58,433 nt of DNA from Armatimonadota bacterium (GTDB lineage: Bacteria > Armatimonadota > UBA5829): assembly GCA_039679645.1 (NCBI GenBank), contig JBDKUO010000016.1, forward strand, positions 1-58,433, read 5' to 3'. Below the pieces are notes generated by a model. It was not told the DNA's origin. It saw nothing but the letters and a program-made list of their open reading frames with translations, and did no database searches. The position numbers and the translations under genes are program-made. This document shows positions 1 to 58,433 of this stretch, piece after piece (the stretch's first letter is position 1; every line of letters starts with the position of its first letter).

Positions 1-34
1 CAGCAACCAGTTCTTCGTAAGTCGGTTTCTCCAT
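1..34 (-). CDS. N-terminal start of a gene running off the window, possibly a PAS-type sensor protein
   Basis: An ATG at 34-32 on the minus strand opens a frame of 11 codons (MEKPTYEELVA) that leaves the window. The residues KPTYEEL are a common N-terminus of multidomain PAS sensor kinases, where they begin a coiled coil. That is the only ground for the assignment. No clear ribosome binding site is visible upstream. Too little is present to know the product. Confidence 0.35.
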   Translation of the reverse strand, partial: MEKPTYEELVA

Positions 35-373
35 GCACACTACTTAGGCAGCGCCTGCCGAAGTACCTGCACACTTGTAGTGAATACACAAACTTTTTTC
101 AGATTCTCACGAAGAGTGAGCTGTTACGTCTTTTTCACTCATTTCTGGAACATTAGCAGCCGTTTTGAGGTCTACTAATCGGGTGAAAAAGCGCGTTGAC
201 ACGGCGCCAAGGCGTATGCTAGGATATTGACGAGCTTTTGAGGAATTCCGGTCCTCAGTCTTCAAAGTAGTACAGGGAAAGGATGGTGTTAGAGGTAGGC
301 AAACGTTGATCAAGCACTTCTGAATTGTATTTTATTGATTATGACTACCCAAAATGTTATGAGGAGAAAAACT
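35..373. other. Intergenic region before the first pseudopilin
   Basis: About 340 bases lie between the truncated minus-strand gene and the pseudopilin. TTGACA at 196-201 is followed after 18 bases by TAGGAT at 220-225, a possible sigma-70 promoter of moderate quality reading towards the pseudopilin. The short reading frames here show no recognisable protein features. Confidence 0.3.
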
Positions 374-1297
374 ATGAAAGGTCGCAAAGGCTTTACGCTA
401 ATCGAGCTTCTGGTAGTTATTGCGATTATTGCCATTTTGGCCGCGATTCTATTCCCGGTCTTTGCCAAAGCCAGGAGAACCGCGCAGGCAAGTAACTGCG
501 AGTCTAACATGAAGCAGATCGGCAATGGTCTCAAAATGTATCTCTCCGACTGGGAAGATACATACCCAACCAATAGGCTAACAAATGTATCAAGTTTCCC
601 AATGTCAACTGAAGTGCCATTGTCTATAAACACCACCAGCGGCATATATGGAGACGTAGGCACGCCGAAGATTAACTCATCTACAGGAAAGCCGTACAGG
701 TTCGTCGGTCCCAGCGCCGGTAGCAGTGTAGTGCCAAACCCCAATGGCCGAGGTCCAAACTGGATCGAAGCGCTCTACAACTACATTGAGACAGTTACCA
801 AACTTTCTGACCCCACAAGTATTTGGAAGTGCCAATCGGCTGCTCCGGTAGGCAGAAAAAATGCATCTTTCAACTGTGTCAGCTATGCGTTTAATGCAAA
901 CATGCTTGAGGTTGGAGAGGGAGCCGTTAAAAACGCGGGCAATTTGATGATGGTCCGCGAACTGGATGGTTACCAGTACGCAACAATTAGACCGACTAAC
1001 ATCTCCAGGGATGGAGTCACGAATCCCCCAGGAGGTTCTAGCAACGGCGAGAATGCTCAACCAAACTTTCCGTTCCTGTCAAGCCCAGACGGATACACCT
1101 ATACAAATCCGGCGCCCAACTACAAGCTGCATGGTGTCGGGTCTCATATACTGTTTGCAGACGGACATGTAAAGCTGATTCCTTTAGGTGTTTTTACAAA
1201 GGATCCAGATTGTTATCGCTGCAGCGGCACAAACACTGATGATGACGGTGTATGGTTTGAAAGCGAAGACAAGAGAATTGCCATTACGCCTGACTAG
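374..1297 (+). CDS. Type II secretion/pilin-like protein with prepilin N-terminus and H-X9-DG C-terminus (DUF1559 style)
   Basis: A 307-residue secreted or surface pseudopilin. The N-terminus has a short basic leader (MKGRKG) followed by [20 protein letters not shown], the class III prepilin signal. Prepilin peptidase would cut after the Gly, and the hydrophobic helix anchors assembly. Near the C-terminus the motif [13 protein letters not shown] matches the H-X9-DG signature of these proteins. The ATG at 374 is chosen because GAGGAG (361-366) lies 7 bases upstream; a longer frame from 335 lacks such a site. Proteins of this type are greatly expanded in Planctomycetes and Armatimonadota, and their individual functions are unknown. 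A second pseudopilin follows about 110 bases downstream. Confidence 0.9.
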
Positions 1298-1405
1298 ATC
1301 GGATGCATCGGCATGAGGAGGTGATGCCGGCAATTGTGCGCATCTGCTTCATATATACGTTTTTAAGCAACGCAAGGCAAAATAATCATATGGGAGGTAG
1401 TTTCA

Positions 1406-2179
1406 ATGCCTGCACGAAAGAAAGGCTTTACACTTATTGAGCTTTTGGTCGTTATTGCGATTATCGCAATCCTGGCGGCCATCCTTTTCCCGGTCTTCGC
1501 TCGCGCAAGAGAGCAAGCCCGCAAGTCTAACTGTCAGAACAACCTGAAGAGCTGCGCTGTCGCGCTCCAGCTCTACTGGGGTGACTACGATGGAACGCTG
1601 CCGTCGTCAGCTATAACAGGCCAGACAACTTACGATAATACAAAAAGCACGACGTTTGTATCAAAGGTCGGCTACTTGCCTCCGAAAGATAACGCTGTCA
1701 ATGAAACATGGACGGAAGTGCTTTACGGACACATGAAAAACAAAGACGTAATGTTCTGTCCGTCTGATTCAATAACAGCAAACGACGCAGCATATAACGA
1801 GACTGCATCCAGCGCTTCCTGTAGCCAAGTTTCTTACTGGTATAAGACTGCCATGGATTACGGATGGTATAACAATGGTGCGAAAAAAGAAGGCAGTTTC
1901 ACATACAATTCCGACCAGATATGCTTCTATGAACACAAAGCCTGGCACTTTGGCGGCAATGTGCTGACAAATGGTGTTCAGATCAATGTAGCCTATATGG
2001 ACTCGCATGTGAAGACTATTTCGCTGAAAGACAGCGCTCTGGAGACCATCACAACAGAGTGGACACCAACAACTAGTGGAGAACCCAACTATTATAACTA
2101 CAACTTCAATGAAAGTAAGGCTGTAACAGCTGACTGCACCAACGGCTCAGATCCGTCGAAATGTGGCGATAAGCTGTAA
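1406..2179 (+). CDS. Prepilin-type N-terminal domain protein, second copy
   Basis: A 257-residue pseudopilin with the same architecture as the preceding gene: basic leader MPARKKG, then [20 protein letters not shown] and [19 protein letters not shown]. The motif [13 protein letters not shown] near the C-terminus corresponds to the H-X9-DG region, here with S in place of G. GGGAGGT (1392-1398) sits 7 bases before the ATG. A strong intrinsic terminator follows at 2216-2248, so the two pseudopilins may form one transcription unit. The protein is probably exported and assembled by a type II/type IV pilus-like machine encoded elsewhere. Its precise role cannot be read from the sequence. Confidence 0.9.
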
Positions 2180-2215
2180 TCAACTATTTGGCCAATCTTG
2201 GCTGAATGCCTTTAA

Positions 2216-2248
2216 GGCGGACCCCGCAATGGGTCCGCCTTTCTTCTT
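2216..2248 (+). terminator. Intrinsic terminator after the pseudopilin pair
   Basis: GGCGGACCC (2216-2224) pairs perfectly with GGGTCCGCC (2231-2239) around a six-base loop, followed by TTTCTTCTT. It lies 37 bases after the stop codon at 2179 and separates the pseudopilins from the oxidoreductase gene. Confidence 0.9.
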
Positions 2249-2262
2249 ATTAGGATACCATA

Positions 2263-3603
2263 ATGGATAATAAACACTACGATGTCATAGTGGCCGGGGG
2301 CGGAGTGGCCGGATGCGCCGCGGCGACCGCGGCGGCAGAAGCAGGATGCAAGACGCTCTTGATAGAGCAGATCGGATATCTTGGAGGCTGCGCAACGGCT
2401 GCACTGGTTAACCCATTCATGCGCTATTGGGCGTCAGACGGCGAAATCTTAGTGGGCGGTCTGTTCCAGAGAATCATAAGCATGCTGGGCAACGCAGGCG
2501 GGCTGCTGGCCAACTCCTTCGATATGGAGACAATGGCGTTTACGCTGCAAGAGATGGTGATTGGTTCGGGTTGCGCGCTAAGGCTTCATACGTTTTGCAA
2601 AGATATCCACTACACTGATAACGGCATCGCCTTGAAGACCGTGTCAAAGTCCGGAGAGGAAACTTTTCACTGCAAGAGGCTGATTGACTGCACTGGAGAT
2701 GGTGATCTGGCGGTGTCTCTGGGAGCGGCATTTGAATCAGGTGACGAAAACTCACTGCCGCAGGCGGTAACGCTGATGTTTGACGTAGGCGGGGTAGATA
2801 TCGTAAAGACTCTCACATACGTAAGAGACCACCCCGACCAGATGCGTTTTCCAAAGTTTGATCCCGATGTCAATATCACCGAACTCGCCGACCAGGTATA
2901 CTCCGTGGCCGGATACTATGACCTTATCAGCAGAGCCAGAAGCGCAGGCGAATACAACGCGCCGGGAGACCTTATCTTCTTCAACGCCAGGCCGCGAAAG
3001 GGCGAAGTAACATTCAATACCACTCATGTCGGTAACGTCAATGGGACCAATGCGGATGACCTTACGCGCTCCGAAATTGAGAGCAGGCGGCAGATGATGT
3101 CGATCGTCGCTTTCGTAAAAAAACACGTGCCCGGCTTTGAAAACTCATACCTGCTAAGAAGCGCAGCAAATATCGGCGTTCGGGAGACCCGCAGGATCGT
3201 CGGCGAATACAAGTTCAGCGCCTCTGACGTAATAGGCGCACGCAAATTTGATGACGCAATATGCCGGCTTTCATATCAGATTGATGTACACTCGGGTAAG
3301 GGTGAAGGCTATACCAAAGAAGAAGCGGCTGTCGCCGAACAGGGTCCGCCGCATGGTGACTGGTACGAGATCCCCTATCGGTGCCTCGTGCCCAAAGGCA
3401 TCAAGAGAGTGTTGATAGCGGGTAAATGCGTGTCGAGCACGCAGGAAGGCCATGGGGCGATCAGGATCATGCCCGCATGTGTCGCTATGGGAGAAGCAGC
3501 AGGTGTTGCGGCAAGTATCTCACTGGAAAATGGGATCAGTTTGAAGGATGTAGACCCCACACTGCTGAAAACCACCTTAAGGCGGCGAGGAGCCATACTC
3601 TAA
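2263..3603 (+). CDS. FAD-dependent oxidoreductase (FAD_oxidored family)
   Basis: A 446-residue predicted cytoplasmic flavoprotein. The Rossmann FAD-binding motif DVIVAGGGVAGCAAATAAAE is at residues 7-26, followed by an acidic position at the end of the second strand (LLIEQ). IDCTGDGDLA (about residue 147) and GGCATAALVNP near residue 40 match the family of FAD-dependent oxidoreductases common in Planctomycetes and Armatimonadota. The C-terminal ATQ-type motif is represented by KCVSSTQEGHGAIRIMPACV, which contacts the flavin in this family. The substrate is unknown. The start is ATG with only a weak upstream purine stretch. The gene stands alone: a terminator lies before it, and the STAS gene converges from the other side with 1 base between the stop codons. 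Confidence 0.85.
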   Translation: MDNKHYDVIVAGGGVAGCAAATAAAEAGCKTLLIEQIGYLGGCATAALVNPFMRYWASDGEILVGGLFQRIISMLGNAGGLLANSFDMETMAFTLQEMVIGSGCALRLHTFCKDIHYTDNGIALKTVSKSGEETFHCKRLIDCTGDGDLAVSLGAAFESGDENSLPQAVTLMFDVGGVDIVKTLTYVRDHPDQMRFPKFDPDVNITELADQVYSVAGYYDLISRARSAGEYNAPGDLIFFNARPRKGEVTFNTTHVGNVNGTNADDLTRSEIESRRQMMSIVAFVKKHVPGFENSYLLRSAANIGVRETRRIVGEYKFSASDVIGARKFDDAICRLSYQIDVHSGKGEGYTKEEAAVAEQGPPHGDWYEIPYRCLVPKGIKRVLIAGKCVSSTQEGHGAIRIMPACVAMGEAAGVAASISLENGISLKDVDPTLLKTTLRRRGAIL

Positions 3604-3604
3604 A

Positions 3605-4021
3605 CTACGCGGCAAGTGGAAGCTCGGTATCCTGTGTGCCGCGCGCCATCCATCGCGATGTGAGATACTCTTCGTCATCGCCGAACGTGTCGGCAAGGTC
3701 ATCGACGGATGAGTAAACCCTGACGCTTGGCCCAAAGCTGCCTTTGCGCAGTATTGATCCAAGAGCGCCCGAAGCGACTATGTGAATGTTTGTTGTGGGA
3801 CCGAGTGAGCGAAGGACATTTATAAGCCCGGTGGCGGCTTCGATGCCGGATGGAGCAAGACCGGCCAGGTCGAGCACAAGCGACGTAGAGCCCTGCTCTT
3901 GAAATCCGGTCAGGACCCCATAGAGCGCTTGATCATGCCGCGGACTGAGTTGACCGGTGAGCGAGACCTTGACTATTCCTAATAACTCTCCCACCGTGAT
4001 CGACAGTTCCTGATTCGCCAT
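3605..4021 (-). CDS. STAS-domain protein (anti-anti-sigma factor like)
   Basis: A 138-residue protein made almost entirely of a STAS fold. LVKVSLTGQLSPRHD-like strand and helix segments are followed by LVLDLAGLAPSGIEAATGLI, which aligns with the phosphorylatable D-x-S-G-L loop of SpoIIAA-type proteins; Ser in PSGIEA is the candidate phosphorylation site. Such proteins bind anti-sigma kinases or act in partner-switching. The start is set at ATG 4021 because AAGGAG lies 9 bases upstream, and a longer frame extending to 4255 overlaps the divergent methyltransferase gene. No anti-sigma kinase is encoded nearby; the SigH-like gene at 4955-5593 is the closest sigma factor but is not in the same operon. 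Confidence 0.75.
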   Translation of the reverse strand: MANQELSITVGELLGIVKVSLTGQLSPRHDQALYGVLTGFQEQGSTSLVLDLAGLAPSGIEAATGLINVLRSLGPTTNIHIVASGALGSILRKGSFGPSVRVYSSVDDLADTFGDDEEYLTSRWMARGTQDTELPLAA

Positions 4022-4124
4022 ATCCTTGCGCTCCTTTATAGGTTGACAGTTGAATTTTGGTTGGCTGCTTTGCCAAGCAAAGCTCACTACACTATGATTA
4101 TTGGCGCAAGCGAGCACTGCCTTT

Positions 4125-4958
4125 ATGTCAAACTCAAAAAAACAAGACAATACGGTTGACCCAAGAAACTCGTTGAACCACCTGTCCAATACACAGTGGA
4201 TGGTGGAAACCAAAAGCGTGTGGTTCAGTAAGCCGCCCAGGCGTGATAAACTCAAGTCTCAGCATCCGGCTACGTTCGCTGAGTCCGACATCATCAGGCT
4301 GATTGAGTTTTTCACAAAACCCGAAGAAAACGTGCTGGACCCGTTTCTCGGGAGCGGATCAACACTTGTGGCCTGCGCGCAGTGCGACCGTAGAGGCACG
4401 GGGATCGAACTGATCTCTCAATGGGCTGATGTCGCGAGGCAGCGAATTGCTGATGAGCGCAGCCGATATCCGCAGACTGTCCTTGAAGGCGACGCCAGGC
4501 TGGTCATGCCGAACATCGATGATGAATCCATCGACTTCACGGTCACCAGCCCCCCATATTGGATGATCCTGCGTAAGGACCGGGACCACAAGGTCAAAGC
4601 CGAGAGAAAAGCCAAAGGTCTGCAGACGCGCTACAGCGATGAAGCAGATGATCTGGGCAATATCGAAACATATGAGGACTTCCTGGGCGAACTCGGAAAG
4701 ACATTTGCGCAGTGCAGGCGGACGCTCAAAAAAAAGCGCTATATGTGCGTAGTGGTATCCGATTTCAGGCACAAGTCCAAGTTTGTCGCCTATCATACCG
4801 ATATAATCCGCACGATGGAATCGGTGGGCTTTACACTCGAAGGAATCACGATACTGGCTCAGGACAGCAAGAACCTCTACCCATATGGAATCCCTTACGC
4901 GTTTGTATCCAACATTCACCACCAGTACATACTGGTCTTCCGAAAGAACAGAAGCTAA
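4125..4958 (+). CDS. Solitary DNA methyltransferase, probable N4-cytosine/N6-adenine type
   Basis: A 277-residue S-adenosylmethionine-dependent DNA methyltransferase. The SAM-binding motif LDPFLGSGSTLVA (about residues 70-82) precedes the catalytic motif TSPPYW (about residue 142). TSPPYW resembles the SPPY catalytic motif of N4-cytosine enzymes. The order motif I then motif IV with only about 65 residues between leaves no room for a separate target-recognition domain there; recognition is probably C-terminal. HPATF just before motif I is typical of this family. No restriction endonuclease gene lies alongside, so it is likely an orphan enzyme. ATG 4125 is preferred over the TTG at 4101, though neither has a strong ribosome site. 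Its 3' end overlaps the convergent sigma-factor gene by 4 bases. Confidence 0.85.
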   Translation: MSNSKKQDNTVDPRNSLNHLSNTQWMVETKSVWFSKPPRRDKLKSQHPATFAESDIIRLIEFFTKPEENVLDPFLGSGSTLVACAQCDRRGTGIELISQWADVARQRIADERSRYPQTVLEGDARLVMPNIDDESIDFTVTSPPYWMILRKDRDHKVKAERKAKGLQTRYSDEADDLGNIETYEDFLGELGKTFAQCRRTLKKKRYMCVVVSDFRHKSKFVAYHTDIIRTMESVGFTLEGITILAQDSKNLYPYGIPYAFVSNIHHQYILVFRKNRS

Positions 4959-5593
4959 TGCATGAATGCGGAATTGCAGGATACTTTGCGCTTTATTCTG
5001 CCCAAAGCATTATCCACAGACTTGGTATTGCAGGCCAGGTCAATGGCTATCTCATGATAAGTCTTGCCCAGATTGTATCTCTTAAGCACTTCCCACTCAA
5101 AGCCGGACAATAATCTTTGCAGCGTCTCACGCAGGACCTTCATGCTCTCTCTGCGAAGCAGCAGATCCTCCGGGTCCAGGTCAATTTCGGAAACCAACAC
5201 TTCTTCGAGATTGAAATCCACATCACTCTCATCTACGCTATAATCAAGCGATATGGCATTGTTCAGAGGCGATTGCTTGCGGCGGGTTGCGGTCTTGATT
5301 GCGGTAATTACGTGGCGTTCGATGCAGATTCTGGCAAATGAGAGGAATGATATATCTTTGTCCGGCACATAGTCCATAATGGACTGCCACAGGCCTATCA
5401 TTCCGATCTGGAGCAGGTCATCTTTCTCAGCGCCCATCAGAAAATATGAGCGAATCTTGGTTCGGACCAGGCTGCGATATTTGTAAAGCAAAAACTCAGA
5501 GGCGCATATGTCCCCCTGCTGTGCCAGCCCAACTATCATGTTGTCCGGCAGCCTGTCATATCGGGGACCTGCTATGTGCTTATGTATCCTCAT
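4955..5593 (-). CDS. RNA polymerase sigma factor, SigH-like (sigma-70 family)
   Basis: A 212-residue sigma-70 family factor. Region 2 is visible in YRSLVRTKIRSYFLMGAEKD (core-binding and -10 region helices, with the DLLQIGMIGLWQSI box) and FLSFARICIERHVITAIKTA. Region 4 is a helix-turn-helix near the C-terminus (EWEVLKRYNLGKTYHEIAID). The pattern matches the SigH (sigma-30) group of Firmicutes and related phyla. The start at 5593 is chosen because GGAG lies 6 bases upstream of ATG; a TTG at 5614 is the alternative. It is convergent with the methyltransferase. The regulon cannot be inferred. Region 3 is absent, as expected for this class. Confidence 0.85.
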   Translation of the reverse strand: MRIHKHIAGPRYDRLPDNMIVGLAQQGDICASEFLLYKYRSLVRTKIRSYFLMGAEKDDLLQIGMIGLWQSIMDYVPDKDISFLSFARICIERHVITAIKTATRRKQSPLNNAISLDYSVDESDVDFNLEEVLVSEIDLDPEDLLLRRESMKVLRETLQRLLSGFEWEVLKRYNLGKTYHEIAIDLACNTKSVDNALGRIKRKVSCNSAFMH

Positions 5594-5961
5594 CCATTTC
5601 TCCGAGGCAAACAAAGTTTAGCTTATAGCATAAAACTATAGCACAGCTATACTTATAAAGCAATGTCCAAGATTACGATTTGTAGTTGCATTATACTGCA
5701 GAGTTTTTATTGTGGCAACGGCATTTTTGCGAGGTATTACACTTATTGTGTAGAAATTGGCGGCATAACATCACGCAATCATAAAACAACGCGCATAGCT
5801 GATGTCAAATCGGATTTTGGCAGCTCCGAAACCTTAGGGTAAGGATTCGGAGATCCTTACCCATCAGAAAACGCCTGAAAAGCAGATTACCCGACTCTTA
5901 CTCGAAATGACAGTGTGCGAGCTTTTTAGAAAATATAAAGTATAAAATACTCAATACTAAA
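5594..5961. other. Intergenic region with one hairpin repeat
   Basis: About 370 bases between the sigma-factor start and the end of the DRE-TIM/Cache gene. Apart from the 26-base hairpin at 5837-5862 it is A+T-rich with no recognisable gene. Both flanking genes read on the minus strand, so it should hold the sigma-factor promoter and the 3' end of the enzyme transcript. No convincing terminator was found. Confidence 0.4.
5837..5862. repeat. Hairpin repeat, 10-bp stem with TCGGAG loop (copy 1)
   Basis: GGGTAAGGAT (5837-5846) and ATCCTTACCC (5853-5862) pair perfectly around the loop TCGGAG. The element is followed by ATCAG. A second intact copy with the same loop but a different, still perfect stem lies at 40707-40732, and a damaged inverted copy begins at 40638. 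Confidence 0.75.
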
Positions 5962-7773
5962 TCAGAGGGCTCTTGCCAGTTCCTCGAACTTCAGGTCCGC
6001 GCCGATGACGCCTATGGGCTCACCATCGTCATCAAGAATCGCTGATGATACCGTTATACACAGCGCACCGGTGATCCTGGACTTGTAGAAGTCGGTAATA
6101 TATACTTCACCCGGACCGGCATTAAGCGCGCCTATGAACCAATCCCTGCCGGCAAAGTTTTCTTCCAAGCCGAACTTGCCGAATTGCTCGCGATAGATCG
6201 GTTGGGTGACGTTCTCCGTGATCTTGTTGCCCTCTATATCGATCACATAAATGAACTGGATAAACTGCAGTTGCTCCAGAGACTTCTGCAAAACAGGCAC
6301 GATCTTCGCCGGGTTCATGGTGTGAATTCGCGGATCCTCAACCAGCCTGAGCATAATCTGCTCGGAGATGTCCAGGGCATGATCGCGCAGCCTGTCGAAA
6401 TCGCTCTTGAAGTATTCATGCAGGTGCATTCTCGCCTGCATCAGCATTTCGTCGTCGGAGATCGAGGTCACTCGCCCGTCTGCATACTGCTCCTTGACCC
6501 ACTCTTGAATTGCAAGCAGACCGGGATGCCGCTTATCGAGAGCCATCTCGGGCTTAAGACCCAGATATGAATTGACCCAGTGGGCAATTCCAGCCACGCC
6601 GGATTTGTCTGTGATATTGACTCGCGCGGGTCGGCTCAGGATTTTTTCCGTATCGAAGATATTGTATATCTCCTCGTTTTTCAGCATGCCGTCGGCGTGA
6701 ATTCCGGCGCTGGTGACGTTGAAATTCATACCGACGAACGGATAGCCTGCCGGAACATCAACATCTATTTCATTCTTGAAATATTCCGCTATCTCTGTGA
6801 TGACGCGCGTGTCAACGCCGTTCGCGTCGCCCTTGAGAGATATATAGTCCATAATCGCGCCCTCGAGAGGCGGGTTGCCTGTGCGCTCGCCGAAGCCGAG
6901 CAGCGCACAGTTAGCCGCAGAGCAACCGTAGAGCCAGGCTGTGGTCGCGTTGATGAGCACCTTGTGAAAATCGTTGTGACCGTGCCACTCAAGCCATTCA
7001 CTCGGCACACCGCACTCATGGATCATCGTGTGGATTATCTTTGGAATGGAGCGCGGCAATGTAGCCTCGGCATAAGGCAGGCCGTAGCCCATTGTGTCGC
7101 ACAGCCTGATCTTAACGACCTTGCCGGACTGCTCGGCTATCTCCATCAGCTTTTGCACGAACGGAATTATAAAGCCCGGAAAGTCCGCGCGAGTGATGTC
7201 CTCAAGGTGGCATCTCACCGCGTCCAAGCCCGATTCCAAAGCCGACGTGACCAGATCGAGATAGTGATCCAGTATCTGGGCGCGTGTCTTCTTGAACTTC
7301 AGAAAAATATGATAATCGGAAGCCGATGTCAGGATGCCGGTCTCACGCAGCCCCATGCTTTTGACAAGGGCAAAATCCTCTTTGGTGGCACGAATCCAGC
7401 CTGTCACTACAGGATACTTGTGCCCGAGTTCAAGACATTTAGCCACGGCTTCCTTGTCCTTGTCACTGTAGAGGAAAAACTCAGTGGCGCGTATGACACC
7501 GTTCGGCCCGCCAAGCCTGCTGAGCATATCATAAATCTTGACAATATGCTCCACTTTATAGGGCGGGCGCGCCTGCTGGCCGTCGCGAAACGTCGTGTCC
7601 GTAATATAGAAATCCTGGGCAGGCTCCATCGGCACGCTTCTGCCGTCAAATACTATGCGCGGCACATCAACATACGGAAACATCTCCCTGAGCAGATTAG
7701 GCTCGGGGACATCATAAACATCCCGCTTGGTTACCAGATGCAGCAAGCCGTATTTCGGATCTTTGGATAGCAT
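5962..7773 (-). CDS. DRE-TIM metallolyase (isopropylmalate/homocitrate synthase-like) fused to a C-terminal Cache-type sensor domain
   Basis: A 603-residue protein with two parts. Residues about 55-400 form a DRE-TIM barrel as in isopropylmalate and homocitrate synthases: ITDTTFRDGQQ (Arg63, Asp64), a metal site HGHNDF, and SAGIHADGMLKNE. Such enzymes condense an acyl-CoA with a 2-oxo acid. Instead of the LeuA regulatory domain, the last 125 residues resemble a Cache/PDC sensor: FIQFIYVIDIEGNKI, RDWFIGAL, YITDFYKSRITGALCITVS and GVIGADLKFEELA. No signal peptide or transmembrane segment is seen, so the Cache-like module would be cytoplasmic, which is unusual. ATG 7773 is chosen for AAGGAG 8 bases upstream. 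It is divergent from a PAS kinase and NtrC regulator, suggesting functional linkage. The substrate is unknown. Confidence 0.8.
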   Translation of the reverse strand: MLSKDPKYGLLHLVTKRDVYDVPEPNLLREMFPYVDVPRIVFDGRSVPMEPAQDFYITDTTFRDGQQARPPYKVEHIVKIYDMLSRLGGPNGVIRATEFFLYSDKDKEAVAKCLELGHKYPVVTGWIRATKEDFALVKSMGLRETGILTSASDYHIFLKFKKTRAQILDHYLDLVTSALESGLDAVRCHLEDITRADFPGFIIPFVQKLMEIAEQSGKVVKIRLCDTMGYGLPYAEATLPRSIPKIIHTMIHECGVPSEWLEWHGHNDFHKVLINATTAWLYGCSAANCALLGFGERTGNPPLEGAIMDYISLKGDANGVDTRVITEIAEYFKNEIDVDVPAGYPFVGMNFNVTSAGIHADGMLKNEEIYNIFDTEKILSRPARVNITDKSGVAGIAHWVNSYLGLKPEMALDKRHPGLLAIQEWVKEQYADGRVTSISDDEMLMQARMHLHEYFKSDFDRLRDHALDISEQIMLRLVEDPRIHTMNPAKIVPVLQKSLEQLQFIQFIYVIDIEGNKITENVTQPIYREQFGKFGLEENFAGRDWFIGALNAGPGEVYITDFYKSRITGALCITVSSAILDDDGEPIGVIGADLKFEELARAL

Positions 7774-7839
7774 GACGCTCGCTCCTTTCCAGCTTCCATA
7801 ACTTGATGAAAGCCGATTTTGCCATGGACGCTTGCATAT

Positions 7840-7867
7840 AGTATAGCAGAAACTCTGCTTTACACAA
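7840..7867 (-). promoter_or_regulatory. Promoter for the DRE-TIM/Cache gene, overlapping a dyad
   Basis: On the minus strand TTGTGT (7867-7862) and TATACT (7845-7840) are separated by 16 bases, a plausible sigma-70 promoter. The perfect dyad AGCAGA-AAC-TCTGCT (7845-7859) lies in its spacer and touches the -35 box of the divergent promoter. Confidence 0.5.
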
Positions 7868-7887
7868 AACATAACCGGCGATATAAT
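7859..7887 (+). promoter_or_regulatory. Sigma-70 promoter of the histidine kinase gene
   Basis: TTTACA (7859-7864), 17 bases, then TATAAT (7882-7887). The predicted transcription start is near 7894, and GGAGG at 7903-7907 then precedes a TTG start at 7916. Confidence 0.65.
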
Positions 7888-7915
7888 ACCTTTGCAGACT
7901 GTGGAGGCTGTCGAA

Positions 7916-9004
7916 TTGGCCGCGCTTTGCAACGTCACATCACCCGAACGCGGGGTAATTCTTCTAAATAAAGACCACAAAATCACTTATGCGAACCAGC
8001 GGGCATCCGAGGTGTTTGGCATCGCCATGGCTGATCTGATAGGTGCCGCACTACCGTCGATGATTGCCGGCCAGCCCAAAAGCGAGATTGATGTGGTCGA
8101 GGAAGTGCTGGACTCGCTGTGCGGCGGGACGGCTCTGGTGCATCGCTATTCATCGCCCATATTCGACTCGGATGGACATGTCGGCGGGCGAGTGGAGATT
8201 TACAGCGACATAACAGCCAGACGTGAGCTCGAAAAAGAAATACTCGACCGCAATCAGGAACTTGCCGAACTCAACAGACTGCTCGAAGAAGCACAGGAAC
8301 AATTGATTCACTCGGAGCGGCTGAGGACTCTCGGCGAGATGGCCGCCGGTATTGCGCACGACATAAACAATGTGCTGGGCATTATCCTTGGAAACGCTCA
8401 GCTTGCAAAAAGAAAAATCACAGATAATCCCGCGGCAGCCAAATGCATCGACGCGATTGAACTTGCCGCAAGAGATGCCGCGGAGACCGTTCGCAGGCTC
8501 AAAGAGATCGGCAAGCCGCCGGATACGACCGGATATCAGGTAATCGACATCAGCGAAATTGTCAAAGACCTGATACAAAGCGCTGTGCCGGCATGGCTTG
8601 ACTCAGGCTCCAATGCTGATTCGGAAATCACGGTCGAGACCAGGCTTGCAGACGATTGCCGTGTGCTGGGAAACGCGACGGAACTCAGAGAAGCCTTGGC
8701 TAATCTGATCCTCAACGCCGCTCAGGCCATTGAGTGCAGCGGCAAAATCGAAATCATTACTTCACGCAAAGACAACCATGTGGATCTGAGCGTGGTAGAT
8801 AACGGAGTTGGCATGTCCGAAGAGACAAAGCAGCGCATTTTCGACCCATTCTATACTACGCGCGGCGCGCAGGGCACCGGACTGGGAATGAGTATGGTCG
8901 ATGCCATAGCGATCAGGCATCAGGGCAAGGTGTTGGTCGAATCGGAAGAAGGAAAAGGCACGCGGGTAACGCTGCGTTTGAGTTCTTTATCCCCCTCCGG
9001 GTAA
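7916..9004 (+). CDS. PAS-domain sensor histidine kinase (NtrB-like)
   Basis: A 362-residue cytoplasmic kinase. Order: a PAS domain (ITYANQRASEVFG to VGGRVEIYSDITARR), a short coiled coil, a HisKA domain with phospho-acceptor His148 in GEMAAGIAHDINN, and an HATPase domain with N box (LANLILNAAQAIE), G1 (VVDNGVGMS) and G2 (GTGLGMSMV). No transmembrane segments are seen. The start is set at TTG 7916 because GGAGG lies 8 bases upstream, and the promoter at 7859-7887 would start transcription downstream of the earlier in-frame TTG at 7892. The stop codon lies inside a hairpin repeat (8993-9017). The next gene encodes a sigma-54 activator, its probable phosphotransfer partner. Confidence 0.9.
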   Translation: MAALCNVTSPERGVILLNKDHKITYANQRASEVFGIAMADLIGAALPSMIAGQPKSEIDVVEEVLDSLCGGTALVHRYSSPIFDSDGHVGGRVEIYSDITARRELEKEILDRNQELAELNRLLEEAQEQLIHSERLRTLGEMAAGIAHDINNVLGIILGNAQLAKRKITDNPAAAKCIDAIELAARDAAETVRRLKEIGKPPDTTGYQVIDISEIVKDLIQSAVPAWLDSGSNADSEITVETRLADDCRVLGNATELREALANLILNAAQAIECSGKIEIITSRKDNHVDLSVVDNGVGMSEETKQRIFDPFYTTRGAQGTGLGMSMVDAIAIRHQGKVLVESEEGKGTRVTLRLSSLSPSG

Positions 9005-9017
9005 GATACCTTGAGGG
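8993..9017. repeat. Hairpin repeat with AGA loop, copy 1, overlapping the kinase stop codon
   Basis: CCCTCCGGGTA (8993-9003), loop AGA, TACCTTGAGGG (9007-9017); one mismatch and one wobble pair. The kinase stop codon TAA is at 9002-9004, within the element. A perfect copy with the same GGTA-AGA-TACC core is at 31657-31681. Confidence 0.7.
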
Positions 9018-9073
9018 ATGTAAATCCAGCCCGATCAAGAATTGGTGTTGGGTATTATATCAGGTGATAGTTA

Positions 9074-10447
9074 TTGGATAGTAAATCAATACTTATAATA
9101 GACGATGAGGCCGGGCTGCGGGATGTGATGTCGCAGCTCTTTGAAGATGCCGGTTACGACACTGCCGCTGCCGCCGATGGCGCGGCAGGACTCGCTGCAG
9201 CCAAAGCGGGCGACTTCGACCTGGTGATACTCGATATGAGCCTTCCCAAGATGAGTGGGCTGGAAGTCCTCAGCGGAATAAAAGAAGAAAAGCCGGACAT
9301 GCCGGTAATCATGGTGACCGCTTACGGAAGCACACAAACCGCTATCGAAGCAATGAGGCTCGGAGCTTACGATTATATAACCAAACCGTTTGATCTCGAC
9401 GAACTGCAGATAGTTGCTGAGCGTGCTCTTGACCAAAAACGTGTGATTGACGAAAACCGCTTCCTCCGGGGCGAGCTTAAAAAGAAATACGGGTTCGACA
9501 ATATCATCGGGACAAACCCGGATGTCCAGCGGGCATATGTCATGGCCGCGAAGGTCGCGCCGACCAATGCCACGGTGCTTATCACCGGCGAAACAGGCAC
9601 AGGCAAGGAATATCTGGCCAGGACAATCCACTATCAGAGCGGACGCGCATCAGGGCCGTTTGTTAAGGTCAACTGCGCAGCGCTGTCGGAAAGCTTGCTT
9701 GAAAGCGAGCTCTTTGGTCACGAAAAGGGAGCCTTTACCCATGCCGTGACGCGGCATATCGGGCGTTTTGAAATCGCAAATAAGGGGACTGTCTTTCTTG
9801 ACGAGATAGGCGAAGTCTCGCTCTCGGTCCAGACAAAACTGCTCAGAGTCCTGCAAGAAAAGCAGTTCGAGCGGGTCGGCGGAAGTGAGACGCTGACTGT
9901 AGATGTCCGCGTGATCGCCGCCACGAACCGTGACCTTGCGCAGGCTATAAAGGATAAAGAGTTTCGTGAGGACCTCTACTACAGGCTCAACGTAATCACG
10001 CTGAACCTGCCGCCCGTACGTCAGCGCGGCGACGACATTGAGCTTTTTGCCCACCATTTCCTGAAAATATACGCCGACGAGACCACAAAGAATGTGACCG
10101 GCTTTAGTGATGAAGCCCTCGAAGAACTAAGAAACCATAACTGGCCGGGAAATGTTCGCGAGCTGGAGAACGCCGTCGAACGAGCGGTGATCCTCTGCAA
10201 CAGCCGAATGATCAGGCCTGAGCACCTTATGCTCAACCATAATAACCACCCCACCCCCTCGGTCTCATCCGAATCGGTCGTAGATGGCATATCGCCCATG
10301 GCTCCACTGCGGGACCTTGAGAAAATTCACATCGAACGAGTGCTCAAGGCGAAGGGCTGGAATCAGTCCTCTGCAGCTCAATTGCTCGGGATCGACCGAA
10401 AGACTCTCAGGAATAAGATCAAAGAGTTTCGTTTAGAAAAAGAATGA
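9074..10447 (+). CDS. NtrC-family sigma-54-dependent response regulator
   Basis: A 457-residue regulator. A receiver domain (residues 1-120, phospho-acceptor Asp54 in VILDMSLPKMSG, conserved Lys in YITKPF) is followed by an AAA+ domain with Walker A GETGTGKE (172-179), the sigma-54 contact loop GAFTHA (219-224), Walker B TVFLDEIGE, and arginine-finger region NVRELENAVERA. A Fis-type helix-turn-helix ends the protein (SSAAQLLGIDRKTLRNKI). The loop differs from canonical GAFTGA by His at position five. The start is TTG with AGGTGAT just upstream. It should drive sigma-54 promoters after phosphorylation by the preceding kinase; rpoN lies about 7 kb downstream. Its target promoters were not identified. 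Confidence 0.93.
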   Translation: MDSKSILIIDDEAGLRDVMSQLFEDAGYDTAAAADGAAGLAAAKAGDFDLVILDMSLPKMSGLEVLSGIKEEKPDMPVIMVTAYGSTQTAIEAMRLGAYDYITKPFDLDELQIVAERALDQKRVIDENRFLRGELKKKYGFDNIIGTNPDVQRAYVMAAKVAPTNATVLITGETGTGKEYLARTIHYQSGRASGPFVKVNCAALSESLLESELFGHEKGAFTHAVTRHIGRFEIANKGTVFLDEIGEVSLSVQTKLLRVLQEKQFERVGGSETLTVDVRVIAATNRDLAQAIKDKEFREDLYYRLNVITLNLPPVRQRGDDIELFAHHFLKIYADETTKNVTGFSDEALEELRNHNWPGNVRELENAVERAVILCNSRMIRPEHLMLNHNNHPTPSVSSESVVDGISPMAPLRDLEKIHIERVLKAKGWNQSSAAQLLGIDRKTLRNKIKEFRLEKE

Positions 10448-10450
10448 GGG

Positions 10451-11539
10451 TCATACGGTTGCAAGCTTTCTCGTCTGAGACTGAGCGACTTTCCAGACTG
10501 TAGCGGAAATTGCCTCAGCCATCTCCTGCAGCGGCACTACCACATCAACCACACCCATTTCAGCCGCCACTCTGGGCATTCCGTAAACTACACAGCTTGA
10601 CTCATGCTCTGCAAGGGTGACTCCCCCAGCCTCTTTTATTAGCTTCATGCCATTGGCCCCATCACGACCCATGCCCGTAAGGACAACGCCGATCAGCCTG
10701 TTACGAAATACCGGCACAGCCGAGGCCATAGTGACATCCGCAGACGGCCTGACGCCCCATAGAGGAGGATCGCTGGTAATGTGAACATTGCCGCGTTTGT
10801 CAAAAACAGTGTGAAAACCCGACTTTGCAAACATGACATCGCCCGGTTTAAGTGTGTCCCCCTCCGCACTCTCACGCACATTGAGGTTCGTTTGGGTATC
10901 GAGATCGCGGGCAAATGGGCCGGTGAAACCCGGAGGCAGATGCTGCACAATTACATATGCCACCCCGTCGGAATCAGTAAGGTCCGGGATCAGAGTGCGA
11001 AGAGCGCGCGGCCCGCCGGTTGAAGACGCTATCATCACAATAGGAAAGTTAGTGATCGCAGGCCGCAGGCTCTGAGGTGGCGGATGCGAAGGCGCATGCG
11101 CCACAGGACTAAGATGAGAGACTTCCACATCCGCCGCAGCCATAACCTTGGCTATCAGGTCATCGGCAAGCGCTGACATGCCAAGGCCAAGACTGCTGTT
11201 GGGCTTGGCCATGACGTCTACTGCGCCGTATCGCAGAGCCTGCATGCTCTCGGCAGCGCCCTGTGTGGTCAGAGAACTGAGCATCAGGACCGGAGTCGGA
11301 CACTCCTGCATTATGCGGCAGAGGGTTTCGATCCCGTTGAGTTTAGGCATCTCGACATCGAGGACCACTACGTCGGGCTTTAGCTCTTTGATCTTTTTCA
11401 GAGCGTCAAGCCCGTTTACGGCGAAACCCGCCACATCGAGGTACGGGCTGGCACTGAGTATATCAGACGTGATCTTGCGCGCAAATACGGAATCGTCTAC
11501 GACCAGCACTCTCTTTTTTGTGGAGGATAGCGTATCCAT
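10451..11539 (-). CDS. cheB: Chemotaxis response regulator protein-glutamate methylesterase CheB
   Basis: A 362-residue enzyme that demethylates or deamidates chemoreceptors. The receiver domain (residues 8-125) carries Asp61 in VVVLDVEMPKLNG. The C-terminal esterase domain has the catalytic triad Ser173 (ASSTGGP), His200 (IVQHLPPGF) and Asp293 (GMGRDGANG). A proline-rich linker (HAPSHPPPQSLRP) joins the domains. It is the last gene of the chemotaxis operon and ends 3 bases from the convergent NtrC-type gene, with no visible terminator between them. Confidence 0.97.
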   Translation of the reverse strand: MDTLSSTKKRVLVVDDSVFARKITSDILSASPYLDVAGFAVNGLDALKKIKELKPDVVVLDVEMPKLNGIETLCRIMQECPTPVLMLSSLTTQGAAESMQALRYGAVDVMAKPNSSLGLGMSALADDLIAKVMAAADVEVSHLSPVAHAPSHPPPQSLRPAITNFPIVMIASSTGGPRALRTLIPDLTDSDGVAYVIVQHLPPGFTGPFARDLDTQTNLNVRESAEGDTLKPGDVMFAKSGFHTVFDKRGNVHITSDPPLWGVRPSADVTMASAVPVFRNRLIGVVLTGMGRDGANGMKLIKEAGGVTLAEHESSCVVYGMPRVAAEMGVVDVVVPLQEMAEAISATVWKVAQSQTRKLATV

Positions 11540-11573
11540 ATATGTCGCCGCCTTTCAAATTACGGCAGGCTGC

Positions 11574-12068
11574 CTATGAGAGCAGATCGGCCAGGACCTT
11601 CATATCGCGACCGTTCTGCTTGACAGTCACCAAGCCTGTAGCTGCGTCCATTGTCAAGGTCCTTCCCTGATTGCCGCCAATATCTTCGGCAATCAGCTTG
11701 AGCTTTGCCTTGGACAGCATCCGCTTCACGGTCTCAGCATTTCGCCTGCCGACATCGAGCTTGCTTTCGGAGCCATCAAACTTGAAAAGTTGAGCGCCTC
11801 CGGCAATTGCAACACGCATCCTGTATTGCAAGGCTCCTCTGGCCAGCATCTCTTTGATCACATAAGGAACGGCAGTGTCGGCATATTTGCCGACTTCAGT
11901 TGAACCGGCTTTGGCTTCAGGTAAAACAATATGCGCCATGCAACCTACCTTTATGTGCGGGTCGAAAACGCATAACCCTATACATGAACCAAGCCCAAGG
12001 GCTTTGAGTTCGGATAGATCCGGGCGAGTGAATACGACCTCACCCATTCTGGCAATGCCTCCGTCCAA
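11574..12068 (-). CDS. cheD: Chemoreceptor glutamine deamidase CheD
   Basis: A 164-residue CheD, which deamidates receptor glutamines and partners CheC. The catalytic Cys is in ALGLGSCIGLCV and the His in GCMAHIVLPE; AIAGGAQLF, DVGRRNAE and AEDIGGNQGRT are family hallmarks. TTG 12068 is chosen because AGGAGG lies 9 bases upstream and the resulting N-terminus (MDGGIARMGEVVF) matches the length of Thermotoga CheD. ATG 12047 and TTG 12086 are alternatives. It begins 1 base after the cheC stop codon, a tight coupling that fits the CheC-CheD partnership. Confidence 0.95.
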   Translation of the reverse strand: MDGGIARMGEVVFTRPDLSELKALGLGSCIGLCVFDPHIKVGCMAHIVLPEAKAGSTEVGKYADTAVPYVIKEMLARGALQYRMRVAIAGGAQLFKFDGSESKLDVGRRNAETVKRMLSKAKLKLIAEDIGGNQGRTLTMDAATGLVTVKQNGRDMKVLADLLS

Positions 12069-12069
12069 A

Positions 12070-12672
12070 TCAGGCCGCCTCCTCAATAGAAGTTGTGACT
12101 ATCTCAGGTATGTAAAGGAAAAATCCGCGCAGTGAACGCTTTGCACCGGCAAATTTAGTTACAACACTTATGGTGTCTTCCTCAAAACAACCGGTGTTGA
12201 GCAGGACGCTGTCTACTACCGCCGCAGACATATCTATTGCAAGGCTGGGCGGACTCGGCAACAGCGGACATCGGTAGAAATCAGAAAATGTATTCAGATA
12301 GGAAGAAGTCACAATATTTCCTACCTCTTTAAGCACGGACTGCTCCATCTCATCGACGTGCTTCGTATGACCAAGGCTGTTGCCGGTAATCATATCGACA
12401 AGCAGCAGCGCGCTTTCATATGGAAAAACCAGCAGAGCATGACCGGGCATCTTGCCGGTAACGCCTATATACACTCCCACCATAAGATCCTCGGGATTGC
12501 CTCCGATCTCGGAGAGCCGTGATGTGGGCGCTATACCCGCCGAGATTACCTCCAGCCTGATCGCGCTGGCCGACATGGTCTTCAGCGATTCGCCTGCCTT
12601 CTTGACTCCGGTCTTCGCCACAGTCAAAAAATTGCTCAGGGCATCGTCATTCTTATTGTTAATGGGTACCAT
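12070..12672 (-). CDS. cheC: CheY-P phosphatase CheC
   Basis: A 200-residue member of the CheC/CheX/FliY phosphatase family. A clear active-site helix is MEQSVLKEVGNIVTSSYLN, with the conserved Glu and Asn that position water for CheY-P hydrolysis. The helix where the first site normally lies (DALSNFLTVAKTGVKKAGES) lacks the Glu-x2-Asn pattern, so this copy appears to have one functional site. GGAGG lies 7 bases before the ATG. The protein should also bind CheD, encoded next. Confidence 0.92.
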   Translation of the reverse strand: MVPINNKNDDALSNFLTVAKTGVKKAGESLKTMSASAIRLEVISAGIAPTSRLSEIGGNPEDLMVGVYIGVTGKMPGHALLVFPYESALLLVDMITGNSLGHTKHVDEMEQSVLKEVGNIVTSSYLNTFSDFYRCPLLPSPPSLAIDMSAAVVDSVLLNTGCFEEDTISVVTKFAGAKRSLRGFFLYIPEIVTTSIEEAA

Positions 12673-12693
12673 TGTCAGTCCTCCAAAATATGC

Positions 12694-13665
12694 TTACCGG
12701 GATTCCGCAACTTGTGCAATTTTCAGAGCCAGGTTTTTCCCCGACAAACCCAGCGGCCCCAGAAACGCAGGCACATTCTCTATCCAAAGCTCAGCCAGTC
12801 CGTCCTCTTTGACAGGCAGCGTGATCACATCCCCTATATCAAGCTCTGAAACCTCCTCTACGGAGAGAGATGTCCTGCCCAGAACTGCCCGGCATTCAAC
12901 GGCTACTTCTTCAAACGACTTCATCAGCGCGGGGTTCGTTTGATCTTTACCTCGACCCGGAGTGTGCAGACTCCTGCCGGCAGTCAGAGCCGGAAGGATC
13001 GGTTCGATAGCGGATGCCGGAAGACATATGCTCATCATACTTACGTTCTCGCCTATGCTGACTTCATATCCGCAGACCAGCACCGCCTCCGACGGAAGAA
13101 GGACCTGCCGCGTACCTGACTCGGTCGTCATGTTTATCACAGTAGCCTGGAGACCGACACACCAGGACCATGCTTCCACATATTGCCTCAGTGCAAGGTC
13201 AATCACCGGCTTGATTATTGCTTTGTCCAGTTCAGATATCGACGGCTGATTAGATGCGCCTGATGCAGAGCCTCCGGCCAGCAGGTCCACGCATATTGAA
13301 ACAAAGTGCGGATTGAACTCAAATATTGCGTTCGATGTCAGCGGCTGCAAATCGGCCTCGACAAAAAGAGTGCCGTCCGAAACCGACGAGCAATACTCGC
13401 GATAAGTCAACTGATCTAGTGCCAGCAGGTCAGCGCGCGTATATACTCTGAGCATGGACGAAAGAGATGAAGCAAATGCCGCTCCATGCTTGGTATGAAT
13501 GGAATTGAGCGATCGCAAATGTTCTTTGGAGAACTTATCGGGCCGCGAAAAGTCATATACACGCACCTGCTTCTCGGGAGCCTTTGTCCCGATATCTTGC
13601 GCCCCTGTAGACTTAAAAGTCTCCATTAAAGCATTTATTTCATCCTGGTTAAGTACATCAGCCAT
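12694..13665 (-). CDS. fliM: Flagellar motor switch protein FliM
   Basis: A 323-residue switch protein of the flagellar C-ring. The N-terminus MADVLNQDEINALMETF is the CheY-P-binding peptide. The middle domain (YDFSRPDKFSKEHLRSL to the AEAWSW-like region near residue 165) is the FliM core, and the C-terminal SpoA/FliN-like domain includes SELDIGDVITLPVKEDGLAEL. Its presence in the chemotaxis operon shows the system controls flagella rather than only twitching motility. No other structural flagellar gene is in the window. FliY/FliN is not encoded here. Confidence 0.93.
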   Translation of the reverse strand: MADVLNQDEINALMETFKSTGAQDIGTKAPEKQVRVYDFSRPDKFSKEHLRSLNSIHTKHGAAFASSLSSMLRVYTRADLLALDQLTYREYCSSVSDGTLFVEADLQPLTSNAIFEFNPHFVSICVDLLAGGSASGASNQPSISELDKAIIKPVIDLALRQYVEAWSWCVGLQATVINMTTESGTRQVLLPSEAVLVCGYEVSIGENVSMMSICLPASAIEPILPALTAGRSLHTPGRGKDQTNPALMKSFEEVAVECRAVLGRTSLSVEEVSELDIGDVITLPVKEDGLAELWIENVPAFLGPLGLSGKNLALKIAQVAESR

Positions 13666-13695
13666 CTTTACAGCTTCTTCCTGATAGTTTGCCTG

Positions 13696-14172
13696 TTATG
13701 CGGCAACCTGCACCGCGATCTCCGCTAATGCCACGTTCACTTCGATGGTCCCGTATTGAGTGCATACAGGCACAACCAGCGCCGGAGTCTTTGTGGACAT
13801 CTCAACACTGGCACCTCGTATAACCGACGGCGGCGTGATATCGACATCATATCCGTTGCGCGACAACAGCGTTATCGCATTGCCTGTGATCATGTTGCCA
13901 AGCTCGCTAAGAGCGCTCAGTCCCATTCCTTCCAGACCTTGAACCGGACTGCCGACCATCATTGTCGCGATCTTCTCAGCCGTTTCAAGAGACATCCCAT
14001 ACAACGAAATGCCCTCCACATTGCCATTAACGCCCGCAACAATGCTCACTTGCTGTGTGGTGAATGTGTTGGTCCTCAGGGATATTTGCCCGCGCGTCGG
14101 TTTTTCGCCTGAAAGTGTTTCCAATACGCTGAACGCCGCACTTACAAAAGGTTCTATGAACTCGACTTTCAT
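13696..14172 (-). CDS. cheX: Chemotaxis phosphatase CheX
   Basis: A 158-residue single-site CheY-P phosphatase. The active helix is LSALSELGNMITGNAITLLS, with conserved Glu and Asn; the preceding sheet (VSIVAGVNGNVEGISLYGMS) is typical of CheX. ATG 14172 is chosen because GGAG lies 9 bases upstream; a TTG directly before it is the alternative. It sits between cheY and fliM. The presence of both CheX and CheC suggests layered signal removal. Confidence 0.92.
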   Translation of the reverse strand: MKVEFIEPFVSAAFSVLETLSGEKPTRGQISLRTNTFTTQQVSIVAGVNGNVEGISLYGMSLETAEKIATMMVGSPVQGLEGMGLSALSELGNMITGNAITLLSRNGYDVDITPPSVIRGASVEMSTKTPALVVPVCTQYGTIEVNVALAEIAVQVAA

Positions 14173-14218
14173 CAAAATAGTCTCCTGTGCTTTCGCTCTG
14201 CCGCCAGTCTATTGCACA

Positions 14219-14587
14219 CTATGCAGCACCCAGCGCTTTGCTTACTCCTTCTACTACTCGTTCCGGCTGAAAAGGCTTTACAATATAGTCCTTGACTCCG
14301 GCCTTTATCGCGTCTATGACCAGATTTTGCTGCCCGAGAGCCGTGCACATCAGAACAACGGCACGCGGGTCCGTCTTGAGAATCTCCTTTGCCGCAGAGA
14401 TTCCGTCCATGATCGGCATTGTGATGTCCATCAATACCGCATCGGGCTTCAATTCGCCGTAGCGTTGAACCGCTACCTGACCGTTGTCCGCTTCACCGGC
14501 AACTTCAAAGCCTGCCTGTTCAAGTATGCGCTTTACGGTTGCCCGCATGAACATCGCGTCGTCAACCACGAGAATGCGTTTAGGCAT
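14219..14587 (-). CDS. cheY: Chemotaxis response regulator CheY
   Basis: A 122-residue single-domain receiver. Acid pair in LVVDDAMFMR (residues 9-10), phospho-acceptor Asp54 in VLMDITMPIMDG, Thr in MCTALGQ and Lys in YIVKPFQPE are all present. It is phosphorylated by CheA and binds FliM. The position directly before cheX and fliM in one operon supports a role at the flagellar switch. Confidence 0.95.
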   Translation of the reverse strand: MPKRILVVDDAMFMRATVKRILEQAGFEVAGEADNGQVAVQRYGELKPDAVLMDITMPIMDGISAAKEILKTDPRAVVLMCTALGQQNLVIDAIKAGVKDYIVKPFQPERVVEGVSKALGAA

Positions 14588-14598
14588 TTCGGCCTCCT

Positions 14599-15405
14599 CT
14601 AGTTACTGCATGGTTTCTTGTAAAAGAATGAAACCATATTTTCGAACCCAATTGTCTTGTAATCGGCGATACGCTCAGTGCCGCCGACAAACAGATATCC
14701 ACCCGGCTTGAGTGAGGCAAAGAACCGCTCATATAGAGTCTTCTTGGTCTCATCAGTGAAGTAGATAACCACGTTCCTGCATAAGATCAGGTCGAAACCT
14801 GTCTGGAAACGTTCCTCAAGCATGTTGTGCTTGGAAAATTTAATCATATTTTTCAATGTGTCTTTTGCAACGTAGCCCTCGGGCTTATGATCGAAATATT
14901 TACTCAGCCTCTGATGTGATACACTGCGCATCTCAGCTTCCTGGAATACACCCCCGCGCGCTCTGGCGAGCATGCGATCATCGATGTCTGTTGCATGAAT
15001 ACGATGAAGCCCGCCTGTCCGCATCTCATCGAGCATGATAGCCAGTGAATAAGGCTCGGCCCCATATGAACAACCTGCCGACCAGATATATAAACTCCTG
15101 GTCTGTGAAAGCAGCTCGGGCAATATTTTTGTTCGAAGCACTTCAAACTGGTCCGGATTGCGGAAGAGCTCCGATACGTTAATCGTCACACGGTCCAGAA
15201 ACTCATCCTGCAGCGCCTTGTTACTCTGCATGAGAGAGTAATACTGCGCAAAACTCTTTGCCCCACATCGTTCCATGTTCGACCTGAGACGCCGCTCCAT
15301 CTGAGGCCGTTTATAAGCCTCGAGGTCGAGACTGTAAGCAGCCTTTACCTTGCGCTTAAATGACGCGAAATCAAGTTCTGCGAATTGATCCGAACCAATA
15401 CTCAT
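14599..15405 (-). CDS. cheR: Chemoreceptor glutamate O-methyltransferase CheR
   Basis: A 268-residue SAM-dependent methyltransferase that methylates chemoreceptor glutamates. An N-terminal all-helical domain (YKRPQMERRLRSNMERCGAK) is followed by the SAM fold with IWSAGCSYGAEPYSLAIML, HATDIDDRMLARAR and FDLILCRNVVIYF. ATG 15405 is preferred because AGGAG lies 10 bases upstream; a GTG at 15426 overlapping the cheA stop is possible. The chemoreceptor at 33742-35694 ends without a CheR-binding pentapeptide, so CheR would act without tethering. Confidence 0.95.
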   Translation of the reverse strand: MSIGSDQFAELDFASFKRKVKAAYSLDLEAYKRPQMERRLRSNMERCGAKSFAQYYSLMQSNKALQDEFLDRVTINVSELFRNPDQFEVLRTKILPELLSQTRSLYIWSAGCSYGAEPYSLAIMLDEMRTGGLHRIHATDIDDRMLARARGGVFQEAEMRSVSHQRLSKYFDHKPEGYVAKDTLKNMIKFSKHNMLEERFQTGFDLILCRNVVIYFTDETKKTLYERFFASLKPGGYLFVGGTERIADYKTIGFENMVSFFYKKPCSN

Positions 15406-15422
15406 TAGGACTGCACTCCTGC

Positions 15423-17447
15423 TCACGCCGCCTGGCGGGGTCTCTTTCGTCTGTTTACCAGGGCGCCGATGGCGCCGATATCCACAATCAAGGCAACACG
15501 CCCGTCACCGAGAATAGTAGCCCCGGCAATACCGTCAATGTCGCCAAAAAATGCGCCGAGCGGTTTTATGACCACTTCCTGCTCACCAATCAGCCTGTCG
15601 ACAATCAGACCGATCTTGAGTCCACCTGTGCGGACTACCACGAACGTTATGCATTCGTTATCCGACAGATGCCCGGTTTGATTATGGTCAAACAACCGGC
15701 CCAGCTTAACAAGGTGAAGCACTGACCCACGGAAATTGATAGCCGGATGGCCGTCGATATAATGGACTTCGTCCGCCTCGCAGCGGAAAGTCTCCTGAAC
15801 GGCGCTCAATGGAATCACATATACCTTATCGCCAACGCCTGTAACCAACGATTGAATGATCGCCAGTGTCAAAGGCAAGTTGATCCTGAAAGTCGTGCCT
15901 TCGCCCACCTTGGTCAGAACTTCCACATTGCCGGACAGACCCTGAATGTTACTGCGAACCACGTCCATCCCAACTCCGCGCCCGGATATGTCGGTTATCT
16001 TCTCAGCCGTGCTCACACCCGAAGCAAATATGAGCTGCAAAGCCTCATCGTCGGACATGTGGGAGAGGGTTTCTTCGCCTACAGCGCCATTTTTGAGTGC
16101 CGCTGCTTTTACCTTCTCTATTGAGATTCCATGACCATCATCCTGAACCTCAATAATAATTCGATTTTCTTCCTGCTTTGCGGCCAAAACTATTCGCGCT
16201 CGCGCAGGTTTACCTGCTGCTGTCCGCTCAGCGGGGGTCTCGACGCCATGGTCCACTGCGTTTCTCAAGAGGTGGGTCAGAGGATCGACTATATCTTCAA
16301 GGATAGAACGATCAAGCTCAGTCTCCTGGCCTTCGAGTATAAAGTCAACATCCTTACCGGCTTTGTGCGAGAGGTCGCGAACCATACGCGGGAAGCGATT
16401 GAAAACCTGCTCTACAGGCAGCAGGCGAACTTTCATTATGTGCTCCTGCAGTTCGTTGACAACCCGGCCAATGTGCACCGATGTCTCACCCAACCCCTGC
16501 ACGAGTTCTTCATTTTCATACTTGAATGCAAGCTGGGAACCGATCTGGTTCATTCGCGTGCGATCGATTACCAGTTCAGCCACCAGGTTCATAAGGGTAT
16601 CCAGTCTATCGACACCGACGCGAACGGTCTGGATCGCCTTGGCCACACTTCCGGAACCCGAAGCTGCGGCGGGAGCCTTAGGCTTTTCTTGCTCAACCTG
16701 CTCGGACTGCTCCGCATCGCCCGCGTCATCACCGGGAATTGTGTAGTCAATAAGCTCCACCTCGGCTAGGCTCTTGATCGCCTCTATCGCGGATTCGGGA
16801 CCATTGCTGGGCATAAATGTGATGACTATTTCCTGGCCCGCTTGAATGTCATCCAGATTGTCCTGGCTCGGGTCCGATGAAACGACCTCACCCTGCATCG
16901 AAAGCGAGTTAAAGATCATGAATGCTCTGACCGAAGGCATGAGGCACTCGGATACCACCTTCGCGCGGATCGCCATTGCGCCGGGAACATCCGTGCCAAG
17001 CTTTTTGCTCTCAGCGACGCCGACTTTTTTCGACACCGGCGCAGGCTCATCTTGTGATCCCTCGGTCAGGGACTTTATACGCACAAGCAAATCTTCGATA
17101 TTTGCGTTCAGCGGCTCGCCATTGCTCACCTGCCCGGTCATAACCCGAAGATTGTCCGTGCCCTCCAGAAGCACGTCTATTATCTGGGGCGTCACGGCCA
17201 GCACTCCATTTCGAAGTGGGTCCAGCAGGTTCTCCATTGCATGAGTCATAAGAGCAAGCTCGGTCAGACCCATTGTTGCGGACGAACCCTTCAGAGTATG
17301 AGCAGCTCTGAATATCTCTTTTAAGATTTCTATATCGCCTGGATTCTTTTCGAGCTGAAGAAAACCATCGTCGAGCTTGAGTAACTGCTCCTCGGCTTCC
17401 TCAAGAAACAGACCCATCATATCAGACATATCAGAGCCCATAGACAT
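15423..17447 (-). CDS. cheA: Chemotaxis histidine kinase CheA
   Basis: A 674-residue kinase. P1 Hpt domain with phospho-acceptor His50 in IFRAAHTLKGSSATMG; a linker/P2-like section (about residues 150-260, including an acidic stretch); dimerisation P3 starting near TVRVGVDRLDTLMNLVAELV; ATPase P4 with LLRNAVDHGVE, DDGHGI and GRGVGMDVV; and a CheW-like P5 (VYVIPLSAVQETF to ALIVDIGAIG). It is first in the operon cheA-R-Y-X-fliM-C-D-B. Start may be ATG 17447 or the in-frame ATG 17441, which has better spacing to GGAGAGG. cheW is not in this operon but at 33207-33728. Confidence 0.97.
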   Translation of the reverse strand: MSMGSDMSDMMGLFLEEAEEQLLKLDDGFLQLEKNPGDIEILKEIFRAAHTLKGSSATMGLTELALMTHAMENLLDPLRNGVLAVTPQIIDVLLEGTDNLRVMTGQVSNGEPLNANIEDLLVRIKSLTEGSQDEPAPVSKKVGVAESKKLGTDVPGAMAIRAKVVSECLMPSVRAFMIFNSLSMQGEVVSSDPSQDNLDDIQAGQEIVITFMPSNGPESAIEAIKSLAEVELIDYTIPGDDAGDAEQSEQVEQEKPKAPAAASGSGSVAKAIQTVRVGVDRLDTLMNLVAELVIDRTRMNQIGSQLAFKYENEELVQGLGETSVHIGRVVNELQEHIMKVRLLPVEQVFNRFPRMVRDLSHKAGKDVDFILEGQETELDRSILEDIVDPLTHLLRNAVDHGVETPAERTAAGKPARARIVLAAKQEENRIIIEVQDDGHGISIEKVKAAALKNGAVGEETLSHMSDDEALQLIFASGVSTAEKITDISGRGVGMDVVRSNIQGLSGNVEVLTKVGEGTTFRINLPLTLAIIQSLVTGVGDKVYVIPLSAVQETFRCEADEVHYIDGHPAINFRGSVLHLVKLGRLFDHNQTGHLSDNECITFVVVRTGGLKIGLIVDRLIGEQEVVIKPLGAFFGDIDGIAGATILGDGRVALIVDIGAIGALVNRRKRPRQAA

Positions 17448-17640
17448 CCTCTCCCCGAAAACAGCTAAGAGCGGAGAGTGGAGAGCTAAGAGCCCAGAAC
17501 TGCCACCGCTCAGTTATTTGTCCCATAGTGTTATTTTGGGGACTATCCCAGCAATTCTTTAGGGCAAATAAAGTGCTCAAGTGTGCTCACAAAACTGCCG
17601 ATAATCATGCCAACCGCCGCTAGAGCGGATACGGAAAGGT

Positions 17641-19056
17641 ATGGTTGGCAGTATGCAAGGTGCAGCGCTTGCGCACAAACAAAGTCCGCGCACTATTCCC
17701 GTTCAAATTCAGGCTAATTCGATCTTAAATATGAGTCTGCTGGAACTACAGCAGTTTGTCGAAACAGAGGCTATGGAAAATCCGGCCCTGTGTATGGACG
17801 AAACTTCTCGATGCCCCGTCTGCGGGTTTGTGACCGTCTCTCCGACGTGCCCTGTCTGCAGCGCGTCACTTGCTGCAAGCAAGAGCAGCATCACCGATGA
17901 CGGCAATGAGCGCAGCTATCTCGAAAAGGCATTTGCCGCGGGAAACGATGAGCTCTTCGACCCGTTCAGAACCGTCGCGCGGTCCATGGAGCTTGACGAC
18001 TACCTGAAGCAGCAAGCTCGTATGACGATGGGTGGCCGAAAGCTCAGGATCGCCGAATACCTTATAGACTCGCTTGATGATGACGGATATTTTCGAGAAT
18101 CGCTCTTTGAGACTGCCGAGGAGTTTGCCGCTGCGGTGCCGGAGATAGAGTCGGTGCTAAAGATCGTGCAGAGCTTTGACCCGGCTGGAATCGCAGCAAG
18201 AAATCTGCGCGAATCGCTGCTGATCCAGATCCGCCGTATTGTATCATCCGAACCAATCTCAACCACTGCCGAATTGATATTGGAAGACTGCTGGGAAGAC
18301 TTCTCGAAGGTGCGCTTCAAATCAATTGCAAAAAAGCTTGAGATATCCCATCAGATAGTTATCGAGGCTTGCGAGTATATCCGCGACAACCTCACCCCCC
18401 GACCCGCTTCGGCTTATCATGCTCCGTTTGAAGAACTTGCGCCAAGAGAGTCGAGCGCGGTCGTGCCGGATGTCATTATTCAGAAAAACGGTGATTCGTT
18501 CACCGCGGATGTGGTGGACTGTTACGGCAGTTATCTCAAGATAGATGAGACCTACGAGGAGTGTTACCAGTCGATCAAGAGCGGCGAGAGCTATCTCGGC
18601 GAAGACGATTGCAGGCATATACGTGAGCACGTTGAGCGCGTGCGATGCATACTCGACGCGATAAAGCTTAGAAAAAAGACTCTGGCGCGGGTGGCCGCAT
18701 ACCTGGCCGAATATCAGCATGACTTTCTGGCCCACGGTCCATCGAAACTCAAGACTCTGCGTCAGAAAGACGTGGCGAAGGCTCTGGAAGTCCATGAGTC
18801 CACCATCTGCCGGGCGCTATCCGACAAATTCTGCAGGCTGCCCTCAGGCGAAGTGGTGTCATTTGAGATATTCTTCGACTCAGCGCTGCCTGTGCGAAAC
18901 CTCATCAGCCAGATCATAGCTCTCTCTACCGAGCCGCTCTCGGACGGCGAGATAACTAAGAAGCTTGCCGATCATGGCGTAAGCATTGCTCGCAGGACTG
19001 TTGCCAAGTATCGCGACCAGCTCAGGGTGCTGCCTTATCAGTTGAGAGCGGCGTAG
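17641..19056 (+). CDS. rpoN: RNA polymerase sigma-54 factor RpoN with an inserted zinc-ribbon-like motif
   Basis: A 471-residue sigma-54. Region I is recognisable by SILNMSLLELQQFVETEAMENPAL. Directly after it lies CPVC-N8-CPVC (Cys58, 61, 70, 73), a four-cysteine zinc-ribbon-like insert in place of the usual acidic region II. The core-binding region follows (YLKQQARM to SFDPAGIAARNLRESL). The DNA-binding part has LRQKDVAKALEVHESTICRA and the RpoN box ARRTVAKYR near the C-terminus. The length is near normal for the family. The start is ATG 17641, with purines close upstream; ATG 17653 is an alternative. The window also encodes a sigma-54 activator (9074-10447). The cysteine insert is the unusual feature. 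Confidence 0.93.
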   Translation: MVGSMQGAALAHKQSPRTIPVQIQANSILNMSLLELQQFVETEAMENPALCMDETSRCPVCGFVTVSPTCPVCSASLAASKSSITDDGNERSYLEKAFAAGNDELFDPFRTVARSMELDDYLKQQARMTMGGRKLRIAEYLIDSLDDDGYFRESLFETAEEFAAAVPEIESVLKIVQSFDPAGIAARNLRESLLIQIRRIVSSEPISTTAELILEDCWEDFSKVRFKSIAKKLEISHQIVIEACEYIRDNLTPRPASAYHAPFEELAPRESSAVVPDVIIQKNGDSFTADVVDCYGSYLKIDETYEECYQSIKSGESYLGEDDCRHIREHVERVRCILDAIKLRKKTLARVAAYLAEYQHDFLAHGPSKLKTLRQKDVAKALEVHESTICRALSDKFCRLPSGEVVSFEIFFDSALPVRNLISQIIALSTEPLSDGEITKKLADHGVSIARRTVAKYRDQLRVLPYQLRAA

Positions 19057-19110
19057 GGATTACGAGCTTTGAGACTTGCCCGTTCCCGAAACACAGACTC
19101 GTACATATAT

Positions 19111-19149
19111 AAAATAAAGACCGCCTCAGATTAACTTTTGAGGCGGTCT
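19111..19149 (-). terminator. Intrinsic terminator for the barrel protein gene
   Basis: AGACCGCCTCA (19118-19128) pairs with TGAGGCGGTCT (19139-19149). On the minus strand the stem is followed by TTATTTT (19117-19111). It lies about 85 bases after the end of the barrel gene and 60 after the rpoN stop; without a T-run on the plus strand it serves mainly the minus strand. Confidence 0.8.
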
Positions 19150-19234
19150 CGTTCATAAAACATATTTGAGACAAGTTTCCGAAATGCCACGAGCAAGATA
19201 TCATTTTGACTGCTGGGAAAGCCGAACGGATGCG

Positions 19235-19843
19235 CTAGAAACTACCACTCAACGAGAGAGACAGACCGCTCAGGTTGTAATCTTCCTCATCAACCTTTAC
19301 GTCGTTAAGCATACGAGTATACTGTAACTCTAGGCTCAGTTTCTGCGAGAATTTCACTCCAGCCAGCAAGTTTACCCCAAAGAGCGTATCTGATACATCA
19401 CCTTTTCCAAATACTGAGGAATTTGCCTCGAGCTTTGAGAAGAAAATCCCACCACCGCCGCCATAGTAAAATTTGGACATGCCTTGAGGTTTTGTTTTTA
19501 TTGTGTATGTAAGCGGGATGATATGTCCGTCGGTATCAGTCTTATCTGTTACAATTGCTTCCCCAACTTCATATGTGTCAGTCCAGCTCTTACCTTCAGC
19601 TTTGATATACCCAAGACCGACATAGGACTCAGTCTTATCAGTTTCGGAAAGCTTGTAGCTTAAGTTAGCACTGAACCAGTTACTTCCCAGTCCGTCCTTG
19701 ATATCGCTGTCGGAAGGTCTGTACATACCAAATGCCAGAGAAAGACCCTTCCCAACTTCCACGTTTTGGGCATATGCCGGCATAACGCTTAGGCACAAAG
19801 CCACTACCATCAGCAGAACACAATACTTTGCAAATCGTTTCAA
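19235..19843 (-). CDS. Outer-membrane beta-barrel protein
   Basis: A 202-residue exported protein. The signal peptide MKRFAKYCVLLMVVALCLSV ends at PAYAQ. The mature part alternates polar and hydrophobic residues in short strands (FSANLSYKLSETDKTESYVG, LFGVNLLAGVKFSQKLSLEL) and ends LSGLSLSLSGSF, with the C-terminal Phe typical of outer-membrane barrels; about eight strands are plausible. The start is set at TTG 19843 because GGAGGA lies upstream with suitable spacing; the upstream TTG at 19861 would sit over that site. It suggests a diderm envelope. The exact function is unknown. Confidence 0.75.
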   Translation of the reverse strand: MKRFAKYCVLLMVVALCLSVMPAYAQNVEVGKGLSLAFGMYRPSDSDIKDGLGSNWFSANLSYKLSETDKTESYVGLGYIKAEGKSWTDTYEVGEAIVTDKTDTDGHIIPLTYTIKTKPQGMSKFYYGGGGGIFFSKLEANSSVFGKGDVSDTLFGVNLLAGVKFSQKLSLELQYTRMLNDVKVDEEDYNLSGLSLSLSGSF

Positions 19844-20051
19844 TTCCCTGTCCTCCTCCAATAATTTTTATTTTTCCCAGCATATAATCGGTATTTCGGA
19901 AACTTGAAATCTCAGACTGTCGGCATATCAGCCAACAACCTCACCAGTATTTTACATTCAAGCAACCAGGCTGTCAATAGTTATAGAACGGTTGCCGACT
20001 TCTTTAAGACATTCGTGTTAAACTCAAAACACTGCGGCTTTGCAATACACT

Positions 20052-20087
20052 GCGCCCTCACCCCAACCCTCTCCCCCAGGAGATGAA
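20052..20087. repeat. Low-complexity repeat of the CCCTCTCCCCCAGGAGA family, copy 1
   Basis: GCGCCCTCACCCCAACCCTC followed by TCCCCCAGGAGATG. Related copies are at 41574-41608 and 50177-50199; those two contain CCCTCTCCCCCAGGAGAGGG, which can fold on itself. It lies in the 340-base gap between the barrel gene and the first PEP-CTERM gene, which otherwise holds only the terminator at 20127-20165 and low-complexity CATCACC-type sequence. Confidence 0.6.
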
Positions 20088-20126
20088 GTCAGTTGCTTGG
20101 CACCCATCACCTGACATCCATCACCC

Positions 20127-20165
20127 ACAAAAAATGCCCGCCTCAGCATATACTGAAGCGGGCAT
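20127..20165 (-). terminator. Intrinsic terminator after the PEP-CTERM gene
   Basis: ATGCCCGC (20134-20141) pairs with GCGGGCAT (20158-20165), with a smaller inner stem TCAG/CTGA. Reading on the minus strand it is followed by a run of T (20133-20127). It lies 23 bases beyond the stop of the 20188-21036 gene. Confidence 0.85.
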
Positions 20166-20187
20166 AATACTAAACTGCAGACAGAGA

Positions 20188-21036
20188 CTATGCTCTGCGA
20201 CGCCTGATTCCAATAAACGACATCAGGCCGGCTGCCAAAGCGAATATAGAAGACGGTTCGGGAACGCTGTCCAGGTAAGCAGCATTCCGGAATTCGATAA
20301 AGTCTCCGTATCCATCCTCAAAATCATACCACATAAAATGTATTGGATCTTCGCCAGGCCAGTTCCATGCATACTCCAGCGTCTGGCTGGGACCTACCAC
20401 AACCGGGTTGATCGGCGGAACCACAGGATTGGGTGGAGTCGTAAGAGCAGCAATTTCTGAAATGGTCATGCGACTGGTGGTTGTGCCGGTGAGGCGATCG
20501 ACCTGAAGCGGGCTTGTTGTCCTGTTTGCAATAACGTCGACCAGCATGCCGTTGTTGTCCTTATACCAGTCCTGCCAGTTATCCGGCAGGTCTCTTACGT
20601 CCTGACCGTTGAAGGTCCACCACCACTGGACATTGTTGAACTTGATGCCGCCATAGTTTGTAAAACCGAACATCATGCCGTTATTGACATTGATCCATTG
20701 CTCCGGGAAGGTCCAATAAAGATGAATCCAGCCATCTTCTTCCCAGGTGGTAAATGTAGTCTGTGTGGGCGTACCGGAACAGTAATAGCCGTTGGTGCTA
20801 AAATCCATAAGCTTGGTGGCTGCCCAATAGTAGGACCCATTCGCATTGAAATGCTGAGAATCGGCCTTGATCTTGATATGGAAATCATTGGCCAAAAATG
20901 ATGTGCCGCGATTTGTTATCCTGGCAAGGCTTATGCTCTGCTGGAGTGTTACGGGCTGAAGCGTCTGCCCGCAGGCAACTATCGCGAATGACATGAGAAC
21001 CAAAGCTACAACAAAAATACCAAATAATCTGCGCAT
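20188..21036 (-). CDS. PEP-CTERM sorting-domain protein
   Basis: A 282-residue secreted protein. It has an N-terminal signal peptide (MRRLFGIFVVALVLMSFAIV, cleavage near CGQ) and the C-terminal PEP-CTERM tripartite signal: VPEPSS, a hydrophobic helix (IFALAAGLMSFIGI) and a basic tail RRRRA. Such signals are processed by exosortase, which is not in this window. The middle is rich in Trp, Tyr and Asn and matches no domain I recognise. It is followed by its own terminator and preceded 35 bases upstream by another PEP-CTERM gene on the same strand. A role in the cell surface or extracellular matrix is inference. Confidence 0.88.
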   Translation of the reverse strand: MRRLFGIFVVALVLMSFAIVACGQTLQPVTLQQSISLARITNRGTSFLANDFHIKIKADSQHFNANGSYYWAATKLMDFSTNGYYCSGTPTQTTFTTWEEDGWIHLYWTFPEQWINVNNGMMFGFTNYGGIKFNNVQWWWTFNGQDVRDLPDNWQDWYKDNNGMLVDVIANRTTSPLQVDRLTGTTTSRMTISEIAALTTPPNPVVPPINPVVVGPSQTLEYAWNWPGEDPIHFMWYDFEDGYGDFIEFRNAAYLDSVPEPSSIFALAAGLMSFIGIRRRRA

Positions 21037-21071
21037 TACAAACTCTCCCTTCGGTGTTGTGTGATGTCAGC

Positions 21072-21659
21072 CTATGATCCGGCTGATCGTTTTTTGAAGG
21101 CTGCAAATGTGACCAGCCCGCTCAATAAAATTGCGATGCATGACGGCTCAGGGACTGCAATCATACTCAGAGTTGAGGACTTGATGTAACCGACATACTG
21201 GTCCTGAGCATTATACAAGTTCAGGTAGCTGCCGGGTTTATAGCTGCACTCCAGAAATATATCGAAGAAGCTGTCCGGGGCAAAACTGTAGTGTATGGGG
21301 TCATTGGTGTGCATGACCCCGCCGGGAGTGTATATCTCAAGAAACACATCAAAGAAGCTGTCGGGGGCCATAATTGCGGGCCACTGCCCAGTCGATATGG
21401 GACTGGTCCTGAGAACAACCGCAGTTTCAGACTGTGCGAGGTTCATCTGAGTCATCTGCATGGTGTAACCACCGCCCAGATTGGACTGGAAGTCGATGGT
21501 TGCAGTGCCGGATGGATTACTGCTGCAAGGCATCTCCGCGAAGATATCGAAAAAACTGCTCACGTCATAAAGCACTTCACCGGGTGGAGCGGCATTCGCA
21601 GCCGCCACACAAAACAACAACATTAGAAGAATCAATAACACAACACAAACATACCTCAT
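21072..21659 (-). CDS. PEP-CTERM protein with three SFFD-[IV]-F repeats
   Basis: A 195-residue secreted protein. Signal peptide MRYVCVVLLILLMLLFCVAA ending near ANA; C-terminal PEP-CTERM signal VPEPSC, hydrophobic helix, KKR tail. The motif SFFD-I/V-F occurs three times (residues 35-40, 101-106, 130-135), twice as PDSFFD-x-FLE. The spacing suggests repeated structural units. ATG 21659 is chosen because AGGAGG lies 8 bases upstream; a TTG directly before it is also in frame. It is probably co-transcribed with the downstream PEP-CTERM gene. I do not recognise a functional domain. Confidence 0.85.
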   Translation of the reverse strand: MRYVCVVLLILLMLLFCVAAANAAPPGEVLYDVSSFFDIFAEMPCSSNPSGTATIDFQSNLGGGYTMQMTQMNLAQSETAVVLRTSPISTGQWPAIMAPDSFFDVFLEIYTPGGVMHTNDPIHYSFAPDSFFDIFLECSYKPGSYLNLYNAQDQYVGYIKSSTLSMIAVPEPSCIAILLSGLVTFAAFKKRSAGS

Positions 21660-21910
21660 CAATCTTTCCTCCTGTATGTGGCAATCTTACCGAGTCTGGT
21701 GTTCGGTTCTCACCCTATGTTTGTTTTTGTTATGAACTCATGCATATTTATCATGACGAATAGAATATGTCAATGGGGTGTTTATACAACGGAGCGTAAG
21801 GCCGCTGAAAACAGGTAATATTACTGGTTTTGAGAATCTGAAAAGATCAGAAGGAAGCAACCAATTAACCCGATAACATAAATAGAAGTTGAAAAACAGG
21901 GAGGCTAACG

Positions 21911-23608
21911 TTGCATAAATCATTTTTAAGACTCGTCATGGGCTTGGCAGCTTTAGTTGTTATGTGTCCGGCCTATGCCGCTGACATACGAATGGAAAAA
22001 CTTGGGTATGCGCCGGTTGTGCTGCTCACTATGGAAAGCGATCTCAAGCTATGGACGTCAGAACGCCTGGCAGAGATGAACCAGTTGAAGGGCACTGTCG
22101 ATTTCGACTCATGCAAAATTTCTCCCCATGGACGTCATTTGGCCGCCGTTGAACTCAAAGATAACGGCAAATGCTGTGTATGGCTGGACGGGAAAGAATC
22201 CCCTATCTACGACCAGGTGCGCGGGCTGGTAAGAGGAGCGTATAGAGACCAAGATTTCGAGTTCAGCCCGGACGGCAACCGCTTAGCATATACCGCAAGA
22301 AAAGGCAGCAAGTGGGTAATGGTTGTCGACGGCAAGGAAAGCGCGGAGTTTGACGGCGTCAGAGAGCCTTATTTTTCAGCCGACAGCAAGCATATATGCT
22401 ACGTCGGTTTCAGGGGCAAGGACGCCATTCTGGTTCTGGACGGTAAGGAATGCGGCAAGTATCCCGGAATATGTATGAACTTCCCCTCGTTTACTGCCAA
22501 AACACCGCAGAGGCAGATAGATACGATGTATTGCCCGGGCATATTCGGTCCTAATGGCCGTTTTGCATATTCTGCAGTGAAAGCGCGAGGCAAGGACGGT
22601 ACCGACAAAATCGTAGCAGTCATCGACGGCAAGGAAACCTCGGCATACGATGGCATTGGCGGCATTGAGTTCAGCCCTGACGGCAAGCACGTTGCATTTG
22701 TTGCCAGGAAAGCTGAGCGCAAGTTCGTGGTGCTCGACGGCAAACCGGAAGCAAAATACGGCGATATTGACGGCTTGCTCACATTCAGCCCAGACAGCAA
22801 GCGCCTGGCTTATGTCGCTACAAATTATGACGCTAACGGAGACGGCCAATCATTTGTAGTGTTGGATGGAAAGCCGGGACAAAAGTTTCATGACATATCC
22901 GGCATCAGTGTCTCTTTCAGCCCGGACAGCAAACACTTATCGTACTTTGCTTCACCCGATAGTGAAAAATATTGCATGGTGGTTGACGGCAAAGCAGGCA
23001 AGACTTACGACGAGGTCGGCGAGATGGGACGAGAGCCATGCCAGATATATGGTCCGGACGGCAGGCTCTATTACAGTGCAACTAAAGGAGATAAGCACTA
23101 TATGGTAATAGACGGTGTGCAGTCTCCTGTATATGATGACATGGTCCAGCCCTACCCTGTGCTGAGCAGAGACGGCAAACACTATGCATTCACTGCAATG
23201 AAAAATGACCGGTGGTTTGTTGTGCACGACGGCGTAGAAGGTGCCCATTATGGAACTATCTATGATGCTTCGCTGGCTATTACAGGTGATAACAAGCTGG
23301 TCTATAAAGCTGCCAAGCCCGACTCATGCCAATATATAACAGTCATTGACGGCAAGGAGCATCCGGAAATCGAAAATCCGGCATTTAGCCCGGACGGGAC
23401 AAGAATGGCTTACATAATGGAGAATGATAATAATTTCATTAACAAGGAATCTGTAATGCTCGACGGGCGAAAAATAGGAGAGTTTGAGAGCGTTTTTGGT
23501 TTTAACTTCGACCCTAACAACAATCTTACATTCCTTGCGGTTCATGAAGAGAACAAGGGAGACATGATAGAAAAATGTCTGTATAGAGTGGAGGTTGCTT
23601 CCAAGTAG
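21911..23608 (+). CDS. Secreted WD40-like beta-propeller protein (PD40 repeats)
   Basis: A 565-residue protein with a signal peptide (cleavage near CPAYA-A, residue 24) and about ten repeats of the PD40 type, recognised by recurring FSPDG/FSPDSK-x-LAY and VVDGKE/VLDGKP motifs. Such repeats form a propeller similar to the TolB C-terminal domain and usually bind proteins or sugars. No catalytic domain is attached. The start is TTG at 21911 with GGAGG 6 bases upstream. It stands alone, with an inverted repeat at 23621-23681 just downstream. Periplasmic or extracellular location is inferred. The ligand is unknown. Confidence 0.87.
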   Translation: MHKSFLRLVMGLAALVVMCPAYAADIRMEKLGYAPVVLLTMESDLKLWTSERLAEMNQLKGTVDFDSCKISPHGRHLAAVELKDNGKCCVWLDGKESPIYDQVRGLVRGAYRDQDFEFSPDGNRLAYTARKGSKWVMVVDGKESAEFDGVREPYFSADSKHICYVGFRGKDAILVLDGKECGKYPGICMNFPSFTAKTPQRQIDTMYCPGIFGPNGRFAYSAVKARGKDGTDKIVAVIDGKETSAYDGIGGIEFSPDGKHVAFVARKAERKFVVLDGKPEAKYGDIDGLLTFSPDSKRLAYVATNYDANGDGQSFVVLDGKPGQKFHDISGISVSFSPDSKHLSYFASPDSEKYCMVVDGKAGKTYDEVGEMGREPCQIYGPDGRLYYSATKGDKHYMVIDGVQSPVYDDMVQPYPVLSRDGKHYAFTAMKNDRWFVVHDGVEGAHYGTIYDASLAITGDNKLVYKAAKPDSCQYITVIDGKEHPEIENPAFSPDGTRMAYIMENDNNFINKESVMLDGRKIGEFESVFGFNFDPNNNLTFLAVHEENKGDMIEKCLYRVEVASK

Positions 23609-23620
23609 TAGACTGAAATA

Positions 23621-23681
23621 CGCTGCGGGAATTGACGCTGGATTAAGTTCCAAAGGCTAGCTGACAATGTCATTCCCGCAG
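23621..23681. repeat. Inverted repeat downstream of the propeller gene
   Basis: GCTGCGGGAATTGAC (23621-23635) and GTCATTCCCGCAGC (23668-23681) are complementary apart from a one-base bulge. No T-run follows on either strand, so it could be an mRNA 3'-end structure rather than a classic terminator. Confidence 0.55.
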
Positions 23682-23802
23682 CATATAGAGACGGTTGTGA
23701 TCATCAGGAGTCACATCACCGTTCGTGTCATAGTCGATGAAGCCCAGCCCCTATCCCCTAACCCCCAGACCCCGAATTTTTGCCTGTTTTCAAATTTCGG
23801 TA

Positions 23803-23832
23803 TTGACAAGGGGCCTATATGGCCGGTATACT
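23803..23832 (+). promoter_or_regulatory. Promoter of the trp operon
   Basis: TTGACA (23803-23808), 18 bases, TATACT (23827-23832). Transcription is expected to start near 23839-23841, only one to three bases before the ATG of the leader peptide at 23842. Confidence 0.75.
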
Positions 23833-23841
23833 GTATATGTT

Positions 23842-23943
23842 ATGAATACAGAATCCTATTTGATCATATATGGAGGCAGTTCTAATTGGGCTTGGCGCCA
23901 CTACAACTATAGTGGAGCCGCCGCATTGATGCACGTCAAGTAG
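23842..23943 (+). CDS. trpL: trp operon leader peptide
   Basis: A 33-codon reading frame (starting MNTESYLIIYGG, ending ALMHVK) containing Trp codons at positions 16 and 18 (23887-23889 and 23893-23895) in the order Asn-Trp-Ala-Trp-Arg. It lies between a strong promoter and the attenuator structures upstream of trpE, the arrangement of a ribosome-mediated attenuator. No Shine-Dalgarno precedes the ATG and the predicted transcript start is 1-3 bases upstream, so translation may be leaderless. CCACTA/TAGTGG (starting just after the second Trp codon) form a hairpin next to the Trp codons. A competing short frame from a TTG after GGAGG (23872-23876) has no Trp and is considered less likely. Confidence 0.75.
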   Translation: MNTESYLIIYGGSSNWAWRHYNYSGAAALMHVK

Positions 23944-23967
23944 AGACACAATAATAGACAGTTTATA

Positions 23968-24069
23968 GTCGCGGGCCGCTCCACAGGAGTGTCCGCGACT
24001 TTTGGTGTGTGCGCAAGCACGCTGGCAGGTGCAAAAGCCGAGGATTAGCAGTATATCCTCGGTTTTTTT
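23968..24069 (+). promoter_or_regulatory. trp attenuator: leader hairpins and intrinsic terminator
   Basis: Two structures. First, GTCGCGG (23968-23974) pairs with CCGCGAC (23993-23999), with an inner CTCC/GGAG stem. Second, CCGAGGAT (24038-24045) pairs with ATCCTCGG (24055-24062), followed by seven T (24063-24069), a strong intrinsic terminator 42 bases before trpE. An exact antiterminator pairing could not be settled by eye; folding of 23839-24075 would be needed. The region continues to AAGGAG just before the trpE ATG. Confidence 0.75.
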
Positions 24070-24110
24070 GCGTTTTAGGCATAATCGACAAATGAAGGAG
24101 CGCAAGTTTA

Positions 24111-25649
24111 ATGAGCGCATATTATCCGGACAAAAAGGAATTCATCAAACGAGCCGGTAACGGCAATATGACGCCGGTCTACAAAGAGATATTAGCGGAC
24201 ATGGAAACCCCGGTGTCAGCATTTCGGAAGATAGTTTCGGGACAAGGGTGTCCCGAAACAACTCGGGAGGGCGAAGCTCCCGCTGAGCCATGCAACGATT
24301 ACTCTTTCCTGCTGGAGAGTGTAGAGGGCGGGGAGAGAATGGCAAGGTTCTCCTTTCTGGGAAGCGGCACTAACCTGGTCATCAAGAGCAGTGGGCGAGA
24401 TGTAGAGATTACTCGTGACGGCAAACTCGAACGCATCAGCTTAGTACCCGGCAGAGATGTCCTGCACATCCTGAAGGATGAGATGAACAAACTACGATAT
24501 GTGCCGGACCCTGATTTGCCGAGGTTTTGCGGAGGAGCGGTCGGGTTCATCGGTTACGATATGGTCAGGTTCTTTGAGGATCTGCCTGACACGACGGTCG
24601 ACGATCTCAAAATGCCTGACTGCACGCTGATCTTCACCGACACACTGCTCATATTCGATCATGTGCGCCACAAAATACGCGTCGTCTGCAACGCTCAAAT
24701 AGATGGTGACCCCGAATCGTCCTATGATCGCGCGGTCGCCAAGATCGAGAAACTGATCGAGCGTATGAAATCCCCTGTGAAAACAAGTGTCGTAAAGCGC
24801 AATACAAACCCACCGACAATTACATCCAACTTTACCAAAACCGAGTTTGAAAACGCAGTCACCAGATGCAAGGAATACATTGCGGCGGGAGACGTGATAC
24901 AGGTCGTGCTCTCCCAGCGCTTCCAGACAAAAGTAACTGCAGACCCATTCGATGTATACCGCGCTCTGCGCAGCCTGAACCCCTCCCCTTACATGTATTA
25001 TCTCGCATATGGCGATACGAAGCTGATTGGCTCATCACCTGAGATTCTGGTCACCGAGGAACTCGGCAATGTGACTGTCCGCCCGATAGCCGGAACCCGG
25101 CCCAGAGGCGCAACCGAAGAACAGGACCTCACGCTGGAGGCAGAGCTTTTGAAAGATGAGAAAGAGCGGGCGGAGCATATCATGCTTGTCGACCTGGGTC
25201 GCAACGATATAGGCCGTGTCTGCAGATACGGCAGTGTGAACGTAGACGAGCTGATGGTGATCGAGAAATACTCGCATGTGATGCACATGGTCTCAAATGT
25301 GCGCGGCAGGCTAAACCTTGATAAGGACGAGTTCGACCTGCTACGGGCATGCTTCCCGGCTGGGACTGTCTCGGGCGCTCCCAAAGTTAGAGCAATGGAG
25401 ATCATAGACGAGTTGGAACCTACAAGACGCGGCTCATATGCCGGAGCTATAGGCTATTTCAGCTACTCCGGCAACATGGATGCCTGCATAACTATTCGCA
25501 CTATTCTTATCCAAGGCAATACAGCATATGTCCAAGCCGGTGCAGGAATTGTGGCAGATTCCGAACCGGCCAAGGAATATGAGGAGACTCAAAACAAAGC
25601 TAAAGCCTTGATCAAAGCACTGAGCGCTGCAGAGGAAGGACTGGAATAA
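24111..25649 (+). CDS. trpE: Anthranilate synthase component I, with an in-frame repeat insertion
   Basis: A 512-residue enzyme converting chorismate to anthranilate with TrpG. Feedback motif [14 protein letters not shown] lies near residue 65, and the catalytic core has [31 protein letters not shown] and [24 protein letters not shown] precedes the ATG. Residues about 42-61 ([18 protein letters not shown]) are not part of the normal family: this stretch is encoded by two adjacent palindromes (24235-24258 and 24264-24282) and falls between the N-terminal strand [10 protein letters not shown] and YSFLLES, a loop that tolerates insertion. The rest of the protein looks intact, so function is probably kept. 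It starts the operon trpE-G-D-C-F-B-A. Confidence 0.96.
24235..24293. repeat. Double palindrome inserted in the trpE coding sequence
   Basis: TTTCGGGACA (24235-24244) and TGTCCCGAAA (24249-24258) form a perfect 10-bp stem around AGGG. CGGGAG (24264-24269) and CTCCCG (24277-24282) form a second stem, and the stretch continues CTGAGCC. The second part encodes REGEAPAEP, a peptide that I recall as a repeat-derived insertion in proteins of repeat-rich bacteria. Confidence 0.8.
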
Positions 25650-25653
25650 GACA

Positions 25654-26214
25654 ATGATCCTGATGATAGACAACTACGACAGCTTTACCTATAACCTGGT
25701 CCAGTATCTGGGTGAGATGGGCCAGCAGTTAAAGGTGTTCAGGAACAATAAGATCACACTCGATGAGATCGAGAAGATGAAGCCGGACAAGATTGTGATA
25801 TCACCGGGGCCGTGCACACCAAACGAGGCGGGTGTGTCGGTCGCGGTGATCCAGCGGTTCGCAGGAAAGATTCCTATTCTGGGAGTATGCCTGGGGCACC
25901 AGAGTATAGGTCAGGCATTCGGTGGGGAAATTGTGCAGGCGCAGAGGCTGATGCATGGCAAGACATCGCTGATCCATCACGACGGTAAGGGCGTCTTCAA
26001 AAGCATGCCTAATCCGTTTGTTGCGACGCGATATCACTCACTGATAATACGGCGTGAGACTATCCCAGACTGCCTGCAGATCACCGCCGAGACCGATCAG
26101 CGAGAGATCATGGGGGTCCGTCACAAAGACTACCCTATCGAGGGTGTGCAGTTCCACCCGGAGTCGATCCTGACTCAGGAAGGCAAGCTGCTGCTTCAAA
26201 ACTTCGTTGCTTAG
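25654..26214 (+). CDS. trpG: Anthranilate synthase glutamine amidotransferase component
   Basis: A 186-residue class I glutamine amidotransferase that feeds ammonia to TrpE. Oxyanion region [11 protein letters not shown], nucleophile Cys in [16 protein letters not shown], and the His-Glu of the triad in [10 protein letters not shown] are all present. The start is ATG 4 bases after the trpE stop codon. It may double as PabA for folate synthesis, since the family often serves both pathways; no pabB is in the window. Confidence 0.96.
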
Positions 26215-26302
26215 TTGTGAGTTGTGAGTTGCGGGTCATGTGCGACCGTTAGCCAACCTTCCAGCTTTTTGATTTTTAGACTTTTTGACTGGAGAAAAGA
26301 AA

Positions 26303-27331
26303 ATGATAAGAGAAGCTATTAAAAAGGTAGTCGAGGGGTGCGACCTCACTCAAGAAGAAGCCGTGCTCGCGATGACTGAGATAATGGACGGTGATGCAAC
26401 TGCAGCGCAGGTATCGTCATTTATTACGGCTATACGGATCAAAGGCGAGACAGTCGATGAGATCACGGGGTTCGTCAAGGTGATGCGTGAGAAGGCAGTC
26501 AAGGTCAGGCCCAAGTGCGATGCTCTCATCGATACTTGTGGCACGGGGGGAGACAAGCTCGATACGTTCAATATATCCACTACAGCGACATTTGCGATAG
26601 TTGGAGCGGGGGTGACTGTCGCAAAGCATGGCAACCGGGCTGCATCGAGCACATGCGGCAGCGCGGACGTTCTTGAAGCGCTCGGTGTTAACCTGAACCT
26701 GAACCCGGACCAGATCGCGACTTGTATCGACCAGGCAGGGATCGGCTTTATGTTTGCGCCGGTTATGCACCCATCCATGAAACATGCCGCCATGCCGCGC
26801 AAAGAGATCGGAATAAGAACGATATTCAATATGCTCGGCCCGATGACCAACCCTGCCGATGCGAAATGGCAGGTGATCGGTGTATTTGCGCCCGATATCA
26901 CCGAGACGATGGCAAAGGTGCTGAATGCTCTGGGAACAGAGCGAGCAATGGTCTTTCATGGTATGGCCGGTCTGGATGAGATGTCCACCATAGGCGAGAC
27001 ACGCATCAGCGAGCTAAAGGACGGCAAGGTCAAAACGTATACGATAACTCCTGCAGACTTTGGGATCAATACGGCAAAGCCGGAAGACCTGGCGGCGGGC
27101 ACCGGGAGCGTGGTAGATAATGTTCAGGCTCTGCTGAGTGTGCTCGACGGCGAGAGAGGCCCAAGACGCGATATCGTGCTGCTTAATGCGGCAGCGGCGC
27201 TGGTGGTCGCGGGCAAGGCCGACGACATACGAGGCGGGATGACTCTGGCGGCGCAGTCTATCGATTCAGGCGCGGCGATGGAAGCGCTCAAGAGGTTCAA
27301 GTCAATAACGCAGGAGCTTGCAGCAAATTGA
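26303..27331 (+). CDS. trpD: Anthranilate phosphoribosyltransferase
   Basis: A 342-residue enzyme joining anthranilate to PRPP. The PRPP-binding loop DTCGTGGDKLDTFNIST and the anthranilate-site HGNRAASSTCGSADVLEALG are intact, with NMLGPMTNPA further on. ATG 26303 is chosen because GGAGA lies 7 bases upstream; a TTG at 26285 is in frame but lacks support. A 70-89-base spacer with GTGAGTT-type low-complexity sequence separates it from trpG, the only real gap in the operon. Confidence 0.96.
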   Translation: MIREAIKKVVEGCDLTQEEAVLAMTEIMDGDATAAQVSSFITAIRIKGETVDEITGFVKVMREKAVKVRPKCDALIDTCGTGGDKLDTFNISTTATFAIVGAGVTVAKHGNRAASSTCGSADVLEALGVNLNLNPDQIATCIDQAGIGFMFAPVMHPSMKHAAMPRKEIGIRTIFNMLGPMTNPADAKWQVIGVFAPDITETMAKVLNALGTERAMVFHGMAGLDEMSTIGETRISELKDGKVKTYTITPADFGINTAKPEDLAAGTGSVVDNVQALLSVLDGERGPRRDIVLLNAAAALVVAGKADDIRGGMTLAAQSIDSGAAMEALKRFKSITQELAAN

Positions 27332-28158
27332 TACTGGATAAGATTATACAAGAAAAGATTATCGAAGTTGAACAGCGTAAAGCCGTATTACCTCTGCGCG
27401 AGCTGAAGTCTCGCGTGTCTGATGCGCCGCGGCCACTGGACTTTGCAAAGAAACTCGTCAGAAATGAGACCGGGATACCCGCCATGATTGCAGAGGTAAA
27501 GAAGGCCTCACCGTCAAAAGGACTGATACGGCAGGACTTCGATCCCAGAGTGATCGCCGCATCGTACGAGTCCGGCGGGGCCTCGGCTATATCGGTGCTT
27601 ACTGATGAGAAGTTCTTCCAGGGCTCGCTTGAATATATGAAATTCGTAAAGCGCACGGTCTCTGTTCCTGTCCTTCGCAAAGACTTCCTGATAGATGAAT
27701 ATCAGGTCTTTGAAGCTCGGACCGCCGGTGCCGACGCGGTGCTGCTGATTGTAGCTGTGCTCGAAAAGGAAAAACTGGCCGAACTGATGAACCGTGCGAC
27801 CGAACTCGGCATGTATGCTCTGGTGGAGGTTCATGATGAACGCGAGATGGAGGTAGCGCTCGACGTATGCGCGCCGCTTATAGGGATCAATAATCGAAAC
27901 CTGCAGACATTTGAGGTCAATCTGGATACAAGCGCCAGGCTGATGAAGAAGTGTACCTCTCACACTGCCACAAGCCAGGATAAGAGTAAGAAAGTGGCGA
28001 TGACAGGCGGCAGGCCGAGGTTTGTAAGCGAGAGCGGGATATTCACTCACGACGATCTGGTCAGGCTGGGATCGATGGGAGTCGATGCGGTTTTGATAGG
28101 TGAGGCTCTTGTGCGCGAGCAGGACATCGAGGCAAAACTGCGGGAGTTGATCGGATGA
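27328..28158 (+). CDS. trpC: Indole-3-glycerol phosphate synthase
   Basis: A 276-residue TIM-barrel enzyme closing the indole ring. MIAEVKKASPSKG (catalytic Lys), VLRKDFLIDEYQ, LIGINNRNLQTFEV and FVSESGIFTHDDL are present. The TTG start overlaps the trpD stop codon (TTGA), with GGAG upstream. A short extra segment (about residues 214-230, including DKSKKVAMTGGRP) precedes VSESGI and is longer than usual. It overlaps trpF by 4 bases, indicating translational coupling. Confidence 0.95.
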   Translation: MILDKIIQEKIIEVEQRKAVLPLRELKSRVSDAPRPLDFAKKLVRNETGIPAMIAEVKKASPSKGLIRQDFDPRVIAASYESGGASAISVLTDEKFFQGSLEYMKFVKRTVSVPVLRKDFLIDEYQVFEARTAGADAVLLIVAVLEKEKLAELMNRATELGMYALVEVHDEREMEVALDVCAPLIGINNRNLQTFEVNLDTSARLMKKCTSHTATSQDKSKKVAMTGGRPRFVSESGIFTHDDLVRLGSMGVDAVLIGEALVREQDIEAKLRELIG

Positions 28159-28808
28159 CCCTGGTCAAGATCTGTGGGATTACGAACATAGAGGATGCTT
28201 TGGCGGCAGTCGAGTCCGGCGCGGACATGCTTGGGTTTATCTTTGCCGACAGCCCAAGGCGTGTGGATATACAAATGGTAAGCGAAATTCTAAAGAATCA
28301 AACCATTTCGCGTTTTCGCTCTTCCGCGTTTTCGCGATTAAGAACTGTTGGCATCTTTACTGAGGAATCTGATGAAGTTCTTCGCATTATGGACGAGTGC
28401 GGTCTGGATTACGCTCAGCTCCATGGCGGCCAAAGTGAGGACTTCGCGAGTAAGATTGGTTGGGATCGGGTGATACGTGTTGCGCGCGTAAAGGACGAAT
28501 CCAGTCTAGGTTTACTGGTTAATCATACACATGCAGTTTATTACTTGCTTGATACATACAAAAAAGGTCAGGTTGGAGGCACGGGAGAGACATTTGATTG
28601 GGAGCTTGCTGTCCGGGCAAAATCACTCGGCAAGCCGATCATTCTCTCCGGCGGGCTGAGGCCTGAAAATATAGCAGAGGCAATTAAGACAGTTAAGCCG
28701 TATGCTGTCGATATATCGAGCGGGGTAGAGATATGCCCCGGCAAGAAGGATCACAATAAGATAAAGGAGTTAATTGAAAATGTCAGAGCAGCAGACAACG
28801 CTTCCTGA
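28155..28808 (+). CDS. trpF: Phosphoribosylanthranilate isomerase, with a repeat-derived insertion
   Basis: A 217-residue TIM-barrel isomerase. [20 protein letters not shown] (catalytic Cys), [21 protein letters not shown] and DISSGVE are all present. Between the helix MVSEILK and strand RTVGIFTEE lies a segment, [15 protein letters not shown], encoded by CGCGTTTTCGC-type repeat DNA (28305-28342). The same sequence in inverse orientation occurs in intergenic DNA at 58232-58261. It is in frame and sits in a surface loop, so activity is probably kept. ATG overlaps the trpC stop. Confidence 0.94.
28305..28342. repeat. CGCGTTTTCGC repeat inside trpF
   Basis: Sequence ATTTCGCGTTTTCGCTCTTC then CGCGTTTTCGCGATTAAG. 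The last 20 or so bases match the reverse complement of 58232-58261 almost exactly (one or two differences), where the copy lies outside any gene. Confidence 0.7.
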
Positions 28809-30015
28809 TGCTCGCGGCCACTTCGGGATGTATGGCGGGCGCTATGTCCCCGAAATACTGATGCCGGCCCTGGACGAGCTTGCGGAGACTTACAATCGGT
28901 ATAAAGATGATAAAGAATTCAATGAAGAGTTAAACTATTATCTCAGCGAATACGTGGGCAGGCCTACCCCACTCTACTTCGCCCAGAGGATGACCGAGAA
29001 GCTCGGCGGCGCAAAGATATACCTCAAGCGCGAGGATCTCTGTCACACCGGGGCGCACAAGCTCAATAACGTGATGGGCCAGATTCTACTCGCACGGCGA
29101 ATGGGTAAGCCAAGGATCATCGCCGAGACAGGCGCGGGCCAGCACGGGGTCGCGACAGCTACTGCATGCGCGCTCTTCGGCTTGAAGTGCCACGTTTATA
29201 TGGGCGTGGAAGATATGGAAAGGCAAGCGCTCAATGTCTTTCGGATGAGGCTGTTAGGAGCTGAAGTGATCCCTGTCACAAGCGGCACTCAGACACTAAA
29301 AGATGCGACTAGTGAAGCGATCCGAGACTGGGTCACAAACGTCAACGATACACATTATATTATTGGCTCCGTGGTCGGGCCGCACCCTTACCCTATGATG
29401 GTTCGCGATTTCCAGTCCGTTATTGGCCGTGAGACCCGCAGGCAGCATCTTGAGAAAGAGGGCCGGCTGCCGGATTATCTGGTCGCATGCGTCGGTGGGG
29501 GAAGCAATGCTATGGGGATGTTTTATCCCTTCGTGAAGGACGAATCGGTCAAGATGATCGGTGTCGAGGCGGCAGGCGAAGGGATTAATACTGATCGTCA
29601 CTGCTCTACACTAGGTCTCGGTTCGCCCGGTGTGCTGCACGGCTCTATGAGCTATCTGTTGCAAAATGAGGATGGCCAGGTCCAGCTTACACACAGCATC
29701 TCAGCCGGTCTGGACTACCCCGGCGTCGGACCGGAGCACAGTTACTTCAAAGATTCGGGTCGGGCGACCTATACTAATGCCACCGACGCCGAGGCGCTGG
29801 ACGCTTTTCAGTTCCTATCCGAGACGGAGGGAATAATTCCCGCTCTGGAATCATCGCACGCAGTGGCGCATGTCAGGAAGTTGGCTCCTACTCTGGGTAA
29901 GAATGAAACAGTGGTGATATGCCTATCCGGCAGAGGTGACAAGGATGTTCACACTGTAGCCAAGGCGCTGGAAGGGTTTCCCGAAACAGCTTCTGTGGAG
30001 GGTATATCGCTATGA
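28780..30015 (+). CDS. trpB: Tryptophan synthase beta subunit
   Basis: A 411-residue PLP enzyme condensing indole with serine. PLP lysine in [30 protein letters not shown], the phosphate loop [15 protein letters not shown] and the C-terminal [10 protein letters not shown] are present. ATG 28780 is chosen because AAAGGAG lies 10 bases upstream; the gene overlaps the end of trpF by 29 bases. It is the TrpB1 type, which pairs with the TrpA encoded next. Confidence 0.97.
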
Positions 30016-30806
30016 ACAGGATAGACAAAGCATTTGCTGAGCTTAAGGCAAAATCCGACAAGGCGCTTATATGCTTCATAACTGGAGGCGACCCGGACTT
30101 TGAGACAACTAAAGACCTGGCGTTGAAGATATTTGGCTCGGGGGCGGATATAGTCGAGATCGGTATTCCGTTCTCCGACCCATTGGCAGACGGCCCGACC
30201 ATCCAATCGGCCAGTTTCAGGGCCCTGCAGGCAGGCGCGAGTGTAAAGGGTATATTTGATAATGTGCGCTCGATCAGAACTCATTGCGACAAGCCTATAG
30301 TGCTCATGACTTATTACAACCCGGTCCAGAAATATGGACTAGTTAAGTTTGCTGATGATGCGGCATCTGCGGGAGCGGATGGGGTGATTATGGTCGATCT
30401 GCCGGTCGAGGAGGCGTCGGACTGGAAATCGGCTGCGGATTCGGCTAGTCTTGCGACTATATTTCTCCTTGCGCCGACCAGCACGAAGGAGAGAATAGCC
30501 CTCACGGCGAACATGGCAAGCGGGTTTATATATTGTGTATCGAGGACCGGGGTCACCGGCGCACAGAGCAGCGTCCCGACTGATTTGAAAGCGCTGGTGG
30601 ACACGATCAAGTCGGCGTCAGGCCTTCCGGTGGTTATCGGGTTCGGTATATCCAAGCCCGAACATGTGAAGCAGGTGACCGAGTTCGCGGACGGCGCGGT
30701 GGTCGGAAGCGCACTGGTGAGTATTGTAGACAAGAGCGCGTCTTCGACTGAAGCGACCGAGCGCGCCGGAGTTTTTGTCAGAGAACTGAAAAAGGGAACG
30801 AGTTAG
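30012..30806 (+). CDS. trpA: Tryptophan synthase alpha subunit
   Basis: A 264-residue TIM-barrel lyase releasing indole from indole-3-glycerol phosphate. Catalytic Glu in [15 protein letters not shown], plus the second acid in the same region, and [27 protein letters not shown]. It overlaps trpB by 4 bases (ATGA) and ends the operon. No clear terminator follows; an inverted AGGCAACAGG repeat lies at 30820-30894. Confidence 0.97.
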
Positions 30807-30819
30807 TTAGCAAGTAGGG

Positions 30820-30894
30820 AACAGGTATTAGGCAACAGGCAACAGTAGAAAGCAAAGTATATTACTGTATCCTGTAACCTGTTGCCTGTTATCT
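30820..30894. repeat. Inverted GGCAACAGG repeats
   Basis: GGAACAGGTATTAGGCAACA and a second GGCAACAG on the left face CCTGTAACC and CCTGTTGCCTGTTATC on the right. The two arms could form a long imperfect hairpin between trpA and deoC. It is a low-complexity, phrase-like repeat of the kind also seen at 40373-40497. Confidence 0.55.
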
Positions 30895-30913
30895 CAAAAT
30901 TGAGGTGATGATC

Positions 30914-31642
30914 ATGTTCTCGAAAGAACAGTTTGCCAAACTGATGGATTCTACGTTGCTCAGGCCGACGGCTACTCGCGAGGATATCACTCGGTTCTGC
31001 GAGGAGGCGGCCAACTATCACGTCGCATCGGTCGTTGTATTCCCCTTCTGGCTGCCTGTCGTCAGGCGCGCAATGGCTGAGACCGATGTCAAGATCGCGA
31101 CTGTGATCGGTTTTCCATTCGGCGCAAGCGGCAGGTCGGTGAAGGTCTTTGAAGCACGGACTGCCATCACCAATGGCGCTAACGAGCTTGATATCGTGAT
31201 CAACATAGGCGCGCTAAAGTCCGGCGAACGCAATATAGTCGAGAGCGAGATCAAGGAAATCGTGGATACATCTCGGATGACCGGCTTAACCCAGGACGCC
31301 AAGCGCACCGTCATCAAATTTATTATAGAAGCTTACTACCTGACTGATGATGAAAAGAAGATAGCATGCGAGATCATACGTGACGCAGGTGGAGACTTCG
31401 TTAAAACATCGACAGGCACCGCTGCGGGCGGAGCGACGATAGAAGATATACGTCTGATCCGAAATGTGGTCGGGTCCGATATCGGCGTCAAGGCCGCGGG
31501 CGGCATCCGCACCACAGCGCAGGCAATGGAAATGCTGGATGCGGGCGCAAGCAGGATAGGCACATCCAGCGCAGCCGCTGTCATTGATGGATACGTGCCG
31601 GAGGACTATCTGGAAAGCGCCGGACGAAGGCGCAGCAGTTGA
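30914..31642 (+). CDS. deoC: Deoxyribose-phosphate aldolase
   Basis: A 242-residue class I aldolase splitting 2-deoxyribose 5-phosphate to acetaldehyde and glyceraldehyde 3-phosphate. The Schiff-base Lys is in DFVKTSTGTAAGGAT, the second Lys in GVKAAGGIRT, and VIGFPFGASG is the DeoC signature. ATG 30914 is chosen because GAGGTGA lies 5 bases upstream; an upstream GTG/ATG pair is less likely. No other nucleoside-catabolism genes are adjacent. Confidence 0.93.
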   Translation: MFSKEQFAKLMDSTLLRPTATREDITRFCEEAANYHVASVVVFPFWLPVVRRAMAETDVKIATVIGFPFGASGRSVKVFEARTAITNGANELDIVINIGALKSGERNIVESEIKEIVDTSRMTGLTQDAKRTVIKFIIEAYYLTDDEKKIACEIIRDAGGDFVKTSTGTAAGGATIEDIRLIRNVVGSDIGVKAAGGIRTTAQAMEMLDAGASRIGTSSAAAVIDGYVPEDYLESAGRRRSS

Positions 31643-31656
31643 GTGATCTGCAGTTA

Positions 31657-31681
31657 ACCTCCAGGTAAGATACCTGGAGGT
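31657..31681. repeat. Hairpin repeat with AGA loop, copy 2
   Basis: ACCTCCAGGTA (31657-31667), AGA, TACCTGGAGGT (31671-31681), a perfect 11-bp stem. It shares its GGTA-AGA-TACC core with the element at 8993-9017. It lies between deoC and the pentapeptide gene, just before the latter's ribosome site. Confidence 0.75.
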
Positions 31682-31697
31682 ATAAAATGGAGAGGCC

Positions 31698-32315
31698 GTG
31701 ACCGAGAAGCAATCAAAATGGGCTGAAAATGACTACGCCGACCAATCGTTTGATGAGATGGACCTCTCCGAGACCAATTTCGTGCGGTGCACGTTTGTCC
31801 ACTGCCGATTTGTCGATACGCGTCTGAGCGAAGCCAAGATGACCGGGTGCCGGTTTGAGGAGTGCGATTTCTCGCGCGCCAGGCTGAATGCCTCGACCTT
31901 TTCAGATTGCTCGTTCGCAGGCTGCACGTTTACTAATGCCGACTTCTTCATGTCCATCTTCGAAAACTGCAGCATGCTCGGCTCCACGTTCGCGGATGCA
32001 AAGCTGAGTGGAATCACAATCACTGGCGGAAACTGGTCGTGGGTGAGTCTGCGCTTTCAGGATTTGCATGGTCTTGACCTGCACGGCATTAATCTCACGG
32101 AGGCTGACCTCTACAGCACAGACCTCACAAAGACAGACCTTCGAGATGCAGACCTCACCAGAGCCAACCTGAACAAGGCCAAATTAGAAGAGGCCGACTT
32201 GCGCGGCGCAGCCATATCAGGTGTCAACCTGCTCGACGCAAACATAAAGGGCACTCGGATGGATATAGCCCAGGCGGTCCATTTTGCAAGGTGCCACGGG
32301 GCGAATGTCGAGTGA
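31698..32315 (+). CDS. Pentapeptide-repeat protein
   Basis: A 205-residue protein built of A(D/N)LXX-type pentapeptides, clear in LTEADLYSTDLTKTDLRDAD and LTRANLNKAKLEEADLRGAA; the N-terminal half has a looser pattern rich in CXF. Such repeats form a right-handed quadrilateral helix, and some members mimic DNA and protect gyrase, but most are uncharacterised. GTG start with GGAGAGG close upstream. It is followed 17 bases later by the DUF1905 protein gene on the same strand. Confidence 0.85.
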   Translation: MTEKQSKWAENDYADQSFDEMDLSETNFVRCTFVHCRFVDTRLSEAKMTGCRFEECDFSRARLNASTFSDCSFAGCTFTNADFFMSIFENCSMLGSTFADAKLSGITITGGNWSWVSLRFQDLHGLDLHGINLTEADLYSTDLTKTDLRDADLTRANLNKAKLEEADLRGAAISGVNLLDANIKGTRMDIAQAVHFARCHGANVE

Positions 32316-32332
32316 TCTTGGAGAATAAGTAA

Positions 32333-32794
32333 ATGAAATACGACTTCAATGCACAGATAAAACTACTGGAAGGTAAAATAAAGTGGAGTGTTATATACTT
32401 TCCACACCCGGCGCAGGAACATTTTGGGACCAACGGAAGGGTTAATGTAAAGGCTGTTGTGGATGGTCATGAGTTTGATACTACTCTGCTGCCTTCACGC
32501 AATGGGCATTATCTCATTTATAACTCAGGTATGAAGAAGGCTGTAGGTAAAAAATTGGGCGATAATGTCCGGGTAATGCTTGAGAGATGTGAGCAAAAGC
32601 GTGAGGTCACAATCCCTGACTATATTTCAGTTGCCTTGAAAGAACACTCTGCATTTGACAGTTTTCTGAAGATGCCGGACTATATGAAACGTGAGGAAAT
32701 AAGCAAAATCGAATCTGCGCAGCATGATGAGACAAAATCAAAACGTTTGCACACACTGATTGCAAAACTTACTGATAAACGTCCTGCACCATAA
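32333..32794 (+). CDS. DUF1905 / YdeI-like protein
   Basis: A 153-residue cytoplasmic protein. The first part (VIYFPHPAQEHFGTNGRVNV, GHEFDTTLLPSRNGHYLIYN) matches the DUF1905 fold, and the second (ALKEHSAFDSFLKMPDYMKR, ISKIESAQHDETKSKRLHTL) matches the YdeI C-terminal helical domain linked to bacteriocin or peptide tolerance in some bacteria. The molecular function is not established. It may be co-transcribed with the pentapeptide gene. The start is ATG 32333. Confidence 0.8.
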   Translation: MKYDFNAQIKLLEGKIKWSVIYFPHPAQEHFGTNGRVNVKAVVDGHEFDTTLLPSRNGHYLIYNSGMKKAVGKKLGDNVRVMLERCEQKREVTIPDYISVALKEHSAFDSFLKMPDYMKREEISKIESAQHDETKSKRLHTLIAKLTDKRPAP

Positions 32795-32872
32795 CTCAGA
32801 TGGGCTGTCAACTCATACTCAATTTCGTCGACGACTAACCTTTACATTCTCGTTATTGGCATGGTGTGCATA

Positions 32873-32901
32873 TTGCAAGCCCGTTCGGGTTATGGTATAC
32901 T
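32873..32901 (+). promoter_or_regulatory. Promoter of tRNA-Pro
   Basis: TTGCAA (32873-32878), 17 bases, TATACT (32896-32901), placing the transcription start near 32908, about 6 bases before the mature tRNA. Confidence 0.7.
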
Positions 32902-32913
32902 TTTTATGGTCGT

Positions 32914-32990
32914 CGGGGTGTGGCTCAGCTTGGTAGAGCGCTCGGTTCGGGACTGAGAGGTCGGAGGTTCAAATCCTCTCACCCCGACCA
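32914..32990 (+). tRNA. tRNA-Pro (anticodon CGG)
   Basis: A 77-base tRNA: acceptor CGGGGTG pairs with CACCCCG, D-arm GCTC/GAGC, anticodon stem CTCGG/CTGAG with loop TTCGGGA (anticodon CGG followed by G), T-arm GGAGG-TTCAAAT-CCTCT, and an encoded CCA (32988-32990). Reads proline codon CCG. An intrinsic terminator follows directly. Confidence 0.95.
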
Positions 32991-32992
32991 TA

Positions 32993-33039
32993 AACCCTCT
33001 TGCTCATAGACGTATGGGCGAGAGGGTTTTACTTTTTTT
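32993..33039 (+). terminator. Terminator of tRNA-Pro
   Basis: A 13-bp stem with two wobble pairs: AACCCTCTTGCTC (32993-33005) and GGGCGAGAGGGTT (33016-33028), followed by TTAC and seven T. Confidence 0.9.
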
Positions 33040-33040
33040 G

Positions 33041-33094
33041 CATAAAAACAAACAAAAGCCGGGCACAGTGGCATTACAGACACTTGCGCCCGGC
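33041..33094 (-). terminator. Terminator of the MCP-cheW operon
   Basis: GCCGGGC (33058-33064) pairs with GCCCGGC (33088-33094). On the minus strand it is followed by TTTTGTTTGTTTTT (33057-33044). It lies about 110 bases after the cheW stop codon. Confidence 0.65.
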
Positions 33095-33206
33095 ATTGTC
33101 ATGATGTCGTGATGAGGTATCTAAAGGGGAGTAAAGATAACCTCACCTAAACATCTTTTGTAAAAAAACCGGTATCTGGTTTCCTGGTACAAATACCGGG
33201 TGCGGC

Positions 33207-33728
33207 CTATGCAGCCACCCTCCTTTCACTCGATTTGCCGACATGCTCCTCATGTTTAGAGAAGCTGTCGATATCCTTCAATGTAAGCACCTTGTCGAGA
33301 TCCACCAAGATCACCAGACGGTTCTCCTGCTGACCCACCCCGCGCAGATAATCGGCTTCTATCGACGATATCACCGATAGTGGAGGCTGGACGGCCCCGG
33401 CGGGAAGCATAAGTGTCTCGACTACGGCATCTACAATCATACCTATCATTTGACCACCGGCCTCAACCACCATAATTCTGGACGCCTTGGTCTGTTCACC
33501 CGGGGGCAGGCCAAATCGTTTCCTTAAGTTGATCACGGGAATAATACTGCCCCTGAGATTAATAACTCCGTCAACATACTCCGACGCCATTGGAATAGTT
33601 GTGATCTCCTGCATTCGGATAATCGTGCTTACTGTGCTGATATCAACTCCATAGCACTCACCTGCCAGTTCGAATACTACTAACTCCTCACATTCGTCGG
33701 CTGCAACATATGTCTCTTCGCTAATCAT
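33207..33728 (-). CDS. cheW: Chemotaxis adaptor protein CheW
   Basis: A 173-residue adaptor linking receptors to CheA. LVVFELAGECYGVDISTVST, YVDGVINLRGSIIPVINLRK and GMIVDAVVETLMLP are the diagnostic segments of the two beta-barrel CheW fold. AGGAGAC precedes the ATG. It starts 13 bases after the receptor gene and is separate from the main chemotaxis operon, implying a two-locus system. The short C-terminal tail (SKHEEHVGKSSERR) is outside the domain. Confidence 0.95.
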   Translation of the reverse strand: MISEETYVAADECEELVVFELAGECYGVDISTVSTIIRMQEITTIPMASEYVDGVINLRGSIIPVINLRKRFGLPPGEQTKASRIMVVEAGGQMIGMIVDAVVETLMLPAGAVQPPLSVISSIEADYLRGVGQQENRLVILVDLDKVLTLKDIDSFSKHEEHVGKSSERRVAA

Positions 33729-33741
33729 GCTTGTCTCCTAT

Positions 33742-35694
33742 TTACGCAGCTTTCTGATGTCGCGTTGAAGCCACACGCCCGGAAATATCCTGCAGTGAGC
33801 CTGTGCTGGGACTATCGTCTAGTTTGAACTGTGAGACCAGCGACTGCAGTTCGCGAGCCATACCGGCGAGTTCTTCGGCGGATGCATTGAGTTCCTCCGC
33901 TGCCGTATTCTGTTCTTCGGTAGCAGCCGACACCTCTTCAGCAGATGCTGCGTTCTGCTCGCTCAAAGCGGCAACTTGCTCAATCTGATGAACGACTTCG
34001 GCCGATGACGCACTCATCTCCTGGGCGGCGGCAGTAGTTTGCTGGGTCACTGACGACACATTCTCGATGGCTTTCACAATATCGGCGCTGGAACCGCTGA
34101 CATGCTGAGTGTCCACAGAAATCTGATGTATTTCCGAAACAATTCCCGCCACAGCATTCTGAATATCCTTTAAGACCTCACCTGCATGACCGGCGAGTTC
34201 GGTTCCCTCGGCCACTTCCTTGCTGCTATCGTTCATTGCTTCAACAGCAGACTTTGTCATATCCTGAATATTACTGATAAGATCGGCGATCTCACCAGTG
34301 GCTTTTGATGATCTCTCCGCAAGCTTTCTCACCTCGTCCGCCACGACAGCAAATCCTTTACCATGCTCACCAGCTCTAGCCGCTTCGATAGCAGCATTAA
34401 GAGCAAGCAGGTTTGTCTGCTCAGCTATGTCGTCAATTGTCTCAACGATTGTGCCGATCTGCTGCGAACTGTCGCCGAGTTGGCGGACCATTTCGGCAAC
34501 CTTTTCAGTAGCTTCCCTGATCCTCTCCATGCCGCCGACTGTTTCGGCTACCTCTTTGCCGCCGGTTATCGCAATATCACTTACATGCTTGCCATTGACT
34601 GCAGACTCCTGTGATAGATTTGCGACTTCCTCTATAGATGCACTGATCTGCTGAACGAGCCCGACCGTATTCTCAACGTACTTGGCCTGAGACTGAGCGC
34701 CGGATGCAACCTCATCAATGGCACGACCAAGTTGTTGCATCGCATCTGAGCTTGATTGTGCTGTTTGTGACTGCTCCTGGCTGCCTGTAGCCACCTGCCC
34801 AACAGTATCCATTATCTGCTGGGTGCCTTGTGTGACATCTTTTGAAATGGCGGATAATTCATGCGAAGATGAAGCCACAATCTCCGCACTGTGCTTGACA
34901 TTTCCGACAACGCTGCGCAACTCCTCTATCATCCTCTGAAAACTTGCGAACAATAAGCCAATCTCATCCTGTGAAGCACTCTTCAAATTTAGCCTAAGGT
35001 CTCCACCAGCTACTCTTTCTGCAGCTTCAGCAATCTCACTGACTGGCCTGGAAATACCGGATGATATAAGCAAGCCAAGCCCAATAGCCGCGATAATGCC
35101 TACAGTCATCAGCACAAACACAATCTCTAAAACACCTTTGGCGGTAGAGCTGTTTGAGACGGATGTTTGATGCGCCTGAGATATTTTCATATTGAGCATA
35201 TCATCAATGGCTTCGCGCTCTTGCTTTGTTGCAATAGCTGCAGGGCCATTGATAATTCGAATAGCTTCGGCGTTCTTGCCCTGAAGCGCATACTCAATGA
35301 TTTTGTCTCTAGAAGGAGCAAATGCTCGCCGCGCCCGCTGAAAACGGCCAAAATTATCCCTCATCTTATCGGTGAAAATGGTCTTGCCATATTCATCGCT
35401 AAGATCATTGATCCTGGCTGTAAGGTCGCGAATTTTGCTTGCACACTTAGTGCGCTCCTCAAGATTGCCGGCCATCACCATATTTCGCAGATCCATATGA
35501 ATTTCATAAAAAGTAATTGCCATATTGCTGAGTTGAGAAATCGGCGCCGTCATATGAACATACATCTTCTTGTCCTCGTCAGCAACTTTTCTAATGCCTG
35601 ATATGCCCACAAATCCGATAACACCGGCAATCAACGCTACCAGAACAAAACCCGATAACAATTTGGTCCTAATCTTAAGATTACAAAATCGCAT
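33742..35694 (-). CDS. Methyl-accepting chemotaxis protein
   Basis: A 650-residue chemoreceptor. Transmembrane segment 1 is [20 protein letters not shown] (residues 13-32), followed by a four-helix-bundle sensor (about 33-188), transmembrane segment 2 near 190-212, HAMP ([20 protein letters not shown]) and a long cytoplasmic coiled coil with the conserved hairpin tip [20 protein letters not shown]. Methylation helices flank the tip and carry many Gln/Glu pairs. No CheR-binding pentapeptide ends the protein (it ends [11 protein letters not shown]). The signal sensed is unknown. GGGAGAAA precedes the ATG. It forms an operon with cheW and is divergent from the LuxR-type regulator. Confidence 0.95.
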
Positions 35695-35989
35695 AACTTA
35701 TTTCTCCCTATAAATTGAGACACATGGTCATATTTGTCAAATGACTGCGTCCACTCAACTATGGCTCTGTATTCGGCTGTTATTTCTATCATCGGAAACA
35801 TAAATCGATAATTGTTTAACGGTATTCCGTGAATTTGCAAGAAACATGCTGCCGGAAACATAATAAAGAGGCTGTGAACATCCAAAGATCATGCTGGATG
35901 GGTGCAAGAGGCTGCAAACCAATCAGCGCCGCACTGATCAATCGTTAACACTATAACTACATACAACAACAGAATATGAGGCCATAACC

Positions 35990-36634
35990 ATGCAGACAAA
36001 GATGACCGCGCAAACTAAGATATCCGTTTATGTGATTGATAAATATCCGATTATAAACTGGGCTATAAGAGAATACCTCTCACAACACAATCGATTTTCA
36101 GTTCTTGGTTTCGCTGCGTCTGCCGATGAAGCCATGGCTTCAATAAAACTGAAGAAACCTGATGTGGTGGTTGGTACACCGCAAATAACTCTGAAAAATC
36201 TAGAGGCAATCACTAACATTGTAAGATTGGGCGCGCAGGTAATAGCATACTGCGATGTCATGACAAAAGACATGATAGAGGCGTTTTGGGATGCGGGAGG
36301 CCTCGGAGTTGTTACTATATTATCGCCTCTGGATGATCTGGAAAAGGCTATAGAGTCTGTAGCATGCGGAAAAAAGTGGATAGCCCCCTCATTACGTGCT
36401 TCTTTTACGATAGAATCAGATCAAGAAGAAGCATCGCTTACAAACAGAGAGCGCGAAATTGTTGCGCTGGTCGCTCAAGGGCTCAGCAGCAGAGTAATAG
36501 CAGACAGGCTGTTTATAAGCGTCAACACAGTTGAAAGCCATAGAAAACGTATATTCAAAAAGCTGAATGTGCACACCTGTGCGCAGTTGGTTCGCTACGC
36601 TGTCAAAGAGAAGTTGATATTAGAACCCCGGTAA
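35990..36634 (+). CDS. LuxR-family regulator with a degenerate receiver domain
   Basis: A 214-residue regulator. The C-terminal helix-turn-helix is complete: SLTNREREIVALVAQGLSSR, RLFISVNTVESHRKRIFKKL. The N-terminal domain has a receiver fold, but where a phospho-acceptor Asp is expected (PDVVVGTPQI) there is Gly62/Thr63, the acid pair is reduced (VIDKYP), and the conserved Lys is absent (VVTILSPLDDL). Phosphorylation is therefore unlikely; it may act through ligand binding, partner binding or constitutively. It is divergent from the chemoreceptor gene, with about 295 bases between them, so control of that gene is possible but unproven. Confidence 0.87.
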   Translation: MQTKMTAQTKISVYVIDKYPIINWAIREYLSQHNRFSVLGFAASADEAMASIKLKKPDVVVGTPQITLKNLEAITNIVRLGAQVIAYCDVMTKDMIEAFWDAGGLGVVTILSPLDDLEKAIESVACGKKWIAPSLRASFTIESDQEEASLTNREREIVALVAQGLSSRVIADRLFISVNTVESHRKRIFKKLNVHTCAQLVRYAVKEKLILEPR

Positions 36635-36709
36635 GCATTACAACCCACCCCAGGCATCCAATCCACAATCCTCTTGCATACACTAAACATCAACGCTATT
36701 ATTAACATC

Positions 36710-38251
36710 ATGAAGCCTGAGAGCAAGACAGCACTCATAGCGATCTGCTTCGCGCTGGGGATATTGGCAGCGGCCTGTATGCACCCCATCATATGGACTT
36801 CTATCGCGTTTCTTACAGTAATCGGGCTTTACATATTCGCAAAGACATTATCGCGCGAGAGTGTGCTTATAGCCGCGACTGTATTTGTCATAGGCGCGGC
36901 TTATTACCAATTGAACACGCAAATCCCCGACGATGACATATCCCGCTATGTGTTTCGAGCAAGAGCGTTTGAGGGTGTGGTCGCGTCAGACCCGGAGACG
37001 AGTGAGGACAAAATACGTTTGATCTGCCGCGTTAAACGTGTCCAGATACACTGCGAATGGCGTTACGCAAGTGGACTTGTCATGCTAAACCTCTACCCCG
37101 GCAAAGACGGAAATGCGCCAAAACTCGAATACGGCGACCGCGTCAGGATCAGCGCCGTCCCCTACCCGCCCAGAGACCCGACCAACCCCGGACAGTTCTC
37201 GTGGCGGCAGTATCTGGCAAGGCAAAACATATACTCCTGCGCATATGCAAGTGCATCCCAAGTGCGAATACTCAACGGCGCATCGGGTAATATATTCGTG
37301 TCGGCTGCGCTCAGGGCAAAGCATTACATCGTAAAGAGCATATACCGAATCACACCCGAACGCGAGGCATCCGTGATCGCAGGTATGGTGCTGGGCACAT
37401 ACTCATACCTGCCGCGGCAGACACTCGCCAACTTCGGCAAGACAGGCACCATGCATTTACTTGCGGCATCCGGCTTCAATTGTTACATAATCCTGCTGCT
37501 TGCCACGCCCCTGCTCAGGCGCATCAAGATAATGCCTAAGGGGCGCAACATAATTATTATTATTCTGGTGATAGCATACTTGTTTATGGTCGGGCCGAAG
37601 CCGTCGCTGGTCCGCGCATCGCTGATCGCAATTTTCTATATGCTCGCGCCGCTCTTTAAGAAGACACCTAATATCAGGGTTCTGTTCTTTGCAACCGGGC
37701 TTGTTGTGCTTGCGATCAATCCGTCGTATCTCTTCGATGTCGGTTTTCAGCTCTCGTTTCTTGCGGTGTGGGCGCTGATATCAATCGCGCCTGTGGTCGA
37801 ATCACTCCTTGCGCACGCCGGTCTCGTTCCGGCAAAGTGTAAGAATCAAGCAAGTCGACCAGCCTGGCTGCGTAAGATATCGACAGAAATCGCTGGGGCA
37901 GGTATCGCCACGCTGAGCGTCACGGTCTTTACTGCACCGGTGATCGCATATTACTTCAACTATTTCTCACTCGTCTCTCTACCCGCGAACATGGCTCTTG
38001 CGCTTGGTGTTCCACTTGTATTTGCCGCCGGAATGCTGGCACCTGTCTTCGCGCCAATACCTATTATCGGAGGGCTGGTCGGGTGGTTGGGCACGATTGT
38101 GACAAAGGGGATGCTGGCTGTAGTCGACTATCTCGGGTCGTGGGATCACAGCTCGATCGCAGTCTCCTCGCCGGGGCTCCTGGCAATCGCGGGATACTAT
38201 CTGATATTATATGTGGCGTTGAGTTATGTGAGGTCCGACATTGAGAAGTGA
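36710..38251 (+). CDS. comEC: ComEC/Rec2-type competence channel, membrane part only
   Basis: A 513-residue polytopic membrane protein. N-terminal hydrophobic helices and an OB-like periplasmic section (VFRARAFEGVVASDPETSED, LEYGDRVRISAVPYPPRDPT) correspond to DUF4131. The competence domain follows: RITPEREASVIAGMVLGTYS, MHLLAASGFNCYIILLLATP, SLVRASLIAIFYMLAPLF and FDVGFQLSFLAVWALISIAP. It transports single-stranded DNA during transformation. It ends before the metallo-beta-lactamase domain, which is in the next, overlapping gene. ATG 36710 is chosen over an upstream TTG at 36674, but neither has a clear ribosome site. Confidence 0.9.
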   Translation: MKPESKTALIAICFALGILAAACMHPIIWTSIAFLTVIGLYIFAKTLSRESVLIAATVFVIGAAYYQLNTQIPDDDISRYVFRARAFEGVVASDPETSEDKIRLICRVKRVQIHCEWRYASGLVMLNLYPGKDGNAPKLEYGDRVRISAVPYPPRDPTNPGQFSWRQYLARQNIYSCAYASASQVRILNGASGNIFVSAALRAKHYIVKSIYRITPEREASVIAGMVLGTYSYLPRQTLANFGKTGTMHLLAASGFNCYIILLLATPLLRRIKIMPKGRNIIIIILVIAYLFMVGPKPSLVRASLIAIFYMLAPLFKKTPNIRVLFFATGLVVLAINPSYLFDVGFQLSFLAVWALISIAPVVESLLAHAGLVPAKCKNQASRPAWLRKISTEIAGAGIATLSVTVFTAPVIAYYFNYFSLVSLPANMALALGVPLVFAAGMLAPVFAPIPIIGGLVGWLGTIVTKGMLAVVDYLGSWDHSSIAVSSPGLLAIAGYYLILYVALSYVRSDIEK

Positions 38252-39122
38252 TAAAAGGCTCCTGATAATCATTGTCGCCGTATTGGCAGCAGTCGGCATA
38301 TGGGCGAGCGCGCTGCTGCCCAGCGGGAAAACACTGGATGTCACGGTGATGGATGTCGGCGAAGGGCTGTGCGTGGTCATGCGTACGCCTTCGGACAAAG
38401 TTATGGTAATGGACTGCGGGACCGGCAGTTGGCGCAAGAGCGACACTGTCGGCGAAAGCGTTGTGGTGCCTTATCTACACAGGATGGGCAAGAATGCGAT
38501 AGATGTGGCCGTGTTGAGCCATCCGCACTCAGATCATGTCAGCGGCTATGCGGGTCTGCTAAAAGCCGTACCGGCAAAAGTAGTCATGGACATCGGGGCA
38601 AAGCATGCGTCGCCTTTCTACAAACGCTTCCTAAGGCAGGTCAAGATGAGCGGGGCGACTTATCGAATCGCCAAGCGCGGGCAGAAGATCGAGATGGGCG
38701 ACGGCGTTACAGTCCAGGTCCTAAGCCCCGATCCCGAGATGCACTACAGCGACCTAAACAACAACTCGATCGTGCTGAGGATTGTATACAAAAAGGCGGC
38801 AATACTCCTCGCGGCGGATGCAGAGGAAGAGGCCGAGCAGGATATTCTTGACTCAGGTATGTCCGTTCGAGCGCAGGTGCTGCAGGTGGGCCATCACGGC
38901 TCAAAAGCTGCATCGTCCGCACAGTGGCTGGCCGCGGTAAAGCCAGCAATCGCCATTATCTCCTGCGGACGCCATAACAACTACGGTCACCCCTCATCAC
39001 AGGCCATCGACAGGCTGGAATCGTGCGGAGCGCGAGTATACCGCACGGACAGATGCGGAGCCGTCACAATTGCCACCGACGGCAGCGTTATTCAGGCAAA
39101 AACCTGCGCATCTATCCGGTAA
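38241..39122 (+). CDS. ComEC C-terminal metallo-beta-lactamase domain as a separate protein
   Basis: A 293-residue protein with one N-terminal hydrophobic helix (LLIIIVAVLAAVGIWASALL) and a metallo-beta-lactamase fold: VTVMDVGEGLCVVMRTPSDK, the metal motif LSHPHSDHVSGY, LLAADAEEEAEQDIL and VGHHGSKAASS. This is the domain usually fused to the ComEC channel and proposed to degrade one DNA strand during uptake. Its TTG start overlaps the end of the channel gene by 11 bases, so the two were split by a stop but remain translationally coupled. The hydrophobic helix suggests it stays membrane-anchored beside the channel. Confidence 0.88.
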   Translation: MRSDKRLLIIIVAVLAAVGIWASALLPSGKTLDVTVMDVGEGLCVVMRTPSDKVMVMDCGTGSWRKSDTVGESVVVPYLHRMGKNAIDVAVLSHPHSDHVSGYAGLLKAVPAKVVMDIGAKHASPFYKRFLRQVKMSGATYRIAKRGQKIEMGDGVTVQVLSPDPEMHYSDLNNNSIVLRIVYKKAAILLAADAEEEAEQDILDSGMSVRAQVLQVGHHGSKAASSAQWLAAVKPAIAIISCGRHNNYGHPSSQAIDRLESCGARVYRTDRCGAVTIATDGSVIQAKTCASIR

Positions 39123-39220
39123 ACTTTACGTTTTTGCATCCCTCACTCTTGTCTTGAAGCGTAATACAGCCATAATTACCATTGTAGACCGTGCTGGCAA
39201 TATCAGAGGAGACTGTCTTA

Positions 39221-40372
39221 ATGGAACTTGTCGACATCTCAAAAATAGCACCCGCTGCCGATCAGCCAAGGAAAACATTCGATCAGGGCTCTCTGCTCGA
39301 ACTGGCAATGTCCATTCGAGAGCGTGGTGTGCTTGAGCCTATCGTAGTACGTCCGGTAGGGCCGGATAAATATGAAATAGTGATGGGAGAACGCCGCTGG
39401 CGTGCGTCGCAGTTGGCCGGATTAACTCAGATACCGGCTGTAATACGCGAACTCAATGATGAGGACGCCAGCACTGACGCCCTTTTAGAGAACTTCCAGC
39501 GCGAGGATTTGAACCCGGTCGAGCGGGCCAGGGCGATTAAGAAATTGCTGGAGTTTATGCCGTGGGAGAAGTGCTTGAAGACACTAGGTGTGGCCGACTC
39601 CACCATGCGCAGATACCTGGACCTGCTGGAGCTTCCAGAATGCATTCTCGATGAGCTTCTGGCAAAGCCGAAAGACGGCGAGGGTGAATTCCTGGAGGGA
39701 CACGCTTACGCCATAAAGCAGCTCAATGACAACCAGAAAGTACAGATCAGGCTCGCGAAAAAAGTAAGAGCCGAGCGCCTCTCGGTGGAAGAACTTAAGA
39801 AGATAATAGGCGCCATCAACGAAGTGCCTTCGAAGACCGAGGCTTTCCTGCGCGTTCCATTAAATGTGACAGAGGAGATTCTGCGCGGCGTCGCCAGGCA
39901 GGAAAGAAAGAAAGCCGCATATCGGCCAAAGACGGCTCAGTCTCACCTCAAGCTGATTCAAAAGGCATGCACCGGAGTGCTGGACCTGCTCGACGACCGC
40001 GTGTCGCAATACCTCTCGCCGACAGAGATGAACCAGATGCTCAGCGCAACGGCGGACCTCGCCGAGCAGCTTGTTAAATTCAATAAGACCATGCGCGAGT
40101 CTCTGCAAAAGACGGACCGCCAGTTCAAGGAAGTCTATATCCACTGCCCGCTGTGCGGCAGAATAGAGCTTATCGGCAGCATACGATGCAGTGTGTGCTG
40201 GAGTGTTTTAAGACGGTGCCTTGACTGCGAAAACTACGATCAGAGCTATCAGAAATGCACAAGAAGCGGCTACGCTATCTACATGTCCGACGCGGAAAGC
40301 CCGGACGAGCAGTCACACTCATATAAGTGTGAAGATTACACCCCACGATTCGATGTAGAAGCTGCGGCATAA
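39221..40372 (+). CDS. ParB/Spo0J-like protein with a C-terminal cysteine-rich zinc-ribbon tail
   Basis: A 383-residue protein. The ParB N-terminal domain has QPRKTF, GERRWRAS (CTP-binding motif) and LENFQREDLNPVERARAI, followed by a helix-turn-helix (CLKTLGVADSTMRRYLDLLE). The C-terminus lacks a usual ParB dimer domain and instead has CPLCGR, CSVCW, CLDC and further cysteines, likely zinc ligands. No ParA lies nearby, and the window has no parS-like 16-mer that I could identify, so it may be an orphan ParB-like CTPase rather than the chromosome-segregation ParB. ATG 39221 is supported by AGAGGAG upstream. Confidence 0.85.
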   Translation: MELVDISKIAPAADQPRKTFDQGSLLELAMSIRERGVLEPIVVRPVGPDKYEIVMGERRWRASQLAGLTQIPAVIRELNDEDASTDALLENFQREDLNPVERARAIKKLLEFMPWEKCLKTLGVADSTMRRYLDLLELPECILDELLAKPKDGEGEFLEGHAYAIKQLNDNQKVQIRLAKKVRAERLSVEELKKIIGAINEVPSKTEAFLRVPLNVTEEILRGVARQERKKAAYRPKTAQSHLKLIQKACTGVLDLLDDRVSQYLSPTEMNQMLSATADLAEQLVKFNKTMRESLQKTDRQFKEVYIHCPLCGRIELIGSIRCSVCWSVLRRCLDCENYDQSYQKCTRSGYAIYMSDAESPDEQSHSYKCEDYTPRFDVEAAA

Positions 40373-40497
40373 TTAAGTTATGGGTTATGGGTTGTGAGTT
40401 GAGAGTTGCGAATGACGATACGCTTACTTGTCAGGCTCTACGCTCGCATAACCCATAACTCGTAACCCACAACTCGTAACCCACAACTCGTAACTCC
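40373..40497. repeat. GAGTTGTGGGTTACGAGTT-type low-complexity inverted repeat
   Basis: GTTATGGGTTATGGGTTGTG, then GAGTTGAGAGTTGCG (40377-40411), face several copies of ACCCATAACTCGTA and ACCCACAACTCGTA (40449-40497). The two arms could pair over about 40 bases. Similar GTTGTGAGTTGTGAG text is at 26215-26235 between trpG and trpD. Confidence 0.65.
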
Positions 40498-40637
40498 CTT
40501 AACATACGCTTAACTCTCGCGTAACGGCGCCGAAACATTGATTGCCCTATACTATAGTTCAGTATTTCTCTTTCGCCGGTTTTCCTGCTCCTACAGTAAG
40601 CGAGAAAATCGGCGAAAAAAGGCAGCAGACAATTGAT

Positions 40638-40738
40638 GGGTAAGGATCTCCGAATCCGGCTATTCGAGCAAATGTTGCGGGGTTCGGAGACCACAATTCG
40701 GCATTAAGGTGACGATTCGGAGATCGTCACCTATCAGG
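40638..40738. repeat. Cluster of TCGGAG-loop hairpins
   Basis: A damaged inverted copy starts at 40638 (GGGTAAGGAT then CTCCGA and a truncated arm). GGT-TCGGAG-ACC lies near 40682. An intact copy, AGGTGACGAT-TCGGAG-ATCGTCACCT, is at 40707-40732. Compared with 5837-5862 the stem differs at three positions, each with a matching change on the other arm. Confidence 0.7.
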
Positions 40739-40791
40739 CGTTCACATTTTTGTAATTCGCGCGTTAGCCCTGATGTCACCCCTAAAGGCGC

Positions 40792-40820
40792 TGGACATGA
40801 CAACAGATCAAATATATAAT
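40792..40820 (+). promoter_or_regulatory. Candidate promoter for the GlnR-like regulator
   Basis: TGGACA (40792-40797), 17 bases, TATAAT (40815-40820). The start of transcription would be near 40827, so in-frame ATGs at 40773 and 40797 could not be used. A small hairpin (GGAGC...GCTCC) lies in the short leader. Confidence 0.55.
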
Positions 40821-40850
40821 GGTTCAGGTGGAGCAACAAAGCTCCTGAAA

Positions 40851-41525
40851 ATGACTATGCCCAGAATCCTTGTTCTTGGAAAGAATGAACGCGATTTATC
40901 ATCCATTGCCGCCTCGGTCGCGGGACTGAGTCATTTCGTTACGTCAGCGTGGGATGTTGACTCGCTGTCGAATGCCGTCGCAAACGGCAGCCCCGAGATC
41001 GTGATACTGGATATGCGCAGTGGTGAAAATGCTCTGCCATATGCCAAAGACCTTGTTGCCAACTATGATCAGGTGGCTGAAGCTCCCAGGATGGCAGTGA
41101 TCGAGAACATAGACGCCAAAGAACTGCAGTCCAGATATCTGGATGATTTCATTCTCTACCCCTATGAAGCATCTGAACTCGCTCTGCGTATTGCGCGATT
41201 GCTCGCAAAAGGCCAAAGTGCAAAAGAAGGCAAACAAATTACCGCCGACGGCCTTGTGATCGACACGGAGAGCTTTGAGGTCACCGTCGAAGGCAGGCAG
41301 CTTGCATTGACTTTCAAGGAGTTCGAGCTTTTAAGGTTCCTGGCAGCCCATCCGGGCCGCGTTCATACCCGCGAAGCGCTTTTGAACCAGGTCTGGGGAT
41401 ATGAATACTTTGGCGGGCTGCGCACAGTAGACGTGCACGTCAGACGAATCCGCGCAAAACTCGGGATCAAGCACGATAACCTCATTCAGACTGTCCATGG
41501 GGTCGGGTATAAGTTCGTTACTTGA
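40851..41525 (+). CDS. Atypical OmpR-family regulator, GlnR-like
   Basis: A 224-residue winged-helix regulator. The C-terminal DNA-binding domain is clear: LTFKEFELLRFLAAHPGRVH, LLNQVWGYEYFGG, RTVDVHVRRIRAKLG and IQTVHGVGYKF. The receiver keeps one Asp (VILDMRSG) but lacks the acid pair at the start (ILVLGKNERD) and the usual Lys-Pro (FILYPYEAS). A degenerate receiver joined to this wing resembles actinobacterial GlnR, a nitrogen regulator, and glnA follows 157 bases downstream. The link to nitrogen control is inference. ATG 40851 is chosen from promoter position; 40857 is equally possible. Confidence 0.85.
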   Translation: MTMPRILVLGKNERDLSSIAASVAGLSHFVTSAWDVDSLSNAVANGSPEIVILDMRSGENALPYAKDLVANYDQVAEAPRMAVIENIDAKELQSRYLDDFILYPYEASELALRIARLLAKGQSAKEGKQITADGLVIDTESFEVTVEGRQLALTFKEFELLRFLAAHPGRVHTREALLNQVWGYEYFGGLRTVDVHVRRIRAKLGIKHDNLIQTVHGVGYKFVT

Positions 41526-41573
41526 TAGAGAGTTTAACATCATTTCGCGGGAACTCACGCTAATGGAGGGGTT

Positions 41574-41608
41574 GCGCCCTCACCCTGACCCTCTCCCCCA
41601 GGAGAGGG
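41574..41608. repeat. Low-complexity repeat of the CCCTCTCCCCCAGGAGAGGG family, copy 2
   Basis: GCGCCCTCACCCTGACCCTC then TCCCCCAGGAGAGGG. CCCTCTCC and GGAGAGGG can pair. It lies between the regulator and glnA, 75 bases before the glnA start. Confidence 0.6.
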
Positions 41609-41682
41609 AATGTGTGTGGTGACTGGTTTGGGCTCTAAGCTCTCCACTCTCCACTTTTAGCTATCCCAAGGGAGGCATAAAC

Positions 41683-43011
41683 ATGGCCGACAGAGGCAAA
41701 GAATGGGTTCTTAAAGCATGCCAGGACAAGGGTGTCGAATTTATACGGATGTGGTTTACGGACATTCTTGGCCAGATGAAGAGTTTCGCGATCACCATCG
41801 AGGAGCTTGAAGGCGCGCTCGATGAAGGAATGGGGTTCGACGGCTCGTCTATCACCGGGTATCAGGACATACAAGAGAGCGACATGATCGCAATGCCCGA
41901 TCCGTCCACATTTACTCTCCTGCCATGGCGGCCGTCGGAGAAGTCGGTCGCGAAAATGTTCTGCGATGTCATGACCCCCGAAGGCGAGCCTTATGTGGGA
42001 GACCCCCGCTTCATTCTCAAGAGAACAATGAAAAAAGCCGCGGCCATGGGCTTTTCGTTCTATGTCGGCCCCGAGCTGGAATATTTCTACTTCAAGAACA
42101 GCTCCGGCACCGAGATCCTCGATGAAGGGGGCTACTTCGACCTTACACCGCTTGACGTTGCCTCATCACTCAGGCGCGACACTATTCTTGTGCTGAAAGA
42201 AATGGGAATTGGGGTCGAATACAGTCATCACGAAGTCGCCCCGAGCCAGCATGAGATCGACCTGCGCTATGCCGACGCCCTGACCATGGCTGATTCGGCG
42301 ATGACCTACAGGCTGGTAGTCAAAGAAATTGCGCATGAGCATGGGGTCTACGCAACTTTCATGCCCAAACCGATATTCGGGACAAACGGCAGCGGCATGC
42401 ATACGCATCAGTCGCTTTTTACCGGCAGCAACAATGCATTCTTCGATGCCAACGATCCGAACCATCTCTCCGACATCGCCAAAAGCTATATTGCGGGGCT
42501 CCTCAAGCATGCAAAAGAGATATCGCTGATACTGGCGCAGTGGGTCAACTCATACAAGCGGCTGGTGCCCGGTTATGAAGCGCCGGTATATATCGCGTGG
42601 TCGCAGCAAAACAGGTCCGCATTGGTCCGCGTGCCCCTATACAAACCGGGCAAGGAGGTGGCTACCCGTGCCGAACTCAGGTGCCCAGATCCTGCATGCA
42701 ACCCTTATCTGGCCTTTGCCGTAATGCTTGCAGCCGGGCTTAAAGGAATTGAAGGTAAATACGAACTGCCGCCCGAGATGACCGACAACCTCTATGAGCT
42801 TACTGAAGAAGAACGCAAAGAGCGCGGGATCGAGAGCCTGCCGGGAAGCCTTGGAGAGGCTATCGCCGCTGCAGAAAACAGCGAACTGGTAAGGGAAACA
42901 CTGGGCGACCATGCTTTCGAGCGGCTGATCTGGAACAAAAAGCAGGAATGGGCTGAGTTCAGAAGCCAGGTGACACAGTGGGAACTCAATAAGTATCTGC
43001 CTGTGCTCTAA
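41683..43011 (+). CDS. glnA: Glutamine synthetase, type I
   Basis: A 442-residue enzyme making glutamine from glutamate, ATP and ammonia. Catalytic segments include FDGSSITGYQDIQESDM, GPELEYFYF, VEYSHHEVAPSQHEID, NGSGMHTHQSLF, PGYEAPVYIAWSQQNRSALV and ELRCPDPACNPYLAFAVM. The length and the C-terminus (FRSQVTQWELNKYLPVL) fit the short GSI-alpha type without the adenylylated Tyr of enterobacterial enzymes, so control is more likely by feedback or by transcription. GGGAGGC precedes the ATG. It follows a GlnR-like regulator. Confidence 0.97.
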   Translation: MADRGKEWVLKACQDKGVEFIRMWFTDILGQMKSFAITIEELEGALDEGMGFDGSSITGYQDIQESDMIAMPDPSTFTLLPWRPSEKSVAKMFCDVMTPEGEPYVGDPRFILKRTMKKAAAMGFSFYVGPELEYFYFKNSSGTEILDEGGYFDLTPLDVASSLRRDTILVLKEMGIGVEYSHHEVAPSQHEIDLRYADALTMADSAMTYRLVVKEIAHEHGVYATFMPKPIFGTNGSGMHTHQSLFTGSNNAFFDANDPNHLSDIAKSYIAGLLKHAKEISLILAQWVNSYKRLVPGYEAPVYIAWSQQNRSALVRVPLYKPGKEVATRAELRCPDPACNPYLAFAVMLAAGLKGIEGKYELPPEMTDNLYELTEEERKERGIESLPGSLGEAIAAAENSELVRETLGDHAFERLIWNKKQEWAEFRSQVTQWELNKYLPVL

Positions 43012-43019
43012 TAGACCTG

Positions 43020-43730
43020 TTATTTTAGTGACTTCAACCCAGGATTCCAGATATTGCTGTCACGCTCAGTTTCAAAAGCTTTTTTGCTCAACCATTTCAC
43101 ATGACCGTCGACATATGATGCGGCAGTTCCGCCGAGATGAATATCGCTGGGCTGATTAGCATCGCCTATGTTTGGATTACGCCAGCAGAAACAGCCATCG
43201 TCAATATATTTACGGCCCTCATGGATCAGCAGCAGAACCTTGGTAGGACGCGGGATTGTATCCAAAACAGGTGGCTCATAAATATCATTAGGACCAAGCA
43301 GCCAGTTCATAGTATAAGATATTGCGTAATCTTTTAGCGCCACTGTCATGTCGGTTTGAGTAACTCGATTAGGCGCGATGCCTGCATCCGATGGACATTT
43401 GTATACAGCAGTATTTCTTACATACTTGAAAAGAGAGCCACGTCGAGGATAAACCTTGTTATAGGCACCAGCTACACAATTGACCCAGTCCACTTGCGAT
43501 GGAATCCACCCAAAAAACGAACAAGGCAGCCTGCCTCCATTATCATCTGCATACATCCTCATGCCGTTGGAAAGGGTCTTCAAGTTGAACATACAGCTTG
43601 TCAGACGCCCCTTGTCCTTAGCATTTGTCAATACGGGGAACAAAACAGCAGCAAGGATCGCAATTATTGCAATTACCACAAGCAATTCGACCAACGTGAA
43701 ACCCGCACAAATTTTCTTTTGCGCAAACAT
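43020..43730 (-). CDS. Prepilin-type N-terminal domain protein, third copy
   Basis: A 236-residue pseudopilin on the minus strand. Leader MFAQKKICAG, then [20 protein letters not shown] and FPVLTNAKDKGRLTSCMFNL; the C-terminal motif HLGGTAASYVDGHVKWLS fits H-X9-DG. It converges with glnA, 8 bases between stop codons. A short region of about 245 bases with direct repeats separates it from the divergent AraC gene, which might influence both. Confidence 0.88.
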   Translation of the reverse strand: MFAQKKICAGFTLVELLVVIAIIAILAAVLFPVLTNAKDKGRLTSCMFNLKTLSNGMRMYADDNGGRLPCSFFGWIPSQVDWVNCVAGAYNKVYPRRGSLFKYVRNTAVYKCPSDAGIAPNRVTQTDMTVALKDYAISYTMNWLLGPNDIYEPPVLDTIPRPTKVLLLIHEGRKYIDDGCFCWRNPNIGDANQPSDIHLGGTAASYVDGHVKWLSKKAFETERDSNIWNPGLKSLK

Positions 43731-43870
43731 AACAGCCTACCTCTTTTTATATGTAACTGAACAATTTATTGCTGATTTACGCCTGTCCAACGCTCACTTT
43801 CGCTCATTATTCTATCATTTTCGCACATGCGCAGTTTACCTTATATTATGGCATTCAGTCAATACCCTTT

Positions 43871-43891
43871 GTATGAGCTGTGTATGAGCTG
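43871..43891. promoter_or_regulatory. Direct repeat, candidate AraC-type operator
   Basis: GTATGAGCTG occurs at 43871-43880 and again at 43882-43891, an 11-base periodicity close to one helical turn. It lies about 85 bases before the AraC-family gene; regulators of this family usually bind direct repeats. Confidence 0.4.
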
Positions 43892-43975
43892 ATATCAAAT
43901 CCTCAATATTTTATGGCGCCGGCAGAATAAGTAGGTTATACTATAGATGGCACATCATAATTACCGGCATATTAT

Positions 43976-44812
43976 ATGGCTGACAGCGACATTCGAGCAA
44001 GATCACACATGCAAAAACTCTTTCGGGATGGCGACTTGCCTGTTCTCATCTCGTGGAGCACATATGTACCAGAGGCGCATTATCATTCGGAGGTCGAATT
44101 CTCCATTGCGCTGAGGGGCAATGGCAGGTATTTTGTAAAAGACACCGCCTACGAGCTATCGCCGGGCTCGGGACTAATGGTCCATGGCGACGACGTGCAT
44201 TATGGTATTGCCGAAGGCAAGAACACATTGCTGCGGGCGGTGCTTATGTTTTCGCCCATTATTCTGGAGTCACGGCCTGCTGCTCTGGAAGGGCTTAACA
44301 GGCTCGCAGGAATGACGGCGTTTGCTCTCAACTCCGTGGAGACAAACAACGTTGAACTGCTGCTGAGAAATATCAAGGACGAGATATCAGGAAAGCGATA
44401 CGGCTGGCATGAGCTTGTTTTATGTGAGCTGGAGCGTTTTGTGCTTATAGTCAGCCGCGCCGCAACCACCGGATCGGCCGGAGTCAAAAAACCCAACCCG
44501 CTTGTCAAGGAAGTCATCTCTCATCTCAATGCTTCATACGCCAATAGGCAATCTATCGAAGACATAGCTAACGTATGCTGCATATCGCCATCGACACTGC
44601 GCAGAGTCTTCAAACAGGAGACCGGACTCGGGATTAAAGAGTTTATCATCCAAATACGCATTAACGCCGCAAAGAGACTGCTGGAAAGCTCGGACGCGAA
44701 AGTTGCAGCAGTTGCATACTCAGTCGGATATGACAGCCTTTCAGCCTTTAACAGAGAGTTCAGGCTTGTAACCGGGATCAACCCATCCGACTACCGAAAG
44801 TCATCTCATTAA
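43976..44812 (+). CDS. AraC-family transcriptional regulator
   Basis: A 278-residue regulator. The N-terminal half is a cupin-like sensor (YVPEAHYHSEVEFSIALRGN, SPGSGLMVHGDDVHYG), and the C-terminal half has two helix-turn-helix motifs (SIEDIANVCCISPSTLRRVF and KVAAVAYSVGYDSLSAFNRE, ending RLVTGINPSDYRK). Cupin-type members often respond to sugars or similar small molecules. The start is ATG 43976 without a clear ribosome site; ATG 44009 is an alternative. It lies about 1 kb upstream of the aminotransferase cluster, with a pseudopilin gene between, so control of that cluster is a hypothesis. Confidence 0.9.
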   Translation: MADSDIRARSHMQKLFRDGDLPVLISWSTYVPEAHYHSEVEFSIALRGNGRYFVKDTAYELSPGSGLMVHGDDVHYGIAEGKNTLLRAVLMFSPIILESRPAALEGLNRLAGMTAFALNSVETNNVELLLRNIKDEISGKRYGWHELVLCELERFVLIVSRAATTGSAGVKKPNPLVKEVISHLNASYANRQSIEDIANVCCISPSTLRRVFKQETGLGIKEFIIQIRINAAKRLLESSDAKVAAVAYSVGYDSLSAFNREFRLVTGINPSDYRKSSH

Positions 44813-44991
44813 ATTAGTGTATGTAGTTTTTCCAATTGCACTTTCTGATAAGGCATGTAATAATACGCTTAGCAATAAAGTATTCTGGCATAATAATAAA
44901 TGAGAAATAGAAGATATGCTTTCGTCAAATCTGCCGGAAGAGAATGGTTTCTTAACCTAATATATCTTCTTACTGCAGGGGGAGAAGTGGT

Positions 44992-45702
44992 ATGGGAAGA
45001 AGAGGTTTTACACTTATCGAACTGCTGGTAGTAATAGCGATAATTGCTATCCTGGCAGCGATTATCTTTCCTGTATTATCGACAGCGAAAGACAAAGCAA
45101 AAGTGACAACATGCACAAACAACCTATCACAAATCACTCGCGCGTGCATTATGTACGCAGATGATTTTGACGGTACACTGCCAGGTCTCAACCTTTATAC
45201 CACAGCAACCGGCAATGGAGACATCATCACCGACATAGCGAACGACACTTCGAAAGGCGTCATCTTCAAATACATCAGGAGCAAAAAAGTCTTTAAATGT
45301 CCGTCTGACCCCAGAGCGACCGACCCTGCTTACAAAGACACAGACTATTTCAGTTATACAATGAATGCATACTGCACATGGGCAACCCGGAATGCCGCTA
45401 CTGGGAATTACACCGGCACTCTCTCATATGATGGAAGAATGAAAGCAAATCGAGTAGGAGTAAAAATAAATTTGTTCTTCAATACCAGTCAAAACATCTT
45501 TCTGGTGGAAGAAGCTCCGGTCGCTACAGTAAATGCGTCGAAAGGCTTGGATGATGCGCTGTTTTGCCAGAACAATGCAACCAGCACGGTCCATCATAAT
45601 CGCGCTCAGGTATCATATCTTGATGGACATATAGGGCAAGTGCCGGGAAACGTGCCATGGTACACTGCCAAGTTTGGAGGAAAATTCCTTTTCCATCCGT
45701 AA
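44992..45702 (+). CDS. Prepilin-type N-terminal domain protein, fourth copy
   Basis: A 236-residue pseudopilin. Leader MGRRG, then [20 protein letters not shown] and FPVLSTAKDKAKVTTCTNNL; YADDFDGTLPG and HHNRAQVSYLDGHIGQVPG (H-X9-DG) are typical. GGGGGAG lies close before the ATG. It is the same length as the pseudopilin at 43020-43730, on the opposite side of the AraC gene, so the two may be diverged paralogues. Confidence 0.9.
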   Translation: MGRRGFTLIELLVVIAIIAILAAIIFPVLSTAKDKAKVTTCTNNLSQITRACIMYADDFDGTLPGLNLYTTATGNGDIITDIANDTSKGVIFKYIRSKKVFKCPSDPRATDPAYKDTDYFSYTMNAYCTWATRNAATGNYTGTLSYDGRMKANRVGVKINLFFNTSQNIFLVEEAPVATVNASKGLDDALFCQNNATSTVHHNRAQVSYLDGHIGQVPGNVPWYTAKFGGKFLFHP

Positions 45703-45784
45703 GACTCGATTACCTCAAATATTGCATGGTCTCTTTTCGATACATTTTGGCTGGTTTTCGGTAGCACGCAACTAATTGTTCTGT

Positions 45785-45814
45785 CATACTAGGTAATGTA
45801 ATCACACTAGTATG
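45785..45814. promoter_or_regulatory. Dyad overlapping the ribosome site of the cluster's first gene
   Basis: CATACTAG (45785-45792) and CTAGTATG (45807-45814) are perfect inverted repeats 14 bases apart. The right arm abuts GGAGG (45814-45818) of the TTG start at 45825. It could be an operator or an RNA hairpin hiding the ribosome site. Confidence 0.5.
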
Positions 45815-45824
45815 GAGGCATAAG

Positions 45825-47150
45825 TTGTCCAGACCGGCAGCGCTCATCGATAAAGCTATTACAGCGGACCATGAAGACATGTTCCGCTGGCCCATCGTCA
45901 CCAGAGAAGACGAAGAGGCCGTGCTGGATGTGCTCAGGCGCACGGCCATGTCGGGCACCGATATCACTGCGCTCTTTGAGAGCGAATTTGCACAGTGGCA
46001 GAAGACAAAATATGCTCTCGGCTTCAACAACGGCACTTCGGCCATTCTTTCTGCGATGTTCGGCTGCGGAGTATGCGCGGGCGATGAAATAATCTGCCCC
46101 TCGATCACCTACTGGGCTTCCTGCCTGCCATGCTACAGCCTCGGCGCAACCCCTGTATTCGCTGAGATAGACCCACACACACTCTGCATTGATCCGGCAG
46201 ATATGGAAAACAGGATTTCAGACTGCACAAAAGCAATAGTGGTCGTCCACTACGTCGGCCACCCCTGCGATATGGACCCGATAATGGAAATCGCTCGCAA
46301 ACATGATCTAAAAGTTATTGAAGACGTCTCCCATGCTCAGGGCGGTCTATACAAAGGCAGAAAACTCGGTACTATAGGTGATGTAGGCGCAATGTCGCTT
46401 ATGAGCGCTAAGGCTTTTGCCGTCGGTGAGGCGGGAATGCTTGTCACCGACGACCTCGAAATATACGAAAGAGCGATTGCGTTCGGCCACTATGATAAAT
46501 ACAATTCGAATATCCGGACCCCGTCTCTGGTGCCATTCGCAGGTCTGCCGCTCGGCGGTTACAAGTTTAGAATGCATCAGATGAGTTCTGCAGTGGGGCG
46601 CGTACAGCTCAAGTATTATGATGAGCGTATGGCCGAGATACAGCAAGCTATGAACTATTTCTGGGACCGGCTCGACGGCGTCCCGGGTATCAGGGCGCAT
46701 CGGACAGACCCCGGATCAGGTTCCACAATGGGCGGCTGGTATTTCGCGCACGGACTTTATGTGCCGGAAGAACTTGGCGGTCTGTCGATCACGCGCTTCT
46801 GCAAGGCGCTGCAAGAACAGGGCTGTGAAATGTGTAACGCAGGCTGCAATATGCCTCTGCATCTGCACCCACTCTTCAATACTTGTGATGTATATGGTCA
46901 AGGCAGACCCACCCGCATCGTCAACAGCATCAAGGATGTTCGCCAAGGCAGAGGCTGCCTGCCGATAAGCGAAGGCATAGGAAAGCGCACTTTCGCCGTG
47001 CCATGGTTCAAGCACTATTGGCCAGAGGTCATCGACGAATACGTAGAGGCTTTCAAAGCAGTAATAAATAACTATAAGGCACTGCTTGATGATGACCCAG
47101 GTGATCCTGAACAAATGGGAAACTGGCATTTCTTTAGACATTCGGCATAA
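45825..47150 (+). CDS. DegT/DnrJ/EryC1/StrS-family aminotransferase, first of cluster
   Basis: A 441-residue PLP enzyme that usually transfers an amino group to a keto sugar or keto cyclitol. PLP lysine Lys196 is in SLMSAKAFAVGEAGML, the PLP-phosphate and ring contacts in FNNGTSAI and VIEDVSHAQGG. TTG start with GGAGG 6 bases upstream. First gene of a seven-gene run on the same strand. The C-terminal stretch (WFKHYWPEVIDEYVEAFKAV) is normal for the family. The substrate is unknown; nearby dehydrogenases would make the keto form. Confidence 0.9.
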   Translation: MSRPAALIDKAITADHEDMFRWPIVTREDEEAVLDVLRRTAMSGTDITALFESEFAQWQKTKYALGFNNGTSAILSAMFGCGVCAGDEIICPSITYWASCLPCYSLGATPVFAEIDPHTLCIDPADMENRISDCTKAIVVVHYVGHPCDMDPIMEIARKHDLKVIEDVSHAQGGLYKGRKLGTIGDVGAMSLMSAKAFAVGEAGMLVTDDLEIYERAIAFGHYDKYNSNIRTPSLVPFAGLPLGGYKFRMHQMSSAVGRVQLKYYDERMAEIQQAMNYFWDRLDGVPGIRAHRTDPGSGSTMGGWYFAHGLYVPEELGGLSITRFCKALQEQGCEMCNAGCNMPLHLHPLFNTCDVYGQGRPTRIVNSIKDVRQGRGCLPISEGIGKRTFAVPWFKHYWPEVIDEYVEAFKAVINNYKALLDDDPGDPEQMGNWHFFRHSA

Positions 47151-47162
47151 ATGGGAGGAAAA

Positions 47163-48221
47163 ATGCGAAAAGCCGTATATGCTTTCGGAATAATAGGAGC
47201 GGGAAACGTCGCGAGTCTTCATGCCGAGGCAATAAGTCGGATCGAACAAGCGCGCTTTGTCGGGGCAACAGCCATACCATTTGATGCCGCTCGCTCATTC
47301 GCTGAAAAACACGATGCCAGGGCTTACAAAAGCGTAGACGATATAGCTGCCGATCCGGATATAGACATCGTGACAATATGCACGCCTTCGGGTCTGCACG
47401 CCGGGCAAGCGGTGAAGCTGCTTGAATCGGGTAAGCACGTTATAGTCGAAAAGCCGCTCGCCATTTCTCTTGACGGGGCGGATGCAGTAATAGATGCTGC
47501 AAATCGAACTGGGATGAAGCTGGGTGTTGTCTCGCAGAGGCGCTATGATCCTGCACTCGCTGCAATAAAGTCAGCGGTCGACAGAGGCCAGTTCGGAAAG
47601 CTGGTCCTGCTCAACGGCCATGTTCATTATTATAGAGAATCCGATTACTACTCATCCAGCAACTGGAGAGGCACCTGGAATATGGACGGCGGCGGCGCTC
47701 TAATGAACCAGGGAATACATGCTGTCGATCTGATCAGGTGGATCGGTGGGCCGGTAAAGAGCATTTACTCAAATGCGCGGACACTCCACCATGACATCGA
47801 GGTTGAAGACACCCTTGTGGCCTCTCTGGAGTTTGAAAACGGCACACTGGGCACAATCGAAGCGACGACATGCGCCTATCCTGGTTTGCATGTGCGTATA
47901 GAAATAATGGGGGATGCAGGAACGGCTATAATTGAAGACAGCGATGTAGTATACTGGAAATTAAAAGATGAAGCGCCCTGCCCTATCCTGTCCAAAGACA
48001 GCTCAATCGGCAGCGGGGCTAACAGCCCCATGGCTTTTTCGGCTGCCGGGCATATCGCTCAGTTCGAGGATTTTATCAGCGCAGTCGATGAAGACCGAAA
48101 ACCGGCAATTGACGGGATCGAAGGACGCAAGGCTGTCGAGATCGTGCTTGGCGCGTATGCGTCGAGCCGGGCAGGCAAACCGATTAGTCTACCTCTTGTG
48201 ACCGAGACAGCCGGCCTTTAG
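47163..48221 (+). CDS. Gfo/Idh/MocA-family oxidoreductase, first copy
   Basis: A 352-residue NAD(P)-dependent dehydrogenase. The N-terminal Rossmann motif is FGIIGAGNVASLHAEAI, the catalytic-region EKP motif is HVIVEKPLAISLDGADA, and WNMDGGGALMNQGIHAVDLI is the conserved substrate-side helix with His. Members oxidise sugars, inositols or cyclitols. ATG 47163 is chosen because GGGAGG lies directly upstream; an ATG at 47151 would overlap that site. It follows the aminotransferase by 12 bases, so the two are almost certainly co-translated. It resembles the dehydrogenase at 50236-51273, with many shared blocks. Confidence 0.92.
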   Translation: MRKAVYAFGIIGAGNVASLHAEAISRIEQARFVGATAIPFDAARSFAEKHDARAYKSVDDIAADPDIDIVTICTPSGLHAGQAVKLLESGKHVIVEKPLAISLDGADAVIDAANRTGMKLGVVSQRRYDPALAAIKSAVDRGQFGKLVLLNGHVHYYRESDYYSSSNWRGTWNMDGGGALMNQGIHAVDLIRWIGGPVKSIYSNARTLHHDIEVEDTLVASLEFENGTLGTIEATTCAYPGLHVRIEIMGDAGTAIIEDSDVVYWKLKDEAPCPILSKDSSIGSGANSPMAFSAAGHIAQFEDFISAVDEDRKPAIDGIEGRKAVEIVLGAYASSRAGKPISLPLVTETAGL

Positions 48222-48251
48222 CATCTTACTCAACCATTTGGAGGTAGTGTT

Positions 48252-49148
48252 TTGTCAGAGAAAATACGAACAGCAATAATAGGTCTGGATACCAGTCACA
48301 GCGTCGAGTTCTCCAGGAGTATAAATGATCCCGAGTGCCCGGCGGAGCGTAAGATTGATGGAATGCAGGTAGTCAGTTGCCTGCGGTTCTCCACTCCGTT
48401 TCAGAGTGAAGAGGGTCTGGATAAAAGACAGGAGCAGTTGGAATCATGGGGCGTGCCTGTCACACTCGATTTCGATGAAGCCATAGCCGACTGCGATGCG
48501 ATCATGCTCGAGGTAAACGACCCGACATATCACCTGGAGTATTTCAAGAAATGCGCAGACCTTGGCAAGCCAATCTTTCTGGACAAGCCTCTTGCAGACA
48601 CTATCCAAAACGGCAAAGCCATCTACGATCTGGCCGCGTCCAAGAATCTCAGAATCTTCTCTACATCATCGCTGAGGTTTACAAGTGAGCTTGCAGAGGC
48701 CTCCAGTCAGATACCGCAGCCGAAAATGGTCTGGACATACGGCCCGCTCGGCAAGGCCCCGGCAGGCAGTTCCATCATATGGTACGGAGTCCATGCTTTC
48801 GAGATGCTTCAGAGGGCTATAGGAAGCGGAGCTGTTAGCGTGCAGTCGGCCAATACCTCGACCGGCGTGGTTTGCACAGTCGATTATGACGACGGACGCC
48901 GTGGAGTAGTCGAGCTGACTGAGGGCAGTTGGATCTATGGCGGATGTCTGAGAGATAAAGAGCATGCAGTCTCTTACAGTGTGGATATGTCAAAAGCATA
49001 CACATCCATGCTCCGCAAAGTCGAAGCATTCTTCAAGGGGACCGAGCAGCCCGCAACTCTGGACGATGCGCTTGAAATTATGGCGCTTCTGGATGCAGCG
49101 GAGAAATCGTCACAGTCGCATAAGCTGGAAAAGGTTGTGCGCGGATAA
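48252..49148 (+). CDS. Gfo/Idh/MocA-family oxidoreductase, divergent member
   Basis: A 298-residue protein of the same superfamily but shorter and more divergent. The N-terminus is IRTAIIGLDTSHSVEFSRSI, with D-T-S-H-S in place of the usual glycine-rich loop, and the EKP-equivalent is KPIFLDKPLAD. The WYGVHAFEMLQRAI segment matches the helix with the conserved His. The altered nucleotide loop suggests a different cofactor mode or loss of dehydrogenase activity. TTG start with GGAGG upstream. Its stop codon is followed immediately by the ATG of the next gene. Confidence 0.85.
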   Translation: MSEKIRTAIIGLDTSHSVEFSRSINDPECPAERKIDGMQVVSCLRFSTPFQSEEGLDKRQEQLESWGVPVTLDFDEAIADCDAIMLEVNDPTYHLEYFKKCADLGKPIFLDKPLADTIQNGKAIYDLAASKNLRIFSTSSLRFTSELAEASSQIPQPKMVWTYGPLGKAPAGSSIIWYGVHAFEMLQRAIGSGAVSVQSANTSTGVVCTVDYDDGRRGVVELTEGSWIYGGCLRDKEHAVSYSVDMSKAYTSMLRKVEAFFKGTEQPATLDDALEIMALLDAAEKSSQSHKLEKVVRG

Positions 49149-50144
49149 ATGACAAGCAGAGAGCTGGTAACCAGGTGCATTAACTATGACGGACCGGATC
49201 GCTGCCCATGCTGTTTGCCGGAACCATATATTAACGACTTATGCATCGGCGGAATCGGTGAGGACCCTGACTGGAAACCCTGGCGAACATGGGAATGCGA
49301 AGGCTACAGGCAGTGGGAAGACGAGTGGCACAACGTATGGAAATGCCTGCCGAATACTACGTCAGGCGAAGTCATAGAGGGCGTCATAAAGGACTGGTCC
49401 GACCTGGACAGTTATATAATGCCTCGCCTGGACCTGCCTCTGCGATATGAGGGCGCAAGAGACCTCTTCTCGCAAAACCAGGATAAATACAGGCTTGGAG
49501 TGCTGCGCGGTTTTCCGTTTGCGCTCATGCGTTATATGCGCAGGATCGAGGAGTTTCTTGCAGATGTGCTGCTCTACCCGGACGAAGTCAACGCTCTTCA
49601 GAGACGGATCGTCGATCTGCTCAAGGGCTGTATGACACAGTGGGCAAGGGTCGGTGCCGATGGTGTATTTTTTTGCGAAGACTGGGGCACTCAGGAGAGG
49701 CTGCTCGTCTCGCCCAAGACCTGGCATGAAATGTTCGAGTGGGGTTTCAGAGAGTTGGTGGGACATGCGGACAGCCTGGGGCTAACAGTATGGATGCACT
49801 CCTGCGGATACATAAAAGATATCATCCCCACTCTGGCGGATATTGGCGTTAAGGTCCTTCAGCTCCATCAGCCGACTCTCTCCGGCCTGGACTTCCTAGC
49901 CCAGACATGCAAAGGCAAGACGGCTATCTGGGCGCCTGTCGATATCCAGCGTGATCTGCCGACGGGCAATGAGCCATATATTCGAGAACGGGCGCGGGAA
50001 CTCATAGACAAGCTCGGATCCAACGGCGGCGGGTTTATATGCGGATATTACAATGACATAAAGTCGCTCGGTGTTAAGCCTGAGTGGCAGGGATGGGCGC
50101 ACGATGAGTTCACCAAATACGCCGGGTCAGTAGCTCGCAAATAA
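49149..50144 (+). CDS. Uroporphyrinogen decarboxylase-like protein
   Basis: A 331-residue TIM-barrel protein of the UroD/MtaA superfamily. GADGVFFCEDWGTQERLLVS, WMHSCGYIKDIIPTL (His and Cys suited to metal binding as in MtaA-type methyltransferases) and LQLHQP are family features. True uroporphyrinogen decarboxylases have an N-terminal RPVWMMRQAG-type motif that is absent here, so heme synthesis is unlikely. Such proteins occur in sugar-catabolic clusters of related bacteria with unknown roles. The start abuts the previous stop codon. Confidence 0.85.
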   Translation: MTSRELVTRCINYDGPDRCPCCLPEPYINDLCIGGIGEDPDWKPWRTWECEGYRQWEDEWHNVWKCLPNTTSGEVIEGVIKDWSDLDSYIMPRLDLPLRYEGARDLFSQNQDKYRLGVLRGFPFALMRYMRRIEEFLADVLLYPDEVNALQRRIVDLLKGCMTQWARVGADGVFFCEDWGTQERLLVSPKTWHEMFEWGFRELVGHADSLGLTVWMHSCGYIKDIIPTLADIGVKVLQLHQPTLSGLDFLAQTCKGKTAIWAPVDIQRDLPTGNEPYIRERARELIDKLGSNGGGFICGYYNDIKSLGVKPEWQGWAHDEFTKYAGSVARK

Positions 50145-50176
50145 TCAATACAAAATATCAAATATAAAATCGGGTT

Positions 50177-50199
50177 GCGCCCTCTCCCCCAGGAGAGGG
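50177..50199. repeat. Short repeat of the CCCTCTCCCCCAGGAGAGGG family, copy 3
   Basis: GCGCCCTCTCCCCCAGGAGA followed by GGG. It lies between the UroD-like gene and the next dehydrogenase. Same family as 20052-20087 and 41574-41608. Confidence 0.6.
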
Positions 50200-50235
50200 A
50201 GTTGAGTGGCGCAATCTATAGAAGGATAATAAACA

Positions 50236-51273
50236 GTGGAAAGCAATGAAGTAAGGTTCGGCATAATAGGCTGCGGTGTGATTGCGCCGTGGCATGCATT
50301 CGGCATAGAAGGTTCGGAGGGAGCCGGACTGGTCGCGGTCTGCGATATCATTAAAGAAAAGGCCGAAGCTCTCGCAGAGAAGAACGGCAGCCCGAAGGTT
50401 TATACAGATTATAAAGAACTGCTTGCCGACCCGGAGGTAGACGCAGTCTGCATATGCATACCATCCGGTCTGCATGCCAAGATAGGAATAGACGCGGCAA
50501 AAGCAGGCAAGCATGTCTTATCCGAAAAGCCGATGGATATTAAACTCGAAAATATCGACGCGCTGATAGAGGCCTGCCATAAGGCAAATGTTAAGCTGGG
50601 CGGGGTCTTCCAGAGGAGAACATCCCAAAACTGGATCAAGGTCAGGGATGCGGTGCGCGGCGGCAAGCTCGGCAAGATGGTCCTGGGCGATGCATATATC
50701 AAATACTATCGAAGCCAGGAATACTACGATTCAGGCGACTGGCGCGGCACCTGGGAGCTAGACGGCGGCGGAGCTTTAATGAACCAGGGCGTCCACTGCA
50801 TAGACCTGCTCAACTGGATAATGGGGCCTATCGAGAGTATCTACGCGCATGCAGCGCCGCTTGTGCGCAATATTGAGGTCGAAGATACCGCCGTTGCTGC
50901 GATCAAGTTTGCAAACGGCGCGTTCGGTGTGCTCGAAGGCACCACGTCCGTTAACCCCGGGCTCAACCACCGGCTCGAGTTTCACGGCGATAAGGGCAGC
51001 ATACGAGTCGAGGGAGAGCAGATTATTGAGTGGAGCGTCCCAGGGGAAGAAATGTCCGAGAGCGGCGACGACACAAAAGATACGGCCGCATCTAACCCGA
51101 CGGACATCTTTAAGGAAGGCCATCGTATTATAATACAGGACTTCGTCCGCGCAATACAGGAAGACCGCGACCCGATGGTAACGGGCGAGGAGGCTCGCAA
51201 GGCAGTCGAGCTGATACTGGCAATCTACAAATCGTCTAAGACAGGAATGCCCGTAACATTACCTCTCAAATAG
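50236..51273 (+). CDS. Gfo/Idh/MocA-family oxidoreductase, third member
   Basis: A 345-residue dehydrogenase close to the 47163-48221 gene product. NAD motif FGIIGCGVIAPWHAFGI, HVLSEKPMDIKLENIDALIE, the substrate helix WELDGGGALMNQGVHCIDLL, and SVNPGLNHRLEFHGDKGS. GTG start with AAGGAT upstream. An intergenic repeat sits just before the start. Two similar dehydrogenases plus two aminotransferases suggest two oxidation-transamination steps on one scaffold, as in aminocyclitol pathways. Confidence 0.92.
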   Translation: MESNEVRFGIIGCGVIAPWHAFGIEGSEGAGLVAVCDIIKEKAEALAEKNGSPKVYTDYKELLADPEVDAVCICIPSGLHAKIGIDAAKAGKHVLSEKPMDIKLENIDALIEACHKANVKLGGVFQRRTSQNWIKVRDAVRGGKLGKMVLGDAYIKYYRSQEYYDSGDWRGTWELDGGGALMNQGVHCIDLLNWIMGPIESIYAHAAPLVRNIEVEDTAVAAIKFANGAFGVLEGTTSVNPGLNHRLEFHGDKGSIRVEGEQIIEWSVPGEEMSESGDDTKDTAASNPTDIFKEGHRIIIQDFVRAIQEDRDPMVTGEEARKAVELILAIYKSSKTGMPVTLPLK

Positions 51274-51297
51274 AACTGCGGAGGCTCGGAAACATGA

Positions 51298-51401
51298 TGG
51301 TTGGGGGTATTCCTGCCCCCAACCACTCTTCTCGGGCATTCTTGCCCGAAACGCCGACCCTCACAAATCACGTCCGTGGCAAGAATACCCCGGACGATCA
51401 G
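51298..51401. repeat. Composite palindromic element between cluster genes
   Basis: TGGTTGGGGG (51298-51307) and CCCCCAACCA (51316-51325) form a stem; CGGGCATTCTTGCCCG follows; then CGTCCG and CGGACG (51371-51396) form a third stem followed by ATCAGCATT. The layout matches elements at 53940, 54241 and 55187. Confidence 0.65.
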
Positions 51402-51422
51402 CATTGAGGTAGGAATAGAGTA

Positions 51423-52295
51423 ATGATAATAGACGCGCACAATCATCCTGACTGGCACGGTCACAATCTGGACCGTTTCCTGAAAAACATGGATGATCAC
51501 AATATTGATATTACATGGCTGCTCTCGTGGGAAACACCGGCAGATGAGCATGACCCGGCGTTTTTGCCTGTGCTTCCACCTGAAGCCGGCACCGATTGCG
51601 CCATCTCCTTCGACAGGTGCATCTCTTATGCCGAACGGGCGCCGGGCAGGTTCATCCTTGGCTATACACCCGACCCTCGAAAGCCCGACGCCATAGACAA
51701 ACTCGATGCGGCTATCCGAATCTATGGAGTGCGCATATGCGGCGAGTTGAAGTTCAGGATGATGTATGACAACCCCGATGCCCTGCGCATGTTCCGGTTC
51801 TGCGGCGAGAAGGGGCTGCCGGTGATTGTCCACTTGGACTATGAGTTCGAGACATACGCCAAATACCCGCGCCCAAACTACTGGTACGGCGGCGGCATCG
51901 AAGCGCTGGAAAGGGCAGTAAAAGCCTGCCCGGACACGATATTCCTCGGACATGCTCCAGGCTTCTGGGCGCACATATCAGGCGATGACAAGTTCGACAA
52001 AGAGCCCTACCCCACTGGCAAGGTGGAGCCTGGTGGAAAGCTCATAGATATGCTTGATACTTACCCGAACCTGTATTGCGATATATCCAGCGGCTCAGGC
52101 TGCAACGCTCTCAGCCGAGACCCCGAGTTCGGTCGACAGTTCCTGATCGACTACAGCGACAGGATATTGTATGCTCGCGATTATTTCGACAACAAGCACC
52201 AGGAGTTCATTAACTCTCTCGATCTGCCCAAAGAAGTGACAAATCAAATCTACTCCGGTAATGCATTAAAACTTGTTCCACTTAATAATAAGTAA
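51423..52295 (+). CDS. Amidohydrolase-family protein (Amidohydro_2-like)
   Basis: A 290-residue metal-dependent hydrolase. MIIDAHNHPDWHG gives the HxH metal ligands, IVHLDYEFETY the next His, IFLGHAPGFWAH a further His, and ILYARDYFDNKHQEF the catalytic Asp. The family includes hydrolases and decarboxylases of sugar lactones and aromatic acids. A lactonase-like role acting on a dehydrogenase product is plausible. RBS GAGGTAGGAA precedes the ATG. It lies between the third dehydrogenase and the second aminotransferase. Confidence 0.87.
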   Translation: MIIDAHNHPDWHGHNLDRFLKNMDDHNIDITWLLSWETPADEHDPAFLPVLPPEAGTDCAISFDRCISYAERAPGRFILGYTPDPRKPDAIDKLDAAIRIYGVRICGELKFRMMYDNPDALRMFRFCGEKGLPVIVHLDYEFETYAKYPRPNYWYGGGIEALERAVKACPDTIFLGHAPGFWAHISGDDKFDKEPYPTGKVEPGGKLIDMLDTYPNLYCDISSGSGCNALSRDPEFGRQFLIDYSDRILYARDYFDNKHQEFINSLDLPKEVTNQIYSGNALKLVPLNNK

Positions 52296-52310
52296 GAAGG
52301 TAGTAAACCA

Positions 52311-53555
52311 ATGAAGTGTTCTAATGAAACAGCTAACAATCATCTTCCGGCAATAGCAGGCGGAGCACCTGCTAAGAGCGAGCCTTACGGCTCCGGCAAG
52401 AGATATGTCGAGGAAGAGCTCAGCCAGCTCCGGGAAGCTCTGGATCAGGGAACACTCTTTTACGCTCAAGGCAATAAAGTCCATGATATGGAACAGCACT
52501 TTGCCCGGATCACAGGAACAAAACACGCCGTCGCCACTAGCAGCGGCACTGCCAGCATACATACTGCCATAATGGCCGCCGGTATATCGCCGGACGATGA
52601 GGTGATTGTCACCCCCATCACCGACATGGGCTCCCTTGTTCCGATACTCTGGCAGGGAGCGGTGCCTGTCTTCGCCGATGTCGACCCTCGCTCATATGTC
52701 ATGGACCCGAAGTCGGTAGAAAAGTGCATCACGGATAAAACCCGCGCGGTCCTGGCGGTCCACCTTTGGGGCAACGCATGCGACCTTGATGCAATGAAAT
52801 CGCTGTGCGACAAACATGGCATTTTTCTTATCGAGGACTGCGCTCAGGCCTGGGGCTGCACGTATGACGGAAAATATATCGGCAGTATCGGCGATATCGG
52901 CTGCTTCAGCCTCAATGAGTTCAAGCATATATCCTGTGGCGACGGCGGCGTTGTTGTCACCAACGACGACAATCTGGCCCGCCGCCTTCGCCTCTCAACC
53001 GATAAATGCTACGACCGCGAGCCAGGCAAAGCCATGCGCCGGGCATTCTTCCTTGCAAACAACTATAGAATGACCGAACTTCAGGGTGCCGTAGCTCTTG
53101 CCCAGAGCTACAAGCTGGAAAGCATAGTCTCCAGGCGCAGAGCCTGGGCCACAAAGCTAAATGAACGATTGTCAGATGTAAAGGGAATCCTCACCCCGAA
53201 GCCGACTGACAAATGCGACCCATCGTGGTGGTTCTTTATGTTCAGGATCGATCAGAATGCGCTCAAGGCAGATGCCGATGAGTTTGCAAAAGCTCTGCAG
53301 GCTGAAGGACTCGGAGCGGGCGCGCATTATATAGCCCAGTGCGTATACGAATACCCATTATTTGCAGACCACAGCGCATTCGATCACGGCGACCACCCAT
53401 TTGCAAGGGTGAGCTACTGCAAGGGAATGTGTCCTGTAGCTGAATCTGTTTTGGATACTGCCATCACGCTGCCGGTCAATGAGAACTTCACTGACAAGGA
53501 CCTGGAAGAGACAGTGGAAGCAGTCGTTAAGGTTGCCGGCTGGTTTTCTGCGTAA
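52311..53555 (+). CDS. DegT/DnrJ/EryC1/StrS-family aminotransferase, second of cluster
   Basis: A 414-residue PLP aminotransferase, clearly different from the first. PLP lysine Lys205 is in CFSLNEFKHISCGDGGVV, with TSSGTASIHTAI and FLIEDCAQAWG in the active site. The pattern is like scyllo-inosose and related keto-cyclitol aminotransferases, but the substrate cannot be named. It starts 15 bases after the amidohydrolase. Its 3' end overlaps the convergent glycosylase-like gene by 29 bases. It is the last gene of the cluster. Confidence 0.9.
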   Translation: MKCSNETANNHLPAIAGGAPAKSEPYGSGKRYVEEELSQLREALDQGTLFYAQGNKVHDMEQHFARITGTKHAVATSSGTASIHTAIMAAGISPDDEVIVTPITDMGSLVPILWQGAVPVFADVDPRSYVMDPKSVEKCITDKTRAVLAVHLWGNACDLDAMKSLCDKHGIFLIEDCAQAWGCTYDGKYIGSIGDIGCFSLNEFKHISCGDGGVVVTNDDNLARRLRLSTDKCYDREPGKAMRRAFFLANNYRMTELQGAVALAQSYKLESIVSRRRAWATKLNERLSDVKGILTPKPTDKCDPSWWFFMFRIDQNALKADADEFAKALQAEGLGAGAHYIAQCVYEYPLFADHSAFDHGDHPFARVSYCKGMCPVAESVLDTAITLPVNENFTDKDLEETVEAVVKVAGWFSA

Positions 53556-53919
53556 CTTTACGCCAACTAAGGCCGCCATGATCCTCAGACAGCCTGTTAC
53601 GATAGGCTAGATCATGGCGGTCTTTTTCAAGCATCTCGGCGGTAATATCCACCTCTGTGTCCATCTGATCGGGTGGGATTTTCTCGACCGGGAAAGGCGT
53701 CTTGTGTCCCGTGAATCCTCGCCTTTGCATCTCGGCTACTTGCGCCTCATGCCGCCTGTATAGCGCGCCGAGTTTGCCCCTGAAGAGCCTGACTGCCGGA
53801 TGATTGCGCCATCCCCCACCCGGTGATATCAGCTCATTAGCCATGACATGCAGTTCCAGGTGTTCGCCGAGCAAGTGACGATCGTCGAGTTCTGTTACGG
53901 ACACGAACCATATGCGCAT
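53527..53919 (-). CDS. Pyrimidine dimer DNA glycosylase-like protein (T4 endonuclease V family)
   Basis: A 130-residue protein resembling phage T4 endonuclease V: TELDDRHLLGEHLELHVMAN aligns with the N-terminal helix carrying the catalytic Glu (here Glu22), and GALYRRHEAQVAEMQRRGF and the HKTPF end match bacterial members. The T4 enzyme uses Thr2 as nucleophile after removal of Met1; here residue 2 is Arg, which would block Met removal, so activity needs testing. ATG 53919 is preferred over a GTG 15 bases upstream. The family repairs UV damage. It is convergent with the second aminotransferase gene. Confidence 0.7.
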   Translation of the reverse strand: MRIWFVSVTELDDRHLLGEHLELHVMANELISPGGGWRNHPAVRLFRGKLGALYRRHEAQVAEMQRRGFTGHKTPFPVEKIPPDQMDTEVDITAEMLEKDRHDLAYRNRLSEDHGGLSWRKVTQKTSRQP

Positions 53920-53939
53920 ATCAATATTGTACACAGATC

Positions 53940-53994
53940 ATCGGGGGTTTGAACCCCCGATGCATGTATCCGGGACTATGATCCCTATTCAAAT
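53940..53994. repeat. GGGGGTTTGAACCCCC element, copy 1
   Basis: ATCGGGGGTT (53940-53949), loop TG, AACCCCCGAT (53952-53961), then GCATGTATCCGGGAC and CCCTATTC. The same sequence with a few changes is at 55187-55238. Confidence 0.7.
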
Positions 53995-54240
53995 GCGCAA
54001 ACGATTTCGATAGTCTCGATAGTCCGGGGAATCTTTCCCTGCAAATTAACTTTCAATCAACATTTTATGCTTCGGGAACGGCATCAAGCACACCACCTGA
54101 CAAACTCACGAAAATGTTAGTATCGAAGCCTGCGCAATTTATCAGCTTGACAAAGCTGCTGCATGACTCGCCACTTCTGGATTACCTGTCTGCCGAGATG
54201 CTCTGGAACTCCTTCAGAATGTGTGGTTGCAATAGGTATT

Positions 54241-54297
54241 TAGGGGAAATGATTCCCCCTAGATGTGCGTCCGGGGAAAGGTTCCCCGGACAATCAA
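54241..54297. repeat. Composite palindromic element, TAGGGGAAAT type
   Basis: TAGGGGAAATGATTCCCCCT forms a hairpin with A at 54261, followed by GATGTGCGTCCGGGG and CCCCGGACAATCAACTT. The order (hairpin, GTCCGGG unit, second hairpin) matches the elements at 51298, 53940 and 55187. Confidence 0.6.
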
Positions 54298-54340
54298 CTT
54301 GGTGGTGCGGTCCAGCATTTGGCCGGTGAAGAAACTGTTC

Positions 54341-54520
54341 CATGTCGCTCCGTGTCGCTCCGTCTACGGATTCGGTAGATAGCTTACCATAAGGATCGTA
54401 AACATACTGAGCAACCGGCGTACCGGTGGAATCCGTTATTGTCCGGGTACTACCCAGGCCATCGTAGAAGTAGTAATACTCGCCACTGCGGCTGACTTTG
54501 GGTACATTGTGGCATGCAAC
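54341..54520 (-). pseudogene. Remnant of an Rhs/YD-repeat core
   Basis: On the minus strand an open frame without start encodes GEYYYFYDGLGSTRTITDST and then GTPVAQYVYDPYGKLSTES, the typical C-terminal Rhs-associated core pattern (YDGLGS and YDPYG). There is no upstream YD-repeat shell and no toxin downstream, so it is a fragment of a large polymorphic-toxin or cell-wall protein gene. Confidence 0.7.
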
Positions 54521-54560
54521 GCTATTTTGTTGTCAATGTACGCTATAACGCAGATAAATA

Positions 54561-54749
54561 TACAATGCAGCCTTTTCGGCTGTCACCAGTAAAGTTTGGA
54601 AGCCGATCTACGAGCAGTGTCTGGCTCGCGGCTTAAAGAAGGTGCAGGCGCTGCTCGTGATAGCGCGCAAGATCGCAAGGTGTGCCTGGTCAATCCACAA
54701 GTATGGCACCACATTTGATGCAAATAGGGTGAGTACGGCCTTGACATAA
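54561..54749 (+). pseudogene. Remnant of an IS110-family transposase C-terminus
   Basis: The frame encodes KVWKPIYEQCLARGLKKVQA, LLVIARKIARCAWSIHK and YGTTFDANRVSTALT before a TAA at 54747. This matches the end of the Transposase_20 domain of IS110 elements. The rest of the gene, including the catalytic DEDD part, is missing, and no element ends were found. Confidence 0.65.
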
Positions 54750-55013
54750 ACTATAGAATCTTCGGTAGCATCCAGTCTCACGCAGCCAACCAATCTCCAC
54801 CAACCTCGCTGCCGAAGCCGCCGAACTCACAGCCTTACATTACAGAAACAACCTCACCCGCATTCTATCCGCAACCAGCCGGGCTGTCAACATTAACATT
54901 AGCACAAGGCGCGTCCACCACCCGTGAACAACATTTAACTGAAATATCATGACCTGTTAACCACATTTTAGGCGAGTTGCCGTCTTATAATTATGGAGGT
55001 ACTTTTTCATGCA

Positions 55014-55080
55014 GATGCTTCGCGGACGAATGTCCCGAAGCCCCGTGCAGCCGCTTCGGAGAATACGCTCTCGAAGCATC
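55014..55080. repeat. Nested palindromic element flanked by GATGCTTCG / CGAAGCATC
   Basis: GATGCTTCG (55014-55022) and CGAAGCATC (55072-55080) are inverted repeats enclosing further short stems such as CCGAAG/CTTCGG. It lies right after an ATG with GGAGG upstream (55009), which suggests that the element landed at the start of a small gene. Confidence 0.6.
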
Positions 55081-55186
55081 ACTGCAAAGGTAAGAAATTG
55101 CATATATAAAAAAACAGCCAAAACGAACTGCCCACGCTCAAAATTTAAAATTTCACGCTCAGTTCGTTTTGACTATATTGCTGATC

Positions 55187-55238
55187 GTTGGGGGTTTGAA
55201 CCCCCGACGCATGTGTCCGGGACTTGGGTCCCCAATTC
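55187..55238. repeat. GGGGGTTTGAACCCCC element, copy 2
   Basis: GTTGGGGGTT, loop TG, AACCCCCGAC, then GCATGTGTCCGGGACTTGGG and TCCCCAATTCGAC. About 80 percent identical by eye to 53940-53994. Confidence 0.7.
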
Positions 55239-55294
55239 GACATTAATTCAGGTGCCTTTCCCTTCCGAACTCTCCACCCTCCACCCTCAACTCT

Positions 55295-58120
55295 CTACTT
55301 ATTTGCAAGCATCTTCCTCAAAAACTGCCCGGTGTAGCTTTCCGGCACCTCTGCGACTTGCTCGGGTGTACCTGTGGCGACAATCGTACCGCCCTTGTCT
55401 CCGCCTTCGGGCCCGAGGTCTATAATGTAATCGGCTGTCTTAATCACGTCCATGTTGTGCTCGATCACCAGGATCGTATTCCCCGCATCGACCAGCCGCC
55501 CAAGGACCTCAAGGAGCTTCTTAATATCGTGGAAGTGCAGGCCGGTAGTCGGCTCGTCCAGGATATAGAGGGTCTTGCCTGTGGCACGCTTGGCTAGCTC
55601 AGTAGCAAGCTTCACGCGTTGAGCCTCACCACCCGAGAGAGTGGTCGCGGGCTGGCCCATGCGGATGTAGTCAAGCCCGACATCGTGGATTGTCGCCAAC
55701 CGGCGATGAATTTTGGGTATGTGCTTGAAGAACTCAGTCGCCTGGCTCACCGTCATATCCAGCACGTCAGCTATGCTCTTACCCTTATATTTTATTTCCA
55801 GGGTTTCGCGGTTATATCGCTTGCCCTTGCAGACCTCGCACGGCACGTAAACATCCGGCAGGAACTGCATCTCTATCTTGATGATCCCGTCGCCTTTGCA
55901 CGCCTCGCACCTGCCGCCTTTGACGTTGAAGCTGAAGCGTCCAGGCTGGTAACCGCGCACCTTGGCATCAGGGGTCTTGCTGAAGAGTTCACGGATCATG
56001 TCGAAGACGCCCGTGTATGTCGCCGGGTTCGAGCGGGGCGTGCGGCCAATCGGCGACTGATCGATATCAATCACTTTGTCTATATTCTCAAGCCCTTCTA
56101 CGCTGTCGTGCTCGCCCCAGACCCGATGCGTCCCCTCAATGGCATACATCAGTCGTGGAAAGAGAGTCTCCTGGATAAGCGTGCTCTTGCCCGACCCCGA
56201 TACACCCGTCACGCATACAAAGACCCCCATCGGGAACGCCGCATCGACGTTTTGGAGGTTATGAGCGCGCGCACCGTTGATCTTAATCCACTTGCCATTG
56301 GGCTTCCGGCGCTGTTCAGGTACTGGTATAGAAAGTTTGCCAGACATATACATACCTGTATAAGATTCTTCCGATTTCTTGATCTTATCTAGCGTGCCTT
56401 CAGCCACCACTTCTCCGCCGTGCTCACCGGCTCCGGGTCCGATATCGATTATCCAGTCAGCCGCCTCTATGGTCTCCTCGTCGTGCTCGACCACGATAAT
56501 CGTGTTGCCGAGGTCGCGCAGGCGCAGCAGTGTTTCGATCAGCCGCTTGTTGTCTCGCTGGTGAAGCCCGATGCTCGGCTCGTCTAGTATATAGAGAACG
56601 CCCATCAGCCCGCTGCCGATCTGAGTCGCGAGCCTGATCCGCTGAGCTTCCCCGCCTGCCAGGGTGGCGGCTGTGCGATCGAGCGTCAGGTATTCAAGCC
56701 CAACATCCAGCAAAAACTTGAGCCGCGCGCGTATCTCCTTGATGATCTGCTCACCTATGATCGTCTCACGCCGGGTGAGGTGGAGCGTGCTGAACCAGTC
56801 ATATGTCGCGCCGATGGATTTGTTGGCTACCTCCGAGATATTCAGCCCGCCGATAGTGACCGCCAGGCTCTCCGGTTTGAGACGTTTGCCGCCGCATGTG
56901 GAGCATGGAATCTCGGACATATAGTGCTCGACCTCTTCCTTGACCATATCGGAGCCGGTCTCGGAGTAGCGCCTCTGCATAAGGTTGATGATCCCCTCGA
57001 AGTGGGTGCGATACGTTCGGGTGGACCCGCGGAACCGGCTGGCATAGGTGACGGTTATCGGTCTGTCCGTCCCATGCAGCAGCGCATCATATTGGACATC
57101 CGTTAAATCTTTTATTGGCTTCTTGAGAGAGAACCCCAACTCGGCGGCAAGGCCTTTGAAAAGAGCGGTGATCCATTCATGCGTGCCGCGTGAGAACGGG
57201 ACAATCGCTCCCTGATCAATCGACTTGCCCTTGTCCGGTATGATGAGGTCCGGGTTCAGACGCTTGTGATTTCCGAGGCCGTTGCACTCAGGGCATGCGC
57301 CATAGGGGGTGTTGAATGAAAAAATCCTAGGCTCGACCTCACCCATGCTGATCCCGCACTCGGTGCAGGCGAAATTTTCGGAGAAGATCATCTCCTCCTC
57401 GTCTGCTACATCTATTCCCAGCACGCCGTTGCCCTTCTTCAAGGCAGTCTCGACAGAGTCATTGAGACGCTTCTGGATACCGTCCTTCACGATCAGCCTA
57501 TCCACAACTATCTCTATGGTGTGCTGCTTATAGCGGTCCATCTCAATGTCGTCGGTAACCTCATGCATCTCACCGTCGACGCGCACGCGCACGAAGCCCT
57601 CCTTGCGCACGTCCTCTATCAGCTTCCTGTAATGACCTTTCTTGCCGCGCACGAGTGGCGCGAGGACCTGAATCTTGGTCCCCTCGGGCAGAGCCATTAT
57701 CGTATCGACCATCTGCTCGACAGTCTGCTGCGTGATCTCACGGCCGCACTGTGGGCAATGCGGGTGTCCGATCCGTGCGAATAGCAATCGCAGGTAGTCG
57801 TATATCTCAGTGACCGTGCCTACGGTAGATCGCGGATTTCGAGTGGTGGACTTCTGATCTATTGAGACGGCTGGAGAAAGGCCCTGGATATCGTCAACAT
57901 CCGGTTTGTCCATCTGCCCGAGGAACTGCCGCGCATAGCTCGAGAGGGACTCCACATACCGCCTCTGACCCTCCGCATATATGGTATCGAACGCGAGAGA
58001 CGACTTGCCGGAGCCCGAGAGACCCGTGATGACCACCATCTTATCGCGCGGTATATCGACATTTATATTTTTGAGGTTATTCTGCCTTGCGCCCCTAACG
58101 ATTATCTTATCTTGACCCAT
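55295..58120 (-). CDS. uvrA: Excinuclease ABC subunit A (UvrA)
   Basis: A 941-residue DNA-damage recognition ATPase of nucleotide excision repair. Two ABC modules are visible: Walker [15 protein letters not shown] near residue 33 and [19 protein letters not shown] in the second half, with signature sequences [19 protein letters not shown] and [18 protein letters not shown]. Zinc-finger cysteines occur in [13 protein letters not shown]...CPECNG, and [18 protein letters not shown]. The length is normal and no domain is missing. UvrB and UvrC are not in the window. It reads on the minus strand. Confidence 0.98.
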
Positions 58121-58433
58121 TTTACTCTCTACATCATGAAATTTTAGCTAACCTATTCTATCACGCCGGGTGCTGCCATACAACCATTTAGGCGCACGCA
58201 TGTTCGATATTTTTTCTGGTCACGGAAGGAGCTTAATCGCGAAAACACGAAAGGGCGAAATCGAAGAGAGCAGATCCGATAGCTGATGCTGATGGTCCGG
58301 GATTTTAGAGGCTGTCTCAAAAATCGAAAGTCGAGCAGAATTAGCGTTATCGGCACGTCTCAGATGTCATTAAACTTCTGGGAAGCCCTTTCCTGCTAAT
58401 CCTCACTTCGTGAGTTTCTTGACGATTTGAATT
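58121..58433. other. Intergenic region upstream of uvrA
   Basis: About 310 bases to the window end. It holds the repeat at 58232-58261 but no gene I can support. Short frames here carry no recognisable motifs. No clear LexA-type box was seen before uvrA. Confidence 0.4.
58232..58261. repeat. CGCGAAAACACGAAA repeat, intergenic copy
   Basis: CTTAATCGCGAAAACACGAA then AGGGCGAAAT. Its reverse complement matches the end of the repeat-derived segment in trpF (28305-28342). Confidence 0.65.

Follow-up and report, generated by a model that had tools for sequence, protein, structure and literature searches.

The segment upstream of trpE in the window, the 58,433-nucleotide stretch of Armatimonadota DNA analysed here (contig C16 of a 3.41 Mb source genome, 99.7% complete), probably encodes a ribosome-mediated attenuator of the trp operon, combining a leader peptide predicted to be leaderless with a relay of six RNA segments. 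As in trp-type attenuators, a short frame carries the regulatory codons, the 1:2, 2:3 and 3:4 helices are mutually exclusive, and an intrinsic terminator lies before the first structural gene, with the Trp codons overlapping or abutting segment 1.

In the proposed mechanism, transcription would start at the leader ATG or at most 3 nt before it, and the ribosome would load on the bare 5' end of the transcript. With ample Trp-tRNA, the ribosome would clear both Trp codons and helix 1:2 would form behind it, leaving segment 3 to pair with segment 4 (terminator T1) and segment 5 with segment 6 (terminator T2), so that transcription would stop before trpE. When Trp-tRNA is scarce, the ribosome would stall at Trp16 or Trp18 and cover segment 1, upon which segment 2 would take segment 3 before segment 4 is made. 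Segment 4, thus free, would take segment 5 before segment 6 is made; with both terminators disrupted, trpEGDCFBA, or trpS-trpE in some relatives, would be transcribed.

Promoter, leader frame and operon

A sigma-70 type promoter, matching the consensus at 11 of 12 positions, occupies 23803..23832 on the plus strand, with the -35 element TTGACA at 23803-23808, an 18-nt spacer and the -10 element TATACT at 23827-23832. Both elements are kept in all 14 genomes that carry the leader (hereafter members). Downstream lies the near-leaderless leader peptide ORF (23842..23943, plus strand; 33 codons and TAG), which specifies the peptide MNTESYLIIYGGSSNWAWRHYNYSGAAALMHVK. Its Trp codons, numbers 16 (23887-23889) and 18 (23893-23895), form the stretch TGG GCT TGG at 23887..23895 on the same strand. 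The operon begins with trpE (24111..25649, plus strand; NCBIfam trpE_most, 581 bits against a cutoff of 517.7), whose Shine-Dalgarno (SD) sequence AAGGAG was read at 24095..24100 (plus strand). The gene order is trpEGDCFBA, extending from 24111 to about 30806, with G, D, C, F, B and A also matching NCBIfam models.

Conservation of the leader frame was assessed among the members, whose peptides align gap-free as far as the Trp codons (for example MNTESYLIIYGGSSNWAWRH, MITKSYLIVRGGNYSWGWRH and MKAESYLIIHGGNNKWGWRY). The W-x-W-R signature is invariant in 14/14, providing the conserved Trp codons that had been sought in related leaders. Of the 167 codon pairs that differ across codons 1-12 among the seven members with the GG motif, 97 are synonymous in the Trp frame (0.58), against 0.18 in column shuffles (0/1000), while the other two frames gave 18/145 and 12/151. 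Judged by these codon-position statistics, the frame is under selection, and the synonymous fraction constitutes comparative evidence that the leader ORF is translated, a point that an earlier note on this DNA had listed as inference. That note had also reported the promoter, the 33-codon frame, the Trp codons at positions 16 and 18 and hairpins before trpE, all of which are borne out by the sequence and the folds.

RNA segments and alternative helices

The leader RNA folds far below its shuffled counterparts (z -4.45, 0/200). Six segments account for the alternatives: pairing 1:2/3:4/5:6 forms both terminators, whereas pairing 2:3/4:5 disrupts both. Segment 1 is CCACTA (or CTCCA), segment 2 GTGGAGC(C)GCC, segment 3 GGC(C)GCTCCAC, segment 4 UCCGCGAC-UUUU, segment 5 AAAA-GCCGAGGA and segment 6 AUCCUCGG-U7. 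Helix 1:2 (CCACTA / TAGTGG; 23898..23915, plus strand) is present in the MFE fold; in its CTCCA/TGGAG version 97% of alignment cells are paired with no double changes, and being nearly invariant it gives no covariation support.

Terminator T1, formed by helix 3:4 (GTCGCGG...CCGCGAC followed by UUUU), spans 23968..24003 on the plus strand with its hairpin at 23968-23999, and was recognised from folds and alignment. Terminator T2, formed by helix 5:6 (AAAAGCCGAGGAT...ATCCTCGG followed by U7), spans 24033..24069 on the plus strand with its hairpin at 24033-24062, on the same kinds of evidence. Helix 5:6 carries two-sided changes at 5 of 12 pairs, and helices 3:4 and 5:6 jointly show 95% of cells paired and 7 pairs with two-sided changes, in an alignment (A1) where genome G017 is misaligned in segments 5-6, so that its own counts for 4:5 and 5:6 are not meaningful. 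G011 and G017 lack a proper U tract in T1, and the U tract of T2 is poor in G016. A simple terminator scan of the window called neither hairpin because the T2 loop has 9 bases and T1 has only four Us; despite this miss, both are clear in the folds and conserved.

The antiterminator, helix 2:3 (23912..23984, plus strand), pairs GTGGAGCCGCC at 23912-23922 with GGCCGCTCCAC at 23974-23984. Its stability in the window is -21.4 kcal/mol, equalled by 0/500 shuffles; across the 14 members the helix ranges from -13 to -25 kcal/mol, with 0-26 of 500 shuffles as strong. Folding of truncated RNA with a ribosome on Trp18 and segment 4 absent gives P(2:3) of at least 0.82 in 14/14, so the antiterminator for which folding had been proposed as a check is present in every member. 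Without a ribosome, helix 1:2 competes variably (P(2:3) reaches 0.86 in the window and approaches 1 in some relatives), and the basal state is therefore governed by the passage of the ribosome and by segment 4 outcompeting 2:3. Compensatory changes in helix 2:3 include C-G to U-A and A-U to G-C, and in helices 2:3 and 4:5 taken jointly pairing extends to 90% of cells, compared with 40-52% after sliding, with 5 pairs bearing two-sided changes. Equilibrium folds of the full-length transcripts form 3:4 and 5:6 despite a stalled ribosome in most members; the attenuation model hence depends on folding order during transcription, which was mimicked here by thermodynamic folding of truncated transcripts.

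Proposed relay between the two terminators

The relay helix 4:5 (23992..24044, plus strand) was identified by folding and alignment and pairs UCCGCGACUUUU at 23992-24003 with AAAAGCCGAGGA at 24033-24044, the 3' arm and U tract of T1 being complementary to the A tract and 5' arm of T2. Nested within it, a small hairpin with a GCAA loop is seen in the folds at 24007..24022 (plus strand); similar nested hairpins occur in several relatives, and helix 4:5 is often zipped by such a small hairpin between T1 and T2. Truncated folding with segment 3 sequestered and segment 6 absent makes 4:5 dominant in 14/14, with P between 0.50 and 1.00. Compared with 62 unrelated terminators of the window's genome, the 4:5 duplex exceeds all controls in 12/14 members and is equalled by 2/62 in G016; in the window it is weak, interrupted by a C-A mismatch, with -8.8 kcal/mol matched by 10/62 controls. 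A mismatch in the middle of 4:5 is kept in most members. Two-sided changes in 4:5 occur at column pairs 120-164, 122-162 and 123-161. From these pairings we infer that helix 4:5 would disable T2 in the cell.

Initiation mode and the internal SD-like box

The predicted transcription start lies at 23839..23842 on the plus strand, 0-3 nt before the leader ATG (23842-23844), a placement based on the 9-nt distance between the -10 box and the ATG. No SD precedes the leader ATG in the window, as a transcript with this start leaves no space for it. The spacing is 9 nt in 10 of the 14 members and 10 nt in an eleventh, so 11/14 leaders are predicted to be leaderless on this measure. The near-leaderless start first proposed from the window alone is thus predicted for most members, but three relatives depart from it: G015, G016 and G017 have a -10-to-ATG distance of 20-22 nt, an SD (AGGAGA or AAGGA) and a start codon further downstream. 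Between the -10 box and the first Trp codon there are 54-55 nt in 12/14, 51 in one and 62 in one, the position of the start codon varying among members while the promoter-to-Trp distance is mostly constant. That three relatives are SD-led with their Trp codons little moved relative to the promoter argues that leaderless initiation is not essential for timing.

SD-led initiation is the main start mode in the window's genome, with GGAG, AGGA or GAGG peaks 5-8 nt before the first ATGs, and a survey of about 420 kb with crude gene calls gave no clear -10 peak at spacing 9. Given this predominance, a leaderless start looks exceptional in this genome.

An SD-like GGAGG occurs inside the leader ORF at 23872..23876 (plus strand), 10 nt before the first Trp codon, where it coincides with a peak of anti-SD pairing; its function is putative. 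Over the 14 members, anti-SD pairing of the 7-mer that begins 17-15 nt upstream of the first Trp codon averages about -7.4 kcal/mol, calculated with a generic anti-SD because the 16S tail is missing from the assembly. Codon shuffles, which ignore the relatedness of the members, average -2.0 kcal/mol at this position, with 0/300 as strong. The pairing peak at the box (GGNGG) is found in nearly all 14 members. Ten of them have conserved Gly-Gly codons there; the other four specify RS, RE, GV and RS, and strong pairing is kept in 3 of these 4. In the window, with Trp16 occupying the A site, GGAGG lies 7 nt upstream of the codon in the P site, which is the usual initiation spacing. One idea prompted by this geometry is that the anti-SD might dock at the box just when the first Trp codon moves into the A site. 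Tentatively, and with considerable doubt, we propose that one stalled ribosome controls two intrinsic terminators by relay, that the SD-like box strengthens the stall, and that the promoter-to-Trp distance, not the start codon, sets the timing, thereby permitting exchange between leaderless and SD-led starts.

Alternative explanations

The leader could instead be a conventional trp attenuator of four segments with regulation confined to T1. T2 would then serve as a fixed back-up or represent a decayed duplicate of T1, with the complementarity between them a by-product of shared origin. The weak 4:5 of the window suits this account, as does the fact that T1 alone makes a complete classical attenuator, and the 3' arms of T1 and T2 are similar enough for cross-pairing partly to follow. 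However, were T2 strong and fixed, the operon would stay blocked even in starvation, and 4:5 is kept in 14/14 with two-sided changes though T2 sequences differ between genera. Moreover, the two relatives whose T1 is without a U tract are left with T2 as sole terminator, so there T2 must be a working terminator that needs its own release. Considered with the poor T2 tract of G016, these losses indicate that T1 and T2 are not interchangeable in the members concerned. We regard the four-segment account as unlikely; the six-segment relay explains how the downstream terminator could still be switched where a U tract has been lost.

Two further alternatives dispense with the leader peptide as the sensor. 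If GGAGG were a true ribosome site, translation would start in another frame, at an NTG that shares bases with the first Trp codon, yielding a non-Trp peptide. The SD-like box does lie 8-10 nt before this NTG in members, and the NTG frame has a high synonymous fraction just past the Trp codons; that downstream signal, however, coincides with helix 1:2, while the upstream 45 nt are under strong coding constraint in the Trp frame. The NTG itself arises merely since TGG follows any base, is CTG in two members, and opens a frame whose length differs widely among members, all of which makes such a start very improbable. Hardly credible at all is a T-box or other riboswitch-type leader that senses tRNA-Trp or tryptophan directly, with the ORF incidental. 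A long, structured leader before trpE or trpS does resemble Firmicutes T-box operons, but the ORF is under codon-level selection and ribosome-controlled alternatives explain the helices. Neither Rfam Trp_leader (RF00513) nor T-box (RF00230) matched in the window or in a focused leader search at E up to 5, nor did any other family bar the small RNA IhtA, whose match (E 1.1, 17.2 bits against a cutoff of 76) was taken as chance.

Distribution among relatives

TrpE was found in 40 of 41 relatives. A single copy of the leader motif TGGNNNTGGCG...CT..A.......TGG is present in every one of 14 genomes from the same Armatimonadota order, and its recurrence indicates that the leader of the window is not a chance arrangement; it also bears out the claim that a trp attenuator with a leader peptide exists outside the usual model phyla. 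The leader is restricted to trpE or trpS operons, preceding trpE in 8 genomes and trpS-trpE in 6. The 14 are those genomes of the order that have an operon-type trpE together with upstream sequence, and they are related, not independent. Of the other five genomes of the order, G008, G009, G012 and G014 are without operon-type trpE, and in G013 trpE is cut by the contig end.

DNA similarity recovered no copy of the leader beyond the genus, and a pattern search was used instead. In 291 genomes from elsewhere in the phylum, matches are about as frequent as those of the reversed control, and among 84,980 species no match outside the order adjoins trpE or trpS. Matches in other phyla, with neither gene nearby, were set aside as chance. 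From the match rates and gene neighbours, the leader looks specific to one order.

Comparison with known attenuators

The E. coli trp attenuator (trpL; RF00513) shares Trp codons in a short ORF, helices 1:2, 2:3 and 3:4 and a terminator before trpE, whereas the leader described here is predicted to be leaderless rather than SD-led, carries W-x-W instead of WW, and has two terminators with the extra segments 5 and 6. A closer topological parallel is the enterobacterial his attenuator, with its chain of alternating helices, in which an extra hairpin separates the first hairpin from the last terminator. Its pairing scheme, A:B, C:D, E:F versus B:C, D:E, is reportedly due to Johnston et al. in 1980. 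By folding and alignment, this his-type six-segment topology is found in 14/14 members, with D:E (4:5) weak in the window. With Trp rather than His codons and a trp operon downstream, the present leader would work like a his leader without being one. The extra hairpin of the his leader has been described, with a modelled role of lowering basal readthrough (PMC1183508); the middle hairpin 3:4 here, by contrast, is also U-tracted in most members and is probably a terminator itself.

Leaderless Trp leaders are already known, so that the leaderless start is only partly novel. In the alphaproteobacterium Sinorhizobium meliloti, trpL (rnTrpL) encodes a leaderless 14-residue Trp peptide on an RNA that begins with ATG and attenuates trpE(G), and the accessible portion of the source describes no double-terminator relay for rnTrpL (PMC7298713). 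In Streptomyces lividans, leaderless Trp leader peptides precede trpE and trpS (PMC8079986), and the attenuators of Streptomyces trpL1 (trpE) and trpL2 (trpS) regulate both genes (PMC8079986, PMC1262725). Unlike the Armatimonadota leader, those of Streptomyces, an actinobacterium, are separate for trpE and trpS and carry WWW or a single W. Mycobacterial leaderless polycysteine attenuators (Canestrari et al. 2020, as cited in PMC13236596), as far as the available part of that source describes them, likewise sense an amino acid through a leaderless short ORF and differ in responding to cysteine. In the open-licence literature searched, Armatimonadetes together with leader peptides yielded only passing mentions of either term.

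Each element is thus known elsewhere, while the combination and the phylum appear to be undescribed. New here are the phylum, a proposed double-terminator relay for trp, a natural switch between predicted leaderless and SD-led starts within a single RNA architecture, and the conservation of an SD-like box ahead of the first Trp codon; the coupling of a second terminator through 4:5, the trpS linkage and the three SD-led starts had escaped the earlier note. The leader adds a phylum to ribosome-mediated attenuation, and its natural series of leaderless and SD-led forms offers a test of whether leaderless loading matters for transcription-translation coupling. The two-terminator relay suggests how tight off-states could be built without a repressor, and the conserved box upstream of a regulatory codon provides a testable case for the disputed pausing of ribosomes at internal SD sequences.

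Associated and neighbouring genes

Six relatives have trpS between leader and trpE. A second trpS type, 36-49% identical, is found elsewhere in several genomes, and both types are present in G001, G007, G011 and G015. The trpS loci noted include L005:502-1497 (G001) and G000:C43:20192-21148. The window's genome has the second type only, with no Trp leader seen upstream of it, implying that the attenuator-controlled TrpRS was lost or never gained there. Genomes G008, G009, G012 and G014, of the same family, have TrpE-like proteins only 42-44% identical, or none, a sign that tryptophan synthesis may have been lost or replaced. Within the window, deoC (deoxyribose-phosphate aldolase, 30905-31639) follows closely behind trpA and may be cotranscribed with the trp operon. 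On the minus strand, the ORF list includes two proteins at 20188-21662 with PEP-CTERM-like tails (VPEPSSIFALAAGLMSFIGIRRRR; VPEPSCIAILLSGLVTFAAFKKRS).
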